A DNA stretch of 64,000 bases from Pseudomonadota bacterium (GTDB lineage: Bacteria; Desulfobacterota; Binatia; Binatales; Binataceae), in contig JAJPHI010000009.1 of assembly GCA_021325355.1 (NCBI GenBank), positions 248,001 through 312,000 of the forward strand. The letters are read 5' to 3'. Below, piece after piece: positions 1 through 64,000 of this stretch. The position numbers were made by a program, and so were the translations under genes. The notes below the pieces were generated by a model. That model saw only the letters and a program-made list of their open reading frames with translations, was not told where the DNA came from and did no database searches. Numbering within the stretch: position 1 is the stretch's first letter; the number at the start of each line of letters is the position of its first letter.

Positions 1-1
1 C

Positions 2-358
2 GTCGCGATGGCCGGCGACGGCATCAACGACGCCCCCGCGCTGGCGCAGGCTCAAGTCGGTATCGCGATGGGTACCGGCACCGATGTCGCGATGCAGAGC
101 GCGGGCATCACCCTGGTCAAGGGCGATCTGCGCGGCATCGCCAAAGCCCGGCGCCTGAGTCGCGCCACCATGCGCAATATCCGCCAGAACCTCTTCTTTG
201 CCTTTGTCTATAATGCGCTCGGCGTCCCGCTCGCGGCCGGCATTCTCTATCCGTGGCTCGGCATCCTGCTGAGCCCGATGATCGCCAGCGTGGCGATGGC
301 GCTCAGCTCGGTCTCGGTGGTCGCCAACGCTTTGCGGCTCCGTCGCCTCAGGCTGTGA
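2..358 (+). CDS. Heavy-metal (probably copper) translocating P-type ATPase, C-terminal fragment (5' end outside window)
   Basis: [44 protein letters not shown]1B-ATPase hinge motif plus last two TM helices; ORF open at window edge. Confidence 0.9.
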
Positions 359-414
359 GCCTGCCCGAGTGATGGACCCGGCCGGTCCAATGCCCTAAGC
401 TGGACCTAGCCGAC

Positions 415-2184
415 ATGCGTCGCCTGTTCTCCTACGTCTGGCGCTATCGCTACTGGTATGCGCTCGGCATGCTCTGCACCCTAGCCTTCGCCGCCCTGCA
501 GATGCTGCAGCCGCTCCTGATGCGCGATGCGACCAATGCCGTCACCAGCCACCGTCCCGCCGCACTCGAGCGCTACGCCCTCCTGATGGTCGCGGTGGCG
601 GTGCTCATGGGATGTGCGCGGGCGCTTTCGCGCATCATCACCTTTAATACCGGACGCAATATCGAGTACGACCTGCGCAACGAGCTTTTCGCCCATCTGT
701 GCCGCCTCAATCCGGACTTCTATCAGCGACTGAAAACCGGCGATCTGATGTCGCGCATGATCAACGACCTGACCGCGGTGCGCATGATGCTCGGGATGGG
801 CCTGCTGAGCTTCTTCGGCACGCCTGTAACCTATCTTTTTGCCCTGCTCTTCATGGTCTCGCTGAGCGTCCGCCTCACGCTCGCGACCATCTTTCCGTAT
901 CTGCTCCTGTTCTTCGTGATTCGCTTCCTCACCCGCGCCATGATGGAACGCAGTCTCAAGGTACAGCAGGGCCTCGGTGACCTCGGCGCCAAGGTCCAGG
1001 AAAGCATCGCCGGGATTCACTTGATCAAGGCCTACACCCTCGAGGACCACGAGGCCGCCGCCTTTCGCGCGCTCAACGACCGCTACAACGACGACAACCT
1101 GGCGCTCGCGCGTGTGCGCGGCACCCTGATGCCGCTGATACGCGGCGCCGTCGCCGGTTCGATGATGATTCTGCTGACCTACGGCGGCGTCCTCATCGAA
1201 AGCGGCCGTATCTCCATCGGCGACCTCGTCGCGTTCGTCGCTTATCTCGGTCAATTGGCGTGGCCCACCGTCTCGATCGGCTGGATGCTGTCCATCTATC
1301 AGCGCGCGAAGGCCTCGATGAAGCGTCTCGAAGAGATCTTCGACGCCCAACCCGTAGCCGCCCTCGACGGTCCGGCGCTCCGCCTCGATACCGTGGGCGC
1401 GATCGAATGGGAAAACGTTTCGTTCAGTTACTTTGCCGAACATGCCGACGCTGCCAGCGGGACCCGCAACGGCGTCGTGCCCAAGAGCTGGGCGCTTCGC
1501 AATATCAACGTCAAGGTCCCTCCGGGCGGCAAACTGGCGATCGTTGGCCGCACCGGCTCCGGCAAATCCACCATGGTCAAGCTGCTCGCCCGCCTGATCG
1601 AACCAACCTCCGGCGCGGTCCGCCTCGACGGCCGCGACGTGCGCGAACTGCCGCTCGCCGCGCTGCGCAAAACTATCGGCCTCGTGCCGCAGGAACCGGT
1701 GCTGTTCTCCGACACGATCGCCCGCAATGTCGCCTTCGGTCGCCCTTCCGCTTCGGCCGAAGAGGTGTTCAGCGCGATCCGTATCGCCGGTCTCGAAGGC
1801 GATCTCGAAGTGATGCCCCGCGGTCTCCAGACCGTCGTCGGCGAGCGCGGTATGTCGCTCTCCGGCGGCCAGAAACAGCGCGTCACCATCGCCCGCCTGC
1901 TCGTCTACAATCCCGCCATCGTGGTGCTCGACGATGCTCTGTCGAGCGTCGATACCGAAACCGAAAAGGCCGTTCTGCACAGTCTCGAAGAGAGCGTCAA
2001 GGATCGCACTTCCATCGTCGTGGCCCATCGCGCCTCGACCGTGCGCGATGCCGACGAGATTATCGTGCTCGACGACGGTGAGATTGCCGAACGCGGCACG
2101 CATGAGCAGTTGATGGCGCTGCGCGGTATCTATGCCGACCTGTTCCGCCGTCAATTGCTCGAAGAGGAGTTGGCCCAGTACTAG
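415..2184 (+). CDS. ABC transporter, fused permease/ATP-binding protein (MdlA/MsbA-like exporter half)
   Basis: N-terminal TM domain; Walker A GRTGSGKST, signature LSGGQ, Walker B IVVLDDALSSVD. Confidence 0.92.
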   Translation: MRRLFSYVWRYRYWYALGMLCTLAFAALQMLQPLLMRDATNAVTSHRPAALERYALLMVAVAVLMGCARALSRIITFNTGRNIEYDLRNELFAHLCRLNPDFYQRLKTGDLMSRMINDLTAVRMMLGMGLLSFFGTPVTYLFALLFMVSLSVRLTLATIFPYLLLFFVIRFLTRAMMERSLKVQQGLGDLGAKVQESIAGIHLIKAYTLEDHEAAAFRALNDRYNDDNLALARVRGTLMPLIRGAVAGSMMILLTYGGVLIESGRISIGDLVAFVAYLGQLAWPTVSIGWMLSIYQRAKASMKRLEEIFDAQPVAALDGPALRLDTVGAIEWENVSFSYFAEHADAASGTRNGVVPKSWALRNINVKVPPGGKLAIVGRTGSGKSTMVKLLARLIEPTSGAVRLDGRDVRELPLAALRKTIGLVPQEPVLFSDTIARNVAFGRPSASAEEVFSAIRIAGLEGDLEVMPRGLQTVVGERGMSLSGGQKQRVTIARLLVYNPAIVVLDDALSSVDTETEKAVLHSLEESVKDRTSIVVAHRASTVRDADEIIVLDDGEIAERGTHEQLMALRGIYADLFRRQLLEEELAQY

Positions 2185-2194
2185 GGCCGCCGTG

Positions 2195-4036
2195 ATGGAC
2201 GACAACGTCACCGAACATCAGCTCGGCGCCTATGATTGGCGCCTGCTGCGTTTTGTCTGGAGCTTCATTCGCCCCTATCGCGCCCTGTTCTGGTGCTCGG
2301 CGCTGCTGATGCCGGTCAACGTGCTTTTTGCGCTCGGCCAGCCCTATATCTTCAAACTCACCATCGATATCTTTCTCGCTGCTCATCGCACCGCCGCGCC
2401 GCGATGGCTTGAGCCGCTGCTCCAGGCCGCCGGCACTCACGGCCTCCTCGTCATGGGCGGCCTCTACGTCATCCTGCTGCTCGGCGAAGTCACCAGCTTC
2501 TACGGTCAGTTCTACCTGATGATGATCGTCGCGCAGCGCAGCCTGTCGGATCTGCGCGTCGCCCTCTTCCGTCATATCGAACGCCTGCCGATGGCCTATT
2601 TCGATCGCACTCCCGCAGGCCGTCTGGTCAGCCGCAGCACCACCGACATCGACGCTATCAATGAAATGTTCAGCGCCGGCTCACTCACGCTGTTCATGGA
2701 TTTCCTGACCCTCGCCGGCATCATCGGCATCATGTTCCGCTTCAATGTGCGCCTGACCTTATGGGCGCTCTGCGGCATCCCGCCGCTCCTGCTGATTATC
2801 AATTTCTTCCGCGTGCGGATGCGTATCGTTTACCTGGAAATCCGCGATCGGCTCGCCGCGCTCAACTCCTATCTGTCGGAAGCCTTGAGCGGCATGGCCG
2901 TGATTCAGCTTTTCACCCACGAAAGTCAAAGCCGGACCGAGTTCGACGAGCTCAATCGCAAGAGCCGTGACGCGCAACGGACTTCGAACATCTACGACGG
3001 TATCATGTACTCGTCGGTCGAATCCCTGAGCTCCATCACCGTCGCGCTGATTCTCTGGGTCGGCGGCGGCGAAACCATCCATCGCCTGATCACCATCGGC
3101 ACCCTGGTCGCCTTTATCGATTACGCCCAGCGCTTCTTCAATCCGCTTCGCGACGTCTCCTCGAAATACACCACCCTGCTTTCCGCACTGGCCTCGGTTG
3201 AGAAGATCGAAGCCGTGATGGCGCTTCCGGAAACGATCGCGAGTCCGCCCGAACCGCGCCGTCCCACCCGCGCCTTCGGCTCGATCGTGTTCGATCACGT
3301 TTCGTTCGAGTATCGGCGCGGCGAGCCGGTCCTGCGCGATCTGAGTTTCCGCGTCGACCCCGGTCAGAAGATCGCGATCGTCGGCCCAACCGGTTCCGGC
3401 AAATCAACCATCATCAAGCTGCTCAATCGCTTCTACGACGTTACCGCCGGCCGCATCCTGGTCGAGGGTATCGACGTGCGCGAATGGGACCTGAAGGAAC
3501 TTCGCCGCGCAATCGGCCTGGTCCAGCAGGACGTCTTCCTGTTTTCCGGCCGTCTGCTCGACAACGTCCGTCTGAGTCGCACCGATCTGTCCGAAGCCCA
3601 GGTGCGCGAGGCCCTCGCCCGCGCCCAGGCGCTCCATTTCGTCGATCAGCTCCCTCATGGGCTCGACGAGGAAATCCGTGAGCGCGGCGCCAATCTCTCG
3701 GCCGGCCAGCGTCAGTTGCTCTCTTTTGCCCGCGCGCTCGCCTACGATCCGCGGATTTTGGTGATGGACGAAGCGACTTCGAGCGTCGACAGCGAAACCG
3801 AGCGACTCGTCCAGGTCGCGCTCCAGCAGTTGCTCGCTCATCGCACCGCGCTGATTATCGCCCATCGACTCTCCACCATCGAACGCGCCGATCGCATCCT
3901 CGTCCTCAGCAACGGCGTCCTGCGCGAGAGCGGCACGCACGACGAACTGCTGCGCCGCCCCGGCCTCTACCGCCGGCTCTTCGAACTGCAGTACGCCGCC
4001 CGCCCGACCTCCGCGGCCCGCGAGGCGGCAAGCTAG
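2195..4036 (+). CDS. ABC transporter, fused permease/ATP-binding protein (MdlB/MsbA-like exporter half)
   Basis: Walker A GPTGSGKST, signature LSAGQ, Walker B ILVMDEATSSVD; start chosen at MDDNVTEHQ after the upstream stop. Confidence 0.92.
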   Translation: MDDNVTEHQLGAYDWRLLRFVWSFIRPYRALFWCSALLMPVNVLFALGQPYIFKLTIDIFLAAHRTAAPRWLEPLLQAAGTHGLLVMGGLYVILLLGEVTSFYGQFYLMMIVAQRSLSDLRVALFRHIERLPMAYFDRTPAGRLVSRSTTDIDAINEMFSAGSLTLFMDFLTLAGIIGIMFRFNVRLTLWALCGIPPLLLIINFFRVRMRIVYLEIRDRLAALNSYLSEALSGMAVIQLFTHESQSRTEFDELNRKSRDAQRTSNIYDGIMYSSVESLSSITVALILWVGGGETIHRLITIGTLVAFIDYAQRFFNPLRDVSSKYTTLLSALASVEKIEAVMALPETIASPPEPRRPTRAFGSIVFDHVSFEYRRGEPVLRDLSFRVDPGQKIAIVGPTGSGKSTIIKLLNRFYDVTAGRILVEGIDVREWDLKELRRAIGLVQQDVFLFSGRLLDNVRLSRTDLSEAQVREALARAQALHFVDQLPHGLDEEIRERGANLSAGQRQLLSFARALAYDPRILVMDEATSSVDSETERLVQVALQQLLAHRTALIIAHRLSTIERADRILVLSNGVLRESGTHDELLRRPGLYRRLFELQYAARPTSAAREAAS

Positions 4037-4058
4037 TCACCCGAGGAGGATCGCGGCA

Positions 4059-4628
4059 ATGAAACTGGTCCTGATCGTCGGCAGCGTTACCCCGCCCGGC
4101 CGCCTGTCAGGCGCGGTGCGCTGGCTGCGCGATACCGCGCAGGCGACTTATCAAAGCGCGGCCGAGCTGATTGACCTGGCCGACAAACGCCTCAGCTTTG
4201 CCGATGGACGGCCGCCCGCAAGCTTCCAGGACGATACCGCGGCCGTCGTCGCCAGCGTCCACGCCGCCGACGCCGTCATAATCGCGACCCCGGTCTATCG
4301 CGGCTCCATCACCGGTGCGCTCAAAAACCTGCTGGATCATCTGCCGGTCGAGGCCCTCGCGTCCAAGCCGGTGGGAATCATCGCGATGGGAGCGACACCC
4401 CATCACTTCCTCGGTGCGGACTGGCATCTGCGCGACATCCTGGCCTGGTTCGGCGCGCTGGTCATGCCCACCAGTGTCTATCTGACCTCGGCGGATTTCG
4501 TCGAAGGCCGACTGGTTGATTCGGCGCGACAGGACCTGACCGCGCTCCTCGACGCCGCCGTAAAGCTGACCGCGCTTGCCGCACCCGGCAATTTCCTCGG
4601 GCCGCCGCCCTTCGCCGCCCGTCGTTGA
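4059..4628 (+). CDS. NADPH-dependent FMN reductase (SsuE/MsuE-like flavodoxin fold)
   Basis: MKLVLIVGSVTPPGRLSGAV... and IIATPVYRGSITGALKNLLDHLP motif; AGGAGG ribosome-binding site upstream. Confidence 0.85.
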   Translation: MKLVLIVGSVTPPGRLSGAVRWLRDTAQATYQSAAELIDLADKRLSFADGRPPASFQDDTAAVVASVHAADAVIIATPVYRGSITGALKNLLDHLPVEALASKPVGIIAMGATPHHFLGADWHLRDILAWFGALVMPTSVYLTSADFVEGRLVDSARQDLTALLDAAVKLTALAAPGNFLGPPPFAARR

Positions 4629-4778
4629 ATCTCAGCGGCTGCACCATCGATCGCGCGACCGATGGCCGTAACAGTGCGCCCGCGACCCTATAATCAAAAG
4701 GTCGCGTGGCGTGGCCTTCACTTCCGATGTGTCGCGGCGCAGCACCTCACCGCTGGTCCGCGCCCGTCGGCAGTCAGC

Positions 4779-6143
4779 TCAGGTCCATCGATGCTGCACC
4801 GCGGGATGGGGCGGGCGCAGGCGCGCGCGACCCGCTCCCATCAGCTTTTCGCGCAACGTGCCATCCTGATATTCGGTCTGCATCAGCCCGCGCCGCTGCA
4901 GCACCGGCGCCACACCTTCGACAAAATCCGCGAACGACCCGGGCGTTACCATGTATGCCAGGTTGAAGCCGTCCACACCGGCGGCAATCCAGTTCTCGAA
5001 GGTGTCGGCGAGTTGCTCCGGCGTGCCCATCAGCAACGGCCCGCCGCCGCTCAGTCCGACCAGCTTGACCAGCTCGCCCAGGGTCCATCGATGGGCCGAC
5101 GCCGGTCGCTTGAAGGATTGCGTAAGCGTGCGCACCGCATTGGTCTCGACAAACTGCAGCAGCTCGTCATCCGCGTATTTGCTGAAATCGATTCCGGCCC
5201 ATCCGCTCAACAGCGCGAGCGCGCCTTCATCCCGCACACTCTCGAGATAATCCCGGTACTTCCGCTGAACCGCCGCTTCGCTGTCCGCCGTAATCACTTT
5301 CGCATAAAGAAAGAACAGCAGGTCCGCGGGATCGCGCCCCAGCCGACCCGCCTGTAACCGCGTCTGCCGGATAAGCTCGCCCACCTTGGCGGGATTCAGT
5401 CCCGAGACGAATACGCACTCCGCGTGGCGCGCGGCAAACTCGCGCCCGCGCGGCGAGGCCCCGGCCTGAAACAGCACCGGCGTCCGTTGCGGTGACGGCT
5501 CGGCCAGATGGTAGCCGTCGCTGCGGAAGTAGCGGCCCTCATGATGGATCGCGCGCACCCGGGCGGGATCGGCGTAGATGCCGCGCGCGCGATCTTTCAC
5601 CACCGCGTCGTCCCGCCAACTGCCCTCCCACAGCTTGTAGCAGACCTCGACGTACTCTTCGGCAACGTCATAGCGCTCGTCATGCGGCAGCAGCTCGGAC
5701 TGGCCGAGGCTGCGCGCGGCGCTGTCGAGGTACGACGTTACGATATTCCACGCGATACGCCCCTTCGTCAGATGATCGAGCGTCGAAATCAGCCGCGCAA
5801 AGATAAACGGATGGTACTGCAGGGTCGAGCTGGTAAAGGCGAAGCCGAGATGCTCCGTCGCCTGCGCCATCGCCGGTATCAACAGCATCGGATCGTTGAC
5901 CGGCATCTGCGCCGCCTGCCTCAGCGCCGCTTCGGCGTTGCCGCGATAGACATCGTAGGGTCCGATCACGTCGGCCAGAAACAGCGCGTCGAAACGCCCG
6001 CGCTCGAGCAGCCGCGCCAACTCCACCCACGTGTTCAGATCCGTGTACTGCGTCATCCGATCTTCCGGGCGCACCCACAGGCCGGGCGACTGATGGACCA
6101 CGCAGTTCATATGGAAGGCGTTGAAGTAGATGCGCTTGCGCAT
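4779..6143 (-). CDS. LLM-class flavin-dependent monooxygenase, NtaA/SnaA/DszA family
   Basis: RIYFNAFHMNCVVHQSPGLWVRPED, FDALFLADVIG, GRIAWNIVTSYLDSAARSLG, LFQAGASPRGREFAARHAECVFV. Confidence 0.9.
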   Translation of the reverse strand: MRKRIYFNAFHMNCVVHQSPGLWVRPEDRMTQYTDLNTWVELARLLERGRFDALFLADVIGPYDVYRGNAEAALRQAAQMPVNDPMLLIPAMAQATEHLGFAFTSSTLQYHPFIFARLISTLDHLTKGRIAWNIVTSYLDSAARSLGQSELLPHDERYDVAEEYVEVCYKLWEGSWRDDAVVKDRARGIYADPARVRAIHHEGRYFRSDGYHLAEPSPQRTPVLFQAGASPRGREFAARHAECVFVSGLNPAKVGELIRQTRLQAGRLGRDPADLLFFLYAKVITADSEAAVQRKYRDYLESVRDEGALALLSGWAGIDFSKYADDELLQFVETNAVRTLTQSFKRPASAHRWTLGELVKLVGLSGGGPLLMGTPEQLADTFENWIAAGVDGFNLAYMVTPGSFADFVEGVAPVLQRRGLMQTEYQDGTLREKLMGAGRARLRPPHPAVQHRWT

Positions 6144-6184
6144 GGCTTTCGCTCTGGACGAGCGGCGCTTTGCCCCTCGTCGCT

Positions 6185-6742
6185 TCAGCCGAGATGTCGC
6201 AGGGCTTCGAGGACCTCGTCGGTGTGCCCGTTGACCCTGACTTTGGCAAACACTTTGCGCACGATACCGTCGCCGCCGATAATGAACGTCGTTCGCTCGA
6301 TACCCATGAATTCCCGGCCGTAGAGCGACTTCTTCTTATACACGCCGTAGGCTTTTGCAACCTTGTTGTCGGCATCGACGAGCAGCGGAAAGTTGAGCTC
6401 GTGCTTCGCGATGAATTTCTGATGGGACGTGGCGCTGTCGGCGCTCACCCCGACCACCGTGGCCCCCGCCGCGCGCAGCGCCTCGCGATTGTCGCGGAAA
6501 CTGCACGCTTCGGTCGTACATCCGGGGGTCATGTCCTTCGGATAGAAATACAGCACGAGCGGACCCTTCGCGATCAGATCCCGGAGCGCGACTTGTTTGC
6601 CGTCCTGGTCGCTCAGGACAAAGTCGGGCGCCTTTTTTCCTTCCAGCGGATGACCGCCCGTCGCGGCCTGGCGGCCGGCGCGCTGTGCCGGTTTCATCGC
6701 CTTCTTTCCGGTTGGCATCGCATTCCTCCTGACAGGCATCAA
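6185..6742 (-). CDS. bcp: Thioredoxin-dependent peroxiredoxin, Bcp/PrxQ type
   Basis: GKKAPDFVLSDQDGKQVALRDL, YFYPKDMTPGCTTEACSFRD; basic N-terminal extension, exact start uncertain. Confidence 0.88.
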   Translation of the reverse strand: MMPVRRNAMPTGKKAMKPAQRAGRQAATGGHPLEGKKAPDFVLSDQDGKQVALRDLIAKGPLVLYFYPKDMTPGCTTEACSFRDNREALRAAGATVVGVSADSATSHQKFIAKHELNFPLLVDADNKVAKAYGVYKKKSLYGREFMGIERTTFIIGGDGIVRKVFAKVRVNGHTDEVLEALRHLG

Positions 6743-6811
6743 GCGGCGCGGCGGCTGACGGCCCGCGCCTCGGCGATCGTCATCGGAGCTCCACGCTCGT
6801 TCTTCGGCCGC

Positions 6812-7534
6812 TCACCGCGTCGCGCCGCCGTGCCGCGCTTCCCACGCGTCGCCGGCCTCGCAGATACCCTGATAGAAGAGCCGCTCGCCAACCAGCGCCG
6901 ACTCGAGACCGCGCAGGATCTCCTCGCGTTCCGCGTCATGCCGCACATGGCGCAGGATCGGGGTCCACACCGATTCACCGGCGTGCTCCTCGTCGGCCTT
7001 CAGATGGTAGCGGAAAAAGAACACCTGCTCCTCGGTGAGCCCGAACGCGCGCATCCAGTTCTCCGGCCGAAAGTTGTTCTGCGGCAGGGTGCTCAGAATA
7101 AACTCGTCGAGCGAAGTCGTCAGCCATCCCGCGATCCAATGGCGCGTGCGACAGATATTTTCCCAGATTTGGAACGCGGCATCGACCAGCGGATAGGCCT
7201 CAACCGTCTCCATCTCCTCATCGCTGAGACCGATATTGCGGCCCATCTGCCGCAGGATCGCCGTGTGGCCGGTGCCGATCTGATCGTCCATCACCAGCTC
7301 CTGCCGCATCTGGCCGATCGTTTTCCGCACCACCTCGGCATCCGGACAGCGGCTGAGCCATGCCGGCCGCAGCACCGCGCTCAGCAGACGATTGCGCAGC
7401 ACGTGCTGCAATAGATACTCGCGCCCCCGTCCGCGCGTCAGCGGATCGACGAACCAGCCGATTTCCCGCCCCACCGCGAGCGTTCGTTCGGCAATTTCGT
7501 CGATCAGATTGCGCGCGTGCTGAGTTTCGTCCAT
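6812..7534 (-). CDS. Heme-oxygenase-like / TenA-PqqC-fold protein, possible iron-dependent oxygenase
   Basis: All-helical protein with HxxE-type motif KADEEHAGESVW; resemblance to PqqC/TenA/CADD-like proteins. Confidence 0.65.
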   Translation of the reverse strand: MDETQHARNLIDEIAERTLAVGREIGWFVDPLTRGRGREYLLQHVLRNRLLSAVLRPAWLSRCPDAEVVRKTIGQMRQELVMDDQIGTGHTAILRQMGRNIGLSDEEMETVEAYPLVDAAFQIWENICRTRHWIAGWLTTSLDEFILSTLPQNNFRPENWMRAFGLTEEQVFFFRYHLKADEEHAGESVWTPILRHVRHDAEREEILRGLESALVGERLFYQGICEAGDAWEARHGGATR

Positions 7535-7604
7535 GGCAGTCCCGAGCTTAGCGCAGTCCCGGCGCGAAGCACCACGGTCGCCGCCGCGCGGACCGCCGGT
7601 CAGC

Positions 7605-10600
7605 CTACCGCGCGCCCGCTGCCGCCGTCGAGTTGCGATCGTCGGTCAGGCCAATCCAGCGGCGCAGCAGGTACATCAGGGTGGGCTGAAACACCCGGGT
7701 CAGCAGCGCAATCGAGATCGCGCCGCCGATAACCACGATCGCGAGCGGGCGCTGCGTTTGCGCGCCGATCCGCGTTGACAGGGCCGCCGGCAGCAGGCCG
7801 AGACCGTCCACCAGCGCCGTCATCATGACCGCCCGAAAACGCCGATCCGATCCCATCACGATCGCATCGAACGGCGAATAGCCCTCTTCCCACAGTTGAT
7901 GGATATAAAAATTCAGCAGGATCCCGTCCATAATCGCGATGGCGAAGATCGAGATAAAGCCGACGCCCGCCGAAACGCTGAAAGGTGTGTGCGAAACCAC
8001 CAGCGCGAGCACGCCGCCGAGACACGCGATCGGCACCTGCGCCATGAGGATGAGCGTATTCAAAAACGACTGCGTCGCCGCAAAGAGAATCGCCATGATC
8101 AGCACCAGCGCGATCGGCACGACGATCATCAGACGGCGATTCGCGGCACGCAGTTCGCCATACTCGCCGACCCACTCGAGATGGGTGCCTTCCGGCAGTT
8201 TGATCGTTTCCGCGACCCGCTGTTTCGCTTCGGCCACCGCGCCTTCCAGATCGCGACCGGTTACCGAAAAGCGCACCGGCACGTAACGCTGCAGGTCGCC
8301 GCGATAGATGAACGAGGCGCCTTCCGAGGCTTCAATCCGCGCAATCTGGCCGAGCGGTACCGTCCCGCCCACCGGCGCGTTCACCCGGATGTTGCGCATC
8401 GCCTCGATACTGTCGCGATACTGCGGCTGCCAGCGCACTACCAGTCCGAAACTGCGATCGCCCTCGAGCACCTGCGTCACCGTCTGCCCGCCGATCGCCG
8501 CCTGAACCATCGCCCCGATATCGCCCGAATTGAAGCCATAGCGGGCCGCCGCCGCGCGGTCCGGCGTGATCACGATATTCGGCTGGCCCAGCGACCGGAA
8601 CATGAAGACATCCGTGATCCCGCGCACGCCGCGCAGGGTGTCTTCGATTCGGCTGGCGACCGCCTCGTCGGTATCGAGGTCGTAGCCGAAAACCTTGACC
8701 GCATTCGATCCGGCTTTGACGCCCGACAGCGCCTCGTCGATATTGTCCTCGATATTCTGCGAGTAGGAAAACCCGACGCCCGGGAAACGCCGGCGGAGCG
8801 CCGCGTCCATCTCGTTGACCAGGCGCTCCTTGGTCATGCCCGTCGGCCATTGCGCCTCCGGCTTCAGATCCACCGCAAACTCGATACTGAAAAAGCTCGT
8901 CGTCTCGGTGCCGTCGTCCGGCCGCCCGAGCTGCGAGACCACGCTCGCCACCTCCGGGTAGGACAGGAACACGCGCCGCATCTGACTCACCAGCTTCGCG
9001 CCCGTCGGCAGGTCGATGGTCGGCGGCATGATCGCGTGCGCCCAGATATTGCCTTCCTCGAGCTTCGGCAGGAACTCGCCGCCGAGCCGCGGAAACATCG
9101 CCAGTCCGCCGGCGACGATCAGCAGCAGCACGGTCATCGTGAGCTTCGGCCACCGCAGGACGTGCACGAACAACTGATGATAGAGGCCCGAGAAATCCGC
9201 CCACACAAAGTTCTCCGTCTCCGCCATCCCCTTGTGCAGCAGCACCGAGCTGAGCGCCGGCGAAAGCGTCGTCGCCAGCAGAATCGCCGTGATCAGCGCG
9301 AAGGCGTAGGTGTGCGACATCGGCGAGAAGATCGCGCCTTCGACGCCGCGCATCGTGAACAACGGCAGGAACGCGATGAGAAAGATGAGCGTCGAGAAGA
9401 ACATCGGCCCGCCCACCTCCTGCGCCGCCCGCTTGATGCAGCGCAGCGTATCCTCGTGCTCATAGTCGTTCGCCACCAGATGGCGGTAGATGTTCTCCAC
9501 CACGATGATCGTCGAATCGATAATGATGCCGAAATCGACCGCCCCCAGCGACAGCAGGTTCGCCGGCGTGTTCGTCAGCAGCAGCAGAATGAAGGCCCCG
9601 CACATGGCGAGCGGGATATTGATCGCTGCAATCGTCGCCGTGCGCAGATTCCCCAGGAAGAACAGCAGCACCAGGAACACCAGCACCATCCCGACCGACA
9701 GGTTTTCCAGCACCGTGTGCAGCGTCGTGTAGACCAGTCCCGTGCGATCGTAGTAGGGGACAATGCGGTAGTCCTTCGGCAGCATGCCGTTGCTGTTGAG
9801 CTCCTTGACCTTCTGTTCGACGCCCCGCAGCGTCGCCAGCGTGTTGCCGTTCTTGCGCATCAGCACAATTCCCGACACCACCTCGTCGTCGTAATTCATC
9901 CCGACGATTCCCAGTCGCGGCGACCAGCCGACCGACACCTGGCCGACGTTGGCCACCGTAATCGGCGTCGCCCGGTTGCTCGCCAGAACGATATTGCGAA
10001 TGTCGTCGAGGGACTGAATCAGACCGAGACCGCGCACATCAAAGGCCTGCTGACCGACGTTCAGATAGCCGCCGCCCGAATTGGTATTCGAGTTCTGAAT
10101 CGCGGCGATCACCTGCGACAGCGGAATCCCGTAATGATTCAGTTTCGCCGGGTCGATATCGACATGATATTCCTTGGTCAGCCCGCCGAACCCGGAGACA
10201 TCGAGCACCCCGGGCACCGTCTTCAACTGCTTTTCACAAATCCAGTCCTCGACCTCCTTTTCCTTCAACAGGTCATGGTCGGGACTCTGCACGGTATAGC
10301 GATAGATTTCGCCGATCGGATTTTCGGGCGACAATCCCGGAGTTATTCCCGGCGGCAGCGTGACGAAGGTCAGTTGATTAATTGTCTGCGTGCGATCGAA
10401 TTCATAATCGCTGCCCCAGTCGAAATACAGCCGGATATCCGACAGCCCATACAGCGAGATCGATTCCATCGCCTGCAGATGAAGCATGCCGCTCAGCCCG
10501 TATTCCAGCGGCACGGTCACCTGCCGTTCGACCTCCTCCGCGCTAAGTCCCGTCGGCAGCGTCAACACCTCGGTCATCGGCTGGACCGGGTCCGGATAGG

Positions 10601-10712
10601 CCTCGATATCCAGTTCCGTGAAAGCGAAGATCCCCGCGCCCAGCAGGAACACCGCCGCCCCGATCACGACCACCCGCGCGTCGAGCGCGAGCTCCATCAG
10701 CCATTGAATCAT
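7605..10712 (-). CDS. Heavy-metal efflux RND transporter, CzcA/CusA family inner membrane pump
   Basis: 1035 aa; AYPDPVQP, RND TM motifs, LLSLGAVDFGIIIDSTIIVVENIYRHL. Confidence 0.93.
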   Translation of the reverse strand: MIQWLMELALDARVVVIGAAVFLLGAGIFAFTELDIEAYPDPVQPMTEVLTLPTGLSAEEVERQVTVPLEYGLSGMLHLQAMESISLYGLSDIRLYFDWGSDYEFDRTQTINQLTFVTLPPGITPGLSPENPIGEIYRYTVQSPDHDLLKEKEVEDWICEKQLKTVPGVLDVSGFGGLTKEYHVDIDPAKLNHYGIPLSQVIAAIQNSNTNSGGGYLNVGQQAFDVRGLGLIQSLDDIRNIVLASNRATPITVANVGQVSVGWSPRLGIVGMNYDDEVVSGIVLMRKNGNTLATLRGVEQKVKELNSNGMLPKDYRIVPYYDRTGLVYTTLHTVLENLSVGMVLVFLVLLFFLGNLRTATIAAINIPLAMCGAFILLLLTNTPANLLSLGAVDFGIIIDSTIIVVENIYRHLVANDYEHEDTLRCIKRAAQEVGGPMFFSTLIFLIAFLPLFTMRGVEGAIFSPMSHTYAFALITAILLATTLSPALSSVLLHKGMAETENFVWADFSGLYHQLFVHVLRWPKLTMTVLLLIVAGGLAMFPRLGGEFLPKLEEGNIWAHAIMPPTIDLPTGAKLVSQMRRVFLSYPEVASVVSQLGRPDDGTETTSFFSIEFAVDLKPEAQWPTGMTKERLVNEMDAALRRRFPGVGFSYSQNIEDNIDEALSGVKAGSNAVKVFGYDLDTDEAVASRIEDTLRGVRGITDVFMFRSLGQPNIVITPDRAAAARYGFNSGDIGAMVQAAIGGQTVTQVLEGDRSFGLVVRWQPQYRDSIEAMRNIRVNAPVGGTVPLGQIARIEASEGASFIYRGDLQRYVPVRFSVTGRDLEGAVAEAKQRVAETIKLPEGTHLEWVGEYGELRAANRRLMIVVPIALVLIMAILFAATQSFLNTLILMAQVPIACLGGVLALVVSHTPFSVSAGVGFISIFAIAIMDGILLNFYIHQLWEEGYSPFDAIVMGSDRRFRAVMMTALVDGLGLLPAALSTRIGAQTQRPLAIVVIGGAISIALLTRVFQPTLMYLLRRWIGLTDDRNSTAAAGAR

Positions 10713-10783
10713 CTGCCCGCTCTATGCGTTCCGGCGGCGCACGGCCCGCAGGTCCGGCTTGCAGCTCAGGTGCTGCCGCCGTC

Positions 10784-11896
10784 CTACGAGTTTTCGCCCT
10801 GCGCCTGGTTCCACAGCTCGTCCACCTGCAGCGCCTGCGTGGTCACGACCCTTTCCCCCGGCCGCAGGCCGCTGACAATCCGCGCCTGCCCCTCGTCGCC
10901 CCAGCCGGCGATCGTCACCTTGCGTCGCTCGACCAGTCCGCGGCCGAGGTCAACGTAGGCAAAATAGCTGTCGGTTTCGAAAACTAACGCTTCGCGCGGC
11001 GCGACTACCGCCGTGCCCGGGCGCACGATGATTCGCACCTGGGCCAGCATCTGCGGCTTCAGCTTGTCGCCGGGATTGTCAACTTCACAGCGTATCTGCA
11101 GCGTATGGGTGTTGGGATCGACCACCGGACTGATCCGCTCGACGCGCCCGCGGAAGACCTCCGCCGGATAGGCCGTGGTCACCGCTTCGAGCGTCTGCCC
11201 CACCGCGACGCGCGCGACCTCGTCTTCGAAAATGTCGGCGGTGATCCAGACATGGTCGAGTGTCCCCAGCGAATACAGCGTATCCCCGGGATTCACCGCC
11301 GCACCGCGCGTCGCCAGATTCTGCACCACCGTCCCCGCGATCGGCGCATGCAGGACGAAGCTCGGTGACGCGCTGCGGATGCTCGCGATCTGCGCGGGTT
11401 CGACGCCCAGCAAATCGAGTTTGCGCCGCGCCGCCTCGACCATCGACTCGGCGAACTGCCGGTTCGCCGCGCCGCCGCCCAAAGCCGCCATCGCCGCCCG
11501 CGCCTGCAGATATTCCGCCTCCGCGGTCATGATATCGGGGCTGTATAACGTCAGGATCGCTTCCCCGCGCGTCACATGATCCCACAGCGAGACCCGCACA
11601 TCCTCGATCCGTCCACTGACCCGCGAGATGATATTGGCGACATGACGATCATCGAAGCTGACCTGACCGGTGGTCTGCAGCACCCCCGGCAGATTCGTCA
11701 CCCGCACCTCGCCCACGCTAAGTTGCGGCCAGGTCTCCGGCGGCAGGCGGAGCAGCGTGCGGCCGTCCCCCTGATGGACCAGCAGGGGCGCCACCCGCGC
11801 CGGCTGGTTCTCGCCGCTCGCACTCGAGCCGTTGCAGCCCGCCATCAGCGCCGCGGCCATCACCACAAGCGGCAGATACCACCTCCGCGCTTTCAT
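10784..11896 (-). CDS. RND efflux periplasmic adaptor subunit (CzcB/CusB-like lipoprotein)
   Basis: Lipobox-like LMAGCNG; barrel-sandwich hybrid VSGRIEDVRVSLWDHVTRGEAILTLYSPDI. Confidence 0.9.
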   Translation of the reverse strand: MKARRWYLPLVVMAAALMAGCNGSSASGENQPARVAPLLVHQGDGRTLLRLPPETWPQLSVGEVRVTNLPGVLQTTGQVSFDDRHVANIISRVSGRIEDVRVSLWDHVTRGEAILTLYSPDIMTAEAEYLQARAAMAALGGGAANRQFAESMVEAARRKLDLLGVEPAQIASIRSASPSFVLHAPIAGTVVQNLATRGAAVNPGDTLYSLGTLDHVWITADIFEDEVARVAVGQTLEAVTTAYPAEVFRGRVERISPVVDPNTHTLQIRCEVDNPGDKLKPQMLAQVRIIVRPGTAVVAPREALVFETDSYFAYVDLGRGLVERRKVTIAGWGDEGQARIVSGLRPGERVVTTQALQVDELWNQAQGENS

Positions 11897-13146
11897 CGCA
11901 GGTTCCCGCCCACGGCCTGCTCGAGCGCGACCCGCTGCGCCAGGAAGGCGTTGACCGCCTGCAGGTAGGTGATGCGCGCCTCGCTCTCCTGCCGGAAGGT
12001 ATTGAGCAGAGTGGTGAAGTCCACCTTCCCGCCCTGGTACGCCACCAGCGTCACCTCGAAGGCTTCGCGCGCCAGCGGGATCAGCGTGTCGTTGTAGAGC
12101 TGCGCGGTCTCCTTGGCGCGCAGGATTTGTCGATAGAGCGCCGTAACGGTGCCGGCGGTCTGCGTGTTGATCGAATCCAGGTCTTCGCGCGCCGCCGCCA
12201 GATCGCTCCGCGCCCGGCTGATATCCTCATTCTTCGCCCAGAAGAAAATCGGCAGATTGAACCCCACCTCGAAGTTCCACGTCTGCGTATGATTCGGCTG
12301 CGGCGCAAAGCTCTGAATCAGCCAGTTGTCGAAGCCCATGCCGAGCGTGTAATCGGGCGCGTATTCAAGCTGCGCCAGCGTCACCGCCGTGTCCTCATTC
12401 TGCTCGCTCAACGCCGCTTCCAGGATCTCCTGACGATTCATCGTCGCCAGCCCGATAGCCTGATCCAGCGTCGTTTCGAGACTTGCCAACTCGAGTCGCC
12501 GGTCGACCTCGAGCGGTTCGTCGGGCCGCCGATCGAGCAGCACATTGAGCGCGGTCCGGTCATTGGCGATCGTCACCGCCTGCTGCCGCACCAGTTCGCG
12601 GTCCGCTTCGAGCGCAAACTTGGCGTTGATATAGTCCCCCTGCGTGGCGGCGTTGGCGGTGTAGGCTATCTGCGTCACTTTGAGCACCCGGTCGAGATTT
12701 GCCGCGTTGTCCTGCAATAGATCATCGAGCGCCAGGTCGAGCTGCAGTTGGTAATACCCCGTCTTTACCGCCGCCGTTACGTCGCGCAGCGCCGCCCGAT
12801 ACGTCAGCCGCGCGATCTCCGCCGTGCGCTCCGCCTGCCGCCCCTGCAGCAAGCCCTTGCCCGGAAACTGGAACGATTCGCTCAGGCTCAGGTTGTGTTC
12901 GCCCGAGCCATACAAAAAGCCGCGCCAACTGTCGAAATTGGTAAAGCTGAACTGCGGATCGGCCGGCGTGTAGTTCTGGATAATCTGATGGCGCGCCGAG
13001 TCCCAGCGGTAGCGGGCGGCGCGCACCTGCGGATTCACCCGCCGCGCTTCGGCCACCGCCTGATCAAGCGTCAGGACCTGCGCATGCGCCTGCGCCGGAA
13101 GGCTCAGCAGACCGAGCATCACCGTTACCACCCATCTTTGCGCCAT
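11893..13146 (-). CDS. TolC-family outer membrane efflux protein (CzcC/CusC-like)
   Basis: Signal peptide, LTLDQAVAEARRVNPQVRAARYRWDSARH; 4-nt overlap with the adaptor gene. Confidence 0.9.
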   Translation of the reverse strand: MAQRWVVTVMLGLLSLPAQAHAQVLTLDQAVAEARRVNPQVRAARYRWDSARHQIIQNYTPADPQFSFTNFDSWRGFLYGSGEHNLSLSESFQFPGKGLLQGRQAERTAEIARLTYRAALRDVTAAVKTGYYQLQLDLALDDLLQDNAANLDRVLKVTQIAYTANAATQGDYINAKFALEADRELVRQQAVTIANDRTALNVLLDRRPDEPLEVDRRLELASLETTLDQAIGLATMNRQEILEAALSEQNEDTAVTLAQLEYAPDYTLGMGFDNWLIQSFAPQPNHTQTWNFEVGFNLPIFFWAKNEDISRARSDLAAAREDLDSINTQTAGTVTALYRQILRAKETAQLYNDTLIPLAREAFEVTLVAYQGGKVDFTTLLNTFRQESEARITYLQAVNAFLAQRVALEQAVGGNLR

Positions 13147-13319
13147 GGTCAGGTCATGGCCTCCCTGTTGGATTCGCAGATTAGGATGTACAGCTTATAT
13201 GGCGATCGTTGCCTGGTCGTTACGCCCGCGTGGTCGCGCGCGCGGCGTCCGCCGCTACACCGTTAAATCGCGCCCGATACTCGCGCGGTCGGCGCCGCTT
13301 CGCATCTCGTACTCCTCGC

Positions 13320-13355
13320 AACAAAAAAGGCGCACGATCCGTTCGGACGTGCGCC
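13320..13355 (-). terminator. Rho-independent terminator downstream of the cytochrome c gene
   Basis: Minus strand GGCGCACGTCCGAACGGATCGTGCGCC followed by TTTTTTGTTG; 8-bp outer stem plus TCCG/CGGA inner stem. Confidence 0.88.
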
Positions 13356-13383
13356 GCGACCTGAAGCGAATCCCTGACCGGGA

Positions 13384-14076
13384 TCAGGGGCTGTCCGATC
13401 CGACCTCGCTGTAGTCCGGCTCATTGTCAGTAACGCCGCGCTGCCCGACCGCCACCTCGCCCTTCGACAGCGGCGGCGGTGAAACCTGCTGGGTGGCGGT
13501 CTCCGTGCCGTACATGCGCTCCAACTCGCGCACATAAAGCACCGTCTGCCAGCGCTCCGTCGACGACATCGCGTCGTCGTACGCGGGCATCCAGATACCG
13601 CCATTGCGGATGTACCCGTAAATATAGCCCTCAGGCAGATTCTTGCTCACGCCGGTCAACAGATTGCGCGGCTTGTGCTCCAGCAGATGGGCCACGGTGC
13701 CGTTGCCCAGTCCGTGATCGCCATGGCACGGCGCGCAATTCGTCTCGAAGCGCTCCTTGCCCTTCGCCAGATTCTCCGGCGTCGGCTGCAGCGGGTTCTG
13801 CAGCTTGACGGTCATGACCTCGAGCTTGAGCGGCGGCAACGGAGCTTCATGCGGCACGCCCGCGGGCTGTCCCCAGTGGGCATTGTAATGCACGCCGTCG
13901 ATCGGCAGCGTGCCGCTCGGCATTTCACGCGGCGCCATCGCGAGCGTCGCGATCTGCGGACCGCGATACATGTCGATATCCCACGGAAAGGCATGCGCGG
14001 TGGCCGCCCCGATCAATGTCGCGGAGGCCAATCCCAGCGCGCCGAAAATCTTCGTGCTCACACTCTTGAGCTCCAT
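13384..14076 (-). CDS. Monoheme cytochrome c, resembling ActE-type subunits of alternative complex III
   Basis: CAPCH heme motif with distal Met region (IWMPAYDD); start chosen at MELKSVSTKIFGALG with signal sequence. Confidence 0.8.
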   Translation of the reverse strand: MELKSVSTKIFGALGLASATLIGAATAHAFPWDIDMYRGPQIATLAMAPREMPSGTLPIDGVHYNAHWGQPAGVPHEAPLPPLKLEVMTVKLQNPLQPTPENLAKGKERFETNCAPCHGDHGLGNGTVAHLLEHKPRNLLTGVSKNLPEGYIYGYIRNGGIWMPAYDDAMSSTERWQTVLYVRELERMYGTETATQQVSPPPLSKGEVAVGQRGVTDNEPDYSEVGSDSP

Positions 14077-14163
14077 CACCGCTCCATCTGCCGATAGCCC
14101 AGGCGCAGACAGAATAATGATCCCGACGGCGGCGGGCAAACCCCGAAAACCATGCCGGGGCAA

Positions 14164-14604
14164 CTATTTGGTGACGACCACTTCACCCATCATGCCGTCC
14201 TTCTCGTGCGGCACACAGGTGTACTTGTAAGTCCCCGGAACCGTGAACTTGTGCTCGTAGGTGTTGCCCGGCGTCATGAATCCCGAATCAAAGGGTTTGG
14301 CGCCCGGCGGCAGGACAACATCTTTGGCGTTCTGCACCATCGACGGATCGGCATCGACCGAATGCAGCGTCTGTGCATTATTGACCCATTGCACCGTCTG
14401 CCCGACCTTTATCGTGGCCTTCTCGGGCATGAACTTAGGCGGCTTATCGGACATTTTCACCACCACCGCCGCGCTGTCCGCCGACGCCGGCTGCGCCACG
14501 CCCATGGCCAGGGTCAAACCGCCGATAACTAAGGCCGTCTTGACCATCGCCGCGATCCTGCCTTGACCGAGATACATGAGACTCCTCATTTCGCGCGGCT
14601 CCAA
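14164..14604 (-). CDS. Cupredoxin / plastocyanin-like type 1 copper protein (secreted)
   Basis: TLHSVDADPS...GTYKYTCVPHEKDGMMGEVVV: His, Cys-x2-His-x4-Met copper ligands; true start may be internal (MYLGQ or MVKTAL). Confidence 0.85.
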   Translation of the reverse strand: MEPREMRSLMYLGQGRIAAMVKTALVIGGLTLAMGVAQPASADSAAVVVKMSDKPPKFMPEKATIKVGQTVQWVNNAQTLHSVDADPSMVQNAKDVVLPPGAKPFDSGFMTPGNTYEHKFTVPGTYKYTCVPHEKDGMMGEVVVTK

Positions 14605-14669
14605 GCCGCATCAGGTATCAGTAAAAGTTATGCGAGAGACCCTTGAACTTTAGCAAAACTGTCTCAGGC

Positions 14670-14699
14670 AAGGCAACTTTCGGAGAAGGCAACTTTCGG
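14670..14699. repeat. Two direct copies of AAGGCAACTTTCGG, 16-bp period
   Basis: aaggcaactttcgg-ag-aaggcaactttcgg, upstream of the cupredoxin gene. Confidence 0.85.
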
Positions 14700-14815
14700 G
14701 ACGGCGACGGCGGGGGGGAGGATCCGCGACCAAGCCTCAGCGGGCGCCGCCGTGCGCCGAAGCCCGCAGCCACGTCTCGGGTGGCCGCGGGCCTTGGCGT
14801 CATCAGGATCGGCTT

Positions 14816-17425
14816 TCAAGCGGCGGCGCTTTGACCCTCGCGGCTGCGGAACTCGAGCCCGCGCGGACCCGCGTCCACCACCACATGGGCGCCGTCGCGA
14901 ATCTCACCGGCGATCAGCTTGCGGCCGAGCGCGGTCTCCACTTCGCGCTGAATCAATCGCCGCAGCGGCCGCGCTCCATAGACCGGGTCGTAGCCCTGCT
15001 CCGCCAGATGGTCGCGCGCGCGGTCGGTCAGTTCGAGCTCGATCTTGCGCTCGGCCAGCCGCTGGCGCAGCCGCGCCAGTTGAATATCGACGATCGGCCG
15101 CAACTGCTCTCTGGTCAGCGGATGGAACACCACGATCTCGTCGACGCGGTTCAGGAACTCGGGCCGGAAGCTTTGCCGCAACACCTCGAGCGCCTGCTCC
15201 TTCATCCGCTCGTAATCGCGGCCCTTGTACGAAAGGATCTGCTGGCTCGCGATATTCGAGGTCATGATGACGACGGTGTTCTTGAAATCGACCGTCCGCC
15301 CGTGGCCGTCGGTCAAGCGTCCGTCATCCAGCAGTTGGAGGAGCACGTTGAAGACGTCGGGATGCGCCTTTTCGATCTCGTCCAACAGGATGACCGAGTA
15401 GGGACGGCGGCGCACGGCCTCGGTCAACTGCCCACCCTCGTCGTAACCGACGTAACCGGGAGGCGCGCCGACCAGCCGCGAGACCGTATGCTTCTCCATG
15501 TACTCGGACATGTCGATCCGCACCATCGCCGCTTCGTCATCGAACAAAAACTCCGCTAGGGCACGGGCGAGTTCGGTCTTGCCGACGCCGGTCGGCCCCA
15601 GAAAGATGAAAGAACCGATCGGACGATTGGGATCCTTGAGGCCCGCGCGCGCCCGAATCACCGCGTCGGCCACGGCCGCCACCGCTTCGTCCTGCCCGAT
15701 AACGCGCTTGTGCAGATGCTCTTCCAGATGGGCGAGCTTCTGGACTTCGCCTTCCATCAGACGCGCGACCGGGATCCCGGTCCAGCGGGCGACCACCTCG
15801 GCGATATCCTCCTCGTCCACTTCCTCCTTGATCAGGCGCGACTTCGCCGGACCGTTCTCGGCCTTCTCGGCTTCGGCGAGCTGCTTTTCAAGCCCGGCGA
15901 GCCTGCCGTACTGGAGCTCGGCCACCTTGTTCAGGTCGTACTCGCGCTTGGCCTTGTCGATCTCGTGGCGGGTCTGCTCGATCGCGCTCTTGATTTGGGA
16001 CAACCGCTCGAGGCTGCCCTTCTCGCTTTGCCACTGCGCCTGCAGTTCGGCCTTGCGCGCGTTCGCCTCGGACAATTCCTTTTCGAGCTTCTCCAGGCGC
16101 TCGCGCGAGGCCGGGTCGGTCTCACGCTTGAGCGCCTCGCGTTCGATCTCGAGCTGCATCACGCGCCGATTCGCTTCGTCGAGCTCGACCGGCATCGATT
16201 CCTTTTCGGTGCGGAGTTTGGCCGCGGCTTCATCGACCAAATCGATCGCCTTGTCGGGCATGAAGCGATCGGTGATGTAACGCTTCGACAGCATCGCCGC
16301 GGTCACCAGCGCCGCGTCCTTGATGCGGATTCCATGATGGACTTCGTAGCGCTCCTTGAGCCCGCGCAGAATCGAGATGGTATCCTCGATACTCGGCTCC
16401 TCGACCATCACCGGCTGAAAGCGCCGCTCCAACGCCGCGTCCTTCTCGATATGCTTGCGATACTCGTCGAGCGTGGTGGCGCCGATACAATGCAGTTCGC
16501 CGCGCGCGAGCATCGGCTTGAGTAGGTTCGACGCGTCCATCGCGCCTTCGGCGGCGCCGGCACCGACCACCGTGTGCAGCTCGTCGATGAACAGAATGAT
16601 CTCGCCCTCGCCCTCCTGCACTTCCTTGAGGACGGCCTTCAGACGCTCTTCGAACTCGCCGCGATACTTGGCCCCGGCGACCAGCGCCCCCATGTCGAGC
16701 GCGATGATCCTGCGGTTTTTGAGCCCCTCGGGAACGTCGCCGGCGACGATACGCTGCGCCAATCCCTCGACGATGGCGGTTTTGCCGACGCCGGGCTCGC
16801 CAATCAGCACCGGGTTGTTCTTGGTGCGACGCGACAGCACCTGGATCACGCGGCGAATTTCCTCGTCGCGGCCGATCACCGGATCGACCTTGCCCGCGGC
16901 GGCGAGCTTGGTCAGATCGCGTCCGTACTTTTCCAGCGCCTGGTAGGTGGCTTCGGGATTGGGCGAGGTGATGCGCTGATTGCCGCGCACCTTTTTAAGC
17001 GTGGCCATCAGCTTGTCATGGGTGAGACCGCCCTCGCGCAGAATCCGCGCGGTGGCACCCGACTCGTCGAGCATCGCGATGAGCACGTGTTCGAGCGAAA
17101 CGTACTCGTCGGTGAGCTTGCCGGCCTCCTGCTCCGCGCGCGCCAGCACGCGGCTCAGCCGCTGCGTCATGTAGGTCTGGCCGGTGTCGGCGCCGCTGCC
17201 GCTGACGCTCGGGACCTTGCGCAGCTCGTCACTGAGCTTCTGCCGTATTGCGGCCGGATCGACGCCCGCAAGCTTGAGGACCGAGGCCGTCAAGCCTTGA
17301 TCATCCTCGAGCATCGCGGCGGCGAGATGCTCGACATCGACCGCCTGATGATGGGCGCTGACGGCGAGATTCTGGGCTCGGCCGAGCGCCTCCTGCAATT
17401 TTTCCGTAAAGCGACCGGGATTCAT
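14816..17425 (-). CDS. clpB: ATP-dependent disaggregase ClpB
   Basis: Two AAA+ modules ([16 protein letters not shown]), Clp_N domain, coiled-coil middle domain. Confidence 0.97.
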
Positions 17426-17488
17426 TTAACGCCTCATGTTCAAGCTAACCATCCCGGGCGTAAGGGCAAGCCGGAGGGAGCGAGCGGC

Positions 17489-17510
17489 CGATGTTTCACG
17501 TGAAACATCG
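17489..17510. promoter_or_regulatory. parS: parS centromere-like site (ParB/Spo0J binding)
   Basis: 22-bp perfect palindrome CGATGTTTCACGTGAAACATCG containing the exact 16-bp consensus TGTTTCACGTGAAACA at 17492-17507. Confidence 0.93.
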
Positions 17511-17820
17511 CGGGAAACGCCGACAGCTTACGAGCTTTCCCCAGGAATTTTCGACTTCTTCCCAGGTTTCTGCGGGATACGAGGTCGGGCCGCTTGACGG
17601 AGGGGCCGAGCCTGGTTCTCGGTCACAGCGAGCTCGCGTTGAGTCGCGGGCGGTCAGAAGACGGCGCGGCCGGGACGTTGAGTGTCACGCCGAGCGCATC
17701 GGGCCGCGATTAATGCGCTGCAACTCACCCGTATCGAAATGTTTCGTTGCGCAACTGCGGAGTCGTGTTTAGCTTCTGCGCAGCCTTCAATGTCACTCGA
17801 TGAGCGAGGAGGGGCTCGCT

Positions 17821-18783
17821 ATGGGCGCGTGGGATTTTCTCGCGGGCGGAAGAGAAATGGGCGCGCTGATACGGGCCACCGATTGGGCGCGCACGCCGTT
17901 GGGATCGCCCGAGCAGTGGCCGGACATTCTCCGCACGACGCTGGCGGTCGCCCTGGAAACTCTCTTCCCGACGGCGATCTTATGGGGTCCGGAGTTACGC
18001 CTGCTTTACAACGATGAATATCGGGAGTTGCTGGGCAGCAGGCATCCACAAGCCCTCGGCCAACCGGCCGAAGAATGCTGGCCCGAGGCGTGGGATGTCG
18101 TTGGTCCGCTGCTGTTAGGGGTGCTGAGCGGCCGCGGCGCGAGTCTGCTGCGCGACTGGCCGCTCGAACTGAAGCGGCAAGGATTGCTCGAGGAGACCTA
18201 CTTTACGTGCTCTTTCAGTCCGATTCCGGATGGCACGCGGACGGCTGGCGTGTTGACTATGTGTTACGAAGTAACCGACAAGGTGATAAACGAGCGACGG
18301 TTGCGCACGCTGACTGCCACGCTGCCGCCCGGCAATCCGCCTGCGCCGGCGGAAGCAGCGCCGTCGGCCGCAGAGGGTCAGCGCAAGGAGCAAACGTTGC
18401 AGGGCAAGCGGGTACTGCTGGTCGATGACGATATCGATACGGCGCAAACCCTCGCGGCATTATTTGCCGTTAAGGGAATGAGCGTCGCGCTCGCTTATTC
18501 CGGGAAGGAAGCGATCGCAAAGGCCGCGGAGTTTGAACCTGAGCTGGTGCTGCTCGATCTGGGACTGCCGGATATGGATGGGTACGCGCTGGCCGCCCGC
18601 CTTTGCGCGACCGTGGCGGCGCGACCGATCATTATGGCCTTGACCGGATACGGCCATAGCGAAGCGCGTGAGCGTTCTCGTCGAGCGGGTCTCGACGGCC
18701 ATCTGGTCAAGCCGGTCGACCCGGATGCGGCCGTACAGGAGATGGCGCAAAAACTCGCGGCACGACGAACCCAACCCGCCTGA
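17821..18783 (+). CDS. PAS-like sensor domain fused directly to a response-regulator receiver domain, no kinase core
   Basis: LIRATDWARTPLGSPEQWPDILRTTL...AILWGPELRLLYNDEYRELLG then KRVLLVDDDIDTAQTLAALF...LVLLDLGLPDMDGYAL...LVKPVDP; GAGGAGG precedes the ATG at 17821 (17800 also possible). Confidence 0.82.
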   Translation: MGAWDFLAGGREMGALIRATDWARTPLGSPEQWPDILRTTLAVALETLFPTAILWGPELRLLYNDEYRELLGSRHPQALGQPAEECWPEAWDVVGPLLLGVLSGRGASLLRDWPLELKRQGLLEETYFTCSFSPIPDGTRTAGVLTMCYEVTDKVINERRLRTLTATLPPGNPPAPAEAAPSAAEGQRKEQTLQGKRVLLVDDDIDTAQTLAALFAVKGMSVALAYSGKEAIAKAAEFEPELVLLDLGLPDMDGYALAARLCATVAARPIIMALTGYGHSEARERSRRAGLDGHLVKPVDPDAAVQEMAQKLAARRTQPA

Positions 18784-18830
18784 TTGGCATCGCGGCCGCG
18801 CGCGGGTGCGGCGGCCTTCACGCGCGAGGG

Positions 18831-20222
18831 TTATTCGCCGGCGATCATCATCTCACTCAGCTTGAGCGTTGGCGCGACCACCGAGGAGCGCCAGCGGAGG
18901 TCATTGGCGACCATCTCGATACCGAGGAACATGTCCTTGAGGTTGCCGGCGATGGTGATTTCCTGCACCGGATAGGCGAGCTCGCCGTTCTCGATCCAGA
19001 TTCCGCTCGCACCGCGCGAGTAATCGCCGGTAACGGCGTTGATGCCGAAACCGATCAGTTCGGTGACATACAGGCCGCGTGCGACCGAGCCGATTACCTG
19101 TTCGGGCGTGTAGCTGCCGGGTTCGAGGTAGAGGTTGGTCGGGCTGACGCCGGGACTATCGGCGGTGCCGCGCGAGGCGTTGCCGGTCGGCGCGAGGTTG
19201 AGTTTGCGGGCGGAGTAGCAATCGAGCAGATAGGTCTTGAGGATCCCGCGTTCGACCAGCGGCTTGCGATTGGTGGCGAGGCCTTCGCCGTCGAAGGGCT
19301 TCGAGCCGAGTCCGGCGAGCATCCGGCCGTCGTCGATAATAGTAACAGCGGAGGCGGCGACCTGGGTATCGAGCCGATCGACGAGGAACGACGCGCGCTT
19401 GTAGAGCGCGGGGCCGGAAGCGGCGCCGGCGAGCGAGCGAATCAGCGAGGCCGCCATGTCGGGGTCGAAGACCACCGGCGCGCGGGTGGTTTTGATCTTG
19501 CGCGCACCGAGCCGGCGCAAAGCGCGGGCGGCGGCCACTTTGCCGACCGCGGCCGCATCTTCGAGTTTGGCAAAGTGGCGGGCGCTGGTGGACCAGTGGC
19601 CGAGCTGCATCGCGCCGTCGTCGGCCTGGGCGATGGGCGCCGCGCCGAGATGGAAATTGCCGGCGGCATAACTGCCGCTGAAACCGCTGCTGTTGGCGAA
19701 GAGGATCTCGTAAACGCCGGAGCTGAACTCGGCGCCCTCGGAATTGCGGATGCGCGGGTCGCTGCCGAGGGCGGCCCGCTCGCACTCGCGAGCAATCTGC
19801 AGGGCCTGCTCGGCTGCGATGATCGCATGGGCGGAATCGCGCAGGTCGAGATCGGGCAAGGTCGCGGGATGCAGTGTGGGATCGGGCAGGCCGGACCACG
19901 GATCGGGGGCGGTCAGCCGCGCCATCGCGATCGTGTTGCGGATGAAGTCGTCGAGCGAGGTCTGCTCGAGCTCGGCGGTCGCGGCGGTAGCGGAAGATTG
20001 GCCGACGAAGACCCGCAGACCAAGGCGTCTTTCACGCGAACTCTTGAGTTTTTCGACTTCACCCATCCGCACCCCGGCGGAAAGCGATTCGGCGCTCACG
20101 AGGAGGACTTCAGCGGCGGAGGCGCCTTCGGCGCGGGCGCGGGCCAGCGCCCATTCGGCCAGCGCCGGGTCGAGCCCGCCCGAAGAGCGGCCGTTGGCTG
20201 CACGCTTCATGTCAGGGCTCAC
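18831..20222 (-). CDS. pmbA: TldE/PmbA-type metalloprotease subunit
   Basis: PmbA/TldE features: LGLRVFVGQSSATAATAEL, GASGIWIENGELAYPVQEITIAGNLKDM. Confidence 0.92.
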   Translation of the reverse strand: MSPDMKRAANGRSSGGLDPALAEWALARARAEGASAAEVLLVSAESLSAGVRMGEVEKLKSSRERRLGLRVFVGQSSATAATAELEQTSLDDFIRNTIAMARLTAPDPWSGLPDPTLHPATLPDLDLRDSAHAIIAAEQALQIARECERAALGSDPRIRNSEGAEFSSGVYEILFANSSGFSGSYAAGNFHLGAAPIAQADDGAMQLGHWSTSARHFAKLEDAAAVGKVAAARALRRLGARKIKTTRAPVVFDPDMAASLIRSLAGAASGPALYKRASFLVDRLDTQVAASAVTIIDDGRMLAGLGSKPFDGEGLATNRKPLVERGILKTYLLDCYSARKLNLAPTGNASRGTADSPGVSPTNLYLEPGSYTPEQVIGSVARGLYVTELIGFGINAVTGDYSRGASGIWIENGELAYPVQEITIAGNLKDMFLGIEMVANDLRWRSSVVAPTLKLSEMMIAGE

Positions 20223-21670
20223 GCGTGCGTCCCGCCGACGGTGATGCCGTCGATACGAATCGTCGGCAATCCGACGCCGACCGGCACAGATTGGCCGTCC
20301 TTGCCGCAGGTGCCGATACCGGAATCCAGCGCGAGGTCGTTGCCGACCATCGAGACCCGGGTCAGAACGTCGGGGCCGTTACCGATAAGCGTCGCGCCCT
20401 TGACCGGGCGGGTGATCCTGCCGCCCTCGATGAGGTAGGCCTCGCTCGCGGAGAAGACAAACTTGCCGTTGGTGATGTCGACCTGGCCGCCGCCGAAGCT
20501 GACCGCGTAGAGGCCGCGATCGACCGAACGGATGATGTCGTCGGGGGTCGCTTCGCCGGGCAGCATGAAAGTGTTGGTCATGCGCGGCATCGGCGCATGC
20601 GCGAAGCTTTCGCGCCGGCCGTTGCCGGTCGGCGCCATGCCCATCAGGCGGGCGTTCAAGCGATCCTGGAGATAGCCGCAGAGGATGCCTTTTTCGATCA
20701 GGGTGGTACGCGAGGTCGGGGTGCCTTCGTCATCGACGTTGAGGCTGCCGCGTCGATTCGGCAGGGTGCCGTCGTCGACGACGGTGCAGAGCGGACTGGC
20801 GACCTGCTGCCCGATGCGATTGGCGAAAGCGGAGACACCCTTGCGGTTGAAGTCACCCTCGAGGCCGTGGCCGATGGCTTCATGGAGGAGGATCCCGGGC
20901 CATCCGGGACCCAGGACGACGACCATCTCGCCCGCCGGCGCATCGACCGCGTCGAGGTTGATGAGCGCCTGAGACGCGGCCTTGTGCACGTAGTCGCGCC
21001 AGCGATCCTGCTCGAAGAGATATTTCCATTCGACGCGACCGCCGCCGCCGAAGGAGCCGACCTGGCGGCCCTTGCCCGCTTCTTCGGCGATCACGGTGAC
21101 GCTCAGGCGACAGAGCGGCTGGACATCGGCGGCGATCCGTCCGTCGCTGGTAACGATCATGATGACGCGCTGCTCGGCGGCGAAGGAGGCCATCACGTTG
21201 CGAATGCGCGGATCGAGCGCCCGCGCCGTCTCGTCGATTTGCGTGAGCAGGCGGGCGCGCTCTTCGAGCGGAATATCGAGGGGCGTGCTGTCGAGCTCAT
21301 AGAGGCGATGACGTGGGAGCGGCGCGCCGACCCGCACCGGGGCGAGCGCGGCGCCGCGTTCGTCGGCGATCGCGCGCGCCGCTTCGGCGGCGATTTGCAG
21401 ACGATCGACGGTAACTTCATCGGTATAGGCGTAACCGGTGCGATCGTCGGCACAGACGCGGACGCCGACGCCCTGGGAAATGCTTTTCGAGGTGTGGTTA
21501 ACCATCGACTCTTCGAGGGCGAGAGCCTCGGCGTTGCGATACTCGAAGTAGAGGTCGGCGTAGTCGGCCTTGCGCTCGAGGGCGTTGCCGAGGACTCTCT
21601 CGAGGCTGCCCTCGGTCATGCCGAAGCGATTAAGGAAGAATTTTTCGGGCTGAGCTGGTTCGTTGGCCAT
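20219..21670 (-). CDS. tldD: TldD metalloprotease subunit
   Basis: HEAIGHGLEGDFNRKG (HExxxH), GGGQVDITNGKFVFSASEAYLIEGGRI; start chosen at MANEPAQPEKF. Confidence 0.95.
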   Translation of the reverse strand: MANEPAQPEKFFLNRFGMTEGSLERVLGNALERKADYADLYFEYRNAEALALEESMVNHTSKSISQGVGVRVCADDRTGYAYTDEVTVDRLQIAAEAARAIADERGAALAPVRVGAPLPRHRLYELDSTPLDIPLEERARLLTQIDETARALDPRIRNVMASFAAEQRVIMIVTSDGRIAADVQPLCRLSVTVIAEEAGKGRQVGSFGGGGRVEWKYLFEQDRWRDYVHKAASQALINLDAVDAPAGEMVVVLGPGWPGILLHEAIGHGLEGDFNRKGVSAFANRIGQQVASPLCTVVDDGTLPNRRGSLNVDDEGTPTSRTTLIEKGILCGYLQDRLNARLMGMAPTGNGRRESFAHAPMPRMTNTFMLPGEATPDDIIRSVDRGLYAVSFGGGQVDITNGKFVFSASEAYLIEGGRITRPVKGATLIGNGPDVLTRVSMVGNDLALDSGIGTCGKDGQSVPVGVGLPTIRIDGITVGGTHA

Positions 21671-21739
21671 ATGCGCACCAATGCAAGGGGGAGAAATAAT
21701 GATAGCAGAGCGGGCGGACGGCGGATAAGCGGCGGGCGG

Positions 21740-21777
21740 CAAAAAGGGCGGGGACGCGAAAAGCGCATCACCCGCCC
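21740..21777 (-). terminator. Rho-independent terminator at the end of the ribosomal protein run
   Basis: Minus strand GGGCGGG-T-GATGCG-CTTTT-CGCGTC-CCCGCCC-TTTTT: 13 paired positions with one bulge, then a T-run. Confidence 0.88.
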
Positions 21778-21797
21778 GGTTGCGGTCAAGGGTAGGT

Positions 21798-22247
21798 TCA
21801 GCCGGCGGCGACGCGACGTTCCGGGGCGGACGTTTCGCGATCGCGGCGGCTGGCGCGTTTTTTGGGTGGCTTACGGGCTTCGGCGCGGGTCGAGACGTCG
21901 ACCAGTTCGATGATCGAAAGCGGGGCGGCGTCGCCGCGACGGAAGCCGTACTTGACGACACGGGTATAGCCGCCCGGGCGATCCTTGAAGCGTGGCGCGA
22001 TCTCATCGAAGAGTTTTTTCACCACCTGATGGGACTGGACGAAGTTATAGGCGAGCCGCCGCGCCGCGAGATCGCCGCGTTTGCCGAGCGTGATCATGCG
22101 GTCGGCAAAGTGCCGCAGATCCTTCGCCTTGGCATCGGTGGTGATGATGCGCTCGTGTTCGAGCAGGGCGAGCACGAGGTTGCGAAAGAGCGCTTTGCGA
22201 TGGGCCGAGGTGCGGTTAAGCTTGCGGCCGCGATTCATGTGTCGCAT
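21798..22247 (-). CDS. rplQ: 50S ribosomal protein L17, with basic C-terminal extension
   Basis: [37 protein letters not shown]. Confidence 0.97.
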
Positions 22248-22251
22248 CGAA

Positions 22252-23298
22252 CTACTCCATCCGCGCAGGATCGGATTCGCGCCGTTCCTGCTCTTCCCAC
22301 ATGCGGTCGAGCTCGCCGCGAGGCGGGAGATTCTCAAGCCGCATCCCGAGCGAGAGTCCCATATCGGTGAGGACTTCCTTGATCTCGTTGAGGGACTTGC
22401 GGCCGAAGTTCTTGATTTTGAGCATATCCTGCTCGGTGCGCTGAACGAGTTCGCCGATATACTTGATATCGGCGTTCTGCAGACCGTTGAAGGCGCGTAC
22501 CGAGATGGGCAGGCCTTCGACCGGACGATAGAGATACTCGTTGAAGCCGGCGGGGACCTCGACGCGCTCGCCGGCGGCGGGCTGCACGCGTTCGACCTCC
22601 TCTTCGACGCCGGCAAAAATCGCCATCTGATCGCGCATCACGCGCGCCGCGCAGGTGAGGGCTTCACGCGGGGTGACGGAGCCGTCGGTCCAGATTTCGA
22701 GGGCCAGGCGATCGTAGTCGGTGCGCTGGCCGACGCGGGCGTTGGTCACGGTGAAGTTGACGCGCTTGATCGGCGTGAAGATGGCGTCGAGGCGGATGGT
22801 GCCGATGGGCTCGTCCTCGTCGGTGCGTTCGCCGGGCACGTAGCCGCGGCCGCGCCTGATCACCAGCTCCATGTCGAGTTCGGCGTTCTTGTCGAGGGTG
22901 GCAATATGCTGATTAGGGGTGAGGACTTCGAGGTTGGGACCGCCGGTGATATCGCGTGCGGTGACGACCGCCTCGCCGCGGGCCTTGAGCGACGCGATCA
23001 ATTGATCGCCCTCGTGGAGGCGCAGCCGGACCTCCTTGAGGTTAAGGACGATATCGGTCACGTCTTCCTTAACGCCGGGGATCGTGGAGAACTCGTGGAG
23101 GACGCCTTTGACCCGAACCGCCGTAATGGCATAACCCGGCAATGACGAAAGCAGGATGCGGCGCATCGCATTGCCGATCGTGATTCCATAACCGCGTTCG
23201 AGCGGTTCGGCGAAGAAGCGACCGTAGAAGGGGGTCAACTCCTTCTCGTCGAACTCCACGCTCTTTGGTTTGATCAGATCGCGCCAGTCGTTTTGCAT
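22252..23298 (-). CDS. rpoA: DNA-directed RNA polymerase alpha subunit
   Basis: [33 protein letters not shown]-terminal domain [14 protein letters not shown]. Confidence 0.98.
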
Positions 23299-23381
23299 AG
23301 TCTAAGATCTTTAACGCCGTCGGCGAGGCGGGGCCTCGGACGGCAGATTGCTGCCCAGTATGTGAATCGTAAGCGGCCCAG

Positions 23382-24008
23382 CTATCTCGAATAATGTTCG
23401 ACGATCAATTTTTCGCTGATCGGCATGGTCATGTCGGCGCGGGCCGGCAACGAGCGGAGCGCGCCGCGGAACTGTTCGCGCTCGAGCAGCAGCCACGGCG
23501 GCGCGCCGCGCCGTTGCGCCAGTTCAACGGCGTCGAGCACGACCTTCTTCTGACGGCTCTTTGCGGTGACGCTCACGACCTGATTCACTTTAAGCAGGAG
23601 CGACGGAATCGTCACTACTTGCCCGTCCACCTCGATATGGCCGTGCCGCACGAGCTGGCGCGCCTGCGCCGGCGAGGTCGCAAAACCGAGGCGATAGACC
23701 ACCTGATCGAGGCGGCGTTCGAGCAGCACCAGGAGGTTTTCGCCGGTAATTCCGGGCATCCGCTCGGCCAGCTCAAAATACTTGGCGAATTGCGCTTCGA
23801 GCAGGCCGTAGATTCGCTTGACCTTCTGCTTTTCGCGCAGGCGGATCGAGAATTCGGAGAAGCGGGTACGGGCCTGACCGTGAGCGCCGGGCGGATAGTT
23901 CCGCCGTTCGATCGCGCACTTATCGGTATAGCATCGCTCACCCTTGAGAAACAGCTTTAGCCCCTCACGCCGGCAGAGCCGACATACGGGGCCTAGATAT
24001 CTCGCCAA
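23382..24008 (-). CDS. rpsD: 30S ribosomal protein S4 (zinc-binding form)
   Basis: [32 protein letters not shown]4 domain. Confidence 0.98.
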
Positions 24009-24048
24009 CTTGGTCTTCGCTCCTTAAGCTTTGGGCACGTAGCGGCAA

Positions 24049-24513
24049 TCAAACCCGACGGCGCTTGGGCGGCCGGCAGCCGTTGTGCGGAATCGGGGTA
24101 ACATCCTTGATCGAAGTAACGTTAAGGCCGGTGGCCTGGAGGGCGCGCACGGCGGATTCACGGCCGCCGCCGGGGCCTTTGACGTAGACGGTGACGGTGC
24201 GCATCCCGTAATCGGCGACCTTGCGGCCCGCCGCTTCAGCAGCCATCTGGGCGGCGAAGGGCGTGCCTTTGCGCGAGCCCTTGAAGCCGACCGAACCGGC
24301 GCTCGACCAGGCGACGACAGCGCCCTGCGGGTCGGTGATGGCGACGATCGTGTTGTTGAAGGTTGCGTGAATATGGGCAACCCCTTCGGGGACGCTGCGG
24401 CGGGTGCGGCGGCGCCGCGCCGGCGCGGCCGCGGTGGTCGCGGTACCGGCGGCCGCAGGTTCGGCGGCAGTCGTTTCGCCGGCCGGTTTGGTTTCTTTGG
24501 TCTCTTCGGCCAT
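24049..24513 (-). CDS. rpsK: 30S ribosomal protein S11 with low-complexity N-terminal extension
   Basis: [46 protein letters not shown]. Confidence 0.97.
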
Positions 24514-24571
24514 CAGGTTTTACCGTGTTGCTCCTGTGATCAGTGAAGAATGACGCCTGCGAGGGGTTGGA

Positions 24572-24955
24572 TCAGCCTTTGGGCGGCGCCTGTTTCTTGC
24601 CGGCGACCACCTTGCGCGGTCCTTTGCGGGTGCGCGCATTGGTATGGGTCCGCTGACCGCGCACCGGCAGGCCGCGGCGATGGCGGATGCCGCGATAGCA
24701 TCCGAGGTCCATCAGGCGCTTGATGGCCTGCTGGTTATCGCGTCGCAGGTCGCCTTCGACCTTGTAGCCGCTATCGAGCACATTACGAATCCGCACCTGC
24801 TCTTCGGCGGTGAGCTCGTCGCTGTTGCGCGCGGGATCGACCTTCGCTTCGGCCAGGATGCGCGCGGCGGCGGCGCGGCCGATGCCATAGATATAGGTCA
24901 AAGCAATTTCCATCCGCTTGTTGCGGGGCAGCTCGACTCCGGCAATACGGGCCAT
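24572..24955 (-). CDS. rpsM: 30S ribosomal protein S13
   Basis: [45 protein letters not shown]. Confidence 0.98.
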
Positions 24956-24969
24956 GGCTTATTCTCCAG

Positions 24970-25083
24970 TTATCCTTGTCGCTGTTTGTGCCGCGGATTG
25001 GAACAGAGCACGCGGACGACGCCTGCACGCCGCACCACTTTACAGTTCTTGCAGATTTTTTTGACCGACGCCCTTACCTTCAT
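24970..25083 (-). CDS. rpmJ: 50S ribosomal protein L36 (zinc-binding form)
   Basis: Manual translation [37 protein letters not shown]; absent from the supplied ORF track because it is short. Confidence 0.97.
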
Positions 25084-25130
25084 GTGCATTCCCAGGGTAT
25101 TTGTCGCCTTCGAGAGATCGGAATCAGGCC

Positions 25131-25349
25131 TCAGCGCACGCGGTAGGTGATACGGCCGCGGGTCAGATCGTAGGGCGAGAGCTCGACCGTGACCTTGTCG
25201 CCGGGCAGGATCTTGATGTAATGCATGCGCATCTTGCCCGAGATATGGGCCAGCACGCGATGACCGTTATCGAGCGTCACGCGGAACATCGCGTTGGGCA
25301 AAGCCTCGTTAACCGTGCCTGATACTTCGATTGCATCGCCTTTCGGCAT
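25131..25349 (-). CDS. infA: Translation initiation factor IF-1
   Basis: [48 protein letters not shown]. Confidence 0.98.
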
Positions 25350-26116
25350 CAGTTCAACTCGCTCAATATTTCAGGGTCGCCATCGGTAATCGCGACCGAA
25401 TGTTCAAAATGCGCCGAGAGCTTGTGATCCGCGGTGATCGCGGTCCAGCCGTCGGCGAGAATTTCCAATTCGGGTCCGCCCTGGTTCACCATCGGTTCAA
25501 TCGCGAGCACCATCCCGGGCAGCAGGCGCGGATTGGGCATCCCGGGCCGGAAATAGTTCGGCACCTGGGGATCCTCGTGCAGGCGGCGACCGATGCCGTG
25601 ACCGGCGAATTCAGTGACGACGGAATAGCCGGCGCGTTCGGCGGTGGCCTGCACCGCGCGGGCGATATCGCTTATCCGATTGCCGCTGCGCGCATGGGCG
25701 ATTCCGGCATAGAGCGCCTCGCGCGTCACGCGGATGAGGCGCTGCGCTTCGGCGGAGACGGGGCCGATCGCGATGGTGCGGGCGGCGTCGCCGAAATAGC
25801 CCTTGTAGGACACGCCGAAATCGAGTCCGACGATATCGCCAACCTTGAGTTTGCGGCCGGCACGCGGCACGCCGTGAACAATCTCCTCGTTGATAGAGAC
25901 GCAGAGGCTATGATGGTAGGTGACGTCGTGGGGACGATAACCCTTGAAGGCCGGACAGGCGCCGCGCCGGCGGGTCCCCTCTTCGGCGATCTGATCGAGT
26001 TCGAGCGTGGTGATTCCCGGACGGGCGGCGGCAACCAGCTCATCCAGCACCTCGGCGACGATTCGGCCCGCTCGCCGCATCAGCGCCAGTTCATCCGCGC
26101 TCTTGAGTGTAACCAC
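25349..26116 (-). CDS. map: Type I methionine aminopeptidase
   Basis: [49 protein letters not shown]. Confidence 0.97.
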
Positions 26117-26133
26117 GTTCCCTGCCGTGCTGG

Positions 26134-26781
26134 TCAGTTTAATCCGAGCGCATCCAAGATGCGCTGTTCAATGCTCTTGGGACTGCCGGTTCCGTCGATT
26201 TCCTTGAGCAGTTGACGAGCGGAATAGTAGGCAATCAACGGCGCGGTCGACTGCGCATAGACCTCGAGCCGCGCGCGCACGGTCTTTTCCGCATCGTCGT
26301 CGCGTTGATACAGTTCGGCGCCGCATTTGGAGCAGGTATTGGCCTCACGGGGCGGATCGAAGACGACGTGAAACATCGCACCACAGCCGCGGCAGGTGCG
26401 TCGTCCCGAGATACGCTGGATAATTTCCGCATCCGGCACGTTGACGGCGACCACCCGGTCGATCGCGATACCGCGCGCGCTGAGCTTACGGTCAAGCGCC
26501 TCGGCCTGCGGCACGGTGCGCGGGAAGCCGTCGAGAATGAAGCCCTCACGCGCATCGGGTTGGCCCAGACGTTCATCGATCATGCCGAGGACCAGTTCGT
26601 CGGGCACCAGGGCGCCGCGATCCATGAACTGTTTGGCTTGGCGACCGAGGTCGGTACCGTTGCGCACGGCGGCGCGCAGCAGGTCGCCGCTGGCGATTTG
26701 CGGCACGCGCAAACGCTCTTCGAGCATCCGCGCCTGCGTACCTTTCCCGGCTCCCGGGGGGCCCAGTAAAACGATTCTCAC
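26134..26781 (-). CDS. adk: Adenylate kinase (GTG start inferred)
   Basis: VRIVLLGPPGAGKGTQARML; zinc-type LID CRGCGAMFHVVFDPPREANTCSKCG; the ORF-track start extends into secY. Confidence 0.96.
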   Translation of the reverse strand: MRIVLLGPPGAGKGTQARMLEERLRVPQIASGDLLRAAVRNGTDLGRQAKQFMDRGALVPDELVLGMIDERLGQPDAREGFILDGFPRTVPQAEALDRKLSARGIAIDRVVAVNVPDAEIIQRISGRRTCRGCGAMFHVVFDPPREANTCSKCGAELYQRDDDAEKTVRARLEVYAQSTAPLIAYYSARQLLKEIDGTGSPKSIEQRILDALGLN

Positions 26782-26804
26782 GCTGTTTTCCGCCTCGCGC
26801 TCAA

Positions 26805-28127
26805 TCAGCCGACGCCACGACGCGGGCCGCTGCGACCCCCGCGCGGACCTCGACGCATGAAGCCCTCGTAATTGCGCGCAATCAGATGGGTCTGGATTTG
26901 CGCCATCGTATCCAGGGCCACTCCCACAACGATCAGCAAAGCCGTACCGCCAAAATAGAATGGTACGTTGAACTTCCGAATCAGCAGCGTGGGCAATACG
27001 CATACGGCGCTCACGTAGATAGCGCCACCCAAGGTTATCCGGGAAAGCACACGGTCGATATATTCCGCCGTGAACCGACCCGGTCGGATGCCCGGAATGA
27101 AGCCGCCGTGTTTTTTCAGGTTGTCGGCTACATCGACCGGATTAAACGTAACCGCCGTATAGAAATAACAGAAAAAGACGATCAAGCCAACGTAGAGCAA
27201 GGAGTAGACCAGACTTCCGGGAGTGAGAAAGGCCGTCCAGTTCTTCAGTGCCGGAATAAATCCGGCGACCGTCGCCGGCATCACCAGCAGCGAGGAAGCG
27301 AAGATCGGCGGAATCACGCCGGAGGTATTGATTTTGAGCGGCAGATGACTCGACTGACCGCCGTAAACGCGCCGTCCGACGACGCGTCGGGCATAACTTA
27401 TCGGAATCCGGCGTTGCGCGGTTTCGACATAGACGATTCCGCCAGTCACCGCGATCGCCAGCACCAGGATGACGATCAGGGTAAAGATACTCATCTCGCC
27501 GCCTTGCACGTAGGTCGCCGTCATGCCGAACGCGCTCGGCAGGTTCGCGACGATTCCGGCCATGATAATCAGCGAGATCCCGTTGCCGACGCCGCGCTCG
27601 GTAATCTGCTCGCCCACCCACATCACGAAGATGGTGCCGGCCGTGAGCGTAATCACGGTCATCGCGATAAAGGCGGGCCCGGGATGATAGACGAAGCCAC
27701 CGCCGCCCTGCGCCGGCGCCTTCTCGAGACCATAGGCGATAAATCCGCCCTGCAGCAGTGACAGGCCGACCGTGCCGTAACGGGTGTATTGGCTAATCTT
27801 GCGGCGACCCGCTTCGCCCTCCTTGTACAATTCGTCGAGATAGGGCCAGCCGATTTTCATCAGGTCGAGAATAATCGCGACCGAGATATAGGGCATGATG
27901 CCCAAGGCGAAGATCGAAAAATGCTGGAGGCCGCCGCCGGAGAACAGGTTCAGGTACCCGAAGAGGGGACTCGACATGCGATCGAAGAAGGCGGCCAGCG
28001 CCTGCCCGTCGATGCCCGGGGTGGGGATGGCGACGCCGAGCCGATACACCGCGAGCATCCCGGCCGTAAACAGGAGCCGGCGGCGCAATTCAGGGATGCG
28101 CGAGGCATTGGAAACGCCTTCAAGCAT
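26805..28127 (-). CDS. secY: Preprotein translocase subunit SecY
   Basis: RIPELRRRLLFTAGMLAVYRLGVAIPTPGID; multi-pass SecY motifs. Confidence 0.98.
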   Translation of the reverse strand: MLEGVSNASRIPELRRRLLFTAGMLAVYRLGVAIPTPGIDGQALAAFFDRMSSPLFGYLNLFSGGGLQHFSIFALGIMPYISVAIILDLMKIGWPYLDELYKEGEAGRRKISQYTRYGTVGLSLLQGGFIAYGLEKAPAQGGGGFVYHPGPAFIAMTVITLTAGTIFVMWVGEQITERGVGNGISLIIMAGIVANLPSAFGMTATYVQGGEMSIFTLIVILVLAIAVTGGIVYVETAQRRIPISYARRVVGRRVYGGQSSHLPLKINTSGVIPPIFASSLLVMPATVAGFIPALKNWTAFLTPGSLVYSLLYVGLIVFFCYFYTAVTFNPVDVADNLKKHGGFIPGIRPGRFTAEYIDRVLSRITLGGAIYVSAVCVLPTLLIRKFNVPFYFGGTALLIVVGVALDTMAQIQTHLIARNYEGFMRRGPRGGRSGPRRGVG

Positions 28128-28597
28128 CAGCTCTGCGGTTCTGCTCCGATAAGTTCAGCGCGACCGCCGGCCGCGGCAATCTTCTCGCGCGCACCACGCG
28201 AGAACGCATGGGCGCGGATCGTCAGAGCGCGCGCCAGTTCGCCATTGCCGAGGATTTTGAGTTTGAGACCCGGCGAAATCCATCCGCGCGCCACCAGGCC
28301 CTCCGGATCGATCAGTTGGGAAGCGTCGAGCGCGGCCAACCGATCGAGGTTGATTACCGCAAACTCGGCGCGGCGGGCGGCGTTCTTCTGCAGGCGGCGA
28401 AAGCCCCGCTTGGGGAGCCGCCGCTGCAGCGGCATCTGACCGCCCTCGTAACCCGGGGGCGTATTGCCGCCCGAGCGCGAGCCGCGACCCTTATGACCGC
28501 GTCCGGCGGTCTTGCCGTGGCCGGAGCCGATACCGCGTCCGATCCGTTTCTTGCGCCGAACCGACCCCGGCGCCGGGCTTAGCTCATTCAGTTTCAT
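28127..28597 (-). CDS. rplO: 50S ribosomal protein L15
   Basis: MKLNELSPAPGSVRRKKRIGRGIGSGHGKTAGRGHKGRGSRSGG. Confidence 0.97.
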   Translation of the reverse strand: MKLNELSPAPGSVRRKKRIGRGIGSGHGKTAGRGHKGRGSRSGGNTPPGYEGGQMPLQRRLPKRGFRRLQKNAARRAEFAVINLDRLAALDASQLIDPEGLVARGWISPGLKLKILGNGELARALTIRAHAFSRGAREKIAAAGGRAELIGAEPQS

Positions 28598-28853
28598 GAT
28601 TATCGGTCAGCGGCGCGGAGTTCTGGGCCGCGGTTGCATTACCGCTAAAGGATTCCGACTTCGCGCCGTCGTCCAGTGGAGTCACGGTTACCAGATGGGG
28701 GACGCGGCGGAGCATGCCCGCGATGGCGGGCGTCGAACTGAGCGTACGGCGACTGCCGACGCGGCCAAGGCCCAATCCGCGGAGGGTTTCACGCACGCGC
28801 CTGGTGGTTCCGATAGGGCTGCGCGTAAGCCGTATTTCGATCCGTTCGGCCAT
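28584..28853 (-). CDS. rpmD: 50S ribosomal protein L30 with C-terminal extension
   Basis: IEIRLTRSPIGTTRRVRETLRGLGLGRVGSRRTLSSTPAIAGMLRRVPHLVTV; between rplO and rpsE. Confidence 0.95.
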   Translation of the reverse strand: MAERIEIRLTRSPIGTTRRVRETLRGLGLGRVGSRRTLSSTPAIAGMLRRVPHLVTVTPLDDGAKSESFSGNATAAQNSAPLTDNHETE

Positions 28854-28891
28854 CTTTGCTACCGCTTCTCCCTCATGATTCCGCTCCCGTC

Positions 28892-29452
28892 TCAGGCTTC
28901 GGGCGCCGCCTCAGTAGCCGTCGCGCCGGCCGGACCTGTCGCTTCCGGCGCGGGCGGCGGGGCAACCGGCTCGACGGTGCGTTCCTTCACAACGTCGCGC
29001 GGGTCGCGCAGTTCCGCGAGCGCTTCGAGCGTCGCCTTGACCAGATTGTGCGGATTCGACGAGCCGAGGCGCTTGGTAAGGATATTACGAATCCCGGCGA
29101 GTTCAACCACGGCGCGCACCCCGCCGGCGGCGATAACGCCCGTGCCTTCGGCGGCGGGACGCAGCACGACCTTGCCGGCGCCGAAACGGCCGAGCACCTG
29201 ATGTGGGATGGTGCCTTCGCGCAGGGGAACGCGGATGAGGCTCTTCTTGGCGCGTTCGACGCCCTTGCGGATGGCTTCCGGGACCTCGTGCGCCTTGCCC
29301 AGGCCAAAACCGACGAGCCCGTTCTGGTCGCCAGCCACCACCAGGGCGCTGAAGCTGAAGCGCCGGCCGCCCTTGACGACCTTCGCCACGCGGTTGATAT
29401 GCACCACCTTCTCTTTGATATCCAGACCCTGCGGGTCGATACGCTGCGCCAC
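28892..29452 (-). CDS. rpsE: 30S ribosomal protein S5
   Basis: [40 protein letters not shown]. Confidence 0.98.
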
Positions 29453-29527
29453 TATAAGTCTTCCTGCTCCGCTGTCATCAGCCGTGCCGCTGGTCGTCGC
29501 TGCGGGTTGACGGCCGTTCCGGGTTCA

Positions 29528-29890
29528 TCAGAATTTAAGGCCGGCTTCGCGCGCCGCGTCGGCCAGCGCCTTGACCCGACCATGGTACAAAAAGCCGTTG
29601 CGATCAAAGACCACTTCATTGATGCCGAGCTCACGGCATCGGGCCGCGATAGCCGCGCCGACGGCGCGCGCGGCGGCGACGCTGTGTCGGCTTTTGAGAT
29701 CCGGGCCGAGTGTGCTCTGAGTGGTGGAAGCGGCGGCGAGCGTCGCGCCGCGCTCGTCCGAAATCACCTGGACATAGAGATGCTTCAGTGAACGATAGAT
29801 CGAAAGGCGCGGCCGCCTGTCACTGCCGCGCACCTTGCGGCGCACGCGCACCTGCCGATCGTGCCGTCTTTCAGCCCGCACAAATGCCAT
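29528..29890 (-). CDS. rplR: 50S ribosomal protein L18
   Basis: [42 protein letters not shown]; start chosen at MAFVRAERR. Confidence 0.95.
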
Positions 29891-29901
29891 AGAAGAAGAT
29901 C

Positions 29902-30453
29902 TCAACCTCCGCTGGAGCCGGCGGCAGCTTTGCCGGCTTTGCGCCGAATCGTTTCCTCGGCGTACTTGATGCCCTTGCCCTTGTAGGGCTCAGGCGGTCT
30001 CAGTGAGCGAATTTCGGCGGCGACCGCACCCAGCAGTTGGCGGTCGGCGCTCTCGAGCGTGATGATCACCTGGCGATCGACCCGGGCGCTCACCCCGGGC
30101 GGGAGCTGATAGATAATCGGATGCGAATAGCCGAGGGTCAGGTGGATGTTGGAACCGCGGACTTCGGCACGATAGCCGACGCCGTTGATCTCGAGCACCC
30201 GGGTGAAGCCCCGGCTCACGCCCTGCGCCATGTTGGCGATAAGCTTGCGGACAAGGCCGTGCACCGCGCGATCCTCGCTGCTGTCGCCGGCGCGTTTGAC
30301 CACGGCGTGATCGGTGGCCATCTCGAGCGTCAGCCCGGGCGGCATCCGCGTCTCGAGCTTGCCCTTGGGCCCTTCGACGCGGCAGAGACCGTCGAGCATC
30401 GTGATTTTAACGCCCTTGTCGAGCGGAACCGGCAATCTACCTACGCGTGACAT
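29902..30453 (-). CDS. rplF: 50S ribosomal protein L6
   Basis: [41 protein letters not shown]. Confidence 0.98.
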
Positions 30454-30516
30454 TGACCCAGAATTCCGTTTTTCCAGTTAGCCGAACGTTTTCCTTCAAC
30501 CCGGTACGGTTTACCC

Positions 30517-30918
30517 CTACCAGACGCGGAGCAGCACCTCGCCGCCGACATTGCGGCGCCGCGCCTCGCGGTCGGTCATCACGCCGAGCGGCGTCGAGAC
30601 GATATGCATTCCGATACCGCCAGCCACGCGCGGCATCGCGCGCGCCCCGGCGTAGCGGCGGATACTCGGACGGCTGACGCGCTCGAGGCCGCTTATCACG
30701 GAGGCCCGCGCCGGCGTATAACGGAGGCTCAGCAGCAGTTTCCGGCGGTAGCCTTCGCCGGCCACCTCGATACCACCGAGGAAACCCTCCTTCAGGAGGA
30801 CGCGGCAGATAGCCTCGCGAAAGCGCGAATAGGGGACTTCGACATGGTTGTACCGCGCTCGCATCGCATTGCGGATGCGCGTCAGCAGTTCGGCGATCGG
30901 ATCAGTTTGTGCCATCAA
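30517..30918 (-). CDS. rpsH: 30S ribosomal protein S8
   Basis: DPIAELLTRIRNAMRARYNHVEVPYSRFREAICRVLLKEGFL; GGIGMHIVSTPLGVMTDREARRRNVGGEVLLRVW. Confidence 0.97.
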   Translation of the reverse strand: MMAQTDPIAELLTRIRNAMRARYNHVEVPYSRFREAICRVLLKEGFLGGIEVAGEGYRRKLLLSLRYTPARASVISGLERVSRPSIRRYAGARAMPRVAGGIGMHIVSTPLGVMTDREARRRNVGGEVLLRVW

Positions 30919-30987
30919 TCAGACTTCCCAGCAACCAGCAAAAACGCCATCGACGAGCGGAATTCCTGAGGGGCCCCCGGATACCCT

Positions 30988-31173
30988 CTACCAGCTCGCT
31001 TTTACCACTCCCGGGAGGACGCCGCGATGGGCGTTCTGGCGCAGGCACAGCCGACACATCCGGAAGCGCCGGAAGTAGGCCCGGGCGCGGCCGCACAAGG
31101 GGCATCGATTATACGCGCGGACCTTGAACTTGGGGGTGCGCGTGGCTTTAACGCGAAGAGAGGTTTTCGCCAT
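30988..31173 (-). CDS. rpsN: 30S ribosomal protein S14, type Z (zinc-binding)
   Basis: [61 protein letters not shown]. Confidence 0.98.
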
Positions 31174-31264
31174 TATTCAACGTTCCTATGCGAGCATTCC
31201 GCCTCGGTGACCATCCTGGTGACCCCTGTCGCCGCTTTCCGTCCCGCGCATCCTGCGGCCGCCT

Positions 31265-31993
<729 letters not shown>

Positions 31994-32009
31994 GCGGATT
32001 CGTTACCTT

Positions 32010-32348
32010 CTAGTCGTTGCCCAAACCTTCGCCGCAGCGGCGGCAGATGCGGCTTTTTTCGCCGTCGGCGGCGATTCTGATACCGATCCGGACGGGCGCA
32101 TTGCAGCGATCGCACATCACCATCACATTGGCGAGCTGGATGGGTGCCTCGCGTTCGATAATGCCGCCGGCGCTGGCGGCTCCGCGCGGCTTGGTATGGC
32201 GTTTGACCAGGTTGAGCCGTTCAACCACCACCCGCCCCGACGATGGAATCACGCGCAGCACCTTGCCGGTCTTGCCGCGCTCGCGGCCCTTGATGACCAT
32301 CACGGTGTCGTTCTTGCGAATCCGGCTCTTGCTCCCCTGCGCCACCAT
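32010..32348 (-). CDS. rplX: 50S ribosomal protein L24
   Basis: KSRIRKNDTVMVIKGRERGKTGKVLRVIPSSGRVVVERLNLVKRHTKP. Confidence 0.97.
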   Translation of the reverse strand: MVAQGSKSRIRKNDTVMVIKGRERGKTGKVLRVIPSSGRVVVERLNLVKRHTKPRGAASAGGIIEREAPIQLANVMVMCDRCNAPVRIGIRIAADGEKSRICRRCGEGLGND

Positions 32349-32716
32349 CAGAGCACCTCCGGCGCGAGCGAAATGATCTTGAGGAAGCGCTTGGCGCGAA
32401 GCTCGCGCGCCACCGGTCCGAAGATGCGCGTGCCGACCGGCTCCTGCTGATTATCCAGCAGCACCGCGGAGTTGTCGTCGAAGCGGATATAGCTGCCGTC
32501 GGGGCGGCTGACCTCTTTATGGGTGCGCACGATGACCGCCTTCGAGATATCGCCCTTCTTCACCTTGGCGTTGGGGATGGCTTCCTTGACCGCCACCACG
32601 ATTACGTCGCCGACCGTCGCGTAGCGGCGACGCGAGCCGCCGAGCACCTTGATACACTGGACTTTGCGGGCGCCGGAATTGTCGGCGACGCTCAGGATCG
32701 TTCGCATCTGTACCAT
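32348..32716 (-). CDS. rplN: 50S ribosomal protein L14
   Basis: [46 protein letters not shown]. Confidence 0.98.
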
Positions 32717-32728
32717 GGCCGTTCCGTC

Positions 32729-32983
32729 CTAGCGCTGCGCCTGCTTGAGCACCCGGCTGACGCGCCATCGTTTGTGGCGCGAAAGCGGCGGCGATTCGAT
32801 GATCAATACGCGATCGCCCTCGTGGCACTGGCTCTGTTCGTCATGGGCCATGAAGCGCACGCGGCGGCGGATCCGTTTGCCGTAGAGCGCATGGGGCACC
32901 AGCCGATCGACCTGGACCACGACCGTTTTGGCCATTTTGGCGCGGACCACGATACCCTCGCGGCGTTTGACTCGCTCACGCAT
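32729..32983 (-). CDS. rpsQ: 30S ribosomal protein S17
   Basis: REGIVVRAKMAKTVVVQVDRLVPHALYGKRIRRRVRFMAHDEQSQCHEGDRVLI. Confidence 0.97.
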   Translation of the reverse strand: MRERVKRREGIVVRAKMAKTVVVQVDRLVPHALYGKRIRRRVRFMAHDEQSQCHEGDRVLIIESPPLSRHKRWRVSRVLKQAQR

Positions 32984-33192
32984 TACTTTGCCTGTGCCTC
33001 GACTGGTGTGCTCTTCTGTCGGATGAGCGTAAGAATCCGCGCGAGTTCGCGCCGCGACTTCCGATAGTTGGCGACACTATCGAGCTGATTGGTGCGCAGC
33101 TTGAGCCGCAGACGAAAGATCTCCTCGCGAACTTCGCGCTCCTTGACCTGCAGGTCCGCCGGTGACATCTGGCGCAGTTCGTTAAGCTCCAT
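32983..33192 (-). CDS. rpmC: 50S ribosomal protein L29
   Basis: [57 protein letters not shown]; internal start within a longer ORF. Confidence 0.95.
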
Positions 33193-33601
33193 GGGCCTCG
33201 CGCTCGACGACGATGGTCTTGATCGGCAGCTTGTGTGACGCGAGCCGCATCGCTTCACGCGCCACTGCGGCCTCGACACCTTCCATTTCAAACAGGATGC
33301 GACCCGGCCGCACGCACGCGACCCAGCCCTCCGGACTGCCCTTGCCCTTGCCCATCCGGGTCTCCGCCGGTTTCTTGGTAAACGGCTTGTCCGGAAAGAC
33401 CCGAATCCAGACGCGGCCGCCGCGCTTGATATGACGGGTGAGCGCGATCCGGGCGGCCTCGAGCGCGCGCGCATCGACGCGCGCCGTTTCGGTGCTCTTC
33501 AGTCCGAAATCGCCGAAAGCGAGATCAAGGCCGCGTGAATCCGCGCCGCGCACGCGCCCCTTCTGGATCTTCCGATATTTGACCTTCTTCGGTTGCAGCA
33601 T
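33182..33601 (-). CDS. rplP: 50S ribosomal protein L16
   Basis: [38 protein letters not shown]. Confidence 0.98.
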
Positions 33602-33623
33602 CGCAGTAAAAACCGCTTCCTAC

Positions 33624-34304
33624 TCAGCCGGCGTGGGCCTGACCGCCGGTGCGTTTGGCGAGCTCCTCCTGGCGGGTGAGAATCTCCCCGCGGAAAATCC
33701 ACACCTTGACCCCGATCACGCCGTAAGTGGTGCGGGCTTCGGCGAAACCGTAGGCGACGTCGGCGCGCAGGGTCTGGAGCGGCACGCGCCCTTCGCGATA
33801 CCATTCGCGGCGCGCGATTTCCGCCCCGCCGAGACGTCCCGAGACCTGCACACGCACCCCCTGCGCCCCCATCCGCATCGCGCGTACCACCGCCTCCTTC
33901 ATCGCGCGGCGAAAGGCCACGCGGCGTTCGAGCTGCAGCGCGATATTCTCGGCCACCAGTTGCGGATCGAGATCGGGCCGGCGCACCTCGTGAATATTGA
34001 TGAAGGCTTCACGACCCTTCATGAGCTTCTGGACGTCGTTCTTGAGCCGATCGATCTCGGCGCCCTTTTTGCCGATCACGATACCCGGACGCGCCGTATG
34101 AATATTGACCTTGGCCTTGTTGGCCATCCGCTCGATTTCGATCCGCGAAATCCCCGCGTGATAGAGCCGCTTCTTGATGAAGTCGCGCAGTTTCAGGTCT
34201 TCATGCAGCAGCGTCGTATAGTTGCTGCGCGGCGCATACCACTTCGAATCCCATCCTTCGATAATGCCGACGCGCAGGCCGCGCGGATGTGTCTTTTGTC
34301 CCAT
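33624..34304 (-). CDS. rpsC: 30S ribosomal protein S3
   Basis: [26 protein letters not shown] domain [17 protein letters not shown]. Confidence 0.98.
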
Positions 34305-34312
34305 CGTGGATC

Positions 34313-34660
34313 CTAATTCTCGCGTTCGTCGACGACCACTGTCAGATGGCTGGTGCGTTTAAGGATGGGCGTGGCGTTCATGTGCGCCCGCTGCATCGAG
34401 CGCTTCCAGGTCGGCCCGGTATCGGCGGTGACGCGCTTGACGTAGAGCCGATCCTCGTCAACGTTCTGCTGATCGCGGGCATTGGCGACCGCGGCAAGGA
34501 GCGTCTTGGCGACCATCTTGGCGCCCTTCTTCGGCGTGAACTCAAGGATCGCGAGCGCCTCCTCGACCGGCTTGCCGGCCACCAGGGCGCACACCAGCCG
34601 CAGTTTCTGCGGCGAAATACGGGCGTAACGTAAGCGGGACAAAGCTTCCATTTTCGTCAA
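34313..34660 (-). CDS. rplV: 50S ribosomal protein L22
   Basis: [51 protein letters not shown]. Confidence 0.97.
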
Positions 34661-34675
34661 ATTCAGCTAAGCGGT

Positions 34676-35005
34676 CTACGATGCCGGCTTGGCCGCCGGC
34701 CGCGCGGCCACCGGGGCGGCCGGAGCGGACTTGACCTCGACCTTGCGGTCGCCCGCATGTCCGTGAAAGGTGCGGGTCGGCGCGAACTCGCCGAGCTTAT
34801 GCCCGACCATGTTTTCCGTGCAATAGACCGGGATGAATTTATGCCCGTTGTGGACGGCAAAGGTCAAGCCGATCATGTCCGGCACGATCATCGAACGCCG
34901 CGACCAGGTGCGGATGATCCGTTTATCACCGGCGGCCACCGCCGCGTCCACCTTGGCCTGCAGGTGGGAATCGACGAAGGGTCCTTTTTTCAGCGATCTA
35001 GCCAT
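34676..35005 (-). CDS. rpsS: 30S ribosomal protein S19
   Basis: [47 protein letters not shown]. Confidence 0.98.
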
Positions 35006-35037
35006 TTACAGCCTTATCCGAAGCTTCACTTCAAGGT

Positions 35038-35871
35038 TTAACCGCGTTTCCCGCGCGGCCGGCGGCTGACGATATAACGATCGGACGGCTTCTTGCCGCG
35101 CGTCTTGTACCCCTTGGTCGGCATCCCCCACGGTGATTGCGGATGGTTGCCCTTCGAGCGTCCCTCACCGCCGCCGTGCGGATGGTCCACCGGATTCATC
35201 GCGATACCCCGGACGCGACCGCGCTGCCCGAGCCATCGGGTGCGCCCCGCCTTGCCGATCGAAATATTCTCGTGGTCGAGATTGCCAACCTGGCCGACCG
35301 TCGCGCGGCATTCCGCGAGCACCATCCGCTGCTCGCCCGACGGCAGCTTGAGCAGGGCGAACTTGCCCTCTTTGGCCATCAACTGGGCCTGGGCCCCGGC
35401 GCCGCGCGCCATCTGCGCTCCCGCCCCGGGTTTGAGCTCGACCGCATGGACGAAGGTGCCGACCGGGATATGCTTGAGACTCAGGGCGTTGCCAGGCTTG
35501 ATATCGGCGTTGGGGCCGGACTCGACCTTCTCGCCGACCTTGAGCCCCTCCGGCGCGAGGATATAGCGCTTGTCGCCGTCGGCATAATGCAGCAGGGCCA
35601 GGTTGGCCGAGCGGTTGGGATCGTACTCGAGCGCCGCCACCACCGCCGGCACGCCGTCGCGGTTGCGTTTGAAATCGACGATCCGCAGGCGCCGCTTATG
35701 CCCGCCGCCGCGATGGCGCGTGGTCATGCGGCCGAGGTTGTTGCGGCCGCCGGATTTCTTGACCGGCGCGAGCAGGCGTTTTTCGGGCGCCTTTTTGGTC
35801 AGCCCGGAAAAATCCGCGATCTGCATGAAGCGCTGGCCCGGGGTACGGGGATTGAGCTGTATTACCGCCAT
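35038..35871 (-). CDS. rplB: 50S ribosomal protein L2
   Basis: [57 protein letters not shown]. Confidence 0.98.
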
Positions 35872-35920
35872 CTCGCTTTCAGTCTTTCACTTTCGCGCTG
35901 ACCCGCTAATCGACGCCGCC

Positions 35921-36208
35921 CTAGACGCCTTCGAAAATCTCGATACGGTCGCCCTCCTTGAGGGTGACATAGGCCTTTTTCCAGTCCGGCCGCCGCCCGA
36001 CCAGCCGTCCGCGCCGTCGTTCCTTGCCCATGAAGTTGGCGGTGCGAATCTTGACCACGGTGACCTTGAACATCTCCTCAATCGCGGCGCGCACCTGATG
36101 CTTGGCGACGTCGGGACGCACCCGAAACACCACCTGATTGCTTTTTTCGCTGACCATGGTGCCCTTTTCGGTCACCACCGGGGCGACGATAACGGTATCG
36201 AGCTTCAT
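35921..36208 (-). CDS. rplW: 50S ribosomal protein L23
   Basis: VVTEKGTMVSEKSNQVVFRVRPDVAKHQVRAAIEEMFKVTVVKIRTANFMGKERRRGRLVGRRPDWKKAYVTLKEGD. Confidence 0.97.
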   Translation of the reverse strand: MKLDTVIVAPVVTEKGTMVSEKSNQVVFRVRPDVAKHQVRAAIEEMFKVTVVKIRTANFMGKERRRGRLVGRRPDWKKAYVTLKEGDRIEIFEGV

Positions 36209-36216
36209 CGGAGTTC

Positions 36217-36900
36217 TCAGTTTCCGCCGGCTTCAGGGGCCGTCGCGTCGGCCGCGCTCGGGGTCAGCCGGGCGCGAATCGCCTCGGCCGTCCGACGCGT
36301 CATCACGAGCTCGTCGTAGTTCAGGATATCGAACACGTTGAGCCCGCTGAGCGGCAGCACCTTATGCGCCGCGAGGTTGCGCGCGGCGCGGGCGAAGTCG
36401 GCGTCGTCGGCGCCGACGACCAGCAGCGCGTGCGTGACGCCCAGCGTGGCGAGCAGCGCCTTCGCCGCCTTGGTTCTGGCCTCGGCCAGTTGGAAATTCT
36501 CGACCACGATCAGCTTGCCGCCGGCGGCGCGGTCGGCGATGGCGAGACCGAGCGCGCGCTGCCAGGCCTTGCGCGGAATCTTATAGCTGTAGTCGCGCGG
36601 CTGCGGTCCGAAGATGGTGCCGCCGTGGCGCCATAGCGGTGAGCGCGTCGATCCGGCGCGCGCCCGGCCGGTACCCTTCTGCCGCCACGGTTTGCGTCCG
36701 CCGCCCGAGATAAAGCCGCGGGTTTTGGTGGCCGCGGTGCCCCGCCGCCGCCGCGCGAGCTGCATCCGGACCGCCTCGTGCAAAAGCGAACGGTCGGCGT
36801 GGCGGTCAAACGCGGGACCGCTCAGCTCGAGCTCGCCGGCGGGCTCCCGCGCCGCCGAATAGACCGGCACCTTCAGCGACGACTGTTGCTGATCATCCAT
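36217..36900 (-). CDS. rplD: 50S ribosomal protein L4
   Basis: RGTAATKTRGFISGGGRKPWRQKGTGRARAGSTRSPLWRHGGTIFGPQPRDYSYKIPRK. Confidence 0.97.
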   Translation of the reverse strand: MDDQQQSSLKVPVYSAAREPAGELELSGPAFDRHADRSLLHEAVRMQLARRRRGTAATKTRGFISGGGRKPWRQKGTGRARAGSTRSPLWRHGGTIFGPQPRDYSYKIPRKAWQRALGLAIADRAAGGKLIVVENFQLAEARTKAAKALLATLGVTHALLVVGADDADFARAARNLAAHKVLPLSGLNVFDILNYDELVMTRRTAEAIRARLTPSAADATAPEAGGN

Positions 36901-37555
36901 TGGCTGCCGCCTCGATCACCGGACGCCGCGAGGCATGGCGGACGATCACGATCCCGCCGTCGGGTCCGGGCACGCCGCCGGCGACGGCAATAGCCTGGTC
37001 ATCGGCGAGAATTTCGAGCAATTCAAGGTTCTGCACGGTCGCGGTTTCGTTGCCCAACTGACCGGCCATCCGAAGTCCCTTGCGCACGCGGCCGGGAAAC
37101 GAGCGATTACCGATCGAGCCGCCGTGGCGGAAATACTCGTGGGTGCCGCGCGAGTTGGGAAAACCCTTGAAATGATGGCGCCGGATAACGCCGGCATAGC
37201 CGCGCCCCTTCGACACCCCGGTGATATCGACCAGATCGCCGGGCTTGAAGACCTCGGCTGCGGTGACCATCTGACCGAGCTTCAGATCGCCCTCCCCACG
37301 ACGGGCGAATTCGCGGGTGGCGACGCCGGGCGCGACTTCGGCCTTCTGAAAATGGCCGCGGGCGGCCTTCGTGATGCGACTCGGCCGGCGCCGGCCCCAG
37401 GTCACCTGCACCGCTTCATAGCCGTCGGTCGCGGCGGTCTTGATTTGCGAAATGGCGCAAGGGCCGAGGCTTATCACCGTGACCGCGCGCACCCGTCCGG
37501 TGGCGTCGGTCATCTGGGTCATGCCGAGTTTTCTGCCGATGAGTCCGTTGAGCAT
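36893..37555 (-). CDS. rplC: 50S ribosomal protein L3
   Basis: [68 protein letters not shown]; internal start within a longer ORF. Confidence 0.97.
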
Positions 37556-37559
37556 CGCG

Positions 37560-37868
37560 CTACTCCAGCTTGATCTCGACATCGACGCCGGCAGCGAGAT
37601 CGAGCTTGCCCAGCGCGTCGATGGTCTGCTGGGTCGGTTCGAGCACGTCGAGCAGCCGCTTATGGGTGCGGATTTCGAAGTGCTCGCGCGATTTCTTGTC
37701 GACGTGCGGCGAGCGATTGACCGTAAAACGTTCAATCCGGGTGGGCAGCGGCACCGGACCGGCGACGCGACCGCCGGTGCGGCGGATCGTATCGACGATC
37801 TCCCGCACCGACTGATCGAGCAGACGGCTGTCGTACGCCTTGAGGCGAATGCGGATCTTGTCGTTCAT
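37560..37868 (-). CDS. rpsJ: 30S ribosomal protein S10
   Basis: [72 protein letters not shown]. Confidence 0.98.
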
Positions 37869-37908
37869 CCGTTCGGTATCGTCAGGCAGAGCCGGCTGGC
37901 GCGGCGAC

Positions 37909-39108
37909 CTACTTCAAAACCTTCGACACGACGCCCGCGCCGACGGTGCGACCGCCCTCGCGGATGGCGAAACGCAGTCCCTGTTCCATCGCGACCGGCG
38001 TGATAAGTTCGCCTGTGGCGTTGATATTGTCGCCCGGCATGACCATCTCGGTGCCTTCGGCGAGCGTCATCACGCCGGTAACGTCGGTCGTGCGGAAGTA
38101 AAACTGCGGCCGGTAACCGTTGAAGAACGGCGTATGGCGACCGCCCTCCTCCTTGGTGAGGACGTAGATCGAGCCTTCGAACTTGGTGTGCGGCGTGATC
38201 GAGCCGGGAGCGGCGAGCACCTGGCCACGCTCGATCTCCTCGCGCTTGATTCCGCGCAGCAGCACGCCGATATTGTCGCCCGCCTGACCTTCGTCGAGGA
38301 TCTTGCGGAACATCTCGACCCCGGTGACGACGGTCTTGGCGGTATCGCGGAAGCCGACGATCTCGACCTCCTCGCCCACCTTGACCTTGCCGCGCTCGAC
38401 GCGCCCGGTGACCACCGTGCCGCGTCCGGAGATGGAGAAGACGTCTTCGATCGGCATCAGGAAGGGCTTGTCGGTTTCGCGCGCGGGCTGCGGGACGTAG
38501 CTGTCCACCGCCTCCATCAGTTCCAGGATGGGCTTGCAGTTGGGGCAGTCATCCTTGCCGCATCCGCATTCGAGCGCCTTCAGTGCGCTGCCGCGGATCA
38601 CCGGGATATCGTCGCCCGGGAATTCATACTTTTTCAGCAGGTCGCGGACTTCGAGTTCGACCAGGTCGAGCAGTTCGGGATCATCGACCATATCGACCTT
38701 GTTCATGAAGACGACGATCGAGGGCACTCCGACCTGGCGGGCGAGCAGGATATGTTCGCGCGTCTGCGGCATCGGGCCGTCGTTGGCGCCGACGACGAGA
38801 ATCGCCCCGTCCATCTGCGCGGCGCCGGTGATCATGTTCTTGATATAGTCGGCGTGGCCCGGACAATCGACGTGGGCATAGTGGCGCTTGGTGGTTTCGT
38901 ACTCGACGTGGGCGATGGCGATGGTGATACCGCGCTCGCGTTCCTCCGGCGCCTTGTCGATCTGATCAAACGCGGTGAACTGGGCCAGCTTCTTGGCCGC
39001 CAGCACCTTGGTGATGGCGGCGGTCAAGGTAGTCTTGCCGTGGTCGATATGTCCGATCGTGCCGACGTTGAGATGCGGCTTGGTGCGCTCAAACTTGGCC
39101 TTGCCCAT
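37909..39108 (-). CDS. tuf: Elongation factor Tu
   Basis: [65 protein letters not shown]. Confidence 0.98.
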
Positions 39109-39186
39109 TTTATTCCTCCGACTCTGCGGCCCTTTTCCTTTGGTTTAGGTCCCTGAAAGCGTGCAGTAAATCCTGACGGCGGCCGC

Positions 39187-41268
39187 CTAGGCGCGCGCCT
39201 CGGCGCCGCTGCGCGCGGTCAATTCCTCGTGAACGGCCTGCGGTACCGGCTCGTACAGCGCGAACTGCATCGTATAGTTCGCGCGCCCCTGGGTAATCGA
39301 GCGCAGGCGCGTGGCATAACCGAACATATTGGCGAGCGGCACCCGCGCCGCGATCACCTGGGCGCCCGCCCGCGTTTCCATCTCGGTGATCTTCCCGCGC
39401 CGCGCGTTGAGATCGCCGATCACTTCGCCCATGAATTCCTGCGGCGTGACCACCTCAACGTCCATCACGGGCTCGAGCAGCACCGGCTGCGCCTTTTCGC
39501 AGGCCTCCTTGAAGGCCATCGAACCGGCGATTTTGAACGCCAGCTCGGACGAATCGACCTCGTGATATTTGCCGTCGAGCAGCGCCGCCTTCAGATCGAC
39601 CATCGGGTAGCCCGCGAGCACCCCGGTCTCCATCGCCTCCCGGATGCCGGCCTCGACCGACGGGATGAAGTTCTTGGGAATCGCGCCGCCCTTGGTTTCG
39701 TCGCTGAACTCGAAGCCCGAGCCTTTCGGCAGCGGTTCGATCCGCAAGTCAACGACACCGAACTGGCCGTGACCGCCGGTCTGGCGCACGAAGCGGCCCT
39801 CAGCCTCGGCGGCCCGCCGGATGGTCTCGCGATAGGCAACCTGGGGCTTGCCGACGTTGGCGTCCACTTTGAACTCGCGCAGCATCCGGTCGACGATAAT
39901 TTCCAGATGCAGCTCGCCCATCCCGGCGATGAGCGTCTGGCCGGTCTCGCGGTTGACCGAGACGCGGAAGGACGGATCCTCCTTGGCGAGCTTCTGCAGC
40001 GCCTCGCCGAGCCGCTCCTGATCGGCCTTGGTCTTGGGCTCGATGGCAATCTGGATGACCGGAGCGGGGAACTCGATCGCTTCGAGGATCACCGGATGAG
40101 CGGGGTCACAGAGGGTGTCGCCGGTGGTGGTATCGCGTAATCCCACGGCGCAGATATCCCCGGCATAGACCTCCGAGATCTCCTCGCGCTTATTCGCGTG
40201 CATCTTGACCAGCCGCCCGATCCGTTCGCGCTTGCCCTTGGTCGAGTTGAGCACCGACGAGCCGCTTTCGAGCCGTCCCGAATAGATCCGCAGGAAGGTC
40301 AGGGTGCCGATATACGGGTCGGTCATGATCTTGAAGGCGAGCGCGGCAAAGGGCGCGTCATCCCGCGGCCAGCGCTCCTCGACCTTGTCGCCGTTCTTGC
40401 CCATGACCGGCGGCAAATCGACCGGCGCCGGCAGATACTCGACCACCGCGTCGAGCATCGGCTGCACGCCCTTATTGCGAAAGGCCGAGCCGACCAGGAC
40501 CGGGGTCGCTTCGAGCTTGAGGGTCGCCGCGCGCAGCGCCCGCCGCAGCATCGCGGGCTCCGGCGTCTCGCCCTCGAGGTAGAGCTCCATCAGCCGATCG
40601 TCGTGATCGGCGAGCGCCTCGATGAGTTTTTCGCGCGCCTGCGCGACCTCGTCCGCCATCTCCGGCGGCACCGGCTCGACGCGGAAATTGGCGCCGAGAC
40701 GATCCTCGTCCCAGACCAGCGCGCGCGGCTCGATCAGATCGATAATTCCGCGAAACCGCTCCTCCACGCCGATCGGCAACTGAATCAGCAGCGGGCGCGC
40801 CTTGAGTTTCTCCCGGATTTCCTCGACGACCCGCTGATAGTCGGCGCCCACCCGGTCCATCTTGTTGATGAACGCGATGCGCGGAACGCGATACTTGTCG
40901 GCCTGTCGCCAGACCGTTTCCGACTGCGGCTCAACCCCGCCGACCGCGCAGAAAACGGCGACGGCGCCGTCGAGCACGCGCAGACTGCGCTCGACCTCGA
41001 TGGTGAAATCGACGTGGCCCGGCGTATCAATAATATTGATGCGATGGTCGCGCCAGAAGCAGGTGGTGGCCGCCGAGGTGATGGTGATGCCCCGTTCCTG
41101 CTCCTGCACCATCCAGTCCATCGTCGCCGTCCCCTCGTGGACCTCGCCGATTTTATAGGTGATGCCCGTATAGTAGAGGATGCGCTCGGTGGTGGTGGTC
41201 TTGCCGGCATCGATGTGCGCCATGATGCCGATATTGCGCACGCGTTCTATCGGTGTTTCGCGAGCCAT
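39187..41268 (-). CDS. fusA: Elongation factor G
   Basis: [25 protein letters not shown]; full-length 693 aa. Confidence 0.98.
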
Positions 41269-41295
41269 AGAAAACCTAAAAAGCGGGCTCTCCGG

Positions 41296-41766
41296 TTACC
41301 ATCGGTAATGCGCGAAGGCGCGGTTGGCCTCGGCCATCCGATGGGTATCTTCGCGTTTTTTGACGGCGCCGCCGCGATTGGCGCCGGCCTCGAGAATTTC
41401 GTTGGCCAGCCGCTCGACCATCGATTTTTCGCTGCGCGCGCGGGCCGCGGTGACAATCCAGCGCATCGCGAGCGACGACCGCCGCAGCGGACGGACCTCG
41501 ACCGGCACCTGATAGTTGGCGCCGCCGACGCGGCGCGAGCGCACTTCGACGGCCGGGCGAACGTTCTCGAGCGCGCGCTTGAAGACCGTCAGACCGTCCT
41601 CCTTGGAGCGTTCGGCGACGAGGTCGAGGGCGCCGTAGAAGATCTTCTCCGCCAGCGACTTCTTGCCGCGCTCCATCACCACGTTCATGAACTTCGCGAC
41701 CGAGCGGTCGTGGAACTTCGGATCGGGAATCGCCTCGCGGACGCGGGCCTGGCCTTTGCGCGACAT
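41296..41766 (-). CDS. rpsG: 30S ribosomal protein S7
   Basis: [48 protein letters not shown]. Confidence 0.98.
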
Positions 41767-41841
41767 CGCTAGAATCCTTCGGTCACAAAGCTGGCGGACA
41801 AACTGAGCATGATTGACTGAGCCGGTTGGCGCCGCGACGAA

Positions 41842-42213
41842 TTACTTGGGCCGCTTGGAGCCGTACTTGGAGCGGCCCTTGCGCCGATCCTGCACGCCTA
41901 TCGAATCGAGCGTGCCGCGAATCACATGATAGCGCACGCCCGGCAGATCCTTAACGCGGCCGCCGCGAATCAGCACGACCGAATGTTCCTGCAGATTATG
42001 CCCGACCCCCGGAATGTAGGTATTGACCTCATAGCCGTTCGAGAGGCGCACGCGCGCCACCTTGCGCAGGGCCGAGTTGGGCTTTTTGGGCGTGGTGGTC
42101 TTGACCTGCGTGCACACGCCGCGCTTTTGCGGCGAGCCCTGCAGGGCCGGCGCGGTATTCTTGTAGCGCTTCTTTATCCGCGCCGCGCGAATAAGCTGAT
42201 TGATCGTCGGCAC
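41842..42213 (-). CDS. rpsL: 30S ribosomal protein S12
   Basis: [44 protein letters not shown]. Confidence 0.98.
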
Positions 42214-42324
42214 AACCGTCCCTATCTGACGCCCGCTGCGGGGCGTGCGGTTCCTTCCTTAACCAGTTTCACCCAGCCGTTCGAGACTTTGCCGCCGTCC
42301 GGCGCAACGTCTCAGGCAAGCGAA

Positions 42325-42350
42325 TCCCCAAGGGATCACACCCTTGGGGA
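42325..42350. promoter_or_regulatory. Perfect 10-bp inverted repeat (hairpin) between rpoC and rpsL
   Basis: TCCCCAAGGG-ATCACA-CCCTTGGGGA; no clear U-tract on the minus strand, so function unassigned. Confidence 0.6.
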
Positions 42351-42361
42351 AACGTTATCTT

Positions 42362-46642
<4,281 letters not shown>

Positions 46643-46664
46643 GGCTAACTCCTCGCGGCGCTGA

Positions 46665-50786
<4,122 letters not shown>

Positions 50787-50819
50787 TGCTACCTCATCGC
50801 GCGAATCATCATTGCGCCG

Positions 50820-50839
50820 CGCCCGCAGACGCGCGGGCG
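50820..50839. promoter_or_regulatory. 7-bp inverted repeat in the rplL-rpoB intergenic region
   Basis: C-GCCCGC-AGACGC-GCGGGC-G within a 156-nt gap. Confidence 0.4.
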
Positions 50840-50942
50840 GAGTGCCGCGAACGGGACGCACGACGGCGTCGCGGGCGTAGTTCTCCCGCCGACGCCGCCG
50901 CTATTTGAATCGCACACAGTCCGGGTTAAAACCGCTCGACTC

Positions 50943-51341
50943 CTACTTAAGCTCGACGGTGCCGCCGGCCTCCTCGAGCTTTTTCTTCATCTCTTCAGCT
51001 TCGGCCTTGGTCACGCCCTCCTTGACCGGTTTGGGCGCGCCGTCGACCAGCTCCTTGGCCTCCTTGAGACCGAGCGAAGTGAGTTCGCGGACCACCTTGA
51101 TGACCTGGATTTTCTTGTCGCCGGCGCCGGTCAGCATCACGGTGAACTCGTCCTTCTCCGCCTCCGGTGCGGCGGCGGCAGCGCCCCCGCCGGCGGCCGG
51201 CGCCGCGGCTACGGCGACCGGTGCGGCGGCCGAAACGCCGAGTTCCTGTTCGAGCTCCTTGACCAGCGCGGCGGCCTCGAGCAGGCTCATGTTCTTGAGA
51301 AAATCCTTGACTTGATCGCGGCTAACCGCTGCTTCGGACAT
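50943..51341 (-). CDS. rplL: 50S ribosomal protein L7/L12
   Basis: [57 protein letters not shown]. Confidence 0.98.
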
Positions 51342-51447
51342 CTTATTCTCTCTCCTTATTCTCGCACCGGCCGGCCAGCATTGTGGGAGCGCCGCGACCA
51401 GCAGCGAATCTTTGTTGCTTCAATCCGTTGCGCCATCAGAATTGCCG

Positions 51448-51993
51448 CTAGGCGGCCGGCTGCGCCGACCCGCCGCCTTCGCCCGCCCGTTTGCCGATCG
51501 CGTCGAGCACCCGCGCGACCGCGGAGCCGGGTTCGTTCAGCAACCGCGCCAGACGCGTCGCCGGCGCCTGCAGCAGCCCCAGCAGTTGCGCAAAGATCAC
51601 TTCGCGCGGCGGCAGCGCGGCCAGCGCATTGATCTCCTGCGGCGTCAGCGGACGGCCGTCCAGCACGCCGCCACGGATCTTGAACTTCTCGCCGAGGTCG
51701 CGGAACGAGCCGAGCGTCTTGGCCAGTTCGACCGGATCGGCGTAGCTCAGGATAAGACTTATCGGACCGCCCAGATTGGCGTCGAGCGCGCGATAGGGAC
51801 TATCCTTGAGGGCCAGACGGACGAGCGTGTTTTTCGCCACCTGCAGTTCGCCGTTGATCGCCCGCAGGCGGCGACGGACGTCGTCCGCCTCGCCGGCGGT
51901 AAGTCCCTTCTGTTCCGAGACGAGAGCGATCGTCGCGCGGCTGAGCTTGGTGCTCAGCCGTTCCACAATTGCGGTTTTCTGTTCCTTTTTCAT
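51448..51993 (-). CDS. rplJ: 50S ribosomal protein L10
   Basis: MKKEQKTAIVERLSTKLSRATIALVSEQKGLTAGEADDVRRRLRAINGELQVAKNTLVRLA; start trimmed from the ORF track. Confidence 0.96.
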   Translation of the reverse strand: MKKEQKTAIVERLSTKLSRATIALVSEQKGLTAGEADDVRRRLRAINGELQVAKNTLVRLALKDSPYRALDANLGGPISLILSYADPVELAKTLGSFRDLGEKFKIRGGVLDGRPLTPQEINALAALPPREVIFAQLLGLLQAPATRLARLLNEPGSAVARVLDAIGKRAGEGGGSAQPAA

Positions 51994-52015
51994 GGGCCTC
52001 TGATCGAGTGGCGCC

Positions 52016-52726
52016 TCAGGCGGCTTCGGCGCCGCTGCGGACGGCGCTGACCGGATCGACACGAATCCCTGGACTCATCGTGGCGCTGACCGCGAGGCTC
52101 CTGACGTAATTGCCCTTGGCGCTCGAAGGCTTGGCGCGAAGGATCGAGGCGAGGAGGGCGTGGGCGTTCTGCGCGAGCTTCTCTTCGCCGAAACTGATCT
52201 TGCCGATTCCGGCATGGACGACGCCGGCCTTGTCGACCCGGTAATCCACCTTGCCGGCCTTGACTTCCTGCACCGCCCGGGCGACGTCGAAGGTCACGGT
52301 GCCCACCCGCGGGTTGGGCATCAGGCCGCGCGGGCCGAGAATTTTGCCGATCCGCCCGACCGCGCCCATGATATCGGGAGTGGCGATCACGCGATCGAAG
52401 TCGAGCCAGTTTTCCTCCTGGATTTTCCGGATAAGGTCCTCGCCGCCGACGAAGTCGGCCCCCGCTTCGCGCGCTTCCCTTTCCTTCTCACCCTTGGCCA
52501 GCACCAGCACCCGCGCGACCTTGCCCGTTCCGTTGGGCATCACCACCGTGCCGCGCACGTTCTGATCGGCCTGGCGCGGATCGACACCCAGGCGGACCGC
52601 GAGCTCGACGGTTTCATCGAATTTGGCCACGCGATTGGCGACCACCAGGCGCAGCGCCTCGTCAAGCGGATAGCGCTTCTGGCGATCGATCTTCTTGAGC
52701 GCCTCTTGGTATTTTTTCCCTGCCAT
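52016..52726 (-). CDS. rplA: 50S ribosomal protein L1
   Basis: [51 protein letters not shown]. Confidence 0.98.
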
Positions 52727-52736
52727 CGCAAGCGTC

Positions 52737-53162
52737 CTAATCGGTTATCTCGATCCCCATCGAGCGGGCTGTGCCCTCGACGGTGCGCATCGCCGCGGCG
52801 ACATCGGCCGCCGAGAGGTCCTTGGCCTTGGTTTTGGCGATCTCCTCGACCTGTTTGCGCGAAACCTTGCCGACCTTGTTCTTGTTGGGCGTCGGCGAGC
52901 CTTTTTCGAGGCCGGCGGCTTTGAGGAGCAGCACGGAGGCCGGCGGGCTCTTGGTGATGAAGGTAAACGAACGATCGGCGTAGACCGTGACGATCACCGG
53001 AATCGTCAGGCCCTGCATCGCCTGGGTCTGCGCGTTAAAGGCTTTACAGAACTCCATGATGTTAACGCCGCGCTGACCGAGCGCGGGACCGACCGGCGGC
53101 GACGGATTCGCCGCGCCCGCCGGGATCTGCAATTTCACCTGGCCGGTAATTTTCTTTGCCAT
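52737..53162 (-). CDS. rplK: 50S ribosomal protein L11
   Basis: [40 protein letters not shown]. Confidence 0.98.
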
Positions 53163-53231
53163 GTTCCTGCTTGGGACAATCGCTAAAGCCCGTTGCCTGA
53201 GGCTCGGGGCGGGCTCTCGTCGTTCGGTCCT

Positions 53232-53831
53232 TTAAGATTTCTCCACCTGGACGAAATCGAGTTCGACCGGCGTGGCGCGGCCGAAAATCGAGATCAGCAC
53301 CCGCACCTTGCCCTTGTCCGGCTTGACCTCTTCGACTGTGCCGTTGAAATCCTGGAAAGGCCCGTTGATGACTTTGACCGATTCGCCGATTTCGAAGAGA
53401 ACCTTCGGTTTCGGCCGGAGCGCACCCTCCTCCATCTGCTGGCGAATGGCGTTGACTTCGGCGGCGGATACTTCCGGGAGGCTCTCCTCGTGGACCGAAC
53501 TGGTGACCTTGGATTGTCCGACGAAGCCGGTGATTTTCGGCGTCTCGCGAACGACATGCCAGGTCTCGTCGTCGAGCTCCATGTTGACGAAGATATAGCC
53601 GGGGAAGAACTTGCGGCTGGTGACCTTGCGCTGACCGCCTTTGCCGAGTTCCTGCACCCGCTCGACCGGGACGACAATTTCGCCGATTTTATGTTCGAGA
53701 TGGAACTGGCGCGCGCGCTCCTCGAGTGCGGCCTTGGCCTTTTGCTCAAAGCCGGAGTAGGTATGGATCACATACCAGCGCTTTTTATCGGAAGCGCCCG
53801 CGCTCTCGCTGCCTGAAGTGGCGTCCATCAT
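53232..53831 (-). CDS. nusG: Transcription termination/antitermination protein NusG
   Basis: [48 protein letters not shown]. Confidence 0.97.
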
Positions 53832-53872
53832 GGACCTGCTTTAATTTCCCTGTTCAGCCGCTTCGCGCTCAT

Positions 53873-54076
53873 TCAGCCAATCAGCCATCGCACCATGCGC
53901 GTTGCGACCATATCTGCCATTCCCAGCCACAGTGCAAGAACCAGCGTCAGCCCAACCACCACCATCGTCGCCTGAACGGTTTCGCGCGGCGAGGGGAAGT
54001 GGACCTTTGACAATTCCGTCCAGGCTTCCTGGACAAAAGTCGTGCCCTGTTCGAGGTAACTTTTAAGATTAGCCAT
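53873..54076 (-). CDS. secE: Preprotein translocase subunit SecE
   Basis: WTELSKVHFPSPRETVQATMVVVGLTLVLALWLGMADMVA; start chosen at MANLKSYL; upstream of nusG. Confidence 0.93.
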   Translation of the reverse strand: MANLKSYLEQGTTFVQEAWTELSKVHFPSPRETVQATMVVVGLTLVLALWLGMADMVATRMVRWLIG

Positions 54077-54147
54077 TTCCACCTGGTTTGACAAGCCGAC
54101 GCCGGACCGCATCGGGGCGATCATCCGTCATGCGCGAATCTAAGGTT

Positions 54148-54223
54148 GGCGGGCCAGGCAGGATTCGAACCTGCAACCCTCGGATTTGGAGTCCGATGCT
54201 CTGCCAATTAGAGCTACTGACCC
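54148..54223 (-). tRNA. tRNA-Trp (anticodon CCA)
   Basis: GGGTCAG...CTCCAAA loop...GGTTCGAATCC...CTGGCCCG-CCA; 7-bp acceptor stem. Confidence 0.95.
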
Positions 54224-54269
54224 TTGCGCAATCTTCTCGATCCGGTGTCAAGGCCGGCGTTTGATATCT

Positions 54270-54425
54270 TTATGAAACTTTTACTTCCTTATGCGCCGTA
54301 TGGGAGCGACAACTCGGGCAGAACTTCTTGATCGCGAACTTTTCGGTCTGCCGCTTTTTGTTGCGTGTGGTCGTATAATTACGCCGTTTGCATCCGTCGC
54401 ACTGCAAGCCAATCAGGTCCCGCAT
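54270..54425 (-). CDS. rpmG: 50S ribosomal protein L33 (zinc-binding form)
   Basis: Manual translation MRDLIGLQCDGCKRRNYTTTRNKKRQTEKFAIKKFCPSCRSHTAHKEVKVS*; absent from the supplied ORF track. Confidence 0.96.
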   Translation of the reverse strand: MRDLIGLQCDGCKRRNYTTTRNKKRQTEKFAIKKFCPSCRSHTAHKEVKVS

Positions 54426-54475
54426 CAGCTATCTCCTCGACAACGCCGGCGGTCCTCGCCGAGAACGTTAGGCAA

Positions 54476-54548
<73 letters not shown>

Positions 54549-54567
54549 ATCCGCGATGAATCGGACA

Positions 54568-54643
54568 TGGAGCGGGAAACGGGATTCGAACCCGCGACCC
54601 CGAGCTTGGAAGGCTCGCGCTCTACCAACTGAGCTATTCCCGC
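54568..54643 (-). tRNA. tRNA-Gly (anticodon TCC)
   Basis: GCGGGAA...TTCCAAG loop...GGTTCGAATCC...TTCCCGCT-CCA. Confidence 0.95.
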
Positions 54644-54702
54644 CCGTCACCCCCTTCTCAACGTATCAGAAGGACCGGTCACCTCATATTATTCAAGCCG
54701 TT

Positions 54703-54787
54703 TGGTGGAGAGGGGAGGATTCGAACCTCCGAAGGCATCGCCGGCAGATTTACAGTCTGCTCCCTTTGACCGCTCGGGAACCTCTCC
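54703..54787 (-). tRNA. tRNA-Tyr (anticodon GTA), long variable arm
   Basis: GGAGAGG...CTGTAAA loop...GGTTCGAATCC...CCTCTCCA-CCA; class II length. Confidence 0.95.
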
Positions 54788-54826
54788 ACGTGGTTATCCA
54801 ATTCCTGCGAATCTTCGCTACCCGAA

Positions 54827-54899
<73 letters not shown>

Positions 54900-54990
54900 A
54901 CCGAAACGGTTTTAGATACCGACGAATGATCCTCGTGTCAACGATCGACTGTACTCGCGAGACCGCCGTTGCGCCACGCTGGAGTCTCCA

Positions 54991-55890
54991 TCAGCGATTG
55001 CCGTTGACTTCGACGAGCTGCGGGGCGTTGCCGTTAAGCCCGCGATGGCGCGCAATTTCGAACATCGCGATACCGGCGGCGACCGCGACATTGAGCGACC
55101 CGACCCGCCCGGCCATCGGGATGCCGACGACGAAGTCGGCGCTGTTCCTGACGATCTCGCGAATGCCGCGGTCTTCCGAGCCGACGACGATAGCCAGGCG
55201 GCGCGTGACGTCGAGGTCATACAGGGAAGTCTCGCCGTGCGGATCGAGCGCGACGATCCAGTAGCCTTCGGCCTTCAAGGCCTCGATGGTCTGCGCGACG
55301 TTGCCGCATTGCGCGATTTTCAGATGAATCCAGGCCCCCGACGAGGATTTGACCGCGGCCGGGGTGACACCCGCCGTGCGATCGCGCGCGAGCACCAGAC
55401 CAAGTCCGCCGGCGCATTCGGTCGAACGCATGATTGCGCCGAGGTTGCGCGGATCGGTAACGCCGTCGACCACCAGCAGGGGATCGGGTTTCAGTTCGAG
55501 GAGCTGTTCGAGCGGCGTGTAGGCATACTCGCGAATCTCGGCGATTATCCCCTGATGGCGACCTTCCGATCCGGCCATCCGCGCGAGCGCGTCGTCTTCG
55601 GTGCGGATGACGCGGCCGCCGGCCTGACGGACGGCCTCGATTTCGTCGTTGAAACGTTCATAGGCGCCCGCCTTCACGTAGAGCGATTGGATCGCGCGCG
55701 GGGCGACGGTAATCAGTTCGCGCACCGGCTCGACGCCAAAGACGATCTCGCCGCGCGACGGACGTTGCGGTCGGCGCGGCTGACGCGGGTCGCGGCCGCG
55801 CGGCGGCCGCGGTCCCTGCGACCCCGGCATGGACGATGACTCTGGCGCGGGAAAACCCCGGCGTCGCCTGCCCCGATTTCTCATCGACAC
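54991..55890 (-). CDS. rlmB: 23S rRNA (guanosine-2'-O-)-methyltransferase, RlmB/TrmH (SPOUT) family
   Basis: GVEPVRELI; VVDGVTDPRNLGAIMRSTECAGGLGLVLARDRTAGVTPAAVKSSSGAW; VVGSEDRGIREIVRNSADFVVGIPMAGRVGSLNVAVAAGI. Confidence 0.92.
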   Translation of the reverse strand: MSMRNRGRRRRGFPAPESSSMPGSQGPRPPRGRDPRQPRRPQRPSRGEIVFGVEPVRELITVAPRAIQSLYVKAGAYERFNDEIEAVRQAGGRVIRTEDDALARMAGSEGRHQGIIAEIREYAYTPLEQLLELKPDPLLVVDGVTDPRNLGAIMRSTECAGGLGLVLARDRTAGVTPAAVKSSSGAWIHLKIAQCGNVAQTIEALKAEGYWIVALDPHGETSLYDLDVTRRLAIVVGSEDRGIREIVRNSADFVVGIPMAGRVGSLNVAVAAGIAMFEIARHRGLNGNAPQLVEVNGNR

Positions 55891-55946
55891 CCCACTCCAG
55901 CGACGCTAAGCGTCCTTGGTTCGTACAATCAATACAAGCTCAGGAA

Positions 55947-56375
55947 TCAAGCGGGTCGCGGCTCGAGCACCATCTGCGTCTGGGTCACGATCGCGAGCAG
56001 GCGACCATTGGGACCGACGATTCGGGTCTGCCAGACCATCGTGCGCTTCCCGCGATGGATCGGCGTGCACTCGCCGACGACCGTCGTTCCGACCGGTGCC
56101 GGAGCGAGAAAGTTGGTTTTCGATTCGAGCGTTGTCGTGCCTGCGCCGGCCGGCAGATTGAGGACCGTCGCATAGGCGCCGAGCGAATCCGCCAGCGCCA
56201 TCAGCGCCCCACCGTGCAAGACCGCCGGGCTCGTACAGAGATCGTCGCGGACCAGCATCTCGCCGCACACCCGTTGCGGATCGGCGGCGGTCAGGCGGAT
56301 GCCGAGCGTCCGGGCAAACGGTACCTGCTGTCTCTCAAGTTCTTCGAGCGCATTCATCCTGGATTCCGTAATCAA
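55947..56375 (-). CDS. PaaI-family hotdog-fold thioesterase
   Basis: LHGGALMALADSLGAYATVLNLP; ESKTNFLAPAPVGTTVVGECTPIHRGKRTMVWQTRI. Confidence 0.85.
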   Translation of the reverse strand: MITESRMNALEELERQQVPFARTLGIRLTAADPQRVCGEMLVRDDLCTSPAVLHGGALMALADSLGAYATVLNLPAGAGTTTLESKTNFLAPAPVGTTVVGECTPIHRGKRTMVWQTRIVGPNGRLLAIVTQTQMVLEPRPA

Positions 56376-56502
56376 GGGTCCGTGTCTCAGGTGAAACTAG
56401 ACTGATGGATGGGCGCTGACAACCCCATCCGGGGTCGCGGCGCAGGCGGCGCGATCGCGTGCGGCGAATAGCGCGAAGCTCGCCAGATGCCCACGCGTCG
56501 TC

Positions 56503-57381
56503 TCAGCCTGGCGCCAGGGCTTCGATGACGCGCATATCGGGAAGCCGGCCGCCATCGGCGCTGAGCGGTACCAGATAGACATGATCGGCGCCGGCCTCGC
56601 GATGGGCTGCGATACGCGCGCTGAGGACTTCCCGGTCGCCCCACGCGATAACGGTATCGAGCAGCCAATCGCTGCCGCCGCCGCGCATATCGTCGGCGGT
56701 AAAGCCGAGGTCGCGGAAGTGTCGCTGGTAGGGCGGCGCGCTCATGTAGAAGTGCATGAAGGCGCGGAGCGCCGCGCGCGCCTTGTGGGCGTCGCTCTCG
56801 AGCATCACCATCTGCTGGGCGAGCAGCCACTTGCCGGGCAGCGCCTGCCGCATCCGCGCGATCATTGCGGGCGGCGTGAGCGCCGTGATCACCCCGGCAC
56901 TGGCTTCCGCCGCGAGCCGCATCATGCGCGGTCTAAGCCCCGCCAGCACCACGGGCGGCTCCTCTGCCGGCGGCGGCGCCTTGTAGGGCGCGGTCTTCAT
57001 GCGTTCGAGGTAGTCGCGCACGAACTCGACCGGCTTCGCGTAGGGCAGGCCGTTGCGAAGCATGAAGGGCCCGGCGCTGACGCCCAAACCGAGAATAAAG
57101 CGACCATCGAAGAGTTCGGCGAGATTGCGCGCGGCGGCGGCGGTCGCCTGCGGTTCACGCTTCCAGACGTTGGCGATCGCGGTGCCGACGAGGATCCGGT
57201 CGGTGGCCGCGAGCAGCCGAGTCGCCATTACGAAGGGATCGCGGCCGAAGGTCTCGGGCAGCCACAGGACCGAATAACCCAGGCGCTCGACGCGCCGCGC
57301 GAAGTCCACGCTCTCGGTCGCGGTCATGGTATCGACGTAGGCGAGGATGCCGAGTTTGGACAGCTCCATCGTTTGCATCAA
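56503..57381 (-). CDS. LLM-class (probably F420-dependent) oxidoreductase, TIGR03620-like
   Basis: KLGILAYVDTMTATESVDFARRVERLGYSVLWLPETFGRDPFVMATRLLAATDRILVGTAIANVWKREPQATAAAARNLAELFDGRFILGLGVS. Confidence 0.85.
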   Translation of the reverse strand: MMQTMELSKLGILAYVDTMTATESVDFARRVERLGYSVLWLPETFGRDPFVMATRLLAATDRILVGTAIANVWKREPQATAAAARNLAELFDGRFILGLGVSAGPFMLRNGLPYAKPVEFVRDYLERMKTAPYKAPPPAEEPPVVLAGLRPRMMRLAAEASAGVITALTPPAMIARMRQALPGKWLLAQQMVMLESDAHKARAALRAFMHFYMSAPPYQRHFRDLGFTADDMRGGGSDWLLDTVIAWGDREVLSARIAAHREAGADHVYLVPLSADGGRLPDMRVIEALAPG

Positions 57382-57393
57382 TCCCCTGTCGCC

Positions 57394-58173
57394 CTAGCGA
57401 CCTCTGAAGACCGGCGTGCGTTTTTCGTTGAAGGCGCGGATAGCTTCGCGCGTGTCCTCGGTGGCGAGCATCTGGTAGATGGTGCGCACTTCATTCTCGA
57501 TCTGGGTTTCGAGGGTCTCGACGCAACCCTGATGCATCAGGCGCTTGGCTGCGGCAAAGGCCTGGGTGGCGCCCTGCGCCAGCTCCGCGGCCATCGCGTG
57601 GGCGGCGCGCGGCAGTTCGGCGTCGGCAACCACGCGATTCGCGATACCCCAGTCGAGCGCCTCCTGCGCCGTGAGCGTGCGATTGAGATAGGCCAGCTCG
57701 AGCGCGCGGCCGAGGCCGATGCGGCGCGGCAGGAAGTAGGTCGTGGTGCTGTCAGGCGAGAGACCGCGGCGGGTAAAGGCCATGATAAAGCGGGCCGATT
57801 CGGCGGCGATCATCAGGTCGCAGGCGCACGCGAGACCCATCCCGCCGCCCGCCGCCGTGCCGTTGACGACGCTGATTACCGGAAACGGCGCGCGCACGAT
57901 CTTCGAGGCGGCGACATGAATGAAACTCACGCCGGTCTTGAGCTCGTCGGCGGGCGTGAAGATCGCGCGCAGGTCGGCGCCGGCGCAGAAGAAGCGTCCG
58001 TTGCCGGTAAGGATGAGGGCACGGACTTCGCGGTTCTCCTCTGATCGCACCAGTGCATCGACGAGCTCGCGCGACGTATGCTCATCGATCGCGTTGGCCG
58101 CGTCGGGGCGGTTGAAGGTGATGGTCGCGACGTTGTCGCGCAGGTCGTACCTGATAGAGCGGTAATCCGGCAT
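57394..58173 (-). CDS. Enoyl-CoA hydratase/isomerase family protein
   Basis: NVATITFNRPDAANAIDEHTSRELVDAL; ALILTGNGRFFCAGADLRAI; VVNGTAAGGGMGLACACDLMIAAESARF. Confidence 0.93.
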   Translation of the reverse strand: MPDYRSIRYDLRDNVATITFNRPDAANAIDEHTSRELVDALVRSEENREVRALILTGNGRFFCAGADLRAIFTPADELKTGVSFIHVAASKIVRAPFPVISVVNGTAAGGGMGLACACDLMIAAESARFIMAFTRRGLSPDSTTTYFLPRRIGLGRALELAYLNRTLTAQEALDWGIANRVVADAELPRAAHAMAAELAQGATQAFAAAKRLMHQGCVETLETQIENEVRTIYQMLATEDTREAIRAFNEKRTPVFRGR

Positions 58174-58185
58174 CGCGATGTCTCC

Positions 58186-59409
58186 TCAGCGGGGCAAGCT
58201 CCGCAGCACGCCGCTACGTTCGAGTTCGGCGATTTGTGCAGGCGTATAGCCGAGATAGTCGGTGAGAATCCGGCCGTTATGCTCGCCGAGCAGCGGCGCC
58301 TGCAGGTCGAGACGGCGCGGGAAGGAGGAGAAACGCAGCGGGAAGCCCGGGATCTGCATCTCGCCGAGCAGGCGATCGTGCACGGTCTGAACGGTCTCGC
58401 GCTCGACCAGATGCGGATGGCGCATCGCTTTCTCGACACTCAGGACGGGCGCCTGGGGAATCCGCGCGCCGCGCAGCAGCTCGCTGGCAGCCTCGTCGCT
58501 GGGCAGCGTCTGCAGCCATTGTTCGATAATCCTGACGACCTCGTCGCGATTCTTAAGGCGCGCCGGATTATCGACAAAGCGCGGGTCGGCGGCGAGCTCC
58601 GGCCGGCCCATCAGTTCGCAGAGCTTCGCCCAGTGATGGTCGAGCCAGGCGAAGATGAAGAGGTAACCGTCGCGCGCCTTGAACATCCCGGCCGGACAGA
58701 GGATCGCGTAATGGAGCCCCGTGCGAACCGGTTTGGCCGCGCCGGCGCTGGCGCTGAGCGCCTGCACCCAGACATCGTGGTAATGGAAGTAGGCATCGAC
58801 CAGCGAGATATCGAGATACTGCCCTTCGCCGGTGCGCTCGCGATAGAGCAGGGCACAGGCGACGGCGGCGAGTCCGTGCACGCCGGTCGAAACGTCACCG
58901 ATCGCGAGCATCGGCGGGAAATGCGCGCCGCCCTCTTCGCCGCTGAGTGAAGTCACGCCGGCGTAAGCCTGGCCGATAAAATCGTAGCCCGGATCATTGG
59001 CGAGCGGACCGGACTGCCCGAAGGTCGAAACCGAGCACATGACGATTTTCGGATTGAGACCGCGCACGGTCGCGTAGTCGAAGCCCATCCGGGCGATGAC
59101 GCCCGGGGCAAAATTCTCGACCAGGACATCGACCTTGGGAATCAGATCGCGCACGATGCGTTTGCCCTCTTCCGTGCGGACATCGACGCAGAGGCTTTGT
59201 TTGCCGCGGTTTTGCTGAACGAAGTAGCCGCTGCGTTCGTTTTTCATGAAGGGCATCGCGCGCGAGCGATCGCCGTCCGGGGCGATCTCAACCTTGATTA
59301 TTTCGGCGCCCATCTCGGCCATCAGCTTGGTTACCGTGGGTCCGGCGACAAACTGGGTAAAATCGAGAACCTTGTAGCCGTCGAGCACATGGCGCTGTCC
59401 GTTGAGCAT
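58186..59409 (-). CDS. Type III CoA-transferase, CaiB/BaiF family
   Basis: LDGYKVLDFTQFVAGPTVTKLMAEMGAEIIKVEIAPDGDRSR; NRGKQSLCVDVRTEEGKRIVRDLIPKVDVLVENFAPGVIARMG; start trimmed from the ORF track. Confidence 0.93.
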   Translation of the reverse strand: MLNGQRHVLDGYKVLDFTQFVAGPTVTKLMAEMGAEIIKVEIAPDGDRSRAMPFMKNERSGYFVQQNRGKQSLCVDVRTEEGKRIVRDLIPKVDVLVENFAPGVIARMGFDYATVRGLNPKIVMCSVSTFGQSGPLANDPGYDFIGQAYAGVTSLSGEEGGAHFPPMLAIGDVSTGVHGLAAVACALLYRERTGEGQYLDISLVDAYFHYHDVWVQALSASAGAAKPVRTGLHYAILCPAGMFKARDGYLFIFAWLDHHWAKLCELMGRPELAADPRFVDNPARLKNRDEVVRIIEQWLQTLPSDEAASELLRGARIPQAPVLSVEKAMRHPHLVERETVQTVHDRLLGEMQIPGFPLRFSSFPRRLDLQAPLLGEHNGRILTDYLGYTPAQIAELERSGVLRSLPR

Positions 59410-59605
59410 CGCGATTCCTCCGCAGGGTAAGCCGGCCCATTTGTAACGCACCCGGACCGGCTCCTGCCAGCGATCGGCTGCCGCGCATCAGAGGCGAGCG
59501 GCCTCGATGAAGGCCGTCGATCGCCCGTGTAGCCCGCTCGCGCTTGAGCGACGGCCGCGCCTGGGGCGAGCCGTCCGGATCAAGCGATCGCGCGCGCCGC
59601 CGCGT

Positions 59606-60376
59606 TCAGAGGTTCGAGCGCCCCTGCGCGCCGTCCACGGGAAGGCACGCGCCGGTTATCCAACTGGCGCGCGGCGAGGCCAGCATCACCACCGCGTATG
59701 CGACCTCTTCGGGACGGCCCAGTCGTCCGGCGGGAAACTCATGGGCGAGAAAGTCCTTCTCGAACTCCGGATTGGCCTTGAAGATATTCTCCCAGGTGCC
59801 GCCGGGGTAGAGAATCGAGCCTGGGGCGACCGCGTTGACCCGCACACCTTTGCTTGCGAGTTCGCGTGCGAGGCCCTTGGTGAGAGAAATCATCGCCGCC
59901 TTCGAGGCGTTGTAGCTGAGCGGTCCACCGGCCTCGCGGCCGTAGATTGAGCTGATATTGATGATCGCGCCGCCGCCGCGCTTTTCCATCTCGGCCGCGC
60001 ACAATCGCGAGAGCCGAACGGCCGAGAAAAAGTTCAGCTCGAAGGCGTCGTCCCAGGCATGATCGTCGAGCTGAGCCAGAAGACCGACGCGAGCGCCGCC
60101 GGCATTATTAACCAGAATATCGATCGCGCCGAAACGTTTGACCGTATCCGCTACCAGGGACGCCATCGCCGAGCCGTCGGTGACATCGGCCGCCCGCGTC
60201 AGAACGTCGGCGCCGGCGGCGCGCAGCGCGGCGGCCGCCTCTTCGAGCGGGCCGGCGCTGCGTGCGCAGAGGCTCAGCGCGACGCCTTCCTGGGCGAGCG
60301 CCTGCGCCATCGCGCGGCCGAGACCGCGGCTCCCTCCGGTAACGATTGCCACTTTACCCTTAAGATCGAGATCCAT
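59606..60376 (-). CDS. SDR-family NAD(P)-dependent oxidoreductase
   Basis: KGKVAIVTGGSRGLGRAMAQALAQEG; DILVNNAGGA; YNASKAAMISLTKGLARELASKGVRVNAVAPG. Confidence 0.93.
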   Translation of the reverse strand: MDLDLKGKVAIVTGGSRGLGRAMAQALAQEGVALSLCARSAGPLEEAAAALRAAGADVLTRAADVTDGSAMASLVADTVKRFGAIDILVNNAGGARVGLLAQLDDHAWDDAFELNFFSAVRLSRLCAAEMEKRGGGAIINISSIYGREAGGPLSYNASKAAMISLTKGLARELASKGVRVNAVAPGSILYPGGTWENIFKANPEFEKDFLAHEFPAGRLGRPEEVAYAVVMLASPRASWITGACLPVDGAQGRSNL

Positions 60377-60502
60377 CCCGTGCTCCCGTTGCGTTTTGCG
60401 ACACGCACCCTGCACTCACCGTCCGCGCGGTCATTCGGCGGTTGACAGTTCAGACAGGCGGCCCTATCCTCGAACTCTTAAAGTCGGTTGTAAAGGAGGA
60501 GT

Positions 60503-60700
60503 ATGGAAATTCGGGTCGAAGGGTCGCTCGACCAGGCGATGCGCGTGCTTAAGCGCAAACTCGCCAAAGAAGGCGTCTTCAAAGAGATGAAAAAGCGGGC
60601 TTTCTACGAGAAGCCCAGTGTTCGACGCAAGCGCAAACGCACCGAGGCACAACGCCGCCGGCGCAAGGAACAACGGCGCCGTCGCGCTTCAGCAATGTAG
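60503..60700 (+). CDS. rpsU: 30S ribosomal protein S21
   Basis: MEIRVEGSLDQAMRVLKRKLAKEGVFKEMKKRAFYEKPSVRRKRKRTEAQRRRRK; AAGGAGGAG ribosome-binding site. Confidence 0.95.
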   Translation: MEIRVEGSLDQAMRVLKRKLAKEGVFKEMKKRAFYEKPSVRRKRKRTEAQRRRRKEQRRRRASAM

Positions 60701-60763
60701 CATTACGCAAGCTGACGCTTGCCGTTTATCTGGTGTAGGAAAAATCCGATCCGGTTGCGCGTC

Positions 60764-61453
60764 TCAAGTGAGCGGGCGCCAGGCAAACGTCACCAGATCA
60801 CCGCGCACATAACAGTCCAGCTTGAAATGAGGGAGACCGAATGCCGCCCTGAGGCGACGGAACTCCTCGACCAGGCGCCGCAGATGCTGCGCCACTTCCG
60901 CTTCCACGGCCGTATCGGCTGGGCTCCGACTGAGCCGGCGCGCTTCGCTGAGGTTCAACGAAACGCATCCCGGCGCCGTATGGGCCGCCACCGCCTCACG
61001 ACCAAAATCGATGCGCGAGCAGGCCAGACAAAGGGCGACCGGATTGTCGTCCGCAACGGTCGTCGAGACAAAGGCCGACAGGCGGACCGAACAATCCTGC
61101 CAGGACTGCTGCGCGCGACGGGTCGAGTAGCGACGGATGGCCCGTGCCAGTTTGCTCAGGGTCACCTCGTCGGCATGTTCGGCAAGGCTCAGGACAGCGT
61201 CGTCGGAATCCTTCAGAACAGCGCCCAGTTGTTCGGCGATAAATTCACGCAGATTAATCGGGAGGCGGCATTCGAGCTGAACGGATCGGGGTCTGATGGT
61301 CTTCGGCGGGGAGCCGGAGGTGCTTCGAGGATAACTTCGGAGCGTCGCCGACGCGCGAGGGGTCGCAGAGCTCGTGAGTGTCGAGCGCGCTGCCCGCACG
61401 CCCCTTTCAACCACAGGTCCCGTCCGCAATATCTGTCCTCCGGCTGAGGTCAC
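60764..61453 (-). CDS. Hypothetical protein; true start uncertain (S/T/R-rich N-terminus may be non-coding)
   Basis: Helical, protein-like C-terminal two-thirds (LREFIAEQLGAVLKDSDDAVLSLAEHADEVTLSKLARAIRRYS...HFKLDCYVRGDLVTFAWRPLT); no recognised family. Confidence 0.45.
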   Translation of the reverse strand: MTSAGGQILRTGPVVERGVRAARSTLTSSATPRASATLRSYPRSTSGSPPKTIRPRSVQLECRLPINLREFIAEQLGAVLKDSDDAVLSLAEHADEVTLSKLARAIRRYSTRRAQQSWQDCSVRLSAFVSTTVADDNPVALCLACSRIDFGREAVAAHTAPGCVSLNLSEARRLSRSPADTAVEAEVAQHLRRLVEEFRRLRAAFGLPHFKLDCYVRGDLVTFAWRPLT

Positions 61454-61688
61454 CCGTCATGACTTGCGCGACCAGCAGCAGTGCACCGGGAAGTTAGCCG
61501 ATTGTTATCTGGCCGAAGCCAGTACGTTAACAACGTTCCCCACGATCTTCCTCGGCTTTTCCTAGTCCCTATTTAGCGCGCCTGCAAGAGCGCGGCAATC
61601 CCGAAAGCTGTGATCGTGTATTTCGGACCTGCGCAAGCCATTTCAAAATCGTCGGCGTCAATCTCAGCGCCGCCGCGTTAGCTTCAAA

Positions 61689-63062
61689 TTACGCGTCGTT
61701 GCCCTGCATAAGCGCTAACACGCGATTACTCAACGGTGGCTGCCAGAGCGCGGAGAGCGGTCTCATCAGTTGGAAGACCTCCACGACCAGGCGCTGCACC
61801 TCGGGATCCTGCACCTGCAGCGCGTCGAGCGCGAGAAAATAGCGCGCGCCCTGCTCCATCCCCGGAGGACGCTCGCCGCGGGTCTGCGGATAGGCAAAAT
61901 CAAAGTTGGCCGCGAGCGTCCACGGCGTCGCGATTACGTCGGCGGCCCGGGCGAAATAAGCGCTCGCGAGATCCTCGAGTGCGGCGCTCCGCTCGGCGCG
62001 CTCGCGCAGAAGGGTTTGGAGGACGCGCGCCTGCAGCCCCGCCGACGTCATCCCTTGCCCATAGACCGGATTGAAGCTGCAGATGGCGTCACCCACCAGC
62101 AGAAACCGCGCGGGAAATCGCGGCATCCGCTCGTAGTGGCGCAGGATGCTCGAGGGAAAACGATGCTGGCTGATGTCGGCGATTCGTTCGGCGTCCCTGA
62201 TCAATTCGTACAACGCGGGCGAAGGCAACGAACGGGCAAACTCCATGAAGCCGTCGGGATCGGTCGGCGGATAGTCGCCGAACCGTCCGGCGAGGCTCAC
62301 GTGCCAGACGCCGTTTTCGATCTCGAACAAGCCGCCGCCGCGCACGTTCGGCGGCGGCGCGCCGAAGAGGATGATCGGCTCGACCTGCGGCGCGTCGGCG
62401 GGTTTGCGAAAGCGCGTGCTGGTATAGGCGAAGTCAACCTCGATCGTGGTCACTTCGGGCGGCGCGAAGCCCATCTCGCCGAGCCATCGGGGGGCGCGCG
62501 AGCCGCGGCCGCCGGCGTCGATTACCAGATCGGCAGGCACCTCGCGCGTAGCTCCGTCAGGACCGACACGCAGGCCGGTGACGCTGCCGTCGCGATGAGC
62601 CAGCGCTTCGACAATGGCGCCCTGCTCCAGGCGGACGTTGGCCAACTCGAGGGTGCGCTTGCGCAGCAGATACTCGAGCAGGCCGCGGCTCATGACGTGG
62701 CCGCCGAAGCCGAGGTCGCGGGGTTCGCGTATCGACCCGGTCAGGCTGTAGCTCTTGCCGTCAGCGCGGTACCAAACGGCGTCGCGGCCGGCGCGCCAGC
62801 GAATGGCGCCGAGTTGTTCGAGTTCCGCGCCGAAGCCCGGGAAGAACTCGGAGATGATCTGCTCGCCGCCGTAAAGCAGGGCATGAACGTGATTACCCTG
62901 CGGCGTGGATTTGTGGATGACGGGACGGTCTTCGAGCTGATCACGCTCGAAGATGGTGACCTGCTCGAAGAATTCGCTCAGCACCCGCGCCGCCATCAGG
63001 CCTGCGATACTGCCGCCGACAACGGCGGCATGAGCCCCCAATCTGGTCATCGCTTCCCCCAT
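61689..63062 (-). CDS. FAD-dependent oxidoreductase/monooxygenase (PHBH/halogenase-like fold)
   Basis: AAVVGGSIAGLMAARVLSEFFEQVTIFERD; FLLVGDAICSFNPVYGQGMTSAGLQARVL. Confidence 0.85.
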   Translation of the reverse strand: MGEAMTRLGAHAAVVGGSIAGLMAARVLSEFFEQVTIFERDQLEDRPVIHKSTPQGNHVHALLYGGEQIISEFFPGFGAELEQLGAIRWRAGRDAVWYRADGKSYSLTGSIREPRDLGFGGHVMSRGLLEYLLRKRTLELANVRLEQGAIVEALAHRDGSVTGLRVGPDGATREVPADLVIDAGGRGSRAPRWLGEMGFAPPEVTTIEVDFAYTSTRFRKPADAPQVEPIILFGAPPPNVRGGGLFEIENGVWHVSLAGRFGDYPPTDPDGFMEFARSLPSPALYELIRDAERIADISQHRFPSSILRHYERMPRFPARFLLVGDAICSFNPVYGQGMTSAGLQARVLQTLLRERAERSAALEDLASAYFARAADVIATPWTLAANFDFAYPQTRGERPPGMEQGARYFLALDALQVQDPEVQRLVVEVFQLMRPLSALWQPPLSNRVLALMQGNDA

Positions 63063-63107
63063 TCGATCACGCCGCGTCGGTCTCGCGGCGCGCTCTATAC
63101 AACCACT

Positions 63108-64000
63108 TCATGGCGTCAGCCGTTCCATCATGCGCGGAAACGGAATCGCCTCGCGGATATGATGAATGCCGCAGCACCAAGCCACCATGCGCTCGATCCC
63201 CATGCCGAATCCGGCATGGGGCACCGATCCGTAACGGCGCAAATCGAGGTACCATTCGAAGGGCTCGAGCGGCAGTTGATGGTCGAGCATGCGCTGGCGC
63301 AGCGTGGCATAGTCGTCCTCGCGCTGGCCGCCGCCGATAATCTCGCCGTAACCCTCGGGGGCGAGCATATCGACACAGAGCGCCACCTCCGGCCGTTCCG
63401 GATCATGTTTCATGTAGAAGGCCTTGCACTCAGCCGGGTAGCGATGGACCAGGACGGGCGTCGCGAATTCACTGGACAGCGCGGTCTCCTCGTCGCCGCC
63501 GAGGTCGTCGCCCCACTTGACGGCGAAGCCTTTGGCCTGGAGCCGCGCGATAGCCTCGTCGTAGGTGATTCGCGGATAGGGCCTGGCGGCGGCGCGAGCG
63601 AGCCTTTCGATATCGCGCTCGAGGGTCTTCAATTCGGCGCCGCGGCGCTCGAGCACGCGCGTCAGGATGTAGGAGACGAACTCCTCGGCGAGATTCATAT
63701 CGTCGTCGAGATTGAAGTAGGCCACTTCCGGCTCGACCATCCAGAATTCCGTCAGGTGGCGGCGGGTCTTGGACTTTTCGGCGCGAAACGTCGGACCGAA
63801 GCAGTAAACCTTGCCAAAGGCGAGCGCGCCGGCCTCGGCATACAACTGTCCGCTTTGCGTCAGATAGGCTTTGCGATCGCCGAAGTAATCGATCTCGAAC
63901 AGATTGGTCGTACCCTCGCAGGAGGTAGGCGTCAGAATCGGCGAGTCGAACAGGATAAAGCCGCGTTGGTGGAGAAAGTCCCGGCAAGCCGCTTCGACTT
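63108..64000 (-). CDS. asnS: Asparaginyl-tRNA synthetase, C-terminal part (5' end outside window)
   Basis: [78 protein letters not shown]; frame open at window end. Confidence 0.93.

What the first reader, a model, noticed from the sequence alone, without database searches (positions are those of the whole stretch)
17489..17510. Perfect parS centromere site upstream of clpB
The intergenic gap between clpB and a divergent gene holds TGTTTCACGTGAAACA, the canonical ParB/Spo0J parS sequence, extended to a 22-bp perfect palindrome. parS sites normally mark the origin-proximal domain. I found no parA/parB in the window, so this appears to be a dispersed site next to clpB, and it may also affect the clpB promoter.
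Basis: partly seen in the sequence, partly recalled or inferred. Interest (0 to 1): 0.78.

Follow-up and report, generated by a model that had tools for sequence, protein, structure and literature searches.

The report
Centromere site marking a putative extra origin
The perfect ParB-binding (parS) palindrome next to clpB is real, and it is one of thirteen parS places in this uncultured bacterium at each of which the strand composition flips as it does at a replication origin, suggesting a bacterial chromosome that starts replication at many centromere-marked places instead of one.

Summary
Confirmed: window 17489-17510 is a perfect 22-bp palindrome containing canonical parS. The genome (Candidatus Binatia/Binatota relative) has one ParB, with parA and nine parS at one locus, plus 15 further perfect copies of the 14-bp core at 12 dispersed intergenic loci; no copy has exactly one mismatch. 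The clpB link is incidental: none of 29 family relatives searched has parS beside clpB. Eleven of the twelve dispersed sites, including this one, sit in a composite element: parS, two DnaA-box-like motifs 22 bp apart, and TTGAC at 56-57 bp. The important result is GC skew: it jumps from minus to plus at all 12 dispersed sites (each at least 0.105; background sd 0.029, max 0.106) and declines gradually between them. An unconstrained fit of a 479-kb contig puts its breakpoints at 104, 264 and 408 kb; the parS sites are at 107, 265.5 and 407 kb. A second genus (G022) repeats this at other genes. Best explanation: secondary, centromere-marked replication origins on a multi-origin bacterial chromosome. 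Skew is indirect, historical evidence; marker-frequency data are needed.

The parts
17489..17510 (.). perfect 22-bp palindrome CGATGTTTCACGTGAAACATCG; parS core GTTTCACGTGAAAC at 17493-17506
   Evidence: core identical in 24 genomic copies with no one-mismatch copy
17536..17551 (+). box 1 (TTTCCCCAGGAATTTT), a degenerate copy of the DnaA-box-like motif TATCCACAGGAAATTT found at 11 of 12 dispersed parS loci
   Evidence: at up to 2 mismatches the box1-46N-TTGACA pattern occurs in this genome only at parS loci
17558..17570 (+). box 2 (CTTCCCAGGTTTC), 22 bp after box 1; the weakest of the conserved blocks
17593..17599 (+). CTTGACG block, 56 bp after box 1 (TTGAC is invariant at 56-57 bp in all 11 composite copies)
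14816..17425 (-). clpB (869 aa), a neighbour; association with parS not conserved
   Evidence: TIGR03346; no parS at <=2 mismatches in the clpB flanks of 29 relatives
17443..17470 (-). promoter-like CTTGCCC-N10-ATGGTTAGCTT of clpB, recurrent in the family, between parS and clpB
   Evidence: read from the family's upstream regions; inference
17800..18783 (+). divergent gene with a response-regulator receiver domain
16000..18000 (.). GC-skew minimum: skew about -0.07 to -0.12 to the left (1-16 kb), +0.06 to +0.11 to the right (16-24 kb); cumulative minimum near 16894

Best explanation
The palindrome is a ParB-binding site within a roughly 110-bp intergenic element. That element and its dispersed counterparts at eleven other loci most likely act as secondary, centromere-marked replication origins. 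Replication starts bidirectionally at or beside them in some fraction of cells or generations, in addition to the main origin at the parAB locus, and ParB bound to parS organises or segregates each newly started region and may load SMC. Shown here: the motif, the composite, the single ParB, and an origin-type skew flip at every dispersed site in this genome and at the sampled sites of a second genus. Inferred: that the flip is caused by replication starting there, that it still happens, that ParB binds, and that the DnaA-like boxes recruit DnaA in this species.
For: 12 of 12 dispersed sites have an upward GC-skew jump of at least 0.105 over +-4.5 kb (mean 0.144); 3265 positions more than 9 kb from any site have mean -0.007, sd 0.029, max 0.106; the highest of 200000 random draws of 12 was 0.031. 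The nine largest jumps in the 10-kb-window scan are all at parS loci, and no other exceeds 0.051. The cumulative-skew minimum is within 1.9 kb of parS at 13 of 13 loci. A free three-break fit of contig C20 gives 104/264/408 kb against parS at 106.8/265.5/407.0 kb, R2 0.81. Between sites the skew falls gradually through zero (106.8 to 265.5 kb: +0.138 to -0.105), as expected where forks from neighbouring origins meet. The flip is present at third codon positions of genes on both strands (left -0.29 and -0.07; right +0.09 and +0.25), with gene orientation balanced. The sign is the same as at the main parAB locus. G022, another genus with sites beside other genes, has its six largest jumps at its six sampled parS loci, and G001 has 8 of 8 positive, mean 0.068. 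DnaA boxes are enriched near the sites in this genome, 8 against 0.28 expected.
Against: Skew is indirect and records history; no replication profile was available. DnaA boxes at <=1 mismatch are absent beside the dispersed sites of the other genomes, and at the clpB copy they are degenerate. The smc-side copy lacks a proper composite yet has a jump of 0.218. In G016, G027 and G024 the dispersed sites show little or no jump, so parS is not always accompanied by one. At the main locus the skew flips at parAB, 29 kb from dnaA-dnaN where the only DnaA boxes of that region were seen. To the right of the clpB site the plus skew fades within about 10 kb, and the minus-strand rpoA/ribosomal-protein genes there would meet forks from this site head on. 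clpB itself has no unusual third-position skew. A control genome without dispersed sites could not be read. In Bacillus subtilis relocating or adding parS does not change initiation (PMC7614844).
Confidence: 0.6

Rival explanations
1. Strand asymmetry is produced by ParB/SMC, not by replication starts: SMC loaded at each parS travels outward in both directions and biases mutation or repair symmetrically around parS, while replication uses one origin.
For: parS is the only element common to all sites; the flip at the main locus also sits on parAB, not on dnaA; the smc-side site flips without a proper composite; other genera lack DnaA boxes beside the sites.
Against: No mechanism is known to me by which SMC exposes one strand; the size, sign and gradual mid-interval decline are those of replication; G016, G027 and G024 have dispersed parS with little or no flip; a constant one-origin background, which should be about -0.2 over all of contig C20 if its right end adjoins the main origin, is absent.
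Confidence: 0.13
2. The sites are former or alternating origins: the main origin has repeatedly moved between parS loci, or different lineages or cells use different ones, and the skew is the remembered sum.
For: Skew integrates over evolutionary time; jump sizes differ between sites (0.105-0.218); site positions turn over quickly between genera.
Against: All 24 cores are perfect with no one-mismatch decay products, and the composite spacing is held exactly, which speaks for present function.
Confidence: 0.15
3. Ordinary dispersed parS sites (ParB/SMC organisation, gene regulation or nucleoid occlusion) that happen to lie at skew switches created by rearrangements.
For: Dispersed parS exist in Pseudomonas aeruginosa and Bacillus subtilis (PMC4368675); inversions can move skew.
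Against: Inversions make as many downward as upward abrupt jumps, but all 12 jumps at the sites are upward and the descents are gradual; the coincidence repeats in a second genus at other genes.
Confidence: 0.05
4. A clpB regulatory site bound by ParB or a transcription factor.
For: The palindrome is 64-85 bp upstream of the clpB start.
Against: Absent beside clpB in 29 relatives; 23 identical cores lie beside unrelated genes.
Confidence: 0.03

Closest known systems
Chromosomal parABS with parS clusters near oriC
   Same: Same 16-bp consensus; one parA-parB locus with nine sites; ParB of the canonical family with the N-terminal LGRGLEAL motif
   Different: 15 further perfect sites at 12 loci spanning at least half of the chromosome (arithmetic), each at a local skew minimum; [quoted passage not shown]
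Dispersed parS of Pseudomonas aeruginosa PAO1
   Same: parS also outside the cluster nearest oriC
   Different: There the six other sites are imperfect palindromes with weaker binding; here all are perfect and sit in composite elements with skew flips
Multi-origin archaeal chromosomes and skew domains of eukaryotic origins
   Same: Upward skew jumps at origins with gradual decline between them (from general knowledge; PMC3320577 among the hits)
   Different: A bacterium with DnaA, ParB and SMC; each putative origin carries a centromere site
Proposed or reported multiple origins in bacteria (double oriCs by Z-curve, PMC4403523; asynchronous multi-site replication of some cyanobacteria, PMC7198777)
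   Same: More than one origin per bacterial chromosome
   Different: Those are double oriCs beside dnaA, hemE or parB, or undefined sites with irregular skew; here about 13 discrete loci share a sequence signature and a regular saw-tooth

Membership tests
parS (ParB/Spo0J site) | Palindrome matching TGTTNCACGTGAAACA | tested here: met
   0 mismatches
parS (ParB/Spo0J site) | Cognate chromosomal ParB beside ParA, with clustered sites | tested here: met
   ParB at C19:6334 is the only ParB_N match; nine sites at C19:3738-7267; ParA-like ATPase directly upstream
parS (ParB/Spo0J site) | Bound by ParB | not testable with these tools
   needs ChIP-seq or EMSA
parS (ParB/Spo0J site) | Lies in the origin-proximal fifth of the chromosome | tested here: inconclusive
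   The set of sites spans at least 50% of the genome; the distance of this copy to the main cluster is unknown because contigs are unordered (about 219 kb if contig C20 adjoins C19)
Noc binding site (NBS) | ATTTCCCGGGAAAT-type site and a Noc paralogue | tested here: not met
   parS-type core; one ParB only, which scores 188 bits against a Noc cut-off of 315 and 165 against a ParB cut-off of 58
Bacterial replication origin | Local minimum of cumulative GC skew | tested here: met
Bacterial replication origin | Cluster of at least three DnaA boxes | tested here: not met
   At most two box-like motifs per element; 28-fold enriched overall, but degenerate at this copy
Bacterial replication origin | Replication starts there (depth maximum, autonomous replication) | not testable with these tools
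   no reads or cultures
Mobile element | Copies similar end to end, or known relatives in phages or plasmids | tested here: not met
   In this genome only blocks and spacing are conserved; no match in phages or plasmids. In G022 longer repeats surround the sites

The most novel reading that the evidence does not exclude
Members of a Binatota family replicate one bacterial chromosome from a dozen or more discrete origins, each carrying its own ParB centromere site, with ParB-parS specifying where secondary origins lie; the sites are gained and lost quickly between species.
Probability: 0.5. Interest if true: 0.96.

Novelty: new variant of a known kind. Interest (0 to 1): 0.86.

Why it matters
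That a bacterial chromosome is limited to one origin is treated as a rule, and why bacteria do not use several is an open question (PMC10331603). A lineage with about 13 origin-like loci that share a sequence signature makes that question testable: read depth from existing metagenomes would show whether all are used. It would also link centromere sites to origin placement, and would mean that GC-skew-based origin and growth-rate estimates fail in this lineage.

Tried and rejected
clpB regulation: no conservation. Known RNA: Rfam finds only two tRNAs near the sites. Phage or plasmid origin: no matches. Promoter reading of TTGACA: by eye no consistent -10 box follows it in this genome and several copies point into the end of a convergent gene. 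Noc sites: no Noc paralogue. Gene-orientation artefact: the flip holds for genes on both strands. Inversions: all steps at the sites are upward and no downward step of like size follows. TA skew: no consistent jump, mean -0.008. clpB third-position skew as a natural control: uninformative. A second DnaA_C-domain protein at C20:476 kb was looked at as a possible special initiator; its neighbours look phage-like, and it was not pursued. A first alignment of clpB flanks mixed orientations and was discarded. The ClpB scan of named genomes gave the phylum but no record of this genome itself.

Full report
1. The site. Window 17489-17510 reads CGATGTTTCACGTGAAACATCG, a perfect 22-bp palindrome and the longest in the window. 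It contains the parS consensus without mismatch. It lies 64 bp upstream of the clpB start, in the gap to a divergent receiver-domain gene. The window is contig C20:248001-312000 of a 3.36-Mb, 35-contig genome. The nearest named ClpB is from a Candidatus Binatia bacterium at 74%, so this is a member or close relative of the phylum Binatota.

2. Genome-wide set. The 14-bp core GTTTCACGTGAAAC occurs 24 times, and not once with exactly one mismatch. Nine copies surround parA-parB at C19:3.7-7.3 kb. The only ParB_N protein of the genome is there, a canonical ParB by family and structure matches. Fifteen copies lie at 12 dispersed loci, all intergenic on inspection: one falls within the long reading of an open frame whose likely start is downstream. 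Position -2 is A in 47 of 48 half-sites. The contigs bearing sites sum to 2.07 Mb; even with the two largest outer overhangs removed, the sites span at least 1.69 Mb, half of the genome (arithmetic). [quoted passage not shown]

3. Not about clpB. In 29 family relatives (most with clpB 80-89% identical), including the congener G001, no core with up to two mismatches lies in the clpB flank that was read. Across six genomes of the family rich in sites, the parA-parB locus is the only parS locus shared by all. The dispersed ones lie beside different genes, with a few shared between near relatives. Numbers vary from 0 to 24 per genome in the family and 0 to 3 in the rest of the class.

4. A composite element. 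When oriented, 11 of the 12 dispersed loci of this genome share parS, then at 39-45 bp from the start of the core a DnaA-box-like TATCCACAGGAAATTT, 22 bp later a second weaker box, and TTGAC exactly 56-57 bp after the first box. The spacers are unrelated in sequence but constant in length, which points to constraint on geometry. A search of the whole genome for box 1 and TTGACA at this distance finds, with up to two mismatches, only parS loci. The main parAB cluster lacks it. Other species carry other companion motifs: in G001 the motif CGCTCTTGCANGATCG occurs at up to one mismatch nine times, seven of them at parS loci; G022, G016/G027 and G024 have their own repeats around the sites. DnaA boxes are enriched near the sites in this genome (8 seen, 0.28 expected) and absent there in the others.

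5. GC skew. Sampled stretches covering 1.27 Mb, including nearly all of contig C20, show a saw-tooth. At every dispersed site the skew steps up from left to right: 12 of 12, each at least 0.105, mean 0.144. Among 3265 positions away from sites the mean is -0.007, sd 0.029 and maximum 0.106. The sites were found by sequence alone, so this is an unbiased test. The nine largest steps in the 10-kb scan are all at parS loci and nothing else exceeds 0.051. Cumulative-skew minima fall within 1.9 kb of parS at 13 of 13 loci. A piecewise-linear fit of C20 with three free breaks places them at 104, 264 and 408 kb; the parS are at 106.8, 265.5 and 407.0 kb. Between the first two sites the skew falls from +0.138 to -0.105, crossing zero in the interior. 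The effect is present at third codon positions of genes on both strands with balanced gene orientation, so it is not a coding-strand effect. In the window itself the skew goes from -0.07 to -0.12 over 1-16 kb to +0.06 to +0.11 at 16-24 kb.

6. Repetition in a second genus. In G022 (another genus of the family, sites beside other genes) the six largest steps in the sampled 0.4 Mb are at the six sampled parS loci. G001 is positive at 8 of 8 dispersed loci with enough flank (mean 0.068, SE 0.017); G016, G027 and G024 show little or nothing.

7. Interpretation. A minus-to-plus skew step with gradual decline on both sides is the classical mark of a bidirectional origin, and the main parAB locus shows it most strongly (C20 right end -0.19, inferred to adjoin it; C19 left part +0.22). 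The simplest reading is that the dispersed parS elements are secondary origins, used often enough over evolution to imprint skew but less than the main one. Inversions would give equal numbers of downward steps. A ParB/SMC-driven mutational asymmetry would have to be invented and would be expected in all genomes with dispersed parS. What remains open is whether the sites are used now, whether all fire in one cell, and what the initiator is: DnaA is present as one full-length gene 29 kb from parAB, but its boxes are not a constant part of the sites across genera.

8. Prior art. Reviews state a strict limitation of bacteria to one origin (PMC10331603). Double origins were proposed from Z-curves (PMC4403523). 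Some cyanobacteria replicate asynchronously from multiple undefined sites and have irregular skew (PMC7198777). Ori-Finder 2022 cites Achromatium and a single-chromosome Vibrio cholerae with two functional origins (PMC10225481). In B. subtilis moving or adding parS does not alter initiation (PMC7614844), so parS alone is not an origin there. No paper was found on origins in Binatota, nor on parS-marked multiple origins.

9. Limits. This is a draft, probably metagenome-assembled, genome with unordered contigs. Skew is indirect. Only part of the genome was read, and the site-free contigs C12 and C17 were not profiled. A site-poor control genome could not be read. The head-on position of the rpoA/ribosomal-protein genes to the right of the clpB site and the short reach of plus skew there suggest that this particular copy is at most a modest origin.

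Noticed in passing
window 17491-17772 (+): The palindrome opens a spurious reading frame beginning MFHVKH; the same MFHVK start arises at other parS sites and would mislead gene callers.
   Followed up: partly
L034 5422 (G000 C14:187.4 kb): One dispersed parS lies just upstream of smc, the gene for the condensin that ParB loads; its skew step is 0.218 although it lacks a proper composite.
   Followed up: partly
L120, L124, L126, L128, L130 (G001): The congener carries dispersed arrays of 2-4 sites, many about 70-120 bp apart and with an altered centre (GTTTCACGCGAAAC), a possible shift of ParB site preference.
   Followed up: no
L140-L155 (G022): Sites are embedded in a repeat of about 65-70 bp, many as long perfect palindromes (GCGAAGATGTTTCACGTGAAACATCTTCGC), at different genes: apparently young interspersed elements.
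   Followed up: partly
L347 about 1408-1815 (G000 C20:476 kb): Small protein consisting largely of a DnaA domain-IV match, among phage-like genes near the end of the contig inferred to adjoin the main origin.
   Followed up: partly
G000 C20 and C25: All three composite elements on C20 have the same orientation, as do the two on C25; possible polarity relative to the chromosome was not tested.
   Followed up: no
L346 and L027 (G000 C19): dnaA-dnaN with three DnaA-box-like sites lies 29 kb from parAB, yet the skew switch is at parAB, not at dnaA.
   Followed up: partly
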